A DNA stretch of 64,000 nt from Polytrichum commune (Eukaryota > Streptophyta > Polytrichopsida > Polytrichales > Polytrichaceae). A program made the position numbers and the translations under genes. The notes below the pieces were generated by a model, which searched no databases, was not told where the DNA came from, and saw nothing but the letters and a program-made list of their open reading frames with translations. Below are positions 1 through 64,000 of this stretch, piece by piece; position 1 is the first letter of the stretch; each line of letters begins with the position of its first letter. The stretch spans positions 20,026,001 to 20,090,000 of the forward strand of contig OX485803.1 in assembly GCA_950295325.1 (NCBI GenBank), in the 5' to 3' direction.

Positions 1-39
1 TGGTGGAGAGGATTGTAATTCGTTTCTATCAGGACGACC

Positions 40-770
40 GACTCAGTGCTAGATTCAGGAAGGCTAGCATTCTATCACTAAGAAAAGGTGAGCTTGCCTC
101 ACCTACCCTTATTCCTAATTAGAGAAGATTACAATGCAACATTTGATTTCATGAACCCAATTTTTAAAACATATATTCCACATACGTCTTCTCTTCGGCT
201 TCCATAGCCAAATTCTTATTGCTGGATCTAAGGAATAGTTAAAAGCAATAACCTTGGTAGGTGAGATGCAGACTCTGGGCTAGCTGACAGAGTGCTGGAT
301 TCAAGAAGACTAGCATTCAATTACTAAGAAGGGGTGAGCCTCCTTCACCTCCCCTTATTCCTCATTAAACAAGATAACAATGCAAGATTCGATTTCACAA
401 ACAGAAACAAAAAACCACATATTCCACACCTCTCCAATCTGCCTTCTCCTTGACTTCAATAACCCAATTCTTGTTGCTGGATCTAAGGAATGGTTTGAAC
501 CAATGAGCTTGCTGAGGTGAGAAGGCTTGCATTCAATCACTATGAAGCTGTGATCTTGCTTCATCTATCCTTATTCCTAATTAAAGAAGACTAAAGTGCA
601 ACATTTGATTCCACAAATCATAAACACAAAAACAACCCTCTCACATCTGCCTTCTCCTTGATTTCAATAACCCAATTCTTCCTGCTGGATCTAAAGAGTA
701 GTTTAATACAATGAGCTTGGTGAGGTAAGAGCTAGCTGATGGCAGAGTGTTGTGTTGTTTTATGCGGCAT
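40..770. repeat. Degenerate tandem repeat, about 230-bp unit, three copies plus a partial fourth
   Basis: Three head-to-tail copies are visible. The marker phrase CCCAATTCTTGTTGCTGGATC or a close variant recurs near 210, 460 and 670. The phrase CTTATTCCTAATTA recurs near 108, 353 and 570. The phrase GCTAGCATTC or similar recurs near 62, 310 and 525. A partial fourth unit starts near 728. Copies differ by many substitutions, so the array is old. It lies directly upstream of the CACTA transposase gene and could be its subterminal repeat region, but no CACTA terminus could be tied to it. Confidence 0.7.
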
Positions 771-1345
771 ACAAATGAGGAATTAGTCTACTCTTTCTTT
801 TGATATTGCAATCTTGTTGACATCGTTTCTAGCCGACCCTCGGTTCACTGCATGACCCTTACCTTGGCAGGTTTTAGGCGCGATGGAGGGTATCCGCCGC
901 CAAGCCCCGGACCAACAGCGCATACAGAGGCGGGATGTGAAGCTGTTGGAGCGAGAGCTTGCATTCGCCAGAACCATGAATTGGACGAAGATGCCCTGCC
1001 CTTGTCGGATACATATGCGAGAGGCGGAGCTCACCATTGCATCGTATAAGCGGTGTGTCAGGACAAATTCGCGACACCCGTGGTTTTATGGAGCCACCGA
1101 GGTGCATAAACTTTGTTTGCATCTCTTTGCATGCATTGGTCCTGCCTCCACGGTGTATTACCTGAATGCATTGTCGTGTTCGCGCATGAGCGTGTCAATA
1201 ACAGATTAGTGAGCTTTCAATTCATGTATACGAAAACTTTGGATGTAGGGTTGCAGATATCAGTTTGTGGACATCGGGATACCATTTTTGACGCAGTGTG
1301 TGATTTTATGTGAATCTTTATGTCAAACAAAGCCAGGGTTTTGCC

Positions 1346-4300
1346 ATGGATGATTCGGACGATGAATGGGAGGGGCACATAACGTGGTATTATGGGGCTC
1401 AGGCAAGGGCGTGTCCAAATGCACTCAGAAGGAGGGATTTAGATCCGGGTATGGATATGAATGAGATGGTGGTTCGGAGTCTTGACATCGTGGATAGGAT
1501 TCGAGAGGAGGCAGCGAACGACCGCGAGCAACCTGCAAGTCCGCAACGCCCTCCTGCAGCAGAGAATGGACCACCAAGTCCCAAAATCCTTCGTGGAGCG
1601 GCTGGAGTCCAAGATATGGAGGTCGACCGTGAATTGGAGGGGTCCCAGCGCAGAGAGGACAGTGCGCATGCTAGTCCACTGCGCGGAGATTCTCCGTTCC
1701 AAGACGTCGATGAGTCGCATGGGCAGTACGACGCAGAGGTTCGTCGAGAGGAAGTTGACCCGGTACAAGGAAACTATACCTCTGAGCAAGACGAGCTCTC
1801 AGATGACGACGAGGCTATGGACTGGGGAGAATCCGAAGACGAATCAGACGCGGCGGTAACTGCGTTGGAGGAGGCTGCCGCGACCCCATTGTTTGCTGGA
1901 TCCAATCACTCCAGCATGGGCACCACTTATGTTCTTCTAAGTGGAGGAAAGCTGAACGGGTGCTCCGACACATACATGGACGAGCTCTTCCGAACGCTGA
2001 GTAGCATGATACTTCCGCAGCCAAACTCGTTGCCTAAGTCGTACCGAGAGGCGTCAGAGTATCTACGTAGGCTTGGTCACACTTACAAAACCTATGACGT
2101 GTGTCCCAATAACTGCAAACTTTTCAGGGGGCCGCTGAAGAATGCCAGAGTTTGTCTGGACTGTAGAGCTCTGAGAAAGAGGCAAGTCGGGCGATCACAA
2201 GTACCCCACAAGGTCTCCAGAGTGTTTCCTTTGACTGCCCGTTTGAAGCGAATGTTCCGAAGTCCCATGCAAGCGGCTGCAATGACATGGTGGGCAACAC
2301 TCGCCAAGGAGGATGGCGTGATGAAACATGTCTCAGACTCAGCTCAGTGGAAGTGGGTTTCCAGCCGCTTTAGAGAAGAGTTCGGATATGACGACAGAAA
2401 TGTCCGCATGGCCCTCGTTACAGACGGTTTCAATCCAAATTCAGATAAAAGAGGGACGTATTCCATCTGACCCATCTTGTTGATGAACTACAACATAGCT
2501 CCTTGGCTCACCACCAAAAATTACTTCATTATGCTTGCTGTGTTAATTCCTGGTCCCAAATCTATTACGGCTGAGCATTTTGATGTCTTTATAGAACCTT
2601 TGATAGAGGAGTTGTTGAATCTGTGGACCTATGGCGTATACTGCTTGGATGTGGCACAGTATAAACAATCCTCCCATTTTGTTCTGAAAGCCATGGTGAT
2701 ATGGACAGTTGGGGACTTTCCTGCTTACGGGATGTTGGCAGGTTGTACAACTAACGGATTTGTGGGTTGCCCAGTATGTGGAGAGGGGTTCAGGTCCAGA
2801 AGGTCTAAGGTTCTGCATAAGAACATTTTTTGCGGGTGTGCCCGCAGATTTCTCGTTGAGGAGGATCATCATTTGAGGTTTGACACTGAAAATTTCAGAG
2901 AAGTGGAAGACCGCGTGGCGCCAGTCCCGGTGTCTGGAGCCACGGCCCTTGCTAATGGGCAAGAGCGACTTCGCTGGCTTCGAGAAGAAGGGACGCCGGC
3001 AGAACACGACCCGGTCCGACGCAATGGGATTAAGCGTGTATATTCTCTTTTCCGCCTGCCATATTGGAAGGTTCGGAGGCTACCATTCATTCGTGCGCTA
3101 ACCTGCTCCATGTCCCTTGTGTATGTTTCGCTAGTGCAGAGTCATTCAATTTAAATTCCATTCCTCGTATGCTCTTTCGTATTCAGTGGTTTAGGCTATT
3201 CGAGGAAGACAAATCAAAATCCTAGGAATTCACAAACCTGATTCTCCTCCGACAGTAGATTAGTCCAGAGATGTTCCTGGCTGAGTGTTGGATTCTGTTT
3301 TGCTATTGTCACGCCATGAAACAAGGTGCAATTGAACACAGTGTAATTTGCTATGTATTGTGGAGTGGACTGTGACTAGAATGCCCACTACTTTCGTTCG
3401 TACCGCACTTGTATCCAGTGCTGGGATCGCACCTTTTTGCTTTGTTGTGATTGAAGGGGGCGCTATCTGGTATTTGCAGTATCTCGTTTTAGCGCTCATT
3501 TTATTTGTGGCATGATATTGTTGGAAGTTGAAGGTGAGCCACCACAACCCGTCCGATGAATGAAGCCTTTGTGGAAGATGAGAGGTTTCTGGTTTCGTCT
3601 TGTGGATGCCTCACAGTCTGCACGATTAGATAGGAGTGGTCTGGTAATGGTGCGTGCTGGATTAGGCTCACGAGTGTGGTACTTGTGAAGAAGAGTGTAG
3701 ACACCAGAAACGTGTGCACGGTGTGCCCTTTTAATTTAAATGGGAATTGCTACGGCGCATAAATTGACTCTCTTTGTGCTTTGTAGAACCTTTCATTGTT
3801 GCCCTTAATTTGGCAGATGTCTATAGTGTGTCACTAAATGGACGATGAATGCTGTCCGATTGGACCGCGGTGTTGTTTCCATGTCTACACAGTCTATGCG
3901 CTGGCAATGGCATTAACATATTTGTCATTGCTGACAGGAGCTTCCAGTGAGGCATACTCTGGATGTTATGCACGTTGAAAAAAACGTAGCAGCAACCATC
4001 ATGGGGTTCCTCCTGGGTGACGACGACACTATAGCTGTGTGGAAGGATCTGCAAGAGTGTGCGGTGATGGAGGACCTGCATTTAGTGAGAGAAGGAGATA
4101 CTAACAACTTCTTGATGCCTCAAGCACCGTATGTACTGCGTCCAGGAGAGAAAAGACGCGTGCTAGAAACCATCAAGAAGGTGCAGGTCCCGTCTGGTCA
4201 CTGTGCTAATTTCGCAAAATTGGTGAATCTAGAGAAGGGCAAGTTGCAATTTATGAAGAGCCACGACTGGCATGTCCTGATTGAAGAGATTCTTCCGGCT

Positions 4301-5993
4301 GCACTTCGGGGGTCATTGGTGGAAGGACCGCGTGTCGCAGTGATCCGATTGGGCCACTGTTTCAAGCGATTTTGTGAAAAGGTGATTCTCGTAAGTGACC
4401 TACCCACGCTCCAAACCTACGTTGCTGAAACATGTGCGTTGTTCGAGATACATTTCCCCCCGGCATTCTTTAACGTCATGGAACATCTTCCACTACATTT
4501 GCCTAGGGAGTTGTATTGGTGTGGTCCAGTCCACGCCAGGTGGATGTACAGCGTTGAAAGGTATCTGGGACATTTGAAAAGCCTTGTTAGAAACAAAGCT
4601 CGTCCAGAGGGGTCGATGGCCATGGGTTACATGTACGAGGAGGCTTTGGGGTTTGTCACGGAACATTTCAGACTTTACCCCGTATCGGCAAGACTCATAT
4701 GGGATATGGACGAAGATGAGCAGGACAGTGGAGAGGTACTTGAGGGACGCGGCCGAGACCAGCATTGGAACGACGAAGACCTGAAGGAATTGCACGAGCA
4801 TATTATCCGCCATTGCGAGGCCACGGATCATCTGTACATGTAAGTCTATGAATATAGTGCTGGTTGTTAATGTATAGCAGGCCGCTATGCATTCCGTTAT
4901 TGTTTGTGTGGATTGTTTCATGAGTCGTCTTCAACTTCGCTCAGTTGTGAACATTGTCTCCATCTGAACTCATGTTGCCGCACCTTCGGCGACAGGGAAT
5001 ACATGGCTCTTCAGAGACTCCAAGCTGCACGAATTCAACGTCGTTTCCCTCCCTTTTCGGACTGGCTTGAAGTACGCGTGAGAGAAATGAGCAGCGCAGG
5101 TGAGAACCCATCGGAAGACCTCATCACTATGTCTCGACTTCCCTCTCCAATCGTGAAGCACTATATATCCATGTGGGCGTATGGATATCACTTCCGCGCC
5201 GAGGACGATAGAGGCAGGAGCCATGTATCTTTCGACGCAGGGGTAGCTGCGATAATCAATCAAACCTGCCGCTCTTCTAGAGCAGATCGACATCCAGTAG
5301 AAGCGGAACTCCTTTACGTGGGTGTGGTGAACGACATTCTGAGGGTGGACTATGGGCACCTAACTCACAATGTTCTTAAATGTTCGTGGATCAAGCCACA
5401 TCTTGAGGGCGTGCCCACAATCAGACGCGATGAGGATGGGTTTTGGTTGGTGAAGTACAAATCCCGGCAGGCACCTGCACTGGAACCGTACTTGATGCCG
5501 GCCCACGCTCGCCAGGTACTGTTTACGATCCCCCCCCCCATTTATCCAGTGTGTTCCCACATTGCTCCGATTACAGATCACATGATCTTAGAGGCGTTTG
5601 AATGACCGCATGTTAAACCCAGTTCTATATGTGCAGGTGTACTTTGTGGACGATCCGTACAATCTTGAGTGGAAAGTGGTGCGGTATAAAGATCCACGTT
5701 CAAGACGGGTGACTGATGCACTCTCGGAAGGATCCCTGTCTGCACCTGGTCGTGCTAATGCTACACGGAGTATCCGCAATTTTCCACGCCACGACGATTA
5801 TTTGAACGAATTGCCGCCAGAGCCTATCCTACATGCCGATGTTCAGCATGTTATGGCCCACGAGGAAGATGACGACGAGGCAGCCCACTTTGAAGTTGAT
5901 CATCACGATTTGTCAGAGGATGAGCCAGAGCAAACTCCCTACGAGGCTCAAATTCCGTCGGTGGTAGTCGATGAAGCTATTGATGACGCTTAG
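1346..5993 (+). pseudogene. CACTA transposase (Tnp2-like) gene, four exons, one in-frame nonsense codon
   Basis: Model: exons 1346-3070, 3938-4839, 4996-5515 and 5637-5993, all with GT..AG introns and matching phase, about 1,167 codons. Exon 1 starts with an acidic, low-complexity N-terminus (MDDSDDEWEG). It then has a Cys-rich motif (YDVCPNNC, CLDC) and the Transposase_21 core (MTWW.., VTDGFNP, PGPK, DFPAYGML, CPVCGEGF). The first splice joins LPYWK to ELPVRHTLDVMHVEKNV, a hallmark of the family. Exon 2 carries the DUF4218 region (LPLHLPRELYWCGPVHARW, SVERYLGHLKSLVRNKARPE). Exons 3-4 carry the DUF4216 region (YVGVVNDILRVDYG, VYFVDDPYNLEWKVV). The only break found is TGA at 2468-2470 in the same frame, where relatives have Trp (STWPV context). 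A TGG-to-TGA change is the likely cause. The rest is open, so the copy died recently or is read through. Family assignment is firm. Confidence 0.88.
3071..3937 (+). other. Long intron 1 of the CACTA transposase gene
   Basis: This 867-bp stretch begins GTTCGG and ends CTGACAG. Removing it joins two halves of a motif conserved across Tnp2 transposases. No other coding or repeat content was recognised in it. Short ORFs in it on both strands look like chance. Confidence 0.7.
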
Positions 5994-6294
5994 TGCCCCA
6001 AAACTGTGATCACGATCGAGTATGGGGAGTAGCGAATGCGGTATTGGCCGATCTCTGTCCATGCCGGTGTACCTATTCGCTGTCACGGAGCCTTCATGCA
6101 TGACATGAAATCTGTTAGTTTGTATGTACATTTACCCCTACTTGCTGGTACATTTCTCCATGAGCACATTCTTTAATGAGCTTCACAGTCACGGGCCAGG
6201 TACAGACTGTGCCAAGTCAGGTTGAGTTCTATCTCCAACGGGGGGCACCACAGGATTTCATTCTGAAACTTTCAAGGTAAAGTCAAGGTAAAGC

Positions 6295-6530
6295 GAGATA
6301 ATTAGCGAATCCAAATAATGCACGTAGTCATTTCATACTCCATTCCATTATCAAAATGAAGATTCTTATGCTCGTTAAGTGGTAATATAGGTCCCCCCAT
6401 CATGTTGACTTTTGAGCTTAGAATGGTTAGCATATTTTAAGCACGTCATTCAATCTCTTGTGAACTTATGTCTTTTTGGTGTCCGTTCTTGGATCCATAC
6501 CTAATCACTTACCATTCAAATAAAACTGTC
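6295..6530 (+). repeat. Dispersed repeat family B, copy 1 (partial)
   Basis: It shares the landmark order of the family: a segment like AATCCAAATTGAGGCCGTAG, then GTTGACTTTTGAGC, then ATGTCTTTTTGGTGTC, then a segment like GGATCCATACC. The same order recurs at 29.5, 35.7 and 36.9 kb, and in reverse at 52.4, 56.0 and 60.5 kb. The ends are lost here. Confidence 0.6.
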
Positions 6531-8051
6531 CACATTTTATTGCTGTATTTGAATTAGGCACCTTACAGCATTTAGATACATCATTCACATGTATCGTACC
6601 TAACGTTTGTTTGAGTCTTCTTGTTTTGGCAAACAATGACCTTTTCAAGTTTGTCACTGTTGAATGGGGTTCTTCGAGTTTAAGGATCACAAGTTGAGAT
6701 TTTCACCTTCCACCAGATTTGAAACAAGAAAAAAAGGCAAACATTAATAACATGGCGATCAGTAATTAGAGTTGGCAAGCCCATTGTCTGTGGTATGTGT
6801 ATCACACATGAAGGCTTATGATCTCGGATTGGTGACCGGTGGGTGGTACGTAGATCTCTTCTGATTTTTGGCTAGGGAGTGATCATCTCTACATCGAAAT
6901 GATAACAATCTAAAGGGTGTATGTGATCGTTGAAAGAAAGAGAATCTTCACTTTGAACCCTCACAACTTTGAACCTTGAACTTCTGCATCTCTACTCTGA
7001 AAGTTGAATTTGAATCATGAATTTCTATTCGTGATATGCAATTGCTAACTGGGCGAGATAACCCTGGTTGATGCAATAGCCAGACATGTTTGTGGAGTTG
7101 GAAGTGGCCACATACATAGACAGACAACTTCCTTGCTTTGTTTCTCTTACTAATTTGCTCTGTGCTTGTGAATTTTCTAGGTGTCACTGAGGACCAATTT
7201 AAGGAGGGACCGTCGTACTCGGAGGATATGGGTGCTGTCTACGCCAAGTCGAAACTGTAAAACTGTGAAATGGGTTTCACCACCAAAGTAAAATGCTCAG
7301 GGCGCCAAAATTGACATCCGACACTTTGAGCAAACTAAAAGTTCTGGTGAGAAATTGAATAGAGTCATTTAGAATATTATTGCATACTTACATGTACAGC
7401 AATTTTCTATCTGCCTGCAGGCACTTAGTACGAAATTTATCTGAGATTCATTCATGAGCCGCTAACCTCTCGAAGTGCATTTCATGTGAGGACCAGATCA
7501 TACGGAGTAATAGTTTTACGTGTCATTTTCTGGCCATGGCTGTAATTGCACTTGATGATGAGTAAAGTTGTTCATGTAAATTTCATCACTTCTTTCAAAT
7601 CACTTGCAATTAATCAGATGAATGTTTGGAGCGTGAGCATTCTAGAAGTGTACATACTTTGAAAAGGTTTTGCGCTACCTACATGTGATTGAATTTCTTG
7701 CTCTCTTCCGTTCTGAGTAGCACGGTCAGCATTCATGACACTTAACAATCGAATCTACTTAAATTCTGTCCTCATTTTCCATGAAGGGAATGGATTTACT
7801 TGCAAATGTTGTCACTGTGCAACAAACTGGCTGAATTTTTTTTGTTGGTTTCTAAATAAGTAAAAACTTGAGCAGACTCGTCAGCATGTGCATCTTGGTA
7901 ATTGTTTGCTCTGGTCGTTTTCTCGCTGGATATTTGGAAGCCACTTCGCTCACCTAATAATCAAAAACCTAGAATTTTATATGCGATCTTCTTTGGTGCA
8001 CACTTTTGCATTGTGCAGTCAATCTCACAAGCTCACCACTTAATTTAAATA
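6531..8051. other. Non-genic stretch, one doubtful exon-like segment
   Basis: No gene, RNA or clear repeat was recognised. At 7183-7259 a TTTTCTAG acceptor-like site precedes a short open frame ending FKEGPSYSEDMGAVYAKSKL and a stop. It could be an orphan last exon, but no family was recognised and no upstream exon was found. The rest is AT-rich. Confidence 0.4.
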
Positions 8052-8608
8052 CTAGCTAACCTGTCGTTCCTCACTCCGTCTTTGGAGGGGGTTGTCGCCA
8101 CTCACTGCCTTCTAAGTGCTCAATGTATGCTTCTGTTCGTATGATGAGGCACGATATACCCTATCCATTCCAAAAAAAAAACTCGTAACATTGCGTTCGG
8201 AGTAATTGTCATATTTACACACCCGAAACTCTGTAACAAGCATGTTGTCGGGGAAAGAAAGTGCCCTCAATTTACTGGCCCTAGTGGCAGCTCTGATCCA
8301 AGTGCCATTTCGAAGTTCCTCCGGGTCGAGGTCGGCATCCTGATGCAGCTTTTACAATGTACCTCGAAGAGGTTGCGTGAAAACGCCATTCAAGTGACGT
8401 GGATAGCGTCACCTCCCGAGAACCCACGCTGGATTACCGTAGTGTAAAGTCTAATTTCCCCTTCTCTCCGATTGGACAGCTCACCGTGCAAACCGTCGAA
8501 AGTGGCTCACACATTCCGCAGACCCTCTCTCTGGGCAGATTTCAGGAATGGGCAGTGAATGGCGACAACCCCCTCCAAAGACGGAGTGAGGAACGACAGG
8601 TTAGCTAG
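8052..8608. mobile_element. 557-bp element with 58-bp terminal inverted repeats and TA duplication
   Basis: The left arm 8052-8109 begins CTAGCTAACCTGTCGTTCC. The right arm 8551-8608 is its reverse complement with one mismatch in 58. TA flanks both sides (8050-8051, 8609-8610), as expected for Tc1/mariner-type insertion. The interior has no transposase. It is more GC-rich than its surroundings and has a short open frame from 8242 that was not recognised. This is a non-autonomous element, possibly carrying captured sequence. Confidence 0.85.
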
Positions 8609-8610
8609 TA

Positions 8611-11145
8611 GTGAACCCATCTAGAATATTTGTTTAAAAATATGAACATTGGATAAGAGGTCTAAACCTTATTTGGATTTGTGGTAAAATCACGCTCACC
8701 CCATCCCAACCACTGTACATAATCCATTTTCAAATTCCACTCCGAATAGTCAAAAAACTTGTTTACATTATTTGATAATGAACTTTTTGAATGTATTTCC
8801 TCATTATTGGGTTTATATGCACCAAAATTACGTAGAATTTTTTCTTCCCCTTAGATTGATGGAGGATGCTTTTTAGGTGTGTATACAAGCTTGTGGCATG
8901 GGTGACTACATCTCAATAAGCTTAGCACCTGTACCCCAATCCTCGATTAGTTTTCCATTCTCTGTTCAATTTGGGACAGGGTAGCCTTGCTCTTAGTATT
9001 GAACCTTCAATTTATGTCAATTGTTATGAGTGGAATTTTCACAAGCTAAACTGCTCTCAAGTTGTTCATCTATTGGAACAAACTAGCCAATATAGCATGG
9101 TCATGGATGGGAATTACGGGCAGGGCTCTCAAAATGGTGGATTTGCTTTGACACCTCCATTGGACAACTACTGCCAACAACATCAACTGACTTCCACCGT
9201 GACCTTGACAATGTTGCAAATCCAAATGTTATTCAACTATGTGTAACGATTCTCATTGCAATCACTGAATTTCTGTACCTTAGTGTGGATATGCTTGCAT
9301 GGAGATTCTTGTGTGTTGAGCAGTTGTGAAGGTGTAAATTGAGGTACCTTGCTTGATCAAGAGAATGCGCCAAGTGTCATCAAAAGATTTGAACAATATA
9401 AACTCTCACCTAATTAGTGTGCTCCACACTGCATCATATCTCTGATGTAAGTAGTTTCCAAGTACTTGTACACAACTCTGCATAGAAAATGTGGTCCTTC
9501 AAAATGCAGACCGATCAAAAGTTTTTCATAACATGTACTTTATTTTTATGAATACTTTGAATTGGTTTACAGATGGAAGGACGGTGTAAGGTCATAGTAA
9601 CAATTTCTTTCTATACATCAGGAGTGTGAATTGTTGTCTTTAAGGCAATTTTTAAAACATTAAAGTATAAAATCTAGAATCCAGCTTGTGAATGAGCACA
9701 TTAATGTCTACTTAATTTTGGATTAGGGAAATGATTTCTACTTGAAATTTGGAAATTGAATCTATATCTACCTGACTTGCATAATCAAATTTAAATTCCT
9801 GCAATATTGAGTACCATACATCAAGGTTGATGAACTCCTTACAGACATTGTGAAGCGAATCTCATGTGTTTGGTCAATATACATAGCCCCTGATAAAATA
9901 GACTTTACCTTGAGATCTCTCCATTGCATCACAAGTGTGACGCCCTTGTGTATGGCTACATCAAAGGCATGACCACATCAATGGAGCTATATTGATGTAG
10001 AAGACACCTCAAGCATTGAGAAATGTGCTAACAATGTCCATGACCCAGAAACAAGGAAAGATAGACCTTGAATTCCTCTATGATATTGGAATTTGGAACC
10101 TAGATCACATTCAAGAGCATTTCATTCACATTCAAGTGAAATTACACCTTTGACAGTTTTATGTTCCAACTCTGCCACCAGGTGGTTAGACTAATCATGA
10201 CGCAACATACATTATGGGTTGACTATTGCTCCTGTAGGTTGCTGGCTTGCTTCCCCACTTGTCAACTGTCTACATGTTGACAACTAATTTCCACATTAGC
10301 TCAACAGAAAATGGTAAGACGGTGATACTTAGTCTAAGGGTTAGTTTCCATATAGGCCGCTTGCCCACCAGATTCTAGTGGCAATGTAGATTCCACCTGG
10401 TGGGCAGCCTACATGGAAACTAACCCTAGACATTGCATCTCCAACATGATCTTTCTGATGTTGTGCTAGCTATCGGTTAGTTGATCTAACCCACATCTTA
10501 CATCAGCCTGCAGGCCTCGCAAGAGGTGATTGTATTCAATTTCACTTGAACTCACCAATTGAACTGCAATTGTATCACATCGAGATGTGCACAAACATCA
10601 CCTTAACCCATGGCTCCTGTCAGTCAATAAGCCAGAAAGGTAAAGGCCTAGTGATGCCTGGTAGCAGGTTCTTGGGAGACTTTGGAGTGTGAGTCGCTTG
10701 CCTTTACATATACAGTTAATGTCAATATCAGACAACTTTGAGTTCCTGACTATGCTGGTATCCCTTAACTCTTACAACTAAACAAATGAGCAAGGAAGGA
10801 AGGCAGGGCCTATCCTGCCAGGCAAAAGTATTGGGTGTAAAACTAGATAGTCAAACCTCAAAGTGAGCATAGGGAGTGAAAGGCTCCAATATATTCTACA
10901 TTTACAAGTTCATGAGGAAGCAGGCCTGCAGTTCAAGACAAGAAGATGTTGTGACCTTTGCAACAAAACCCAGCTGCTTGGAGAGGTGGTTGTTGTAGTG
11001 CCGATGTAGTGCCGTTGTAGATGTGAATGTCTGATATTCAATATGTACAAAGACCACTTCTCCCATCCACAGAAGCCTCTCTCGTTAACTCACTCTGAAT
11101 GCCAATCAACTGATATGCAAGATGACCCAGACGTTTCAAAAGGAG
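8611..11145. other. Intergenic stretch without recognised gene
   Basis: There is no conserved exon on either strand. A 91-codon open frame at 8971-9246 shows no motif or codon signature. Segments near 9900-10300 (TGTTGACAACTAATTTCC near 10273) faintly recall retrotransposon or LTR sequence, but no paired LTR was found. A perfect-looking hairpin at 10335-10430 is listed separately. The last part is the 3' flank of the minus-strand U-box gene. Confidence 0.5.
10335..10430. mobile_element. 96-bp palindromic foldback MITE
   Basis: The left arm runs TAAGGGTTAGTTTCCATATA then GGC...GCCCACCAG. The right arm is the reverse complement (CTGGTGGGC...CCTACATGG then AAACTAACCCTA) with few mismatches, leaving about 20 bp of loop. 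Such short near-perfect foldbacks are typical non-autonomous elements. No clear target duplication could be read. Confidence 0.65.
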
Positions 11146-14100
11146 CTAATCAGAATCGGACATATCGGTGGCTTCCCCATCTGCAACTCGTGTGTCATCA
11201 ACGCCATCACTCTCACCATCATCCAAATTCCCTTGCCTTTGCTGTTTCTGGTTAGCTTTGTCTACATGTAGACTGGATGCCATGGCAGGAGGCACAGATA
11301 TCATACTGACTTGCCCACTGACAGGAGCTCCTGCCATATATCCAGCTACCGAGTCCTCTTTCTTCTTAGGAGCTGCATTTGCTTCAAGTTGGGCCAGCTT
11401 CGCTGCAACATGACGCTTCTCCCTCTCCAATGCTTCACGAATGGCATTTAGATCCTCCCTGCTGTGTTGTTGCAATAATTTTGTAGGAACTACCAATAAC
11501 ACCTGTCACAAACACCAAGTCCAAGACTCAAAAAGTCAGTGTACATCAAGCCCCTATCTTACTATTTATTGAGCTATCCTATTAATGTGCTGTAAATGCA
11601 TCACAGGATGCACTGGGTGATAATTGCACTCTATTATAAAGAAGATGCTCTACAAAAACTCTCCCCACGTCCAGTGTCAACAAAGTCTACATAGTGTACA
11701 AACAATTGAATAAACTTACAGTTTCATTTCAAATTAACTTGCAAGTGAAAAACACAGTAGGTTATGAGACAAATGTACAGATTGAATACCTCAGGACCTA
11801 AGGGAGGGAAAAGTTTAAAATGTTCAACTTTGATCAATTCTTTGGGCCATGCATGGAGGACTTACATTGGCATCCATATGACGCTCAGCAACAGCTTCAG
11901 CAGCAGCTAAAGTAGCTTCTGTTGTGATTTGCACAGGGGACAATCCTTCCACCTGGAGTTGTGGAAATTGCTTCCTCAACTGTTCAAATGTGTCCACTAG
12001 GTTGGTATCTGCAATGCCTCCCTGCACACGCTTTGGCTTTGATTGCACCCACTTATAAACATCATCATACAGCCTTCCCCATAGAGACACCAATAACTCA
12101 ACATCATCTGTTTTCATGGCTACTTCTAATCGCTTTCCCCACTCTTCATCAGCCATTCCACCAGCCATAGTCAACAGCAGAGAACTTCGGAAAACCTTGA
12201 CTTTTGCTCCAAGGTCCTGCACCAAGAGAATAGAACACTTAATGTAGAACATGGACATGCAGTCTTCCAATTCTAGCCCAATCTAAGAAACAAACACCTG
12301 AGATGCAACTAAAGGAAATTGAAGGACACATACTTCCACAGTGGTGCTCTCTTTCACAGCCTTCCGCCAATCTGTTCGCTGCAGCTTCCATGCCTTCAGC
12401 AAACAACTCCATGGAATTTGCTTCTCCAAGTTTAAAATATCCTTTCGCATTATTGACAAAATCTCCTTCATGTTTGGTATTTGAATAGCTTCGTGCCTAA
12501 CTTTCTCTTCACTTGGTTGTTCATAATTGATCCAATTTGGTCGTGCTCCTTCATCTTCCACAATGTGCTCTGGTGGCTTGTTCTCTACTCCTGCTACCAG
12601 AGTAGGCTCTGAGATCAGACCTTCTCCTGGACCACCACGTCTAATTGCACGTGATGCATAAACCTGCAGAATTGCCAACTCAAGATTAAGCAAAGGGCAA
12701 TACATCAGTGAACATTATCAAAAGTAGCAGATATAGTCTGAATACAAGGAACTGTTTGGCAAAGGAGGATGACCCTACCTTTCGATAAGGATCAGATTCA
12801 ACCGCTGGACTGGCAGTAGGCCCTCTAATTGCCAGGGCACTACGTTTTGAACGTACTGTGAAAGAATCTCCAGATTCAAGAATTGGCACAACTTCGGTAA
12901 TGCTTTCAACCTCCACAATTTCTGTCAAAGACAATATTCATCATGATGACCCAATTTACTCATCTTTTAAGTCATCTATGAGGGAGACAAAATTACCTTC
13001 ACATACTAAAGCAACAAGTTCATGTAGCATAGGGAAATAGAGAAAAGTAGAAAAGTCCATTCATGATATTGAAAGGCTTTTAAGAATTAAGGTTGCTGAC
13101 TCCAGGTTAACCCTGTGCTGTACCCTAAGTGAAGAGCCTAAAAGTGCTAGAACCCTAGCCTTCTGACTACCATAATCACACTCTTGAGCATTCACCTTGC
13201 TTGTGCATGGCGACAACTAGAGTTAATACTGCCATTAATTCCCAGTATCAATACAAGTTCACATAAGACTGTCATGACATATAAAGAAATATTGTCAGAA
13301 ATTTATCTATATACTAAATATTGTCATTACTCAGGAGCCCAATAGCATGCATCCTTGATCATGATAAGCACTCAAAATGCATAATGCAAAGCCCGATGAA
13401 CTTTTGAATCAGAGCAAATAGTACACAGAATTACCAGTTCCATTACCATGCTGTTTTGGCAGATCCTTGTACTCAATCAGGCCTTCCCATACTTGAGGCC
13501 GTTCTAGCAATTGACCACCACTGCTGGACCCCTCCACTTTCTGTACCAGAACTTCTGCCTTCTCAATGACAGTTGAAAGTGAGGTTGTTGGCTCCAAGTC
13601 ATAGGGATCATCCTCCTGGACACGATCCACCACTTTTGTCTCCTCTGCCACTCTGCTTGGACTAGTCATCTTTGCATCACTCTGACCAAAGTACAAGACT
13701 AGACAGCTGTTACTACTTAATTGAGATGATTAAAGAAAAGACATCGACTATTCTAGATATTGAACATTCAGAAATCATAGCAACAGGACTTCAACCAGTT
13801 CGGTTGTTTGCCTACTGAATTTTGTGTAAGTTAGTATTTAGTAAACAAGGGCCATTATCCCTCACCTTCCTAAATTTCAAGAGTAGGCCAAAGTTAGATC
13901 CAATATTACAAGGTAATACAAAAAGTTCAATTTACCCGCACTGTATTTAAATTGCACAACTTATGATGTGCATGACAACAAATTGCTAGAGGAATGTGAA
14001 GAGGTATCACCACTTATATCAACCAACTTACCTTAATAATAGGATACAAAGGAAAGCACTCCAATCCCCAGTTTGTCAAGAGCAGCAAAGGGTATTAATA

Positions 14101-17100
14101 AGAAAGATTGTTGGCATACCCCACATGCACCCAGGAAAGATTGCATTCACGTACCTGCATATCCAGGGAGGAGGAACTGGAGGCTCCTGCTGTGCTGCTG
14201 GTAGCTGCCAGGGCCATCGACCTTGTCAAATCTCCCTTCCGGGGTTTCTTATGAGAATCTGTTCTCATACCTTTCACAGGCAATATGGGATAGGCTGCAG
14301 TTGTGACTCTCACATCTATTTTTCCACCTTCTAACACATCATCACTTATGGACAAGGCAGGTTTCACTTTAGCCTCTGCACCAGAAGCAGGCTTTTTCAC
14401 ACTTCCCATCTCATCAGGTGAAGATCCTGACTCTGGATGCTGCTCAATGTCTGTAATATCAACTGGTTGAACATTTTTGTAAGTACCTAGGATTAAGCAG
14501 TTGAATAAGGACCACTACATCAATCTCTGGCCCTAAGTCAAGAGCATCGCATGGTATGATCGAAAGGTGAATGTGAAGTTGAAAAACGTTATCTAAAGTC
14601 TGACGCTGTACCTTCTGCCTCATTCAGGAGCGTAATAATCCCATCTTCCCAGATAGGTATTCAAATTGAAAACAGGGCATTGGGTGTAAATTTGAGAACC
14701 TTAATGCTAGCAATACAGGATAATAGAACCAAAGAAGTTGACAAGACAGAGCTAAACATGAGCCAAATAAAATCAGGTGAAAAAACACATGCAGGGACAC
14801 ACTAATTCTCAGTTTGTGTGCTGACCTCCAAGCTTTTGCAGTGAGCGATACTGTAATCGAACACTCTCACCATTGTCTAATGTTCTGACCAAATACCTAC
14901 AAGGAAAACATAACAGTCTTGTCAAGGAAATTGGGGTTTAAATCCATTCCATCACAAAAGAACTCACAGAAATCAACAAATGATAAATCTAATAATTAAC
15001 CCAATCAGGCAACGTTAACTGCAATGAGTTTACAACCCATTCATACCACCCATTCAGGCACTGCGAGGTGATAATGGCCTCCCGTCCAACAAATCGTTCT
15101 GGCGTTCTCTTGTTACCCTGACCAAGTCACAACGCTAATTAGTAGAGAGCAAAAATGCTTGTCCCCCTTTCGAGAAAGTAAACCGTCAAAAGATATCGTT
15201 ATTCATCAATATGTTCTACTATACTATTGTATAGCACACAGAGTGGTGACAAGGTTGTCAATGTGGAACCACAGTACTTACCTTGATAAGGACTCGATCA
15301 CCCACAGCAAAAGGGAATTGCACTCCTCGTGGCCTTGAACTTTCTAATGGAGGTGTTTGTTCTCCAACAAGAACAGATTCCTGTAACAAATTAAAGAAAC
15401 TTCACCTGCTCATTATATTACTCAAATGTTTGAAAAAAGAAACTATTGTTTCTACGAGACTCCAATTTTCTTGCTTGCTAGAGTTATCATACCCGTGCCA
15501 GCCTTTTCCCCTCAGAACCCTCAGGCTGCTCTGATTGCTCTCTCCTCCTCTTTCCTGCCTTCATGGAGTTGGACTGCCACATGTGATCTTCTCTCTTAAA
15601 AGCCTGTATTGCCGCACGAAGTGCTGCATGACACCAGAAGACCTTCAACCCATATGCAGGAGTGCACCAATAAAATGTAAACAGATGGAAGTTAATCACA
15701 CAACCGTTTCTATGTACTGGAGTTTGAAAAGAGGTTACATGAAAGAACCACATTAAGATAGATATTATGCATAGCCAAGAGCCTTTTCACTTACCAAAAT
15801 TTGGAACAAGTGAATCGGACGGAACAGATGCCCCACAAAGCATGCACTTTCCCTGCATTTCACAAATTGATCAATATATCTCCATCCTTGTATCAGCTGT
15901 GCATATCAGTCTAAACTATGTACAAAAGAATGACAGACATTAGTTGAACACTTTTTCAGTTGTCATAATTCCGGGTTCTAGGTCAAACTCACCGTCTCAC
16001 AGAGTGCCTTGATGCTGGCGCTACCAAAAGAATGTCCACACCTAGTGACCATGGCATCGTCCATAAATGCTCCTCTGTCAAATCCTAGAGCACAATGTCA
16101 GTTGATGACCTTCAAAACTTTTGACTAAGTTTTCAAGCTGACTGCCTGCACCTTGACTTTCGCATAAAATGAGCTAATTCCCATCCAATCACTAGTTCAA
16201 AACCTAAACATTAATATCAGAGCCAAATATAGAAAGGTCTTTAGGACAAGATTCTTCTGCAGTCTAAAGGTTTATGAAGAACCTGGTGAACAAATAGGGA
16301 ACAATAGACCTTGTGAAAAATCTTACAAAGATTGTGGATGTTGCGATAGGTGAATAATTCAAAGATACCTAAGGGACGCAATTTCCAGTGTCGGTTTTTA
16401 TAATAATGTGCGGAGCATGACCAGACCACCTCCCACAAGATGAAATAGTGTATATTAACTACTCCACAAATTGTTCAAATTTTCAAAATTGCCAACACAT
16501 CTATGTAGAATCATTCAGAAGCCATCCATAAGACTTGACAAAGAGCCCTACAAAAAGACCTAGGAATAAAGCAGCGAGTAAGAGTTGACAGGCTGAAAAT
16601 ACAACAAGAAGAAATAGAACAGGGAAAGCAAGCTCAAAGGCAAAACCAGATATTTTCATATTGAATGAGAATTCGATGACAGTGGTTCCAAAACCTGATC
16701 TCAAAACATATTTCTTCTCCAGAATCCTCCAAACCATTCTAGAAGTGGCAACATAAAAGACATAAGATTGAAAAAAGCTTCAACCTCGTAAACTCTTACA
16801 AACCATCGTCAAAGCACATGCACTCATCCATATTCCGTCCAGCTGAAAGCCGGATTGCTTCAGACACAAGACATGGCAAGTTTGCAGTTTAGCAGATTGC
16901 CCTAGGACATATGTGTGCACGCACACAATCCAGCTTGTTGCTCATTGTCTCGTCGTGCCACACATACAGATGCTATTTACAGGTGGGTATCAGTTAACAG
17001 ACCTGACTCCTGACATTTGATATTAAAGAAGACAGCGGCGTGACTCACTCAGTCTTACATGACATATTCTATTTTCAAAATTTAACTTATGGGTGTACAT

Positions 17101-17670
17101 TATTTTTTCGGTAGTACATTACTATGGAAGTGGGAAATGCGAATGGCATCGAACATACGAGACGGGATCAGAGAGAACATGGCGCAAAGATGCCTCCAAC
17201 ATTGCTGTGTTGTCAGTGTGCGCAGAAGAATTGGCCTTCACAGGTGTTTGAAATTGCATACCACGCTGCAGCAACCCATCAGGGGCCCCATTCATTGCAG
17301 CATTGGAGGCCAAGAAATCGGAATGAGAGAATAATTTTTTTTCATTGGGCCTGAGGTTGCCATCCCCATCCCCATCGCCGCCTGAGGTGGTTGTTGCAGC
17401 ATTAAGAGCTCGATGAATTGTAGGGTCCAAAAGTGCACTGGCTGCTATCAGTGGAGAGGAACAAGGAGACATTTGAACAGGAAGGCTAGTAGGGGGAGAT
17501 TCAGAGGTCTGATGTTTCTCGAGAACTTTGTCAACATCCATTACCGTGCTGCAGTTACCATCCTTCTTCTTAATTTTATACTCTGTCTGCAAAGAGGACG
17601 ACTCTGCCCCTTCCTTTACTTCTGCATCATTTGTGTTGTTCCGATCAAGCTGCATAGCATTGTGCTCCAT
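11146..17670 (-). CDS. PUB62-like U-box domain E3 ubiquitin ligase with long C-terminal extension
   Basis: About 14 exons with canonical splice sites. The exon at 17159-17670 is Ser/Gly/Asp-rich (MEHNAMQLDR..., GGDGDGDGN). The U-box is assembled from exons near 16806-16845, 16009-16085, 15794-15852 and 15494-15626: GRNMDECMCFDDG, FDRGAFMDDAMVTRCGHSFG, GKCMLCGASVP, SLVPNFALRAAIQAFKRED. Exons at 15281-15382, 15048-15118 and 14825-14898 give a KOW/Tudor-like module (FPFAVGDRVLIKGNKRTPER, GREAIITSQCLNGWY, RTLDNGESVRLQYRSL) that is conserved in PUB62/PUB63. A long tail of five or more exons follows (to 11146), with Ser-rich and acidic stretches, a helical segment (WKLQRTDWRKAV) and a coiled-coil-like last exon ending DMSDSD. 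Expected role: ubiquitin transfer from an E2. The substrate is unknown. The splice phase between the first and second exons is unresolved, so a small exon may be missing. An upstream ATG at 17881 (MASSTGEAKG) is an alternative start. Confidence 0.82.
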
Positions 17671-18791
17671 AATTTTGAACTCACTCTTGCGCTTTCCTTC
17701 TCTTTTGCAACAACAGATGAGATGGGGGCTCTTCCTTTCTGGTCAACTTAGCAAATGTAGAGCATGTAGGATGCTACTACAAAGCACACCCCATCATTCT
17801 CAAACAGGTGTAAGTATGAATGCGAAGAAAATAATTGGTAACAATCGTCGTGCCTTTGGCCTCTCCAGTCGAAGACGCCATAGTCCGCTAAAATCCATCC
17901 AATGAAATGGGAGATATTAAGTGAAGCATATATACTTAACCTTGGGACTATTCCGACCTGTCGACTCTCAACTGGCTTCTGTCTGCCTTTTCTCTCCGAA
18001 GACCACAAGATCAAATTTCTCCTCCCTCATTCTCTTTCTCCCTTTTTGTTCCCTAGTCACGGTACAAACTGTAAACTGGACTTAGACCAGGACCTGATTG
18101 TATATTAGTCACTTTGTATTTTTTGTTCAATTTTGTTGGGGAAAGACAGCTTTTTTGATGTACATTCGAAGCACTGCATGACAACAATATCATAATTCAT
18201 ACTAATCCCATTGTACATCATCCACGAACCCAAAATTTTAACCAAAAAATGTTGTGAAGACTCAAATATGCCAACAATTTTGCCTAAACGGACAACCTAG
18301 ACAAGCTAGCATAAGCATTGTAAGCATCCATGAATTCAACTTAACGCATATAGATTTGAATCATTGATCTTGTTGCAAAGGTTTTTTAATCCCTTGGAGT
18401 CTAGGGATGATCCCACCAAGGAGGCCAAGAATGCTATGTCGGGGTTGCTTGAAATTCAATTTAAGTGACTAAAATTTACAAGGTTAGAGGCCTACCCTTT
18501 ATTCTGATTGGGAATGGAAGACCTACATGTGAGTTCAAAATCAATGAAATTCTATAAACGAGCGATCTTGTTGGTTGAGAGAAAAATTTAGACCCAAGAA
18601 ATCCAGGTCTAAGATATGAAGATATGAAGTGGCCCTAATGCAGTATCACTTTCTGCCTATTATTGTCAGTCCCCATATGAGACCTCAAGAAAATCTTGCA
18701 AATTCTTTGCATTGACACTGAAACATAACATTCTCATCAAAATGGAAACATCAAATCTCATATTGCAAAGCAAAGTCTCAGAGAGGCTTAC
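17671..18791. other. 5' flank of the U-box gene and intergenic DNA
   Basis: It holds the probable 5' leader of the minus-strand U-box gene, including an alternative ATG at 17881 and an acceptor-like site TTGACCAG near 17740. Beyond about 18000 no gene, repeat or RNA was recognised. Confidence 0.45.
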
Positions 18792-19027
18792 CATAAAGTC
18801 CCAGTATTCATCTGTGAAGTGCATCACCTGCAATTCCACTCTTCACCTGAGTTAGACCAACATTTCTATACTTGACATTACTCAATTGATGTAGATGACT
18901 TTACTTGGTGAAATATTTGAACCCAAATATGTAACAAACATCAACATGAGAAAGAGATGAAGGGAAATTGCACCTACCTCATCACAAACTGCTCTTGCGT
19001 ACTTCAGTTCCTCTTCCCATGGGCACC
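18792..19027 (-). pseudogene. tRNA-specific 2-thiouridylase (MnmA/TRMU-like) fragment, two exons
   Basis: Exon 18978-19027 (acceptor ATGCCAG, donor GTAGGT) encodes GCPWEEELKYARAVCDE. Exon 18792-18827 (acceptor TTGCAG, donor GTAAGC) encodes VMHFTDEYWDFM. Both match the N-terminal half of plant MnmA-type thiouridylases (CPWEEDLKYA.AVC, then VxLTDEYW). The five or six residues usually between them (VPLEV-like) are missing. No P-loop (SGGVDSS) exon was found upstream and no RTPNPDVLCN exon downstream. The next MnmA segment of the protein lies 3.2 kb upstream instead (22223-22342), so the order is wrong for one gene. Intact splice sites suggest a DNA-level copy and not a retrocopy. Confidence 0.72.
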
Positions 19028-19524
19028 CTGGCATAGAATTTTTCCTGCGACCATAGGCAAAAAGGTTGGCAAAAAGAAGAGGATTGAATCTCAACAGTAA
19101 ACATTCTGTCTATTGCCCATAAAGCAAAACCAATTATTCTGGTTGACAGAAGCAAAGATGGAATCTCAGAAACATAGTTATGTAAGATTTCGTCACAAAA
19201 CATTAAAGACATAGACAAGAAGACTTCAGAGAGTTGCAACCAACTTCAGACAACATGGTTTAGAAAAGAGTGATTCAAAGTTTTCATGTTATGGCTCAGG
19301 AAAAGCCCCGAGGACATTTTGAAAAACAAGAAATAGCATTCAAAATCTGCTAGCTACTATTTACATGGGTATTTGATGAGTCTGGAGTTTGTGGTTTTAA
19401 GTGGTCTCGAGAAGCAGACCAGAACCGAGATTTAGAGGTTTGGGAAGAATTGGTGAAATTAGAGTTATTCGTAAAATAAAGTAGATGAAACCATGGGTTT
19501 CGTCCCAACCCTGAGTTTATGAGA

Positions 19525-19850
19525 ATTAATACAAAGTCACCCAAGTTTTCTTAATGCTTAAATTATCATACACCAAAAGCGGTGTCAAAAAGTTGGGCTA
19601 TCAAAAACCGGCTTTCTAGCTTGTCCTACTAGGATGGGTGGGCCAAGCTAGCTTTGCATAGGCCAATCCGAGATTTAGGATAGCGTGTCCCACGTGCATA
19701 CCCTATTTTAGATCCTAAAATACTCTCAAAGTTTGACAGGTGCAAAGAGGAGGTCCCAAAATTTGCACCCAACTTTCAAAATAGGCTCCAATACACAATG
19801 AGCTAATGAGCTCAAAATGGAAAGTTTTCTCAGAGGATCAAACCCATGGT
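19525..19850. repeat. Dispersed repeat family C, copy 1
   Basis: It shares ordered blocks with 30360-30740: CCAAGTTTT.TTAA, GGCTTTCTAGCTTG, CTACTAGGAT, CCAAGCTAGC.TTGCATAGG, TTTAGATCC. Both copies are in the same orientation. A shorter trace (GAGAGTCCATGCATAAGT) lies near 22150. No terminal structure was identified. Confidence 0.55.
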
Positions 19851-20120
19851 TTCATCTTCCTTTGAGGTACTTTACAGATATCTTTATTATGTTGTTGTCA
19901 ACTATGAAAAGAGCTCCCTATGCATGAGCAATTTTTGCTATTCCCTGAAAACAGAAACCAAAAATGTTGTTTGGTGTCAATTTTCATGTAATAACAACAC
20001 TATTCTATCAAAACAAAAAGAAATCAAATTAAAAACAATTGTGTTCCATACAATGAATATGAACTTTAAAAAACATTAAGACATACAAATTTATGAGCAC
20101 AAGGGACGGTAGTATATTAC

Positions 20121-20204
20121 CCAGATTTCTGTTGACGAGGATTAGTGGGACTCTCAATCCACACAAACTTGGTTTTAGGTCCAACTGCTGCAGTATCTAT
20201 TTGC
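20121..20204 (-). pseudogene. Cystathionine beta-lyase exon fragment
   Basis: A single exon of 84 bp between acceptor TTTCTGCAG and donor GTAATA encodes QIDTAAVGPKTKFVWIESP followed by TNPRQQKSG. This matches the Cys/Met-metabolism PLP-enzyme family. It is closest to plant cystathionine beta-lyase (IGPxTKLVWxESPTNPRQQISD). Only this segment is present. The PLP-lysine exon and all flanking exons are absent within several kb. It lies between two pieces of an unrelated thiouridylase gene, which suggests exon capture or rearrangement. Confidence 0.7.
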
Positions 20205-20759
20205 CTGCAGAAATGAGCACAATGACTTGAAGAAACAGCTAGTACAGAAGCTGCATTCACATTAAGTTCATGCATAATATTCAACATTTTATATAAAATC
20301 TAAAACAAATGAACCCTCAGGAAATACATGAAAACCTGGACCCTAATGTAAACCCGTCCTAATAAGTTGCAATTGAACATACCAGTATATTAACCCCCAT
20401 TCAAAATATTGTATTTAGTGTCACCAATTATATTTGTCTTGCTCAACTAATTGTAAACCATCTGTGTAGTGTCACCAACACTAAACATAAACCTAACATT
20501 ATTTGTCGTTCCTTGTAAAAACAAAGTTGGGCATAATAGATTTACAATGTTGCAATTACTGGCTCTTACTAAGTGGTTTTCCATCCAAATTTCAATAATT
20601 CATGACAGTAATTCATTACAAAAATGTTAGGATGCAAAATATAAAAAAAATGGATGAGTTACAAGCAAGTTGGGATGTCAGTACTTGTAAACTTATTCAT
20701 AAGTATCATTAGAGAAGTTAACACAATGACATAAAACACCATATAAAACTAAATATAGT

Positions 20760-21180
20760 ATTTAGTGTAGTAACACCTAGATGTCACCTACAGTACACCA
20801 TTTATGGTATGTCACTTACTTTTCGGAATTACATAATGTGATAACTTCTTACTCTAGAGTCCTTTTTTAGGAGCAATGGTTGTATAGGTTGTTCATACAT
20901 TCTAGAACATAATTGACTTTGCTCAGTAAAATATTACACTCTCAATAAATCAATAAATAGTTATAACACTGTAACTCTGAATAGTGAGTGACACTATACA
21001 GTGTACACTAAATGTTCTATTTAGTGTCACTCACTTTTTGGAATTACACAATGATATAACTATTTACTGTATATCTCAACTTTTGTCAACAGAGGTCAAA
21101 TTGGTTGCTTGGACATTATAGAACATTAACATCTTTACTTGGTAAAAAATTACCTTAATAGTAAAAACACAAAGCACTAT
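20760..21180. repeat. Two direct repeats of about 150 bp with TTTAGTGTCAC motifs
   Basis: Segments beginning near 20813 (TCACTTACTTTTCGGAATTA) and near 21025 (TCACTCACTTTTTGGAATTA) run parallel for about 150 bp. Both end near a GGTAAA/AGTAAAATATTAC-like block. Several short inverted copies of TATTTAGTGTCAC lie around them (20410, 20762, 21015). AT-rich, non-coding. Confidence 0.5.
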
Positions 21181-22222
21181 GTACACATACGAAGAGAGGG
21201 GATTATCCTTTACAAGCATACCTCTCACTTATCCAACATCGAAACTTCAACCCCTATAAGTTTGTTGGCGATTCATCTTGAATCAATGAACGGGGAGAAC
21301 CGACCACTAGTTACAGATGAACTGGTTGATTTTGAGAAATTACCGGTTGAAGTTCAAGACTTCAGGAAAATTACCAATCATTTTAGAAAAAGCTATAAAA
21401 TATACTGTAACACGTAATCTGTTGGACTTGTAAACACTAGGATCTTGACTGATTATGCCCAAAAATCTCCCCTGACACTGTCTTAAATGACTTCATGTAG
21501 ACTAATTCAGGGTCTTCAAAATGAATTCCAGTGTCAAATCAACTAAAAAAAGTAACTTCCAGGTTGCATATTATTTTAAGTGTTCTATGTTGGATGAATG
21601 AGAGGTATGCTTGTATACAATAATTCCCTCTCTCCCACGTATCCCTTGGACTTTCTGAATTATCATTCAGTTGTAATCAAGAGAGGATGAAGTGACAAGT
21701 CTAAATCACACCTCAAACTTCGTAATTGACTTGCCATCCGTTTGAAGACCATAAAAATTTGTGTAATTGTTGCCTGAGCATGTGATTTATTTGACACCAG
21801 ATACATTCACCCGGAAGGGCAAAGGATTTGTGGTGGCTAAGTAGGTAAGCTCATCCAAAAAAGAAGGTGAAAATGCAGTTCCAATGTGGTAAACTTGCTA
21901 TCATCTGAAAACCTTTATATTTTCAACGATTCAACTCCAGAATTGGCAATAGATCTTCAACTAAGGTAAGTAGGTTGTTAAATGGACACTTTGAGCTCAA
22001 CAGTTTGACAAGGTACTCTTCATCTTCGTCCTGAATTTGACATTCCTCATGCAGTATGAAGGTTTAGACATTGCTCGTAACGACCTCAAGAAGTTGAGAG
22101 CACCAAGGACTAATTTAAATAAATTTAAAAAAACATTTAGGGTAGATTTGAGAGTCCATGCATAAGTATTCCCCAAAGTGACTCAAGATGTGGAACTGAA
22201 GAGCAGTTAAATTGTCACATAC

Positions 22223-22342
22223 CTGATCAGCACACAAAGATAATTCGGTCCTCTCTTTCTTGTTGCCGTCACTGGTCAAAATTCTTCTCATCCGTGCATA
22301 ATGTCCAGAAGCCAAGCTGTCAAACTCTGCTTCCTTCATGTG
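22223..22342 (-). pseudogene. tRNA-specific 2-thiouridylase (MnmA/TRMU-like) middle exon, out of order
   Basis: An acceptor (CTCTGGAG) and donor (GTATGT) bound an exon encoding KEAEFDSLASGHYARMRRIL, then a linker, then ELSLCADQ. This is the segment (YDYVxSGHYA...LxxxxDxxKDQ) that follows the CPWEE and TDEYW segments in MnmA-type enzymes. In the minus-strand direction it precedes them here, so the pieces are scrambled or come from two broken copies. No adjoining exons (KDQTYFL, HRGFWFYTIGQ) were found nearby. Confidence 0.72.
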
Positions 22343-24198
22343 CTCCAGAGATGCGCCTGATACATAAATGTATCAAATATCAGGCCCCTGCATCAGGGTT
22401 ATATAGGAGACCTTCAATGCCATCGTCAGTGTGCATAGAACCTTAAGTTTATTTTAATAACTAGAATAATATGTACAGTGCTAGCATTGCCAAGGCAATT
22501 TGAGGGCATCGATGTTTACTATCAGTTAAGGGACAGTTTAAAACTTGATCTTTAGATATGAATGGGAAGAATTCACTTGCTAAGAAACTATCCTTGACAC
22601 ATGTTTTACCACATATCAAACCCGATTCCCTCAATGCGAATTGCACAGAACCACAATATTAATAGTTTGTTTTGTAGCAGAAATACACCAAATGTCCAGC
22701 AGCTCACCAGATTTAATACGTGAGTTACATAGAATTATCTGGATTTGGTGTTTGGCCCGATTGAATCTCAAAAATACTGTGTAATACCTGCACAAGTCGG
22801 ACAAAAATCCTGTCAACTGTTTTGAGTTCCATGGGCTCACTCTTTTCCCCTCAGCTCCACGAATTCATGCCTAATGGATGTAGCACACCTAATTTCAGAG
22901 GTTTCACAGTGTCTTACCTACGTGATATGGAAGACTCACAAATATGTGGCCATCTGCGCTCGCCCTGCAGTATTCACAAGCAACAACAGGTCATTCAACC
23001 CATGCCCAAAGCCAACCTCCTCTCTAATGGCTGAAAAAGTAGGTTCAGCTTCCCATTTCCAGGAGAGGAAAGGAGGATCATCTTGGAAACTCATGGAGAA
23101 AGTGAACTGTATGCAGAAGAGTGTAGAAGAGGGGATCCATATCTCACTCCCCTTCATTTCTTGGGGTAGGTCACTTGCAAATCACCCCTTATCGTAGACC
23201 CTCACAGTCTATTAACTTACAGACTGGGCTAGACGTCAATACGAATTCAAGACTCAACAAGACATCTTGTACAGTAAAATCTGGATAATCAAAAATATCT
23301 GCTCTTCAGTCCTACGATGAATCGCAACACATTTTGTGTGCCGATAGACCGCCAGCCTAGCTCAAAAATCGGTTCTGGCACTTCGACCGTGCTTCCAATA
23401 TTGACCTCAGGGCACTATTGAAACATAACATTCTCCTCAAAATAAAAGTAATCTTCATTCATTTCTTTAATTTCACACACCTGGGTCTATGTAAACCGGG
23501 AGCGAAAGATAGCGTCAATCACGCTTTCAACCAGAAACAGAATATTCTAGAAAGAGAAACTTCTAGAGTCTATGAGACTCAATTGTGCTGTGTATCTTCT
23601 ATTCTTAGAAATGGAAATTTGTCTACAAGCAACTCAGAAGGCAAAATTTACCGGTTCCACTTCAACTTCGACCTACGTGCAAACCCTGCCAGGAACTCTT
23701 CGAATAAGAACCAGGTTTGTCAATTGGAGCTCTATTTTATTTCTATTGAAACCAATGTCGCAATAATAGCCGAAGGTTCAACCCAGACAATTCAGTTAAA
23801 AACATCACCCAACAAGACTCTAAGCCCCTACGGTATGGAATAACCTAAAACCTTAAACACTCCCTCTGTTTTAAGGTTATTCTCAAGGTTGATGCACTGT
23901 CTTTGGGTTTTTCTAGTGCGTTGACAACTAGATCGCTGAGAATAAGGTAAGTGGGTATTAAGATATAGTGCTTTCTTAATCATCACACTGTTTTGCTGAA
24001 CGCTGAAATGTGAACAGAAATGTAACTCGGTCATGTACAAACTACTACAAAAAAAGGGAGCAAGACAAGTTCATGGTCTAAAACGGTCATCTTACATAGC
24101 AAGAAGATGTACATCTTCTGCCAAGAACGCCATAAGTTATCTATGACTCTCTGTCACCACACACCGCCCCACCCCTCCAACAGAATAAATTGAAGTTA
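22343..24198. other. Intergenic stretch without recognised gene
   Basis: Open frames of 70-140 codons occur on both strands (22874-23197, 23418-23843 on plus; 22936-23157 on minus). None has a motif I recognise. The 22936-23157 minus frame (FQDDPPFLSWKWEAEPTF) is Trp/Phe-rich and could be another orphan exon, but this is a guess. Confidence 0.4.
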
Positions 24199-24300
24199 CT
24201 AGGTAGCTGCGGCCTCGGCAACAGAAACTTTAGACTTCTTGGCCTTCTTCAGCTTATTATTAGGTTTCTTCACTTCCCTCTCCGCAGCACTTCTCGCCTT
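24199..24300 (-). pseudogene. Orphan 3' exon of a Lys-rich protein
   Basis: A 33-codon frame follows acceptor CTGATGCAG and ends at TAG. It begins KARSAAEREVKKPNNK, then KKAKKSK, then SVAEAAAT. The composition resembles C-terminal tails of ribosomal or nucleolar proteins, but I cannot assign a family. No upstream exon was seen. It fits the pattern of isolated exons across 18.8-24.3 kb. Confidence 0.35.
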
Positions 24301-24772
24301 CTGCATCAGACCACTAACCTTAACTTAAGTTATTATTGAGGTAGGACCTGTCCTCCCAACCCATACCCAACCCATCCTCAACTCTAGTGCATAGGAATGT
24401 ACGCGAGTAGAACATGAACAATTCGAAATGTACGTCTACATAACATCTAGAAACCGAAATGTACAAGGGTATAACATGATCAAAAAGGATGCTGAAACTT
24501 TAGTCGTTGAGCACTTCGGAGTTCATCACAAAGCCCATAAACCATCTCCGACTTTATGTCATCAATGGAATTATCTCTTTCAAGAACAGCTGATAAGCTT
24601 CCGAGTTCATCTTAGCAAGATGATCTCCAGGCTTTCCAAAATCACTTGATTTTCAGGCTACCAAGTTCACTTATCATCGATCTATCAAACCTTCTTATGA
24701 TTATTGATCGATATGGAAAGAAGCTCGTGAAAAGTTTCAGTTGTCGCCTTCTGAAATATTGTGGCGTGGTAT

Positions 24773-24806
24773 CCGGGTATTTCCTCCATACCCGGAGGGT
24801 ATATAT
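24773..24806 (+). promoter_or_regulatory. Hairpin plus TATA-like box upstream of the pseudouridine synthase gene
   Basis: A perfect inverted repeat CCGGGTAT-7 nt-ATACCCGG (24773-24795) is followed at once by GGGTATATATGG. It lies about 540 bp upstream of the ATG at 25345. That distance suits a promoter only if the 5' leader is long or spliced. Regulatory role is inferred. Confidence 0.35.
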
Positions 24807-25344
24807 GGAGATACTGCTCCAGGGTTTATGGTTTTAACTTTCTCTGGTCAAGGGGCAGACAAGACTCGGACAGTGGATTAGGGTTTCTTTCACCACTCGT
24901 GAATGTTTCCTGCGACACCCTTTTCTTCGTGTCTTTGGAATCTTCAGTGGGTTTGCTTAATGGTTTTGACATTTCCTAAAGTGAAAATTCCTAAATTGTT
25001 ACTTAATTTTTGTTTCTGAGGGGAGTAGTAGGGATCAGGTTTTGCAGAGACAATTTCCTCCAGAGATGTGAATTTTGATATCATCGTCTTGAATCTGGCA
25101 TGGCGTTTGTGGCATTTCACCGATTGGCCTCGTTTAGGGTAAAGGAATCGCGACAGATGTATGCGTAAAGAAGAACCAAATCGGTGGAATTATGGACGGA
25201 AGTTAGAACTTGATAGTTGGACCAATCTCCAGATCACACGCTCCACATAGAGGGACTCAATTTCAATGCCAACATATCACCGAGGCTTTTCTCGAGATTG
25301 ATTGATTGTCAGCAAGTATTGTTATTTTTCATTTCCTTTTTTCA

Positions 25345-28300
25345 ATGGCAAACGCCCAGCTGAGCCGCCCGAATGTGGAAACGGAGGCCGAAGTGGAGGC
25401 ACAGATAGCGGCAGACTTGCACATCCAGTGGGAAACGCCATCGACTCCTCCAAATCCAGACGACTATGTTATTATCAATGGTATTCTTACATTGAATGTA
25501 TGCTCATGATGTCTTGTAGAAAATTTCTGCACATGTTTCAATGTCATATCCTTGAAGAATTATGAAGTAATAGAGTTATCCTTTAACTCAATGGGACTTT
25601 AAGTTCGTCAGGGGTTGGTCCATTATGGTTTTCCATTGGTTGTTATGCATACAATATCAATAAATACCTTCCCACTTGTGATGGATGCTTGGAGGTAGTG
25701 TTTGAATCTGAACGAAGAGCGACCTATTTTCGATTCATTTGGGACCAACTCATTTTTGTACGTCTTGGCATGCCAAATTGAGTCTGACGCTCATTATAGA
25801 AACTGTAGAGAATGTTCTTCGTTCAAACCTCCACATGACTACCTCCAAGCGTGCATTGAAATTTTACCGAACATGGAAGGTGTTGTATGCAAAACAACCA
25901 ACTCCAGACCAAAAGTCATGTTGAGTTGGAGGATACTGCTAATCTTTGAACTTCTTTACGAAATGTCTGTGTGTGTTCTCTGCAGCTTGTTATGTAACAT
26001 AAAAATCAAAGTAAGAACTCTCACCTTGATATTTTAGTTGCCTTATAGAAGAGTTACGATCTTTTCTCCAACCTTCGGTTATGGAACAAAAGTTTGATTA
26101 ATATGATTGAGGCATGAGTGGATGGTTTCATGTGGCATAGGAACAAGGATGGTGCGGCCATACTTCTTTGAGTTCCTCGCATATGTGCGTTCAATATTGA
26201 CCTTTTTTGGTGTTTGATTTTTTGGTTGTTTTTCTCGTTGTAGGAGATATAAGAGTGTGATTCTTTGAATGTTTTTGCACACAGAGACCATGTTTATCAT
26301 GTAGTATATTTATTAAATGTTTGACTTATCCTCTAAGTCAATGGGACTTTCATCGGGAGTTTGTCTCTTACAATTTCCATTGGTTGTTCAGCATACAATA
26401 TCATTAATTTCTTTCCCTTTGTGGTGCACACTTGGAGGTAATGAGTGAATTTGAATGAAGAGCAATCTATTTCGGTTCATTGAAGGCCAAACTCATTTCA
26501 GCACCTCTTGGCATTTCAAAATGAGTTTGACCCTGAACCAATGGAGAATGTTCTTTGTTCAAAGCTCCACACTACCTCCAAGCATGCACTGCAAACTTAC
26601 TGAACATGGAAGGTGTTGTATGCAAAACAACCATATCCTGACCAAAGGTCTCACTGAAATAAAGGAATACTCTATTGAGTGTGGCAAATATTCATGATGT
26701 TGTTGTTCTATTAGCTGGCCATTGTGTTGTATCACTCTTCTTTACCAAAGGCATTCAGAAGTTATGTCAAATTCTTAGAGAAGGCTGGATTGCATCTTGA
26801 CATTGTGGATAATTAATTGCAGGTGAAGAGGAGGTGGGCTGGCAAAACCATTGTGGACCTGTTCACACAGGAATTTCGACAACGGCCTCGTGATTATTAT
26901 GTGTGCTCATGGATCACCCCCTTTCTTATTATCAACTTTCTTATGTTTAAATAATGTCGACAAATGGGCTGAACAACAAGAGTATCTCTGTAAGTTATCC
27001 ATCATGAGTGAGGAAAGCATTAATGATAAGCACCATGTTGTGTTGGAAATGTTTTTAGGAGGAGGCAGTGAAACTTGCTCGCATTCAGGTGGAAGGCAAG
27101 ATGGTGGCTCCTACATATGTTCTCCGTGACTCCCAAAGGATGAGTCACTTTGTGCATAGGTCAGTCCCCTCCCTTTACACCATACATTTATATCTGATAC
27201 ATTATAAGTCCTTATAGACTACCTCATCTCAGATCTTTGATGGTTTGAACCTTGATGTTTTGATCAAATCAATTAAAATTTATTTCACAAACCAGAATTA
27301 AATTTTATTAGATTTTCGGTAGTGTTGGTCTGGTATCTCTTTTCTTTTATACCATTTGGGTATCAATTATGAGGATTTTATACTTTTTTGATACCAGAAG
27401 AGTATGGGTATTCGATGGTATTTTGTTTTCGAAACCATCCAGGTCTATATTCCATGCAACAACTTTCATACCCAGGCAAAATCGCCCTAGTATCAATATG
27501 CTTTAGAATGGTATTGACCCAAACAATAACTCAGGTATACAAAGATTCTCTCACCTTGACATACCAAGATATTTGACTAGTATTTCATATTTGATACCCA
27601 TGGGTAGTTTCTTTGATCTCATTATTGATGTTGATCAATGATAACATGCATTCACCCAAAGGAGACAAAGGAGTGGAGTTGACAAGGAAGATTTTCACCC
27701 AAAACATCTATGACCAACCTTGAAACCAAGCTCCCTAAGGTTATGCACATGTCAAGCCAAAAGTATTTTACCTTGGCCTACTAAACCCCATTTCAAAAAC
27801 GGCAAATTCAAACGTCTGTGACTCTCACATGAGACCCATTCTGACTCTTATATGCATCATTTTCTCAATGTTGCAACTCCAGTCTTAATTTACAACTTTT
27901 ATTTTGCATGACCATGCAGGCATGAACCTCCAGTGTTAGCGGGAGCAGTGATCATCCTTGAAGACGGTCCAGATGTCATAACTGTGTGCAAACCTCCTTC
28001 AGTTCCTGTAAGAGTGATTGAAGAATGCTAAAGACTTGTGAAAATCCTTTTCGATTCCAATCTATGCTCTGATTAACAAAATAGGGCATCTGACATTTCA
28101 GTATGTGTTAATGAGGAACTTTGGTCACAAAATTTGATGCAAAAGTGGCAGGTGGACACTTAACTTTGTGTATAACTATGCCATGTATTTGGACTAAAAA
28201 CATACACAAGTTTTGGGCCACCTCCAGTCAATGCTGACAAGTTTGTCCCCCAGTAATTGTTACTGAATTTCACGAGTTTAAAATACATGTTGATCAGTTG

Positions 28301-31300
28301 TAAATGAGTGCCAGGGAGTCAATGTGTGTTGTATGTATATGGGATGCAGGTTCATCCTTGTGGGCAGTACCGCAAAAACACAGTATTGAGCATTTTGGAG
28401 GCAGAGCATAAGACTGGTCCTCTTTTCCGTATCCTGTTCTCACCAGAGGATTGATAAATACTGATCAGTACTAAGTGAAGTGCTTCTTAAGGTTATGAAT
28501 AATAGTGGCTTATTGAATCATTATTGTCTGTTAAATGGTCAATCATTTAGTTTATAGGAGCCAGCAAGTGAACTTCCTTGACCTTTGTGGTATCTGGATG
28601 AAAGCTGTGCACCGGCTCGATCGCTTAGTATCAGGACTTCTAATCCTGGCTCGAAATTCTCGCACTGCCGACTTCTTTCGCCAAGAGGTACCACTGTTTT
28701 GCTTCACATGTAATAGTCTCTGGAAGCAGTTTGTTTAGAATGTTGGGTTTACTGGTCATTAGATGAATGAATGCCTTCATTCTGTAAGCTCTAAGTTGGA
28801 TATAAACAGATCGTTGGGCTTGAAGGTCTTAATATATGAGGTTGTTTCTGTGAACAGATTGAGGCAGGGATTGTTGAGAAGCAGTACGTCGCAAAAGTGA
28901 AGGGCTTGTTTCCAGCCAATGAGGTACATGCGTAGTCCTGATATCCTTCTGATTTTGATTTGATTTGATTTGATTTGATGTTTACCCTGAAGATTGGCAG
29001 GCTCTAGGTGAGATTGTACTAATCTTCTGCAAGGTCCATCACAAATTTCCAAAGGGTGGTGTATTCTATAATTATCACATCAAATTTACACTTAGTGATG
29101 TATATTGCAATCATCTTATAAGACATGCATTATTCTTATGTAACTATTTGCTCTGTAGTAGCATATCGTGGCGCATTCTTCTAAGAAAAACATACAATGA
29201 TTATGAGAGTAATCACAGATTTATGATGTTCTTTCAACATTTTATTGGATCTACATGATAAATTTGCCTCTGGAATTTTGTGATGTGATGGTTTCCATCA
29301 CATAGGTGGAGGTGAATGCACCAGTGACCTACAACCCGCGAGAAGGCAGGAGTTCTGTGGAGGTAACACCTTTTGGTTCCTTGGTCTATGGTGTTCCCCT
29401 GCACATGTTAATTTGATTGAGTTGCCATCACTTCGGTAGTAATTTTGTGGTCCTTAGTAAGTGGGCCTAGAATGGAAATTTTAAGCTCTGCATCTACTTC
29501 TCCTAACAAATGAAAGCAATTAGGACAAAATGATTAGCAAATCCAAATTGAGGCCGTAGCCAATTTCTTGTAATTGTTAAAGCTCGTATGAAAATTTTAT
29601 TCTTTTTAGATGTGAAAATTCTCTTTCTTTTTAGATGAATCATATACAACCCCCAATTATGTTGACTTTTGAGCCAAGAACAGTTAACATTTTTTGACCC
29701 AAGAATACTGAACATATTTTGAGCCAGTAGTCCACATTTCTTTTAAACAAATGTCTTTTGGGTGTCTGTTCTTAAATCCACACCGAATCACAAACCACTC
29801 AATTATAGGTGTTTGATTAAGTTGAGTAACCAAATTAGGCCCACTTACCTTAGAAGTTGTAGTTAGAAACCTTATGGATTGATATTTTGGAAGTCAAGGC
29901 AAGGTCGAGATGGAGATTTTTTCATGCTAATCAGTTGAAATCTCTGTAAACCATGTGAGTGCATATCGAAATTATACACTGTTGAAATTTTTTTCCTTCA
30001 GTGATCTGTCAATACCAAAGAATTGAGAGGGAAGTTACATCAGGAGAGGGTGGCCAAAAAATCAATCATTCTGAATCCATATACTTGATGGAATTGGTAG
30101 GTCAAAGCTCCAGGTAACAAAGCCGGAGGTGAAATCAAAGCAACTGATCAACAAGGCCCAACAACGGATGAAGTCGAAAATGAATTAAAGGGCAAGGAAG
30201 CCTATACCAAATTCCAAAGACTTAGCACCGATGGCGTCAATAGCATTGTTTGTTGCATGCCACAAACAGGTCGCACTCACCAGGTAACAGACATTTCTCA
30301 TTTCTGGGAGTTTGTTGTGGGCAACTCCCTTTGCTGTCCAAGTATCATCTTGGTTGGCTTAAAGGCAAGTTTGAGAGTTTATGCATAAAGTGACCCAAGT
30401 TTTATTAAGGTCTAAATTGTTATCCTACAAGAGTGGGGCCATGTTGGAAAAACATGGCTTTCTAGCTTGGCATACTAGGATCAGTGGACCAAGCTAGCCT
30501 TGCATAGGTTGATCTGGGATTTAAGGTGACAGGTCCCATGGGTCAAATCTTATTTAGATCCAAAAATTCTCTCAAAAGTCTTTTGAATTGAAAGAGAAAG
30601 TCCAAAGAGTTTCACCCATGTTTCAAACTTGTGCTCCGACACAAGATGATCTTACAAGCTCTTCGTAGAAAAGTCCTCAGAAGAGGCTCCAAACTCCTCC
30701 TCAAACTCTATTATTGAAGTAAACCAAGTCTCCTAGGTCTCGCATAGTTCATTCTCTCGATGGCTCCTGTTATACACGTGCCACTTGTCATGTTTCATCG
30801 GTTAAAGTGGTTATAAATCGTATGTGGTGCCTTGTGATGAATTACAGTCCTACCTCTTTAATACGACACTCAATAATATGACACTCAATAATACGACAAC
30901 CTCAATATAATGACACAAATTTTGTAAACCAAACTTTCTATTAAAATCTTCCTCTATAATACAATTTTGACATTATTAATACAACACTCTTGGACCTCCA
31001 AAATGTCATATATAGAGGTAATAAATGCATATATGGTGGGTCCCATACATGTATAAGTACATATTTAATATTAAATTATGCAACTTTCACATATAAAATG
31101 TGGATACAAGGAATTTTAATGTAAAATGATGTTAAAATATGGGAACTAAGGGAATTAGGTTCTCTATCTCAAAACCTAATCAAGAGACTCATTAGTTTTT
31201 GTCTCTTTTGAATTAGTTTTTCACCTAAACTTTAAACAAGGTGCATAGTTGTTTTCAAGCATTTTGAACTCAATATTTATCAAATTGCTTTAATTGGCAT

Positions 31301-33319
31301 ATTGTGTGGAAAGCTCTTGAAATTTCACTTCTTTTGGTGGTAGTTTTGTCCAATTCTAAGTTGTATTGGCAAAGTTATTAGAGGTTGTTAATATTGCCTT
31401 GGGCCAAAGAATAGAGCCACCTAGTCTTGACCTTAATGTAGAGCCCTTGGACTCTTTAGATATTGATGAGAGACCTCTACCTATTGTGAAATTGGCAGAT
31501 GCTCAACATCATGCTCAATTGTTAGCCACATTTTTATTGGACAACCCATTAGGATTTACTCTTGTAGATGTAATGAAATTGTAGACCATATCAAATAAGC
31601 TCAATAAGATATTTGTTGCTAATTTGAAGTGGCAACATCAACGGACTATTGATTCCTTCTTCATGTCCACATAGATTTCATGAGAGAAATTTGCATATTT
31701 GTAAAGACATTCAAAAGAAAAATTATTTTGTATGTGGGAAAATATCTAATGTGTGCTTTCATGAAGTACCTCGTTCTTATGACAAAGAGGTCCACTTTGT
31801 CATATTATTTTGACACCTCGATAATACAACAGTTTCTCGTTTTCCAAATGTGTCATTCTAAAGAGGTTGGACTGTATGTCATCACATGGGTGTCCAAAAC
31901 TGACCTGTAATGTACAGTATATTCCTAGAATTTACACATCATTTCTTCTTCCCAATTAGTAAAAGCATGTTGTTGACTAATGGCTGCAGATTCGAGTGCA
32001 TTTACAGCACTTGGGCCACCCAATTGCAAATGATGCCCTATATCTCTACACCAATGTCGCTAAGCGATCAAAGAAGAACACAACTGCAGATAGAGCTGCT
32101 AGTTTGGCTATTGAACACGTTGTCTCAAATAATAGTACAGAACAAGAGCAAGGTCACTGTGGGCGATTGGATGATCCTTGTAAACACAATGGGGATATGA
32201 AAAGGCCAACCACCACCGAAGTTACAGAGGTGCCAGAAAGAATTTTTGAAAGTGATATCATATCACCTTCATTGGAAGCTCACCCTGTGCGTCAAATGGA
32301 AAAGGTGGAGGAATCACACAAGAAAACTGAGTGTGCCAAGACAGACTTTGTTGTCGATCCCTTGTGCACACATTGTCCCAACTTGGAGCCTTCCGGGTAC
32401 GTTACACTCATAAGTTTGGGATAACAATAAGGTGAAGTTTGTACATTATAAGCATGCTGATCATTGAGGGGCGTTTACTCACAACCACCATTCGGGTGGT
32501 TGTTGGCTGTAGTTACTTTCTTAGTTTCTAGTTTTAAGGGATGTGGGATAAGGTGCATTTACCATAATTACAACCACAACCACAACTACTTTAACTTGTC
32601 CAACTTTGATACAAGTTGTAGTTGGGAGTGGTTGTGATGGTTGTAGTTTACTTTGGTTCTATTTTGATTGAGAGAAAACATCAACACCTAAGTATGGGAG
32701 AGGATTTGTCTGAGGCAATTGCTCTTAGACAAACCTTCCATTAGAATCCATAAATTACTCTTAGACAACAACCAAAACAGCAACTACTCTACCTTCCCCA
32801 ACTATGATACAAGGTGTTTTTGGGAGTGGTTGTGATGGTTGTGGTTTGCTTTGGTTCTATTTTGTTGGTTGTTACTATGTGGCACCAAGAGAGAACTTCA
32901 AGACCTAAGCCTGGGAGAGGACTTGTAAGAGGCAATTTCTTTTAGACAATCCTTCCATTAGAATCCATAAATTATTTGTCTTCAGTTCAAGGATTGCACC
33001 AATAGAAGTGGCAATTGAGGTCCGATCCACTTTCTACTACAACTACACCTTGTGTGTAAGTGAAAAAACTCGTAGTTGTAGTTGAAAGTGGGCCCGAACC
33101 ACAACCACTTGAGGAGTTGTGTGTAAACATCCCTTCAATTTGATAGATTTTGAGCAATTTGCAACTTGAGTTGGTGGAATATATTGGCAAATTATTGACC
33201 AAGTTGGTTATGTGCATTTCAGATACATAGGCGGTGAAGAAGGATTGTGGTTGCATTGCATTCGCTATAAAGGTAGCAATTGGGTGTACGAGTGTCCTCT
33301 TCCTCGATGGGCTCTATGA
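25345..33319 (+). CDS. RNA pseudouridine synthase 7-like (RluA family), 11 exons
   Basis: Exons: 25345-25497, 26823-26900, 27059-27159, 27920-28007, 28350-28428, 28605-28687, 28858-28923, 29306-29362, 30101-30283, 31990-32396, 33223-33319. All have GT..AG borders and consistent phase, giving 463 residues. An N-terminal S4-like part (RRWAGKTIVDLFTQEFRQRP, EAVKLARIQVEGKMV) is followed by the pseudouridine synthase core. Core motifs are VCKPPSVPVHPCGQYRKNT, the catalytic-loop motif HRLDRLVSGLL with Asp172, RQEIEAGIVEKQYVAKVKG, PQTGRTHQIRVHLQHLGHPI and a C-terminal DPLCTHCPN...LWLHCIRY. It should convert uridine to pseudouridine in an RNA target. The best match I recall is Arabidopsis At5g51140, which is shorter because of a linker here after YLYTNVAKRSKK. 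No break was found. Introns hold two palindromic MITEs, a family-B and a family-C repeat, a pogo-like element and another TIR element. Confidence 0.93.
25571..25941. mobile_element. MITE family A, copy 1 (intron 1 of the pseudouridine synthase gene)
   Basis: Near-palindromic, about 370 bp. The left end is TAGAGTTATCCTTTAACTCA and the right end is its imperfect reverse complement. The core carries GCATACAA..., GGAGGTAGTGTTTGAA and a central TTGGCATGCCAA. TTA/TAA at the outer edge suggests a PIF/Tourist-like or TA target site. Eight copies occur in the window. Confidence 0.75.
26320..26675. mobile_element. MITE family A, copy 2 (same intron as copy 1)
   Basis: It has the same ordered blocks as copy 1: GACTTATCCTCTAAGTCAAT at the left, CTTGGAGGTAATG, then CATTTCAAAATGAG at the core, GGTGTTGTATGCAAAACAAC, and GGAATACTCTA at the right. 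It lies less than 400 bp from copy 1. Confidence 0.72.
29456..29845 (+). mobile_element. Repeat family B, copy 2, with visible terminal inverted repeats
   Basis: The left end TAAGTGGGCCTA and right end TAGGCCCACTTA are exact inverted repeats (12 bp), about 380 bp apart. Inside is the family landmark order (AATCCAAATTGAGGCCGTAG, GTTGACTTTTGAGC, ATGTCTTTTGGGTGTC). CCTTAG lies outside both ends and could be a 6-bp target duplication, but other copies suggest it may belong to a longer TIR. It sits in an intron of the pseudouridine synthase gene. Confidence 0.7.
30360..30740. repeat. Dispersed repeat family C, copy 2
   Basis: It is colinear with 19525-19850, with blocks GGCTTTCTAGCTTGGCATAC, CCAAGCTAGCCTTGCATAGG and TTTAGATCC. 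It is intronic. No coding content. Confidence 0.55.
30845..31874 (+). mobile_element. pogo-like (Tc1/mariner superfamily) element, degenerate, 1,030 bp
   Basis: Ends are inverted repeats: CAGTCCTACCTCTTTA at the left, TAAAGAGGTTGGACTG at the right. TA is duplicated outside both ends (30843-30844, 31875-31876), as pogo/Tigger elements do. Subterminal ATAATACGACA/TGTTGTATTAT-type repeats are visible. An internal frame at 31366-31584 and beyond (LLDNPLGFTLVDVMKL, stop, KLNKIFVANLKWQHQRTIDS) resembles the C-terminal tail of pogo-type transposases. The DDE core is gone. Inserted in intron 9 of the pseudouridine synthase gene. Confidence 0.82.
32463..33139. mobile_element. 677-bp TIR element with internal ~200-bp tandem duplication
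   Basis: The left end ATTGAGGGGCGTTTACTCAC and the reverse complement of the right end (ATTGAAGGGATGTTTACACA) match at about 20 of 24 positions. The interior repeats itself: blocks GGGAGTGGTTGTGATGGTTG and CCTTCCATTAGAATCCATAA occur near 32616 and 32730, and again near 32820 and 32950. No ORF. It occupies most of the last intron of the pseudouridine synthase gene. Confidence 0.65.
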
Positions 33320-35448
33320 CACGGTTTCCTCGGAATCTTATGGAGTGCTTCCCATATTTTTGAGATGGGGTTTAAATCAAGGCATGATGCAAAACTAAGT
33401 TCCTACTGTCATGTATGCTATTTCAGTTTAGTCTTGAGAGTGGTCAATGTGGAAGACTCAATTTTTTCGGTTGTCATTTGTATATACCACCAGCCTGGCT
33501 TAGACTAGCTGGGTTTGAGGATGGATCCTGTGATATCATGAAGTCTTTGCTTTGCTCATGAGGAAAGTTAAAAGGTGGCAAAGGATGAAGGCCTATAATT
33601 GAAATGATCAAGGGTTCTAAGGTATGTGGCCTTGTGGGCAATTCCACTCCACAAACAATTTTGACCATTGGATCCAATTGGGAATTGTCTCATCATAGCA
33701 AGTCACAAATCACTCACTGTCATTTCAAGTTTCAAAATTGGACTTGAGATCCAAAAGTTATAGGAGGTCAATGTGAAGAATCTCATTCTCTAGAAGGGAC
33801 TAGAGTAGACAAACCTATTTATTATTAACTTAAGCAACATAAGTGAGGTACATGTGTGATATTGGGGTGATTTTTCAGACGTCTGGAAATTGATATCACA
33901 ATGTTTAACCAAAAAATCACAATTTATTTCCAAGTTTTGAAATTATTGTAAATTTTCGAAGGCAAGATTCTCTCCCAACCCATATTCATAGCATTGGTCA
34001 ATTTATTTCTGATAACTAGGAGACAAAAACTTGCGTACAATTAGTGCCCTTTTCAAGGAACCCAAATTTGTGCACTCTTAACTTATTTTTTCCATCACAC
34101 CAAGTGTGATGGCTACATGTGTGGAACTTCACAACTCTAAGGAAACCTTCCTTATTAAGATTAGGGAGGGTATCAGAATTGGAGATGTCTGCTCTAGATA
34201 GGCCCTCCCAATTGTGTTCATTATTGAACCTAGAATGATCCAATCTTATCATGACATGTATCTTTATGGTGTCCTTTTTAACTACAAGCTTCACCATATG
34301 CCATGCAAATATAGGTGTCTACATGAGTTTTGAAATACAATGTCCTTTTACTGTATTCTGCTTCCCAATATCCTCACCAATTTTCAAGTGGCAAGCTGGG
34401 TAGTCAAGGATGTGAACAATTCTTCAAGATTTGGTCTTGTAGTGCATGGATTTCAGCAACTCAAAATTTATGGTTGTTTCTTGCTATTTTACAGATTTGT
34501 ATCAAGGCATACTTCTCAAAAGCTCCCAAATCTGCACCAAATTTTATGACTTTGCCTGGTTTAGTACAACCAAATCTTTGCTAATGTTATTTCTGTTGGT
34601 GCAGATTTGGCTCTAATGTGCACCAATTTTTTGGTTGGAGACTTGGTGTTTCACTTTATGAGCATCATAAAGTTCATCACAATTTGCGCATAGTTGAAAG
34701 TCCTCACCATATCCACAAACAGCTTCTACCTAATTGTATCCAACCTGGTTACCAATTTGTAACCAACCTGATTACCAATTCTGCACTGCAAGCAGTATAT
34801 TGTTGATATAAGAGTTCAGACCACAATCTTCATTGACATTTGTTGAGAGTGCTTAATGAAGGTCCAATATTGATCAAAATGGATACGGCTCCTGTTAGTG
34901 GTGGACTAGTGCAAAGTGAGTGGCTGATTTCAAAAATTGAACTAAAAGACATGTTCAATGATGAGATTGGACCATGTGCTGAAATAATATTAACCAATGT
35001 GGTTAAACATTCATTAACAATGGATCTGTTCTGTAATCAAATTCTGTGTAAAAAATGGCCTTGTCATGTTACAACCTCTAACAAGTCGCTGAACAATGAG
35101 TAAATAAAAATCAGTAAAGAATGACAAAGAAGAGATATTTGGAAGAGATCAATGCCACCTAATTCTTGACATTTAATTCTTGACAAGTCTCTTTACCACG
35201 TCCAGAGCAAACTTCCTCCAAAACCTCCCAATGTGAAATTGCTCCAAAAGCTGACAAAATGACGGGAAAGTCCAGCATACCAAGAGTGTGCCGCAAACAA
35301 CACCTCAAATATCTCTGTCATAAGCCACAGGTATTAACCAACTCCAAAAATCAGAATAACTTCAGTTGCCTCCTTGCCTCCTTTGTATCAGTAATCAAGG
35401 AACAAAAATATAAGAATTTGGAGAGATAAGCAATCCAGTTATCAAGAT
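33320..35448. other. Intergenic stretch between convergent genes
   Basis: The pseudouridine synthase gene (+) and the ABC1 kinase gene (-) both end here. Small open frames (34016-34297 minus, 34840-35103 plus) show no recognisable motif. No paired repeat was seen. Confidence 0.45.
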
Positions 35449-38400
35449 TTACATGAGATATGGATCCTTCATAAAAAGAAGAGGAAGAGATATTTTACCA
35501 ATGTGTATCAGCAAACGCGCATAGTCCAACTTTGCCTTTGTATAGGACAACCATCCCTGCTCTTGAAAACCTGCAATACCACCTAAACGTCAAAAAGATC
35601 TCTATGAATCCAAAACAAACAGACCAACCCTCACCTCATGAACAATGTCACACTCTGACAGATCATTAGAAAATGCAAATCGAGGCCGTAGCCAGTTTTC
35701 TTATAATTTTCAAAGCTCATATGAATATCTTATAATTATCGAAGTGAAGGTTCTTATCCCTCTTGAGTGGTTGTATAGGTCCCAGCATTTCTGTTGACTA
35801 ATTAAACCTAGATTAGTTAGCAAATTTTGAGAGGGTAGTCTAATCCCATTTACACACATGTCTTTTTGGTGTCTGTTCTTAGATCCACACCACAGACCAC
35901 TACCTTAATAAAGAAAAATATTGCTGTGCAGGTGTTTGATCTGATTTCTCACAATAAAGGTAGAGCAGTGTGGGTGGAAAAAACTTACTTGGTTCCCCAG
36001 GATGTCCTAGTGCAAGCCCTGTCACTGCATATTTGACACACGACATAAGACGTGTCTTACGAGTGGCTCCCAGTTTATTTGCTATTGATCTCACCAGACC
36101 GCTGTAAAAACAAAGCATAGTTCCATACAGATATTTACGTCAGTGGTAGCAGTTCAGGAAAATATATCTCAACCCATAGTATGCCAAAGTGCACATAGCA
36201 TTCTTAAGTAGCCTGTTTAGGTTCCACTGCAAATGAAATATTTCAGAGGTAATACGGTAAACCTTAGGACAATTTCATTGTGGACACACCTCTTCAATTG
36301 AAATTTGGTAGATGGAAGAAGGCCTTGTGTCCAAAGATATATAGGCAACAATGAGGTGTTGACTAATGAGAGCTTGCCACTTGACTATACTTGATTGCAT
36401 TCATGCATGTACTAAAGCACCTTGATTCTGTAAAAACAGTCTTGGAGCTAGAATAGAAAGAGAAACGCCCTTACCACATGCTTAAGAATGCTATGGCAGT
36501 GACAGTGATCATGCTCAGATTATTATTTATGAATTTTCTTTGCATGTATTGATTAATTTGTACACAAATCATTGTCCTTATTTGAATATGTCTGAACTTA
36601 CTCAGTTCGAAGCACAGTGAGAAACTCTCGATCAAGACCTTCGAGCCATTGTGATATGTCACCCAAAGTAAAACGCCTCACTTCCTCCTTCAACTTCTTC
36701 TGTTCATCAGGAGTCATCGTCTGACCAAAGGCTGTTTGACTGCACAACAAGTCACAATCCGCCAAGTGTCTGCTTAGGTTGGTATCTCTCTCATCCCATT
36801 CTATAACTAGACATAAAATATGTTTTCCGCTCCCTCTTGAGTCAGATTCACATTTTTAAAAGTATCTTGACATCATGCTTCTGCTGCACGTAGAGGATCA
36901 AAATAAGTGGGCCTAAAACAGACAGATTTAGCTCTGCGCTGACTTCTCATATAGGATATTAAATGTGCAATCAATACAAGATGATTAGCAAATCCATATT
37001 GAAGCCGTAGTCACTTTCCTCATGATTTTTGGAGCTCAAATGTGTATCTTATGAATTATCAAGGAGAAGATGCTATTTCTTCTTAAGTGATCTTATAGGA
37101 CTACCTAAATATGTTGACAATTGTATTCAAAATAGTTAACAAACTTTGAGCGCATAGTCCAATCTCTTTTAAACACTTGTTTTTTTGGTTGTCTGTTCTT
37201 AGATGCACACCAAACCACACACCACTCAAGCATAAATTTACCTGGTCATAACCCGGCCTGTGAATATGACTGGCAAGTAGCGAGCAAATTCTCCTGCCCC
37301 TAAATTCCTGCCAGCCTGTTGTATCTCATCCGGGTCAAGAAGAATGAGTGCTCTCCAAAGTCGGCAATAATTTGAGCGAAAATTCTCATCAAGCTCTCTA
37401 TAAAGTCCATGATCTAACAACACTGCACCTCCCCAGAAACTAACCAAATCAGAGCTCATTTTTCAAAAGCTAGAACACTAATACTTTTAGCTACAGATGG
37501 AAAGAGGAGAAAACTTCCTAAATTTTTGAACAACTTGTACAATAATAATTTCTAATTAGTAGAATGAATGAAGATTACTTCTCATTGGATTTGGGTGATG
37601 TCCACTACTACATGGTTACTTCCCCCTCCACACATTGTAATGGGTACAACTAAGATGTCTTACAATATGAGTAAACGAAGGATTGGTGGACAATATTACA
37701 AACTACTGCACCATGGATGTGTTAAATAGAAAGAAATACCCACCTAAATCAAAATTATTCTTCCCTGAGCGTGAGGGATGCTTGTGAACCAGAATATTCC
37801 CAGGGTGAGGATCACCATGAACATATCCATGACAAAATATCATCTCCGCAAAAACATCCACCAACAATGAGGCCACCTGTTTATAAAAACCCAAGATTTC
37901 AGATGATTGTTCAACTAATGGTCAGGGTAACATCAAGACTGTCATTCAAATTGTTCGGATGAATTCTTGTCGGAGAGGATACACATGTGCATACTTAGCA
38001 ACCACTTTACACTACGGCCAAGGGCCATGACCATGAAATTGTGAGGGCACTTGAAACTCCTCCAAAGGCCGTACCACGAAAAATTGATGTTAAATTTGTG
38101 TGGTCATGGGCCTTCAAGTGTAGCGTAAAGGACATATGTGACTGGGCTCTCAACCAAATGCTATTTCATTACCATCCTATTCATGTTGGCCCTTCTACAA
38201 AATAAGTTATAACAAACTAAGAGTTGTGAGATTTTGCAGCACCGTGGTCTCCTTGTCTTGTGTTAGACCCATCTCTTAGTCGGCTTGATGCAAAATCCGT
38301 TAGACAATGAAACATTAACCATTGCATGCCATGTAGGACTCCATGTAGGTTATTCATCCATTCAAACCTCCTTAGGCCCTCAAGCTCTAGTGTAAGTGAA

Positions 38401-41400
38401 GTGGGACGGTCTCGGCAGTTTCCACCAATTAGAATTTTTAGATTTCAAAGGTCACAGGCCCCCAAGCTCTGGTTCCCCTAAGAAAGCTAAAGGCAGAAAA
38501 GAAATGCACACGACTCTCTGCTCACTCACACACCCAAAACCTAATACCCTAAATCCTAAACCCTAAATACAAAACAAGAGCATACCTGCTTGGGATCAAT
38601 ACCAGCTTTCTCCAGACTATCAACATCATCCACCTGCATCAATATTATCATCAACACAAAAACGGTGAGGACAAGCATCGTCTCCATATATTCTAATTAT
38701 TTGAGTCATAGTAACTAATTCAGTACTAAGGAACCCCATCGCAGCCACATTGTATGTTTGCTACAGAATAGATTACTGATAACAAAGTGACTCACCAATC
38801 ACTACTAGATTTCTGGTTTCAATTCCAGTTGACAACAAGCATCTCAGGGTAGGTTTACACTCGGATCCAAGTCAAGCGATATTATTGATTGAAAGCAAAC
38901 ATTTGGACCAAGGAATTAACACTAGAATCCGGGTCCAAGGTGTGAAAGAAAGAAGTGGTGATAATCTGGCAACACTTTCCCACCAAATCTCGGCGTTCCC
39001 TACTCAAGAAAATACTCCTCATAGTTTGAGAAACCGATCCTCAGCTTGGGTCCAATCTCGAGTCCGAAAGTGAGGTCTATTAAGGGGCGTCTTGGACCCG
39101 GACCCTAATATACGCCCACCCTCGATTATTTATGAACTACTCTGCACATACTAACAATTTACTCTTTGATGGTAGGCAGGATCACATACCTTGCACCCCT
39201 CCATAAATTCCATAGTCAAGACTTTCCTTGTTGTCAACTCCTGAAACACAGCATCAAGTATCCGTTCCATACTCATGATTACAACTTCCTAGGTTTATGC
39301 ATCTACTTTTTACACCAATGTCAACAAGATGCAGTAAAATGGTCACAGTGATAACTGCCATCATTTGTCCCAATCTCATAATATCACAGATTCATTCACG
39401 ATCCCATTTTCATAAAAAAGCACTCACTAGAAAAACATTAACCCTGCAGTCCTCACATTGGTACTGGATAGGAAAAGACTGATTCTAAGAACAAAACTTT
39501 GCAAAACAAGCACATACTTACCCTTACAATATAAGGAACTCGAACACCCTGTTTATGGGCAAAACTTTTGGCAGTTCGGTCAGCATTGTCTGCTTCATGA
39601 ATAAAATCTGGAACCAAAAAGTGACACCTTTCAATTCTGCAAAACAATTTACAAGCCCTGACAAAACCATGTAGGGATCAAATCATATGTGCAAATGGAC
39701 GACAAAACTAGGCGCCATGAAACTAAATCCCTTCACTGCAGGCCTCAATTCATCTTACTAAGCACTGCCTATACTAAGCCAATTTATAATGATTACAGCA
39801 CTTACCAAGCTCTCGCACAATATTTTTCTCAAACTCTGGCACCAACCACTCAAATTGGTAATCTGGAAAAAGCTGTTACAAACAACATTATACAAATAAT
39901 AAGAACTACATAATATATTACCATGACGATAAAATTGTACTATCTACCCATAATCCACAATAATTCCAGGACCTAGGCACCATTTCTAAGACATTGCTAT
40001 TAAAAATGCACATATGCAGGACACATTACCAAGTAATACATAACCCAAAAGTAGGCAGTCGTATACATAATCCATGCAAGTTTTCCAAATGAATATAGAA
40101 AGAAATATGGAAAAATTTAAGGTTTTTTCTATTCAACTAATCCAAACTTAAAGTATTCATATGATTTTCCCATCTATAATTACATTTTACTGTAACTTTT
40201 GGTTCCAAAATGTTCATTGATGACTTCTACATTTTTATTTCCATCCATAAGATATAATAAGGCCAATTGATACCCATGCAACAGCCTTGGAAAGAAATGC
40301 CATTGTTGCAATATCAGTTCCAAACTGTTGTTGTAATCCCGGATATTGCACCTGCAAAAACATCAAGAAAATCCAGATATCAGTTATTTCAACTTGTGAG
40401 GCACTTGTGTACTTCTTTGCTCCACGGTTTAAATACTTCCCTGATAGAGGCACCCTAATGAAGGCAATGAGACCAAATGCTATGTTGCTACAAGTTTGCT
40501 ACTCCAGATACTTATTTCCAGATTCTAAGACAAAGACTTTCTATTGGAGGTACAAGTTCTCACCTTAACAGCAACTTTTTGACCATCCTTAAGATACGCA
40601 CAATGTACTTGTGCCAGCGAAGCAGCTGCAATCGGTTGCTCATCAAACTCCTTATAACTGAACACCCCTCTCAAAATTGGGTTATGATGGTGTTAAAATA
40701 TCAATGTGCTAGCCTTGTAGAAATGGTCTATTCGACAAAAAAGTATCTCTTATTTTTGGCATAAGTGTGATTTTTAGGTCTTCAAACAAATAACTGCAAG
40801 TAATCCAACTTACATCACGGTGACATCTCTCCCAAACTCCTCCTGAAAGACCCTCTCCATGGCCTTGAAAGGCCAAAAGCTTGCCTGCAGCAAAATACAC
40901 ATATCTCCATCGTTTATACGCATATCTCCATGTGTTCTATGTAAGTACTCATTGACGGCTTTCATGAAACCAATCTAAATCTGTATTCTTACCAAGATGA
41001 GGTGAAATCGGACAAAAAATTCACTCATCCTCTAACTCAGCAAGACTTTTGGTTAGGAGTTGGTTGTTTTGCATACAACACCTTCCATGTTCAGTAAGTT
41101 TTTGGTGCATGTTCGGAGGTAGTGTGGAGGTTTGAATGAAGAACATTCTATATCAGTTTGTTGAGGGTCAAACTCATTTGGGCATGCCAAGAGATGTCAA
41201 AATAAATTTGGCCCTCTATGAACCGAAATGGGTTGCTCTTTGTTCAAATTCAAACACTACCTCCGAGCATGCACCACAAATGGAAATAAAATCTTGGTAT
41301 TGTATGCAAAACAACCAATGGAAAATCATAAAGGACGAACTCTGGTCAAAAAGTCCCATCCACTCAAAGGATAACTCTAATGACGTCAAAATTAAAATCA

Positions 41401-43471
41401 ACATGTCACCCCTACACCCTTGATTCACTTTGGTCGTACCTTATCCTGCAGTGCTGAGAGTGTTGTAACAAATTCCTTTGGCATGTGCTGCATTGAAGCA
41501 ATGAATTGCCCAGCTTTTATATAGAAACCTCTATTAGTTTCACACAGCCTTAAAAGCCGATTGGCAGCGCGCGTGTGCACCTGCACCTCAAAAGGCTACT
41601 GTCATGTGATGATGAAGATGAAATTCAATCATGATACAAACAGGTGTATTCAAATAGCATTGTACACATCTTTGTACTTCTAAGGTTTTGATTCCAGAGA
41701 AAGTGATAGTTCTGCTACATTAGACTTATCCTTTAATTCAATAAGACTTTTCGTGGGGAGTTGATCCCCTTTGATTTTCCATTGGTTGTTTTGCATAAAA
41801 TATAGATAATTTCTTTCCGTTTGTGGTGCATGCTTGGAGGTAGTGTTTGAATTTGAATGAAGAGCAACCTATTTTGATCCACAGACAGCCAAGCTCATTT
41901 TAGTACCTCTTGCCATGCCAAAAATGAGCCTCAGTGAACCTATTTACAATCTTCATTGCTCTAATGTCCACACTACCTCCAAGAATGCACTGAAAACATA
42001 CATGGAAGGTGTTGTATGCAAAACAACCAACTCCCAAAAAAGAGTCCTTTGAAGTAAACGATGACTCTATTGTAGACGTTGAGGTTGTAATGCACTTAAT
42101 TCATGTAAGTAACAAGCAGGACTTATGAAAGACTGGTTCTTAATTTACTCACAAAGATAACTCACATGTTCAAATCACATCACAAAGATAGTCCAGATGA
42201 GAATGACCTTATCTCGAGCATCAAAATAAGAATCCGATTTTTCATCATGACCCATTAAAGAAATTTTATAGTCAAGGCTGTTTGCTGCAAACTGCACACA
42301 AAGAAAGAAATTGATCAGCACCATGTGGATGAACGAGATTGTAGAAAACGACAGTCTTGTAGCAAACTGCATGACCTCTTGGTTACTAAATCAGTCGCAT
42401 TCTAGGAATTTGATATTGACATTCTTGACCAATCAGAAGTATGTGAATAGACCAAATTATAGATATTGACTAATCTCATAGCAAATCTCTCGACCTCTTG
42501 GTTAATAAATCAGTTGCATTGATACAATTCAATGCTCTCCAGCAACTAAGTCCTGGAATTAAAGCAGATCCCATTAACCCCAACCTTAAATCCTACAATC
42601 CAAACCTCATCAATCTTCTGTTGAAGCACATTACTCTAATATGAATGAAGGATTCATAGACCTCTATAAATGCATGAGATGAACATAACCCTTAAACCTC
42701 AAACCCCAATTCCTATAACCCAAAGCCTACCAATCCTACATTGAAGCACATGAATGACTCTCGGACGAATGAAGAATTCATAAGACTCACTGTATAAAAT
42801 GCACAATATGAAAGTTAACCTTAAACCTCAAACCTCAAGTCCTACAACCCAATCCCTATCGATCCTCTAATGAAGCACATGAATGACTCTAGGATGGATG
42901 AAGAAATCATAGAACACAATCTATAAATTGCACTAGAGGATCGTGAACCTAAGCCCTTAAACCTCAAATCCTACAACTCAAACCCTCTCAACCCTCTATT
43001 GATGCACATAATTCTAAGATAAATGAAGTATTCAGATAACTCACTCTAAAAACTGCACGAGGTGAACATAAACCTAAACCCTTAAACCCTAAGTCGTATC
43101 AATCCTCCGTTGAAGCACATGACTCTAAGATGGATTAAGGTTTCATACAGTCCACTGTAGAAATTGTACAAGATGAACGTAAACCTTAATCCTATCAACC
43201 CTATGTTAAAGCACATGAATGACTCTCGGGCAAACAAAGGATTCATGGAACTCACAGTATAAATTGCACGAGACGATCGAAGTAATCCCTGTCCAGCAGT
43301 GAAAACGTCCGCCATGGGACCGTCATCATTGAAACGCAGTCGGGATGAATCACAGGGGTTACTCCAAGTGATGATGGAATGTGAATTTCCTGTGTAAGAA
43401 TTTGACACAGAAACTGCAGATGCAGCAGCTGCAATGGCCAACGCAGCGCGCGGTGCGAACCGTCTCATCAT
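35449..43471 (-). CDS. ABC1-family atypical protein kinase (aarF/ADCK1-like), about 15 exons
   Basis: Exon 1 (43256-43471) starts MMRRFAPRAALAIAAAASA, an Arg/Ala-rich N-terminus typical of organelle, likely mitochondrial, targeting. MEELILK at 43537 is an alternative start. Later exons give DYKISLMGHDEK, then VHTRAANRLLRLCETNRGFY, and the ABC1-specific KxGQ motif (IKAGQFIASMQHMPKEF). They continue with EFDEQPIAAASLAQVH (Ala-rich loop), GQKVAVKVQYPG (catalytic Lys), IVRELDFIHEADNA, VRELTTRKVLTMEFMEGCK, CHGYVHGDPHPGNILVHK (catalytic loop) and VLLDHGLYREL (DHG, metal-binding Asp). The tail has DISQWLEGLDREF and ends KDPYLM with TAA at 35449-35451. These are atypical kinases linked to coenzyme Q and lipid homeostasis. 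The closest relatives I recall are human ADCK1 and Arabidopsis ATH9. All hallmark residues are present and no break was found. Confidence 0.92.
35665..35910 (+). repeat. Repeat family B, copy 3
   Basis: Landmarks ATCGAGGCCGTAGCCA, then GTTGACTAATTAAACC, then ATGTCTTTTTGGTGTCTG, then TTAGATCCACACC, are in the family order. It sits in the last intron of the ABC1 kinase gene and lacks clear ends. Confidence 0.65.
36900..37225 (+). repeat. Repeat family B, copy 4
   Basis: It begins TAAGTGGGCCTA, identical to the left TIR of copy 2, and runs through GATTAGCAAATCC, GAAGCCGTAG, ATGTTGACAATTG and TTTTGGTTGTCTGTTCTTAG. The right terminus has decayed. Intronic in the ABC1 kinase gene. Confidence 0.68.
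38001..38133. mobile_element. Foldback MITE of about 130 bp in an ABC1 kinase intron
   Basis: The left arm CTTTACACTACGGCC, AAGGGCCATGACCATG is mirrored by GTGGTCATGGGCCTT, CAAGTGTAGCGTAAAG at the right. The arms match over roughly 35 bp with a few differences. No coding content. Confidence 0.6.
41019..41382. mobile_element. MITE family A, copy 3 (ABC1 kinase intron)
   Basis: Left block CATCCTCTAACTCAGCAAGA, GGTTGTTTTGCATACAACAC, core GGGCATGCCAAGAGATG, right block GGATAACTCTAATG. The right end abuts the exon at 41441-41579 within 60 bp. Confidence 0.72.
41721..42070. mobile_element. MITE family A, copy 4 (next ABC1 kinase intron)
   Basis: It starts TTAGACTTATCCTTTAATTC and ends GATGACTCTAT. 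The middle carries GCTTGGAGGTAGTGTTTGAA and a CTTGCCATGCCAA core. It has the same orientation signature as the other copies. Confidence 0.72.
42560..43275. repeat. Tandem array, about 125-bp unit, six degenerate copies
   Basis: Repeating landmarks per unit: TTAAACCTCAAATCCTACAA, then GAAGCACATGAATGACTCT, then GAATGAAGGATTCAT, then ACTCACTGTATAAATTGCAC. They recur at about 42600, 42720, 42840, 42960, 43080 and 43200. The array fills much of intron 1 of the ABC1 kinase gene. Its last unit overlaps the 3' end of exon 1 and its splice donor. Confidence 0.85.
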
Positions 43472-43604
43472 CGTCGCCAAAGCCTCCTTCCTGCTCGAAA
43501 AAATCTCCCAACGCCTCTTCAAAATCAATTCCTCCACCTACTTTGCGGTACATCAAAATTCATGTGCAGCTTTTGCCTCAACCCTAACCTAAACTCTAAA
43601 AGTT

Positions 43605-43939
43605 AAATTGGTCATAACTCTTTGTCCGGAATTTGCCTTGATGATTCTCCAACGATTGTTTTGCATACAATCATTTCTTTCTTTCCACTTGTGATGGTGC
43701 AATCTCGGATGTAGTGTTTGAATTTGAATGAAGAGCAACCTGTTTGGGTTCACTGAGGCCAAACTCATTTTATGCCAAAATGAGTTTGACCCTAAATGAA
43801 CAGATATGAATATTCTTCGTTCAAACCTCCACACTGCCTACAAGGAAGCACCAAAAACTTACATGTTCATGTAAGTTCTCGTATGCAAAACAACCAACTC
43901 CCGACCAAAACTCATGATGAATTAAAGGATAACTTTAAT
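43605..43939. mobile_element. MITE family A, copy 5 (upstream of the ABC1 kinase start)
   Basis: It begins near GGTCATAACTCTTTGTCC and ends AAAGGATAACTTTAA. The core is TTATGCCAAAATGAG. Its inner edge is about 130 bp upstream of the chosen ABC1 kinase ATG, and about 70 bp upstream of the alternative one, so it occupies the likely promoter region. Confidence 0.7.
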
Positions 43940-43943
43940 CTCA

Positions 43944-44224
43944 ATAATTTCTTTCTTCCACTCGTGATGCAAGCTCAGAGGTAGTGTTTGAATCTGTACA
44001 AATAGACACAAAACCTACTTCGGTTCGTCCAAACACACTTTTAGCACCTCTTGAAATGCCAAAATGAGTTTGACCCTCAATGAACCCATATAGAATGTTC
44101 TTAAAAAACCTCCAGATGACTACCTCCAAGCATGCACCGTAAACATACCCAACATGGAAGGTGTTGTGTACAAGACAACCAATTCCCAATCAAAGCTCAT
44201 GTTGAGCTAGAAGATAACTCTAAT
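43944..44224. mobile_element. MITE family A, copy 6 (left end missing)
   Basis: It abuts copy 5. It lacks the first ~60 bp but keeps AGCTCAGAGGTAGTGTTTGA, the GAAATGCCAAAATGAG core, GGAAGGTGTTGTGTACAA and the end GAAGATAACTCTAA. The two neighbouring copies are not identical, so they are separate insertions or an old duplication. Confidence 0.68.
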
Positions 44225-45336
44225 CTTATACCAATTCAATTTTTTACTGTATTTTCTCTGGAGCAATCTCTTTGAAGTAAGTTATCACTTACCCAGATTT
44301 TCGTTGAAGAAGCTCACATGCCCAATTTTTTTCTGCCTCTGGCGCTCCACAAACCACCTGACATTATGCTCTTGCCTACATCAAAACCCTTAGATCCTTA
44401 AACCCCAAAACCCTCAATCTCCTCCGCTCGGTCTTTTGTGGGCCTGGGAATCGAAAACCCAGAAACTCAAATCCAAGCAATTGTTAGTGTAAGTTAGCAT
44501 CCGATCCTTTAAGCTAACTTACATACCGAGAAAAGTCTTGGCCTACTGTGTGGGTGATTTTGAAGCTTTTGTAATTTGTGATTTTGAAGCTTTGTTCCTA
44601 GTGAGTTGCAATGGATCCGTGTGATCTTCGCGTGATGTTTCGCAGAGAGAGCGCCGAAAGCTTCATGATCTCCGTTGGATGAGTTCAAGGAAGTTTGGAT
44701 GGATGGCAAGTGGTCGTGTACACTTGGCATCACAAAGTGGGAACACAAGTTTGAAAGGCCAGCCACACAAAAGAGTCTCCTAATAGAATTTCAAATTCGA
44801 CGCTTTACATGTACCTAAAATGGTGGAGCTTTGGTTTCTCTATATATAACTTTTCAAGTTCAGACCCAACTTTGAAATTGTAGTCATTGGAGATAAGTTT
44901 TCATCAATCGGACCATGCATGAAGTTGATATTAGTTTATATTTATCTCACAAAGGTTATTGCACTTTGCCACTCTAAGGATTAGCCAGTTTAAAACCATC
45001 ATGATGTAATTTCAGCCTCATTAGGCTTTTGGCTTCCTGGACTTTAAAATCAATTTCATTTCATTTCATGAACTTTCTACAAATTCAAAAAGTTTGGGTT
45101 TGAACTTGGAAAAATGATTTAAGAAGAAAGATGGGGATGAGCATGATAAAAAAAACTCCTCCATCTTAGGGGCATGTGAGGTGGTTTAGTTTCCTAACAC
45201 CTACCAAGGGAATTATAATAAAAACTTGCCCCTTATAGGTTGGTTGTTGATTCTTCCTAATTTAGCATCTCTAGACTAATTCGGGTCTGTAATCCTAAAT
45301 TAGGGTATTAGCTACATATACCAATAGGCGACACTC
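44225..45336. other. Intergenic stretch between the ABC1 kinase gene and the long-TIR unit
   Basis: No conserved exon or paired repeat was recognised. Near 44525-44590 a short phrase (GTGATTTTGAAGCTTTTG) is doubled. The right end is AT-rich and holds CTAAATTAGGGTATTAGC just outside the TIR. Confidence 0.4.
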
Positions 45337-45584
45337 TAGGGTGTACCAAAAGGGCCATGTATTGACAGCCGTGCAAAAGCACAGGCCACCCGCGGTTGAG
45401 CCCAGGCCACCCGTGGTAGAGGGCAGGTCACCCGTGGTTGAGCCCGGGGTGCCTGTGCTCCGGGGTAATGCCGTTGAGAGCGAAAATTTGCGACCTACCC
45501 GCTCCGATTTATCATCCATTTAATTTGTTTTCATTCATTGTAGAAGCCGCTGGAAACGCGTCAGCTGCCGCACTCCTCGTCTTC
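45337..45584. repeat. Left 248-bp terminal inverted repeat
   Basis: It starts TAGGGTGTACC and ends CTCGTCTTC. Four ~21-bp subterminal repeats of the GGCCACCCGTGGTTGAGCC type lie at about 45380-45465. The 3' part, after TTGTAG, looks like the start of an exon reading rightward. Confidence 0.85.
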
Positions 45585-46182
45585 TCTTGGTACACTTCTT
45601 CTTGCTATGTTTTGGAGTCGATCTAGGGTTTCAGATCCCTTGTGTCCGATCGCGAACGCTTTCAGTTCTTCCTTCCCAATCACATAAGCAAGAGAATTTG
45701 GCGCCTTCAGAGTCAGAAAAAGTCGGAAAACTGGTGGCTTGCGTTCAGCAGGCCGCGCTCTCTCGCTGATCTCGCTGTTTGTCTCCCTATTTGCAGCTCC
45801 AGCTTCTGTCGTTGGGAAGCTTTCTGAGTTTCTGTGTCGAGCATCACGGTTTTAGAATCAAGTAAGTGTAGAGCAATCTGTACTTGGTCCACAATCATTT
45901 TTTCATGCTAACTTGCAGCTCGTAGTCGTAACCCTGAATCTCTAAATCTTTAGGGGTTATTCATTAATGTTGGTTCGTTTGGGTGCACAGCTCATGCACG
46001 GTTACTATAGGATGGCTTTCGAATCACTATAGTGGTTGGTGCTCATTCCCCTATGTTTCTCTTATTGCATGGCAAAGTTGTAAGGAGTCTCAATGATTCT
46101 TCATCATTTGTAAGTTGCAGGGAGTATACTAAAGCTATTCATTGTTGTTTGTACTATTTGTGGCGTTTCTTACAAATCGCAG

Positions 46183-46324
46183 GAGGAAGCAGCTATCCAG
46201 GCAACAAAGTTTGAGGGATACGAAGTTGCTTCTTACTACACACCTGAAGAGGACAGCCAGCATTTTCATGTTTGACAAGCACTTCGAATATCTTCGAGAA
46301 ATTGGGCATGGATCGTACAACACG
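46183..46324 (+). pseudogene. Exon-like segment of unknown gene inside the long-TIR unit
   Basis: Bounded by acceptor AAATCGCAG and donor GTTAGT. One frame is open throughout (RKQLSRQQSLRDTKLLL, then FEYLREIGHGSYNT). The end recalls a protein-kinase glycine loop (IGxGSYxT), but this is too short to assign. Another frame is open for 30 codons (EEAAIQATKFEGYEVASYY). It may be an exon of a captured gene. Confidence 0.3.
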
Positions 46325-47297
46325 GTTAGTGAAATTTTTGGCATATTTCGGTTTGTGTTATAGTTTTGGTGGGGTATTCGTAAGGTTTGTGAACGATATG
46401 TCATAAGTGTCTGATTGTGTCATGCCGATGGCACTTAGGTTGAGAGAATAAGTATGTAAGTAAAAAAGAAATAAGTCACATATTCGAAGCTTGAGGTGCA
46501 TGTTCTTGTCAGGACGTGTTTGTTGAATATCTGTTAAACTTTATTGTATTCGTTTTCTTGATCTGTACTACTTAGTCTTCATGTAATGTTTTTTTAATAT
46601 TCGTCTTGAAAGGGGTATCTGCTGATGAGAAGTTGTAAGGTCATATCTAGGCGGTCGCATTTTCTCGCACCTCCGTTTGTATGGCAAACGTACCAGTTGG
46701 TTCAAACACTCACATAGTGGTTTGCTGGTCAATAATTGCTTAAGTAGTAATTACTTTCAAGAGTTCATGGGTTGAAATCGTGTTGGTTTGGTTGTTTGGT
46801 ACTGAACATTTAACTGGAGGTTACCTAGAAGGCGGAATGAGACTCTAGATAGTTTCCAAATTTGTATTCAAATTCCTAGCACAAGAGCCAGTAATTTGAC
46901 CGGATAACATGTGTTTTTGTGAGATTCTCTTAGTTTAATTGATAGTGTGCGCATATAAAAACCCTTTAGTGAGGCAGTGTCCTCTACAGTGCAACTGTTT
47001 GCAGCAACATATCGGAGTACATTGTATGAAATCCTTAGCAATACGTTTTTTCTATCAAACCTCATAAAAAAATAGGAGCTTCGTTACCTGTCAAATTCTT
47101 AGATGCAGCATATTCACCTTCTGAACAGTCTGGATACTAATCTAAGATCATTATATACACCATTATTTGCTTTGCATTATCATGGTCTGCGTAATGCAAT
47201 ATCGAGACTCTGTTTTCGACCAAGCCTCTCCACTTCATATCTACAATCATGTACAAAATCATGACATTATGTGTTGGTGTGGGTGATTATTTGGCAG

Positions 47298-47548
47298 GTG
47301 TGAGCATAAAGGAGTTTGAGGAAGCTTGTCAGAAGGCAACATGCGTGAACATAACCATCACATACATGGACCGGCAACCGGGGGATTACGCTGAGGTTTA
47401 CAGCGATCCAAGAAAAATCAAGAGTGAGCTCAATTGGACTGCGCAACACACAAACCTGACAAAAACGCTACAATTAGCGTGGAAGTGGCGGAAAGCGCAT
47501 CCCAGGGGCTACATTGTTCGAGGTAACTTGTCACATATTACCGAATGA
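47298..47548 (+). pseudogene. UDP-arabinose 4-epimerase C-terminal exon fragment
   Basis: Acceptor TTTGGCAG precedes an exon encoding GVSIKEFEEACQKAT, then RQPGDYAEVYSDP, KIKSELNWTAQHTN, LAWKWRKAHPRGY and a stop at 47546-47548. This is the C-terminal end of the plant MUR4/UXE family of Golgi UDP-xylose/UDP-arabinose 4-epimerases (GDYAEVYSDP.KI..ELNWTA is diagnostic). The Rossmann-fold Gly motif and the catalytic Tyr-x-x-x-Lys region are absent, so it cannot be functional alone. The last residues (IVRGNLSHITE) differ from the family tail. It ends inside the 3' end of the opposite gene. Confidence 0.75.
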
Positions 47549-49658
47549 TTTATCCATGATATTGTAGCATATTTTGCGGTACATTGTATCCATGTCCTTA
47601 TACAGTGGAAGATAGAGTTTTTCAAAGCATGTTGATGAGGAGATAAGAGGGTCATCTGTCCTATCAAGGAATTCAATACTGACTACCTTGCCTCCAAAGT
47701 ACTCGTTCCCTGTGATGAAAACAGCAAGTCTTGATCGTTCACTGTACGTCATTTTATGAACACATGCTCTGAACATGTTTTCCAAATAACTAGGAATTGT
47801 GCTAAAGAAATTGCACATGGCGAGGAACTCAGATGCTTCCATAGCATTCTTGGCACTGAATATTACACGCAAGGTGTCTACTGTAAGGGCGTCCAAAGAC
47901 TCTGTCATCCTTTGCTTCTCCGGAATAGAAGTGTTTGCATGTTCAACTACAAGGTAAAAGCCCTCCCTCATAGTTTTTCCAATTTCTAGTCTCCCATTAA
48001 ATAGGTGACTGAAAATAATACTTCCCAACTTGTCTTCCACTTGTTGTTCCCAAGTTGCCTCTTCAAGTGTAAATCCACTAAATGTCCACCCAAGGTCTCC
48101 TAGCTGATTATTTTATAATTCCTTGATCAAGTTTGTAGCAAATTCAAAGCTAGTCCTTAGAGGAACTAGAAGGGACCATGTTGCTCCCCAACCTAGGCGG
48201 AAGTCCCTCTCCAATGCTTGGCGGGTATCTGGGCAAACTGAAGATGATAAATTTGTTGATGTAGGCACTTCATTGCAAAGCATCAGAAGCGTTGCAAATG
48301 AAAATGATTTGCTCACTTCAATGTCATGTAATGTGAGCATGTAAATCAAATGCCCAACCATGCGAGCCAAATCAAGCTGAATGTATGGTCTGACAATGGC
48401 AACATCGACCTTGGGGTGAAGGATCTTCCCTGCCATGTCATCTGGATACTCGAAAACAACATTGTAGTTGAAGGAGCTCCCCCAAAATTGCTTCCAGCAG
48501 TTGCTCAACCATGAATTTGTCAACCCAGAAAGGTCAACTGCAGTTTCTTTAAATCCCAAGGTATGGATTAAATCCACTGATGGCTTGTAGAAATATTCCT
48601 TTATGCTTGAAATCCAATCCCAATGTCTTGTAAATGCTTGAAGTTCTTTACCTTGTGTAACCTACACATGCCACAAATAAGATTGATGAAGTCATGGTAT
48701 AGAAAAGTTTTGGATTTTAAAGTTGGAATTCATCCAAAAATAAAATAAAATAAACCATTACCTCAATGGGTGTAGCTCTTTTGCTTCCTAAGGCATGCTG
48801 AATTGGTTTAAAAATTTGTGATGAGATGTAGAGTCGTTGATATGCAAGGAGAGCTTTATCCACATTTTCCTTTTGCTCAAGTAGTTCAATCTCCTCTTCA
48901 GGGCCATCTATACCATGATAACACATTCTCCGGAGCTGTTGAAATGTGAATGCAGAGAATGCTTCATTATGTATGAAGCTCTGAATGCATGCATCAGTTG
49001 GAGCTTCAGTCTTCTTGAAATCTGGTCCACCGTAAATTCCAAAAGCCTTCGCATGCTCTTTCTCACGACTAGGTGAGCATCTTTCAATAGCTGCCTCTAG
49101 CAAATCCCAGTCCATCCCAAATATTCTTGCTTGAAATTCAAACTCAATTTTGAAATCCGTATCACTGTACATTGATATTGAACTGTGTTGAGTAAGTTTT
49201 GAAAGAGTTGTTTCAGACATTGATATCCCACGCCTTAGTTGTTTTCGCTTCTACATGTTCATACAGACATCAAAGACCTCTCCATTGTGGTCCGAGATGA
49301 CCTTAAACTACCGGGTGATGGTAGAGGGATACCCAAATCTCAAGGAAGAGGTTGGCGGTTCGAATCCCGGCTGTGAAATCTCTTCTCTACTTGACGGAAA
49401 ACTTGCCAGGTGGTGAATTGCCTCCTGTGCTTTGGCGTTGGCCTGTCGGCCTTCTGTCTCAAAAAGAAAAAGAAAAAGAAAAACCTCTCTATTGCCTTTT
49501 AAACTCTGAAAAATATCCTTGCATAAATCCTCAAATGCAGACTATAAAACTTGGGAAGTACGTGCTGAAGCCTCCCTTTTGTCAATTTTATCTTTAAAGT
49601 CCATAGATTCATAGTAAGCAATGTGACAATCCTCCCAAGTAATTGCTAATCTTTCCAT
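47531..49658 (-). pseudogene. Unrecognised three-exon gene of the long-TIR unit, one in-frame stop
   Basis: Exons 49551-49658, 48762-49250 and 47531-48661 have canonical GT..AG introns and phase 0 throughout, giving about 574 residues. The ATG (MERLAITWEDCHIAYY) lies one base inside the right TIR. Exon 2 has KRKQLRRGISMSETTL, then DTDFKIEFEFQARIFG and EKEHAKAFGIYGGPDF. Exon 3 has FWGSSFNYNVVFEYP, RPYIQLDLARMVGHL and LPLYKDMDTMYRKICY. TAA at 48113-48115 (codon 382) interrupts the frame, yet about 190 codons beyond it stay open to TGA at 47531-47533. No transmembrane segment or catalytic motif was recognised, and I do not recognise the family. It could be the element's own gene, a novel transposase or accessory protein, or a captured host gene. 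The single stop points to recent decay, readthrough or a sequencing error. Confidence 0.6.
49270..49490 (+). mobile_element. tRNA-derived SINE in intron 1 of the unrecognised gene
   Basis: A pol III B box GGTTCGAATCC lies at 49357-49367, with an A-box-like GGTGATGGTAGAGGG upstream. A tRNA-unrelated body follows, and an A-rich tail of AAAAAG units ends at about 49485. It occupies about 220 of the 300 bp of that intron and runs antisense to the gene. Confidence 0.7.
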
Positions 49659-49906
49659 GAAGACGAGGAGTGCGGCAGCTGACGCGTTTCCAGTGGCTTC
49701 TACAACGAATGAAAACAAATTAAATGGATGATAAATCGGAGCGGGTAGGTCGCAAATTCTCGCTCTCAACGGCATTACCCCGGAGCACATGCACCCTGGG
49801 CTCAACGACGGGTGACCTGGCCTCGACCACAGGTGGCCTGGCCTCAACCGCGGGTGGCCTGTGCTTTTGCACGGCTGTCAATACATGGCCCTTTTGGTAC
49901 ACCCTA
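49659..49906. repeat. Right 248-bp terminal inverted repeat
   Basis: Reverse complement of 45337-45584 with about 96% identity. On the minus strand it supplies a presumed promoter and leader, an acceptor-like TTGTAG and the last leader bases before the ATG at 49658. Confidence 0.85.
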
Positions 49907-50739
49907 ACGCTCACATGGCGGAAGTGTGTTCCGCCATGCGCCTAGCAGAGGTCCAAGTGGGCCCCCGCGGTTGGTTGGTGGGGGGTGCGTTCACACCACT
50001 ATAGTCATGGTTGATGTGCCAAGCGGATGGGACAAGCCTTACTGCTCTTGCCTCCACCTCCCCACCGCCTTCTAAAATTGCTCCGAGCCCAACATATTTT
50101 TACAAAGGAAATTCCTATAGTATATCAACCTATGACGGTTCTTCTATAGGGCCCCTAATACTTAAAAAAAGAGCACATTGAGGTCCAACACCTCTTACAT
50201 TTTTTGTGTTGTCTAGATGGTTTTCAAACAAAATGGCTATGACAAAGGAATAGAGAATTATAGTTTTTTTTTTTAAACTTTATGGTGGTATTATTAATGT
50301 TTTCAATTCGTAGAGCATGTATAAGACGGACATTGGATTTGTTACATTTTATTGTTGGAGCTCAATAATTTCTAATTGTTGTGGTTTATTATTGGATGCA
50401 ACATTTTCAACAAATGTAATGATGAATTAAGTCTAAATAAAATATCAATTATGATGTGGTAGAGTGCGATGTAAGACATATCACTCCGGAAATGTTGGAC
50501 CGTAAGTATCGAAAGAGTTATATAATAAATTCTATAGCATTTTTGCATTTGGCTTCAAAGTTTACATTATTTATATGTTTCACTATTGATATATTTGTGA
50601 GGCCTCATATACATATTATGAAGCATGTATCTTTAGTTATATATTGATTAGCTCATGATTTTTCTTATGAAACCATGGATAATTTATATAGTTGTTAAAA
50701 ATATATCATTAGAATATAAACGCTTATTATTTGTAGGAA
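49907..50739. other. Right flank of the long-TIR unit with a perfect hairpin
   Basis: A perfect hairpin CATGGCGGAA-5 nt-TTCCGCCATG lies at 49914-49938, eight bases outside the TIR, followed by CGCCTAG. TAGGCG also occurs just outside the left TIR (45326-45331). The real terminus could therefore be a little further out, with the hairpin an insertion in one arm. The rest is AT-rich with no gene, apart from possible decayed transposase sequence after 50450. Confidence 0.45.
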
Positions 50740-51060
50740 ATTTTCTTATCAAGATGAATTATTTGGTATATATATCCACACATCTAAAGGACACGGATTA
50801 GCTGATATTATCCATAAGTTTTGTGATGTTATTGATTTGCCCAATATGGTAGGTGTCATAAATGACACACACATTTCTTTGTCTTTTCTGCCTCAAAAAA
50901 GTTTAACTTTTATGTTTTGTTATTTTTTAATATGAAAAAATCTCATCGTATAGTTTTACAAGCGGTGTGCGGTTTTAAAATGTTTGTTCTAAAGTGTTTG
51001 TTAAAGATAACCTGGTAGAATACAAAATATTGTTCAATTTGTATTGTCTAATAATTATAT
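50740..51060 (+). pseudogene. PIF/Harbinger-type transposase relic (DDE_Tnp4)
   Basis: Readable pieces in two frames are FCDVIDLPNMVGVINDTHIS (family: LPN..GAIDGTHI, first catalytic Asp region, here Asp to Asn) and KSHRIVLQAVCGFKMFVLK (family: F.SIVLQAVCD..). Stops and a frameshift separate them. No terminal repeats were found around it. Confidence 0.65.
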
Positions 51061-51354
51061 TGAGCTCAAAAGACGGAAGATATCACTTTAATCAATTTTG
51101 ATGATATTTATTCTAAGCGATTTATATTGTAAAAATACGTACATCAACGATCTGATCATTTTGTATGAATACGTAAAGGTGTTATATAATAAATACTATA
51201 AGAACATGATTTTAAGCAAATAACACATATGTATGTGCATTCAATGAGGTCTTTAATCAACGAAGTTCTTAAATGTGTTGCTAGAATGAGTGTTGGGAGC
51301 AGTGTAGTTGCTAGAGTAAGTGGGGCACTGCAATAAGAAAGTTGCTAGAGAATT

Positions 51355-51430
51355 ATTTGGCGGAGGGCATCGAACCCATGGCTTGCGGGCTGCAACGAAC
51401 ATTCCGTTTCGCCACCCTCGCCAGTGGACA
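51355..51430 (-). mobile_element. tRNA-like SINE head
   Basis: On the minus strand, A-box-like TGGCGAAACGG (51404-51414) and B box GGTTCGATGCC (51366-51376) have tRNA-like spacing. The sequence does not fold as a full tRNA by eye (no matching acceptor stem), so a SINE 5' region is more likely. No poly-A end was identified. Confidence 0.4.
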
Positions 51431-51579
51431 AAGAATGGCTTGCACAAAGTGGGAATGGGTTTCATCCACTCCGCCCAGATGGAGCGGTTGACTTCCGCTC
51501 ATGTGCATGGTACTATACACATGCTCTATGATAGTACTCATTGTTTGCACCCTCACCCTCATCCTCCCCGTCCCCCAAT

Positions 51580-51615
51580 TCCCCCCCCCCCCCCCAACAC
51601 ACACACACACACCTC
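51580..51615. repeat. Poly-C and CA microsatellite
   Basis: A run of about 14 C is followed by (CA)n of about 8 units. This is simple sequence. Confidence 0.9.
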
Positions 51616-52383
51616 CTTGGTAAATGTTATAAATATTCACCCCATGTAAGGATTCAAATTATTGTACCTTGGTCCATTGAACTTGTAAGCTTGAGCTTTA
51701 GCTCAAGTTATGATGGAAGTCCAAGGACACTTTAGTGACCATATAGGTCCCCCAAGTCCAAGGACATCGAATTGTTGCGTAATATGTCCAACATGCGGAC
51801 ATCATTCATGTTAAAAAATTGCCCCTTACCCCTTAAAGGACCAGGGGTGTGTTTATACATGACACGTGACATTTTGTACGAACACCCGACAAGTATTGAA
51901 ATGATATTTTATGTGATCTATCATTTGAGTCTATACTTAGCATAATATATATCTAGCACATATGTATCGTCAAAGAGGATGTGGAAATAGAGTCATATGT
52001 AACAACAACAATGATAATATGTATGCCGTATGTATTTGAGTTTGAGTCTTTTATATGAACTCAAGTCTCCGTATACTTTATTTTACACACACATGTGTGT
52101 GTTCATACAGAAATACTAATGATGAATAGACTTAATTTTTAATTTAAATAGGGCCACTTTTGACACTTTTAGCTAAAAATTTCATGAACAAATCAAGTTG
52201 AATATCCTTTGTATGATGACACATGGAGGCTCACAATGAGACCTTGAAGGGTTGATAAGTTTGTGAATTAATCATCTCCACTGTACCTTACCAAAGTGAT
52301 TTGGGGGTTTTTAAGCTAATTTTGAGTCAAAATATTTTTCTACCAAGTTAACTTCAAAAAGTAATCTTTGGACTACATATTAA

Positions 52384-52730
52384 GGCAGGTGAGCCCAATT
52401 CGGTTTTGTCTTCTTAAATGGACATCTACATTTGAGTGATGTGTGGTTAGGTATGGATCTAAGAATGGAGATCATAAAAATACATGTGTTCAGAAGAGAG
52501 TGGAGTATGTGCTCAACATAAGTGGAGGGACCTATATGATCATTCAATGAAAAATAATAATATTCACTTTCATATTGAATAAAACATTCATATATGCTCC
52601 AAAAATCATGAGGAAAATGGTTTACATGCACAGTTTGGGTTGCTACTAAGTGTGTGTTTCATATCTTGCAAGAAGTGGGTGTAGTGTGAAGAGTGTATGT
52701 TTAGGACCCACTTACCTTATTGTATTTCAA
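52384..52730 (-). repeat. Repeat family B, copy 5 (reverse orientation)
   Basis: It begins with GGTGAGCCCAATTCGG (the inverted right TIR) and ends GGACCCACTTACCTTA. Internal landmarks in reverse are GTGGTTAGGTATGGATCTA, GGAGGGACCTATATGATCAT and CCAAAAATCATGAGGAAAA. Both ends are partly preserved. Confidence 0.7.
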
Positions 52731-53855
52731 GGGCAGGTTTAGCACTCGTAAGCTAGACAATCAATATAATCACACGCCATGAAGGTTTGGCACTATGATG
52801 GTACATAACATTGAGTAGCAATGCTAGTAGGGTACCTTTTGGGTACCCGCAATATTACCTCAACAAGAAGGGAAAAGCTTGCAAGCAAGGGTGAATGAAT
52901 GGAGCTTTAATAAAATATAATAGCTTCAAAAAGGTATTGAAGAGGTTGTCAATGCGGGTGTTCGGAGACTTTTCCAAAAAGTGTAATTACCTTTTTGACC
53001 TCACCAACTTTCCCATTGCTTTATAGCTATTTAGATTTGTTTAGATCGTAATTTAGCATTGATTAGAACCTTTACCACCACTTGGAATTAGTTTTGTCAT
53101 AGAAACCAACATAATTAAATCTTAGCATTGAAAGTAATTACCCAAATAAATTAAAAGTAGCCTAAGAAAAACCCAAAGATAGCAGCACCTTTGCTATTGA
53201 AAGAGCATCAAACCGGCATACACCGGTTTGATACTTCTTTGAGAAGGTCATTCCGGGCTAGTGACTTAATGTTATGCAATTTCTTACTTATTCAACACCC
53301 ATACATAGATTTATATCATAATTAGGCAATCATTCCCCTCTTATGACCATTCACCTACATAAATATGGATTTAAAACATAAGACCTACTTAATTAGTTGG
53401 CAAGTCACACACATGCCAAACCCCAAATAAACCCACAAGATGGCCATATCAAGGTCAACTACTAAATTGAGAATCGAGCATCTCCATAAAAAAAAATGAG
53501 CCAAATCATGTCATAGTACAACATGGCCAAATGAAAACCAACTCGCAATATGGCTACTTCAATTTGCTTTGTGCGAAGCACATGTAAAAGACCCCGCCAT
53601 TTTATTGAAGTAATTTTTTCACACAAGATAAGGTTGCTTGTGGCACGCCACCTACACCAAAATTTGGTTATTGTTTTGGACTTTGGTGGAAGAGAATCCA
53701 ATTAAGAAAAAGAAAAGAAAAGAAACATATTACTTGAATTTGGGATATTGACAAATACATTCAAGGTTTAGGCACTTTGATTTGTATTGGTTTAAAATTT
53801 ATTGGGCAGTTAGCCAAAATATTTAATTTTCGCCGGACCTGCCCTTGAAGAAGGG

Positions 53856-54810
53856 TACCGTAGTTTACTAGCAGGTTAGGCAACTTACTGCCTAATATTT
53901 AATTAAAGTTCAAAAAGTACGTTCGGCACCTAAAAATAGTATATTCATTTTAAATTTTCGACAATTTTCTCTTTTAGTTTTTAAAAATTCGGCTTACATT
54001 CATTTTAAATTTTCTATTTCAACTTACATATCTTGTACATCTCTCTTGCATTGAATGACAAGTAAGATGTGAGTGAAGAGTTGAGAATGCTCTGTGCTTT
54101 ATGCAAGTAGAGTGGAGTTGTGTTGAACAATGCATATGGGATATGTAAACTTTGAGGTGAAGCACCTAGTTAGACGTCATTTTTATAACACGCATAACTT
54201 TTGCATAGAGTCTTCAAATGACATAAAATTTGTTGGAGGTGAAATATTACTTGATTTCTAAACTTTTCTTAGACCAACAAAATTCCAAAAAAGTTGATCT
54301 TCTATGCACAAATGAGCTCCAAAAAACTGTTATGAACGCATTTTAATTTTTTGATCTTTACACGGCTGCAATGTTTTGTCCATATCTTTTGCATAAAGAC
54401 TTATTTTGACACAAAACTTGTTGGAGGTGGAAGAAGGATTGATTTCTCAACTTTTGTTAGTTGGACAAAATTCTATAAAAACTTCATCTTCTATGCTCAA
54501 TTGGACTCCAAAAATTTGTGTACAACACATTTGAAAAGCCTCGCCTAGAGTCTTGCTACTTCTTAAACCATATTCTTTGTGGACTAATGTACGTGAGCTT
54601 GATTACAAAAGGAGCACCTTCTCTCCTTCAACATTCACATATGCTTCCATTGTAAGTAAAACTCTAGTGAGAAGTACAAATTTCTTACTTTTAGGCAATT
54701 TTGAAAAATAATTAATTTTATATTCGGAAAAAAATGCCAATAATATTCCAAAAGTTTAGGCATCTATTTTTAGGATTATTTTGTGCCGAACCTGCTATTA
54801 AACTACGGTA
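53856..54810. mobile_element. 955-bp TIR element with internal duplication
   Basis: The left end TACCGTAGTTTACTAGCAGG and the reverse complement of the right end (TACCGTAGTTTAATAGCAGG) match at 19 of 20. A shared TTCGGCACCTAAAAATAG-like block lies just inside. The interior contains two diverged direct copies of about 180 bp (near 54180 and 54375) sharing TTTTGCATA, TTGTTGGAGGTG, TTGATTTCT and ATCTTCTATGC. No transposase. Confidence 0.65.
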
Positions 54811-55390
54811 TGTGAAGGCCATCCAAAAGCCAATCTTCATCCATACTTATTCCCGAACAAGAATCCACACTCACTGGCATATGGATGAAAGATCGTGGAT
54901 GAAATGAAGTACGGGGAGGATGAAATGCAAGGGTTTTGGGTCATTCCTTTCTTCTGTTGTTCCTTCCACAGACCACATGCAATCTCTCATTGAGTTAGGG
55001 TTTTAGGGGCACCACCATTAAGTATGATGTTTCAGCATCGCTCATTTTCCTCAAGGATCCCTAAATTGTGTATGCGAGACACGAATTCGCAATCCTCTAA
55101 TAACATCGGTTCGCTTTTCGTCGCTTTGGTGGAGTAACTGCTTTGGAAGCGATAGAGTTTTGTTCTGAGTGTTCCTTAGGGTTTCAACTCTTGATAAGTA
55201 TTTTCTGACAATGTCAATCGCTTGAGCATCTGATCTGAGCGTCCCCTAAGCCTTTGTTGAAATTTAGTTTTCTTGGTGGAAAGAATTTGAGAGTTTCAGG
55301 GCCTGTGAACTGTAGATGGATGAGAATTGTACTGTCGATTCCCTTTAAGGAACCAGAGTTCTAACTACTGGAAGGTTTTTGGAGCATCCC
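54811..55390 (+). other. 5' flank of the small Lys-rich protein gene
   Basis: No gene content. It should contain promoter and leader of the gene starting at 55391. No unambiguous TATA box was seen. Confidence 0.4.
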
Positions 55391-56802
55391 ATGGCTACCG
55401 AGTTGGCAATGAAGAAGACTGAGGAAAACAACAAGATTTCGGGTGTAGAGGGAGTTAGGACCGATAAAAATAAGATGGAGGTTGTGAAGAACCAGAAGGC
55501 CTTTAATTTGGTGAGTTTACTTTCTTCAGGCATGCATAGGTAGTCATTTTATATTGAGGATTGCAATAAGGATCAATGGCATGAGATCTCACATTGAAGT
55601 ATTTCTCAATGTACATTGAAGAGCTTGAGCGAACTGAAGTGCAATCATTTTGAGAAATGCTTCAATGAGAAATGTAATCATTTGGTTGCTCAAGTTCTTC
55701 AAAGTACTTATGGTAGCTTGTCATGTGTTGTGCAACTATCCCTGGGTTTTGATGGTGTTGTTCATGTTCATTGATGTGAATAGTTCCTAGCTCTGATTTT
55801 GTTGCAGGCGAGTTTGTGGGTGCAAAATATGACTGGGGGAGCAGATTTTGATGCGGAAGAGGCGCCTGAGGATGACGACGCAGGTGTTCGACCTATGAGG
55901 TGAACAAATTTCCAATGTCCAGTATGAATAGCACTGTAACATTTCTTGAAATTTTGGTTAGTAGATATGTTAAGGTTACGTGGGCCGTACTTGGTTAATT
56001 TTCTTAATCAGACACCTATAGTTCAGTGGTGGTGGTTAGGTGTGGATGTAAAAACGGACACCATAACGATATCATTATGTGTTTGAAAGAGATTGGACGA
56101 TGTGCTCAAAATTTGTTAACTATTATAAATAGGCGTCCACATAATTGAGGGAACCTATGTGACCATTCTATGAGCTCAAGAATCTTCACTTTGATGATGA
56201 ATAAAGATATTCATATGAGCTTAAAAAATTATAAGGAAATTGGCTACAACCACGAGCTGGATTTGTCAATCATCATGTACTGAATGTTTTATCATATCCT
56301 ACGAGAAGTGGGTGCCAAGTATAAGAATCCATATAAGGCTCTCTTAACTTATTTGTGAGTACAAATATCACCTCAGTAGTGTGATGTCAGTTATTTATTA
56401 TCCGCTCCTCTAACTACTTATGCCAATCTTCTTGATGTATCTTGGACTTATGTGTTTGCATTTCCTTGTACAAACCTAAATCACAATTTTTTTTTTTTGG
56501 CGTGGATAAATTGTAGGTTGGGGCTAGGGGCCAAGTACCTGCCTCATTCACAAGCTAATCGGGCTACTAATCAAGTGGAACTCAAACTTAGGGCGAAGCT
56601 CAAAGGTGGAAGGCCTGGCTTTAATTCCAAAGGTGGTCGAAGAGAGTCCAAAGCCTCGGATGATGAACAAGATCTTTCGACCCAAGATGAGGAAGAGGAT
56701 GACAGCCGTGCATCAGCTTTCAAAAAAAGACCTATTTCATCTGTGAAGCCTGCATTAATAGTGTCAGAAGCAACAGGTTCCAAAAAGAAGAGGAAGAAAT
56801 GA
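55391..56802 (+). CDS. Small Lys-rich, probably nucleolar protein, three exons
   Basis: Exons 55391-55510, 55808-55899 and 56517-56802 have GT..AG borders and matched phases, giving 165 residues. Residues 1-40 are charged (MATELAMKKTEENNK). Exon 2 gives ASLWVQNMTGG and an acidic EEAPEDDDAG. The exon 2/3 junction forms the motif RPMRLGLGAKYLPHS, which I recall from a small conserved family of eukaryotic unknowns (RPxRLGLGAK). The tail is Lys/Arg/Asp/Glu-rich with a C-terminal KKKRKK that could act as a nuclear or nucleolar signal. No enzymatic motif. The role is unknown, possibly ribosome biogenesis by composition. Intron 2 is enlarged by a family-B repeat. The ATG is the first in frame at the start of the conserved reading frame. 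Confidence 0.75.
55976..56325 (-). repeat. Repeat family B, copy 6 (reverse orientation, intron 2)
   Basis: Landmarks GGTTAGGTGTGGATGTAAAA, TTGAGGGAACCTATGTGACC and CGAGAAGTGGGTGCC are the reverse of copies 2-4. The left end is CGTGGGCCGTACTTGGTTAA. Confidence 0.68.
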
Positions 56803-58452
56803 TAGTTATTTTTTTGAATATGTCATATAACTCATGGAGCACCAGTAGTTGTATAATTGCAGAGTTTCTCCCAAACTGGCCATCCTTTTACAGAGCACAT
56901 CCACTTTGTACTATCAGCTGTCTGTCCAAGTTAGATTAGTCATTTTTGTTACAAGATCCAAAATCCTATCTCAGGTTGCATGTATAGTACAGCTGAGTAG
57001 ACTTGATTAGTTTCACGTGGATAAATATTCAGGTGAAGTGGCTGAGAGCAGTGTGTCAAGTTTCAACTAAGGATATGACACAAAACAAGATAGGAGGTCA
57101 TCTATTTGGTGTGCCAATGTTGATTCAAACTTGGTAAATTGGAATGTTCTCCTACCTTTCAGAGTTTAGTACTTTTCTCTGTAATGTGATTGTAGAAATA
57201 CTGTTTTTATCAAGTGACTCTTGAAGTTGGAAATGCACTTTTCCAGTTTGGTCCTTGCATTGAGTTTCTCTAATTCCTCCATGATAGAATTACAGTTTGC
57301 AGTTGGAGCAGCTCCAGGAGTCTGTTTGTAAGGTGTTTGTAAGTAACTTACCAGCAGTAACAGTTTCGTTTTGGCAAGTTAAAAAAAGGAACAGAGATTT
57401 TAATTACTTGGAGCAATTGATTTAGGATATTGCACTGTGCAGACAAGCCTCTAGGGGTTTACTGACTTTCCTTACTTTAAACATAATTTTGTGGGATCAG
57501 GTATATTCTGGGTTGGGGCTAGCACCCTAGAACTCCGATTTCCAAGGTCATGAAGTCCAGAATTGGGATGAAATTATTAGTTATTTACTGAAGTCATCTT
57601 CTGCTTTCAGAAGAATTAAAGAAGGCTTTTGGTTATGGTTACTTTGTATGGCTGTACCACTTAAGCAGCAAGTTTAATAGAACAATTTGAGCACGAAAGA
57701 AAGTTGATCAGGAAGTACTTGGATTCTGCATCGGAGCAAAAGTATCTCCAGTGGGTATAAGGTATGTCAGTGTTTTTTGGTTTGTTTTCTTCTCCATCTT
57801 CTATTGATCAGATTTATGTCTACAAATTTGTGTTGCATTAGCAAATCAATGATGAAACATCATCAATAACCAGATTGAAAATTGGACCCTTATTTAGTTA
57901 TGGTTATTGAAAGTGCATGTTTGTTGATTCTTTGACTGAATACAGAGGTGCTCCCAATTGTGTTTACTATTGAGTGTGGAGTAGTTAATCAAGTTTGAAG
58001 ACGTAGTCCAATCTCTTTACTGATGTGTCTTTATGGTGTTTGTTGTTTTTTTCTCACCTAACCACACACCGATCAAATATTATATGGGACCAATTAAGAA
58101 AAGTCACCAAATAACACCCACATACTTTAAAGATGCAAATTTTTGCGAGAATGAATTTGCATTGATTTGGAACTAATGTACTCAGAATCTACAATGTGCC
58201 ATGGAATATATAATTGTAGCTTCAAAGTATACAGTAGCTTACACTAACAATCAGTATGGCAGAACATCATCACGTATGTAATATCGTCTTCACCAAACTC
58301 TGGGGGAAATGAATCCTTGTTTTGGCATATTTACTTTCTCAATTTGTTGAAACTGGGGATTAAAATAGAGATTCCCACATTTTGTGAGGATGAATTTGGC
58401 TGATCCAGTCAGTACTCCAATGGACTTTTATTTGAACTCAGCGTCTGTTCCA
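56803..58452. other. Convergent intergenic stretch with a partial family-B repeat
   Basis: 3' flanks of the small Lys-rich gene (+) and the SMC-hinge gene (-). A partial family-B copy (plus orientation) lies at 57960-58115: GTAGTCCAATCTCTTT, ATGTGTCTTTATGGTGTTTG, ACCACACACC. Nothing else was recognised. Confidence 0.45.
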
Positions 58453-61400
58453 TTATGATGCATCATCTTGTAGGTCTGCTACTCTTTTTAATATCTCAGC
58501 TTTCCTGTCCTCCTCCCTCTTTACTTCCTTAGCCATAGCAGATATCTTACTGCGAGCTCGTATTAATTTTGTCTCCATTTTTTTGATGTGCAGACACAGG
58601 CGGATATACCCAGTCTCTTCATGCAGTGCTTGAATTTTTTGTGAGAGCTCAAAGTGCACTGTGTTCATGAGGTATTGTTTCTCCTGTTGCAAGTTTGTTG
58701 CTGAAACCATAGGAAGGGGTTGTTCCACTGTCTCCGGTTTCTCATTCAGCACTGGAAATTTGACAGCAGAGTCCTCTCTTTAAGAACCCAGACAGCAAGA
58801 TTAATGTCAGTACTATGGAAGTTATACTGCTTTATTTTACACAACTGACCCACTCTAGCAGGAATAATACAATCCCCTGAAGAAAGAAAGAATATTTCAC
58901 GAAAATAAAAAGAATCTTCAGCAACTTAAGGTAAGCAGGTCTAACTTGGTCACTTATTTCAACTGAATTTGCTAACCACTCTAGGCTCAATTGTGAAGAT
59001 AATTGGGGGGACCTTTGTGGCCTTCTTATGGCTCATTGTTAGTGGACTTTGATAATTCATAACATTCAAGATTAACTCCAAAACCTTTTGGGATAGATCA
59101 TGGCTTCTTCATATATATTTGAGGATGCACATAAATATCAACCTTGCAAATCCGAGTAGTTTAAAGTACTAAACAACAAAAGTAACCAAATAAGGCTTAT
59201 CTACCTTCACGAAAGTTAGAAAATGAACGCAAGTGACTTTGAAAGAAAATAGGTGCATAGAAGCTGTCATACCCAAGTATGTGCTCAAGGGTGCCTTTAG
59301 CACGAATTAGGCCACCATCCAATGACACAGCTCCGGTTGTGAAAAATTCTTGAGCAGCTAACATGTGATCTTTTGTGTCGTAGACTTGAAGGTATGCAAA
59401 CAGCTGGAAAAACAACGATTCACGAAGGGTGTGCTTTGCGGGTGTTGCATAGCATTGTAGTTGCTGTGGATTGAATCGGAGTAAATTAACTGCGTAGCCT
59501 AAAAATCCCTCGGGACAAGGTCCAGCAGCTGGACCTGGATCTGGCATGATAAGGAGCTTCTGAGGATGCTCTTCAGCCACACTAGGTAATCCCTCCTGTT
59601 GTTTATAAAAGCTGCAGCACAAGGCATTCATTCACCTCAGTAAATTTTTCTGTAAAGTGGCAAAAGGGAGGGTTGAAACCATTAGTTTTAGAGGCATCTT
59701 ATCAACCACCCGTTTTAGTATTCTGTAATAGATTTATCCTTAAAAGGTTGGGACAGAGGGTGAAAAACCTGAGAAAATTTCCAGTTTCAGTGTATGTCTA
59801 TTCTTGTATAGCTTGCCTCTCCCGTGCTGTATCCTATAAATAAGCATATGGAGAGTTTTTTCTCCCATTCTCGGCCTCACCAAACTTTGGTCCCAAGTTT
59901 GATTGTTTTTTCTTGGGAACATGGAAATTGAGCTTGGCAATTTTTTGGGAGCCGCAACGTTGGTGGGCCTAGCATGTCTATATCGAGAGTATCCGTTGGA
60001 ACTAGAGAGTTTTTGGCTAAGACACTCAAAATACCAAATAGTTGCTCCCAACCTTTGAAGGATAACTCTATTATGTCTTAAAGAAAAACTCAAGGACGAT
60101 GGAGTTTTGGGTCAAGGAGAGAGGATTCATGAGTTTGACCCAATCTTGTATTTCAGTCCCCCGAAATAGACATCTACCTCCTCCATGTGGACCAAGGTGA
60201 CATAACTCCCTTCCATTAGGTCGAGTTCATGTCACCCTCTTGTTATTCCAAGTCTAAAAGAGAGTCCATGATTTAGACTGCACAAGTTACATCTAGCAAT
60301 CCCTAAAGTGCTTTTACTTTCTGAAGAAACTCATTCTCACCCAAAATCCACTTAGAGGGTCCAGATTCCCTGAAAACACATGGTTACTTTACAGGTAATT
60401 CTAGTATCCTATTTTCTCCTCCCTTTTGAAGTCGAATTATTATTTAGATAGCCAGCTTTTTACAAGATAGTACAAACAGACAGTGACTAAACACCCAGTA
60501 AGGTAGATGTGCCTAGTTCCAATACAGCAATAATTTGGACACCTGTATTTGAGACGTATGTGGTTAGGTGTGGATCTAAAAATGGATACCAAAGAGACAC
60601 GAGCTCAAAAGAGATTGGACTACGTGCTCAAAATATGCTAGTCATTTTAGGCTCAATGATCAACAAATATTGGGGGGACCCAGATGAGCACTTAATGAGC
60701 ATGAGAGTGTTTAATTTGTTAATGAATAAGATAATCATATGACCTCCAAAAATTATGAGGCAAATGGCTACAGGCACAATTTGGATTTGCTAATCATCTC
60801 GTACTAATCGTGTGTTTCATATCGTATGAGAAGTGGGTGCAGAGAGAAAAGTAACAAAATAACACACGTCTACCTTAAACACCCAGCTTTTGAATCCTGA
60901 AGAGGAGTACCTGGCTTCATCCAAAATGAGGACACGGAACCTGCCTTTAATACTGTGGTTCCTGCTGCGAGCAAATGAATGCAAGGTACTGAAGTCCTCA
61001 TCTTCCCCTCCATTTGGATCAATTGAATGTAAATACTTCATTCCCTCCTCTGATCTACATACAATCATCAACATCTTCTCTATCCCCAAGTAGTCCACCA
61101 GAGCCCTGGGGACACAGAAATCTGGTTAGAAGAACACACACATGATCATGGGGTTTAGGGTTTTAAGGTTTGGGGTTTTGTTGGCATTGTGGTGAGCATG
61201 TGAAAGGCATACACACTTTATTGTAAAATACAGTTACTTTTATTGAAGGTTGGTGTTTATACTGCTTGAGCAGATTTTAAAATGTGGATGCTTAGAATTG
61301 GATGCTTGGTGTATTGCAGTTTAATCATGTAATGAATCACAGAGGTTGCAAACCTTGAAGATAAATATCACAAACATGAAATTTGAAATAGGGTGTAATT

Positions 61401-64000
61401 ATATGTTACAAATTTGCATATGCCTCAAGTTTCAACGATAAAAGATAGTTGCTTTTATTAAAGGTTGGTGTTTATACTAGTTGAGCAGATTTTAAATGTG
61501 GACACAGAGAATAGTATGCTCCATATCACTTGAAATAAAAGGGAGAGTACAGTTTAATCAGTTAGTAGAGTACATAGGTTGCAATCTTCAAAGATAAATT
61601 TTATAAACATGAAAACCTATATAGGGTGAAATCATATATTATCCCTCAAGGAATATCTTTCCAGATGTAAAATCTGCATGAACATATATTCTTTAACTAC
61701 AGAAAATATTCATTATGAGGAATTTATCGTTACTGGTTAGGCGGAGCACTAAATGAAGGTTGGTGGAGTTTTATACCGGTTGAGCAGATCATCATCAACA
61801 GATGCAAGGAGGCCAACCACCCCCAAAATATCACCACCTGCCCTGCCTGGAGAAAATACTTCGCCATTGTCCATAACAGCTTCCAAAAGGATGCTGGCCG
61901 CATGACTCCCGGGAGGATCACCTTGTTTTTTAATGATCTCTATTACCTGGGAGGCCGTATTAGCATTCTGGTTCGCACCAGTGATTTGAATTTCTGTAGG
62001 TGTTGATGATACAGCTTCAAACACCTTCAGCTCCTCTGAAAAAACTTGAACAGGTTAGACTCACTTCAATTTAATTAACCTTGACCTCATCACGGTACCT
62101 TTGGTTTATGGTTTTGAATGCTGTTATGGTTCACTGTTCATGTTAACATCAGAAACTTGGTTACTTTACACCACAATTTGCTCCAAGTGCTTTCTCATAC
62201 ACCACGGTTCTCATACTTAAATGTCAAATTTTCTGAGCTGCCCTTTATACCAGACCTTTCCATAGGGCTTCCATGTTGTCTACTTCTTTTCGTGTTCGCT
62301 TGAGAATACCAAGCTCCTCCTCCGCTGTCTTCACTTTACGTCCTTGTTCACGCAATTTTCTTTGCAGTTTCTGCAGACGATAGCTCAAGGACGATGTCTA
62401 AGAACTTGGTCCTGTAGTAATTAGTGGTGCAACTTGAACATGTGAAGTATATTTTTACGATTCTAATCATGAAAGTTTTTATGGATAAGAATCCATGAAG
62501 GTCTCCAGTTCCTCATGGATGGCCAAGACATTGTGAAGCCGTTTGAAACAAAATAGTGGTACAGCAGAGTCATAAACGAGTCTCTCAAAAAAACTCATAT
62601 TTTGGTAGGGAGTTTCATTCCACTTTTGACAAATTAAAATGTTTGTGGTGTCAAAAGTGGGGCAAAACTCCCTGTAAAACATGAGTTTTTGAGAGACTTC
62701 AAGGATAACTATAGTATCTGAGGCAACTCTATCCTTCAATCAAATATAGAATGTATTGGTGCACTTGATCCAGATATTGAGTTTTCATGTGGGATAAATT
62801 TACCGTGTTACGATCAATGAAGTCTTTAAGTTGTCTCCCGTATTCGTCGCGAAGGGCAGATGTTTCACCCACCTCCTTTTTGACATTCCAAACCTGCTGC
62901 AAGACTTGTGGTGGTGTAGATACTTGCATAGGTGACAGATCAAGTGGTACAGGGACAAGGTTCAGATTGCTTGTTGATAACGAAATAACAACCTCCACCT
63001 GTAAGTAAGTATTTACAATAGAAAAATGTCACTGTCAGATCAGAAGTTGTTTAATAAGTTGTATAAAACTCTCTGAAATTTCCCATGTGCAGCTCTTGAA
63101 CACCCATACAAAAGAGTTTATATCTCCACAAAAGAGCAAAGCCTGATTGACTGTCATTCTAACATGTGAGTGCAGTCTAACAGACTTATCATCTAAGTCA
63201 ACATGAAATTTGGTATGGAGTTGGTTGTTTTTTGGAGGCTTGAACAAAGAAACTCTATATCCGTTCATTTGGGTCAAACTCATTTTAGCATGTCAAGAGG
63301 TGCTGAAATGAGTTTGGCCCTCATAAACCGCAATAGCTTTCTCTTCATTCAAATTCAAACTCTACCTACGAGCATGCACCATCCGAAGTGGAAAGAGATG
63401 ATTAATATTGTGTTCACAACAGCAAATGGAAGAAACATAAGGGACGAACTCCGAACGAAAAGGCCTATTGAGTTGAAGGATAGCTCTAATATGTAACCAG
63501 GATGGTTCTAGGTCAAGGTACATCAATTACAAAGAATATAATTAAATGATATGCATGTGCATATATTGGTTGATTGAGGGTCAAACTCATTTTGGCATGC
63601 CAAGAGGTACTGGAGTGAGTTTGGACCTCAATGAACTGAAAAAGGTTGCTCTATTTTCGAATTCAAACACTAACCTCCAAGCATGCACCACAAGCGGAAA
63701 GAAAGTATTGATTTTGTATGCAAAACAAGTAATGGAAAGCCATAGGGGATGAACTATTGATGAAAATTCCCGTTGAGTTAAATGATAAACTCTTATATGT
63801 AAGCTGAATGGTTTTGGGTCTAGGTACCTCAATTACAAAGAATAATTCTGGATGAAAAGCATGTGCAACGCGCCCATGCCAAGTCCCAGGCATGGCAGGT
63901 AGAGTAATAGCTGGAAGACGACAAGCTCCATGGTGAAGAGGAAGGGAGGCTTCAAAATTCCAGTCAATTGTGAGAGAGTGAGGAAATCCTTCCATTAAGT
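58453..64000 (-). CDS. GMI1/DMS3-like SMC-hinge protein, 3' part (gene continues beyond the window)
   Basis: Exons from high to low coordinate: 63829->64000, 62804-63000, ~62254-62391, ~61775-62040, 60874-61105, 59205-59612, 58453-~58751. Content in order: a beta-rich segment (LPAITLPAMPGTWHGRVAHA, HPELFFVIEVEVVISL) like the Ig-like region of SMCHD1/GMI1; coiled coils (LRDEYGRQLKDFIDRN; RLQKLQRKLREQGRKVKTAE); the SMC-hinge half (GRAGGDILGVVGLLASVDDD, YLGIEKMLMIVCRSEEG); the second hinge half (PEGFLGYAVNLLRFNPQQL, LRESLFFQLFAYLQVY, TGAVSLDGGLIRAKG). A C-terminal coiled coil follows, ending ADLQDDAS. DMS3 in RNA-directed DNA methylation and GMI1 in DNA repair share this hinge. The Ig-like segment favours GMI1. 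A GHKL ATPase, if present, would lie off the window. Not annotated as complete. Confidence 0.82.
58935..59100 (-). repeat. Repeat family B, copy 8 (partial, reverse)
   Basis: It shares CTAGGCTCAATTGTGAAGA, TTGGGGGGACCTTTGTGGCC and CTCCAAAACC with reverse-oriented family members. Both ends are lost. Intronic in the SMC-hinge gene. Confidence 0.5.
60495..60850 (-). repeat. Repeat family B, copy 9 (reverse orientation)
   Basis: Landmarks TAAGGTAGATGTGCCTAGTT, GTGGTTAGGTGTGGATCTAA, TATTGGGGGGACCCAGATGA, CCAAAAATTATGAGGCAAAT and GAGAAGTGGGTGCAG. It ends only about 20 bp short of the exon at 60874-61105 of the SMC-hinge gene. Confidence 0.7.
61200..61640. repeat. Direct duplication of about 190 bp in a SMC-hinge gene intron
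   Basis: Blocks TTATTGAAGGTTGGTGTTTA, TGAGCAGATTTTAAA, CAGTTTAATCA and GATAAATATCACAAACATGA near 61240-61380 recur near 61455-61620 in the same order. Old tandem duplication, non-coding. Confidence 0.6.
63179..63490. mobile_element. MITE family A, copy 7
   Basis: It starts AACAGACTTATCATCTAAGT and ends AAGGATAGCTCTAA. The core is TTTTAGCATGTCAAGAGGTG. It sits in an intron of the SMC-hinge gene. Confidence 0.7.
63565..63797. mobile_element. MITE family A, copy 8 (left part missing)
   Basis: It keeps the core TTTTGGCATGCCAAGAGGTA, the GATTTTGTATGCAAAACAAG block and the right end GATAAACTCTTA. It is in the same intron as copy 7 and ends about 30 bp from the exon starting at 63829. Confidence 0.68.

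Follow-up and report, generated by a model that had tools for sequence, protein, structure and literature searches.

The IS3EU/GingerRoot superfamily of DNA transposons is regarded as small and rare in plants. GingerRoot was reportedly described by Cerbin et al. in 2019 in Selaginella lepidophylla, with terminal inverted repeats (TIRs) of 100-150 bp and capture of gene fragments. IS3EU/GingerRoot elements have TA..TA termini (mostly GingerRoot) and a 6-bp target-site duplication (TSD), and Ginger1 and Ginger2 have TSDs of 4-5 bp (PMC10045372). A second source groups GingerRoot with Ginger, with TSDs of 4-6 bp and TIRs of 40-270 bp, and gives TG..CA as Ginger ends and 7-12 bp as the TSD of Mutator-like elements (MULEs) (PMC10741241). 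Fungal IS3EU elements end in TAYGG..CCRTA, have a 6-bp TSD and carry accessory alpha-kinase and TET/JBP genes, the TET/JBP genes having been exchanged between transposon lineages (PMC12730594); neither 'HECT' nor 'ubiquitin' occurs in the main text of that paper. Helitrons with deubiquitinase (VTD) domains have also been described (PMC9741609). Our literature search, whose reach did not extend to the founding GingerRoot paper, found no HECT-carrying IS3EU/GingerRoot element.

Here, we analysed a 64,000-nt window of Polytrichum commune (GCA_950295325.1, contig OX485803.1, 20,026,001-20,090,000; coordinates below are those within the window). We interpret one unit in it as a non-autonomous DNA transposon of IS3EU/GingerRoot type that is internally deleted, has a decayed HECT gene and holds captured host pieces, with a probability of about 0.9 for this account as a whole. 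Its left TIR, starting TAGGGTGTACC, spans 45337-45584 (+ strand) and its right TIR 49659-49906 (- strand). The arms are 248 nt each and 4,074 nt apart, and their 10 mismatches and 0 indels bear out the about 96% identity given in an earlier note on this DNA. The termini read TAGGGTG..CACCCTA and are flanked by ACACTC (45331-45336) and ACGCTC (49907-49912), the halves of a probable 6-bp TSD that agree at 5/6 positions. When the two flanks were joined and used as a query, no clean empty site of the window element emerged; apart from its own position, each flank hit dispersed repeats at 72-87%, and a 72% match spanning the joint at C1:76247136 is too weak for use. A 21-bp unit common to both arms is absent from nine other aligned TIRs, and it led us to consider that the right TIR might have been copied from the left arm. 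The left arm is, however, as close to the C2 left TIR (7/227 positions differ) as to the window right arm (10/248), and the 21-bp unit itself looks like a tandem repeat, so that copying is no more than one possible reading.

Across the genome, the window terminus is present exactly or with one mismatch at 14 sites, two of which are the ends of the window element itself, and a reversed-pattern control gave 0; a DNA search with the TIR also returned 14 matches, one TIR being split into two. The genome search for further pairs that the earlier note had proposed found recurrence, with one pair 2.7 kb apart around different cargo. Arms of 96% identity enclosing two coding regions might also be read as a host locus that underwent inverted segmental duplication, without any mobile element. 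However, identical ends at unlinked places, TA termini, 6-bp TSDs, a transposase lying between the ends in relatives and a TIR pair with other cargo make that reading exceedingly improbable. The TIRs recur with different cargo and are not peculiar to this locus. The earlier proposal that the unit is a TIR transposon holding pieces of host genes stands.

The origin of the window copy can be traced in a 6.9-kb copy on C2 (L002), which is 94% identical to the window over 3,975 aligned bases. Beyond the aligned part, the C2 HECT gene runs on to its 5' end and is followed by PF24764 and helix-turn-helix exons and then by the right TIR, which is longer than that of the window at this end and has lost its outer part. 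L002 4648-7328 (~2.68 kb, including the transposase) occupies the place of the window junction between HECT exon and right TIR (49658-49659), which carries an ATG. The alignment shows a single internal deletion of ~2.7 kb, which took away the transposase together with the HECT 5' end, so that what is left of HECT abuts the right TIR.

PF24764, the integrase-core DDE transposase domain, was detected in the C2 (E 3e-24) and C7 (E 4e-33) relatives, the C2 exon having one in-frame TAG. In both elements the transposase has a helix-turn-helix exon and reads inward from the right end, with HECT downstream on the same strand. A D-D-E triad of constant spacing is present in eight rva_4 exons, which were picked by the motif search itself, so that exons lacking the motifs cannot appear among them. 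A PDB sequence search with the C7 rva_4 exon returned nothing at the thresholds used, and Pfam gave no match above the curated cut-off for ten ORFs of the giant loci and C1:62.3M. We infer that PF24764 marks the IS3EU/GingerRoot group. Assignment to this group, which is based on ends, TSD length and Pfam domain and not on a tree, agrees with the TA..TA termini of the window and the giant family, with a transposase present in relatives with the same ends and deleted from the window copy, and with TSDs of 6 bp, matching at 6/6 positions in the 15.5-kb C7 element and at C1:62310946-62325802; none was seen at the ends of a 2.7-kb relative on C4. Identity with Ginger1 or Ginger2 was rejected, as the ends are TA rather than TG..CA and the TSD is 6 bp rather than 4-5 bp. 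The earlier note had suggested a Pack-MULE variant or a new family. Pack-MULEs are Mutator-like elements in which gene fragments have been captured between long TIRs. Long TIRs, captured host exons and a relative with different cargo, matching C1:379-382 kb (95-98%) and C1:65.985 Mb (96%), fit that identification, yet same-ended relatives encode an integrase-core transposase between TA..TA ends and the TSD, where seen, is 6 bp, which leaves it very unlikely.

The right-hand gene, described in the earlier note as an unrecognised gene of ~574 codons, is not intact: it is a dead, 5'-truncated gene for a HECT E3 ubiquitin ligase (47534-49658, - strand) and belongs to the transposon family. It matches PF00632 (E 7e-12; best stretch at profile positions 162-303 of 306, with the N-lobe poorly matched) and is 92% identical in amino acids to the C2 copy over 360 aa. 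Relative to that copy it has three in-frame stops (48113-48115, 49251-49253 and 49542-49544), a gap of one codon and a SINE-like insertion of 191 bp; its frame still contains the TCF motif that includes the catalytic Cys. An ATG does lie at the first base inside the right TIR, at 49658, as had been stated, and its frame ends after 38 codons. The corresponding codon in the C2 and C7 copies is TTG (Leu), in mid-frame, and the C2 copy has a longer TIR and ~2.7 kb of extra sequence there; judging from these copies, the ATG is a chance product of the deletion junction.

These observations bear on the idea that the TIRs are promoter and leader modules selected for expressing captured DNA. A second ATG at 49790, in the right TIR, opens a frame into the HECT remnant, and the C2 and C7 transposase reads inward from the right end; both points favour the idea. 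The fusion frame from 49790, however, is only 82 codons long before its first stop, the ATG at 49658 sits on the deletion junction, and the epimerase homology lies 1.7 kb from the left TIR. The acceptor-like TTGTAG to which meaning had been attached is found in only 4 of 11 aligned TIRs (both window arms, C2 and C5) and is altered or absent in seven. Inward expression from the TIRs is not supported by these sequence comparisons, the leader-like layout looks like an accident, and selection for it is improbable.

The earlier description of exactly two gene bodies stands for the two facing coding regions but misses a third piece, a captured WEE1 kinase exon fragment (46181-46327, + strand) of 49 codons without a stop. 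It shares 94% amino acid identity with C7:3626421-3626567, whose adjoining exon matches Wee1 in the PDB. The other captured piece (47249-47548, + strand) was rightly recognised as a host-gene 3' fragment. It encodes the C-terminal part of a UDP-sugar 4-epimerase, with host-gene homology at 47294-47512, similarity to UDP-glucose 4-epimerases in the PDB (best E 4e-8) and amino acid identities of 70% to C1:25493700 and 63% to C2:37895437. The SINE-like insertion (49288-49478, + strand) lies within the HECT exon and is missing from the C2 copy. Recognised by eye from a B-box-like GGTTCGAATCCCG and an A-rich tail, it is a dispersed repeat with 2181 first-look candidates, 40 of which were scored.

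Part of the family shows linkage between HECT genes and the transposase. A HECT gene lies within 75 kb of 7 of the 15 rva_4 places by Pfam alone and of 8 with additional matches, compared with means of 0.12 and 0.14, respectively, and a maximum of 3 in 5,000 random placements; these linked places are not all independent, because some are near-identical copies. Around the remaining 7 of 15, no HECT lies within that distance, the additional matches included. Among the linked cases are HECT genes inside giant elements, 38, 49 and 74 kb long and flanked by perfect TSDs; the termini of this giant family are TATGGAATAC, and the 6-bp TSD matched at 6/6 positions in all nine terminus pairs sampled. 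Searching PDB sequences with the C2 HECT region yielded no match at the thresholds applied, and an AlphaFold model of that region (4 alignment rows; pLDDT 31, pTM 0.19) was not used as evidence.

Such genes could represent repeated, independent captures of host genes with no role for the element. The elements do carry host DNA, not every transposase has a linked HECT, and between the C2 and C7 elements dS is 0.11 for HECT and 1.25 for the transposase. In contrast, an HMM of the window-family HECT matches two separate regions of the HECTs at giant loci, but not one of the eight host-like HECT loci examined (L054-L061). C2, C7 and four giant loci have the TCF motif that includes the catalytic Cys; the motif search missed L053, although the HMM matched its C-lobe. 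Furthermore, dN/dS, given here without a significance test, is low: between giants it is 0.14 for two HECT exons and, for two stretches further upstream in the same gene region, 0.20 and 0.38; between C2 and C7 it is 0.30-0.38. Independent capture is unlikely, though less so than the alternatives above, and HECT appears to be retained as a working part by several of the longer relatives, giants among them. We give even odds to the broader proposal of a land-plant IS3EU/GingerRoot lineage that would be a two-gene system of transposase and own HECT ligase. Selection would maintain the ligase, transposase lineages would exchange it, and its target would be a host restriction or silencing factor; some members would have grown to 38-74 kb.

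In the transposon account, this lineage, whose longer relatives on C2 and C7 have TIRs, a DDE transposase and HECT, had also captured the WEE1 exon and the epimerase 3' fragment. The deletion of ~2.7 kb eliminated the transposase and the HECT 5' end, joined the rest of HECT to right-TIR position 248 and left the ATG at the junction by chance; the HECT remnant decayed. Because both TIR ends survive and the transposase does not, the window copy would be mobile only through transposase supplied in trans. In complete elements HECT may be of use to the transposon; its most likely substrate would be the transposase itself or a host factor for restriction or silencing, which it would ubiquitinate. 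The window copy is a decayed derivative, and its longer relatives are of more interest: in several members here of a DNA transposon superfamily, a ubiquitin ligase is apparently a second core gene, which, if true, would give a plant transposon a gene for counter-defence or self-regulation. Elements reaching 74 kb with clean 6-bp TSDs would be a vehicle moving tens of kilobases. The HECT-core and giant-size points are open to testing in other bryophyte and lycophyte genomes.

Compared with known systems, the Polytrichum family shares TA..TA termini, a 6-bp TSD and an integrase-like DDE transposase with IS3EU/GingerRoot, and differs in its partial transposase-HECT linkage, its elements of up to 74 kb and the 248-bp TIR of the window. 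Pack-MULEs likewise have TIRs around captured host fragments, whereas their transposase class and TSD length (7-12 bp, here 6 bp) differ. VTD Helitrons also combine a transposon with a ubiquitin-system enzyme, but they are rolling-circle elements whose enzyme removes ubiquitin, which HECT adds. Fungal IS3EU elements, like those of Polytrichum, carry accessory genes and have a 6-bp TSD; their accessory genes are a kinase and a dioxygenase, in fungi, whereas here the accessory gene is HECT, in a plant.

The two inverted arms of the element, at 45337-45584 and 49659-49906, are 248 nt long and align without indels, as the earlier note had described, with 10 mismatches. The window lies at C1:20026001-20090000 in an assembly that comprises 407.8 Mb in 64 contigs, of which C1-C7 (42-78 Mb each) together hold about 406 Mb. 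The genome-wide search that the note had proposed, with the left arm as DNA query, returned 14 matches (including the window's own two, and with one C7 arm split in two), revealing further pairs in inverted orientation on C2, C4 and C7, separated by 6.9, 2.7 and 15.5 kb, respectively. The terminus TAGGGTGTACCAAAANNGCC occurs at 14 genomic sites (13 exact, one with one mismatch); its reversed control occurs at none. When ends were scanned for TA..TA with 6-bp duplications, the suspected target duplication was found at the window element (ACACTC/ACGCTC, 5/6) and the C7 element (TAGAAC/TAGAAC, 6/6), but not at the C4 pair. The same scan identified one in a related family at C1:62310946-62325802 (GGGAGG/GGGAGG, 6/6), and the C2 element has a truncated right end. 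Just beyond the right TIR, 49914-49938 forms, by eye, a perfect palindrome with 10-bp arms (CATGGCGGAA..TTCCGCCATG). Elsewhere in the window, 1304-5605 holds a row of long open frames resembling a CACTA-type (TNP2-like) transposase.

Both the C2 and the C7 element have exons that match the integrase core PF24764 (rva_4; E 3e-24 and 4e-33, respectively), with one in-frame TAG in C2 and none in C7, and exons of both match helix-turn-helix (HTH) models below the cut-off. A D-D-E triad with 39/32 spacing between motif starts is present in eight exons, a count that covers solely exons retrieved by the motif search itself. The right-hand gene of about 574 codons, previously unrecognised, proved to be a HECT E3 ubiquitin-ligase gene (PF00632) that, relative to C2, carries three stops (one replacing Trp, two replacing Gln), lacks one codon and is interrupted by a SINE-like insertion of 191 bp. 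Because of these in-frame stops, the window HECT gene is dead. Its dN/dS is 0.72 when compared with C2 and 0.29 when compared with C7 (C2 versus C7, 0.38); taken by itself, the ratio is therefore no proof of relaxed selection.

Starting at the left end, the window copy aligns with the C2 copy over 3,975 bases at 94% identity. A further 179 bp, 95% identical, reach the HECT side of the junction, and the right TIR of the window copy picks up again at position 7329 of the C2 locus (L002). The intervening C2 interval, L002:4648-7328 (2.68 kb), contains the 5' part of HECT together with the transposase and HTH exon, and the C2 inverted repeat extends 63 bp further inward. The window junction reads CTTC|ATGGAAAG, and C2 and C7 at this position read GAGTTGGAAA, inside an open frame. 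Given this extra interval, longer repeat and open frame, the ATG at the junction and the 248-bp arm length would most simply be breakpoints of one internal deletion. The ATG reported at the TIR's inner edge is thus real in position, but is most simply such a breakpoint. A single deletion would have stripped the window copy of its transposase, its HTH exon and the 5' part of HECT.

The epimerase fragment proposed earlier as host-gene cargo is present; the nearest host gene is 71% identical to it in amino acids, with dS 1.43. We also found a WEE1 exon fragment (46181-46327), which matches the host at C7:3626421 with 94% amino acid and 80% nucleotide identity (22 silent differences and 3 residue replacements in 49 codons). 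A protein search listed this exon at four places: three are element copies (the window and those on C2 and C5), and C7:3626421 is the one copy found outside an element. Over this stretch the two remaining element copies are about 2% and 4% diverged from the window. Since the changes relative to the host are mostly silent and the element copies diverge by only a few percent, the WEE1 donor would be absent from the assembly or foreign. We infer functional donor genes distinct from those found in the assembly, either a paralogue that was lost or not assembled or a gene of another species. The C4 pair, 2.7 kb apart, provides the anticipated example of the same TIRs around different cargo, its interior matching C1:379309-382162 (95-98%) and C1:65985490-65985823 (96%). 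This fits a recent capture inside this genome, with the copying direction unproven because 233 interior bases also match, at 85%, parts of three giant elements (described below) and a C3 locus close to another terminus.

Genome-wide, Pfam matches number 18 for PF24764 and 33 for PF00632. After three second-exon rva_4 matches were dropped, 15 rva_4 places remained, and at 7 of them a Pfam HECT lies no more than 75 kb away (8/15 with six extra HECT hits added). Placing them at random 5,000 times yielded means of 0.12 and 0.14, respectively, and a maximum of 3. The 7 places still lacking HECT tell against universal pairing, and some linked cases are not independent of one another, because a C2/C5 pair and a C1/C4 pair are near-identical across the compared stretches.

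In five pairs, rva_4 and HECT are separated by 23-59 kb and oriented outward. The giant-family terminus TATGGAATACAATATGCAC has 79 sites at ≤1 mismatch (control, 0), from which we counted 29 inverted pairs under 80 kb; all nine sampled for flanks have 6/6 6-bp duplications. Giants at C1:3241636-3279691 (38,056 bp), C4:2945602-2994335 (48,734 bp) and C6:647118-720714 (73,597 bp; TIRs aligning over 42 bp only) each have a 6/6 duplication and contain rva_4 and HECT toward opposite ends, oriented outward. Their lengths are very unequal, so cargo or insertions vary between copies. Two further copies, at C2 31.74M and C5 44.09M, share 99.6-99.8% identity in the end regions that were compared, with neither terminus nor duplication at the rva_4-side edge of the match. 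Comparison of the giant loci on C1 and C2 by NG86 counts alone gives a dN/dS of 0.08 in rva_4 and 0.14 in two HECT exons; two segments lying further upstream have values of 0.20 and 0.38. At C6:37194162-37321178, four giant-terminus TIR pairs follow one another, two spanning 12.7 kb and two 10.4 kb, an arrangement that suggests local duplication.

An HMM built from three window-family HECT rows matches giant-locus HECTs in two regions, with E 3e-9 to 2e-7 for the C-lobe and E 2e-4 to 2e-3 for the part further upstream, and also matches stretches in the C1:62.3M and C4:29.8M elements, with no match among eight host-like HECT loci (L054-L061). The weakly matched locus L062 has a giant-type HECT, and in the C1:62.3M element only the upstream HECT-gene stretch was found, with no Pfam C-lobe. 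HECT exons at L052 (C6:15366901-15368900) and L051 (C4:7589601-7591900) share 46-48% identity with the window HECT, and neither an rva_4 match nor a searched-for terminus is listed within 75 kb of them; they may be either old copies or a transposon gene that has been domesticated.

Between the C2 and C7 elements, HECT dS is 0.11 in the C-terminal and 0.24 in the N-terminal part, far below that of rva_4 (1.25) and HTH (1.59), so the histories of HECT and transposase seem to differ. Among the matches listed in literature searches, we recognised no report of a HECT-bearing IS3EU/GingerRoot element, and a word search did not find HECT in the main text of PMC10045372, PMC12730594, PMC9741609 or PMC4255032. 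According to PMC10045372, IS3EU elements, and mostly GingerRoot as well, have TA..TA termini and 6-bp duplications, as in the window family. Similarly, PMC12730594 reports that the TET/JBP genes of fungal transposons have a history differing from that of the transposase, a split like that of HECT here.
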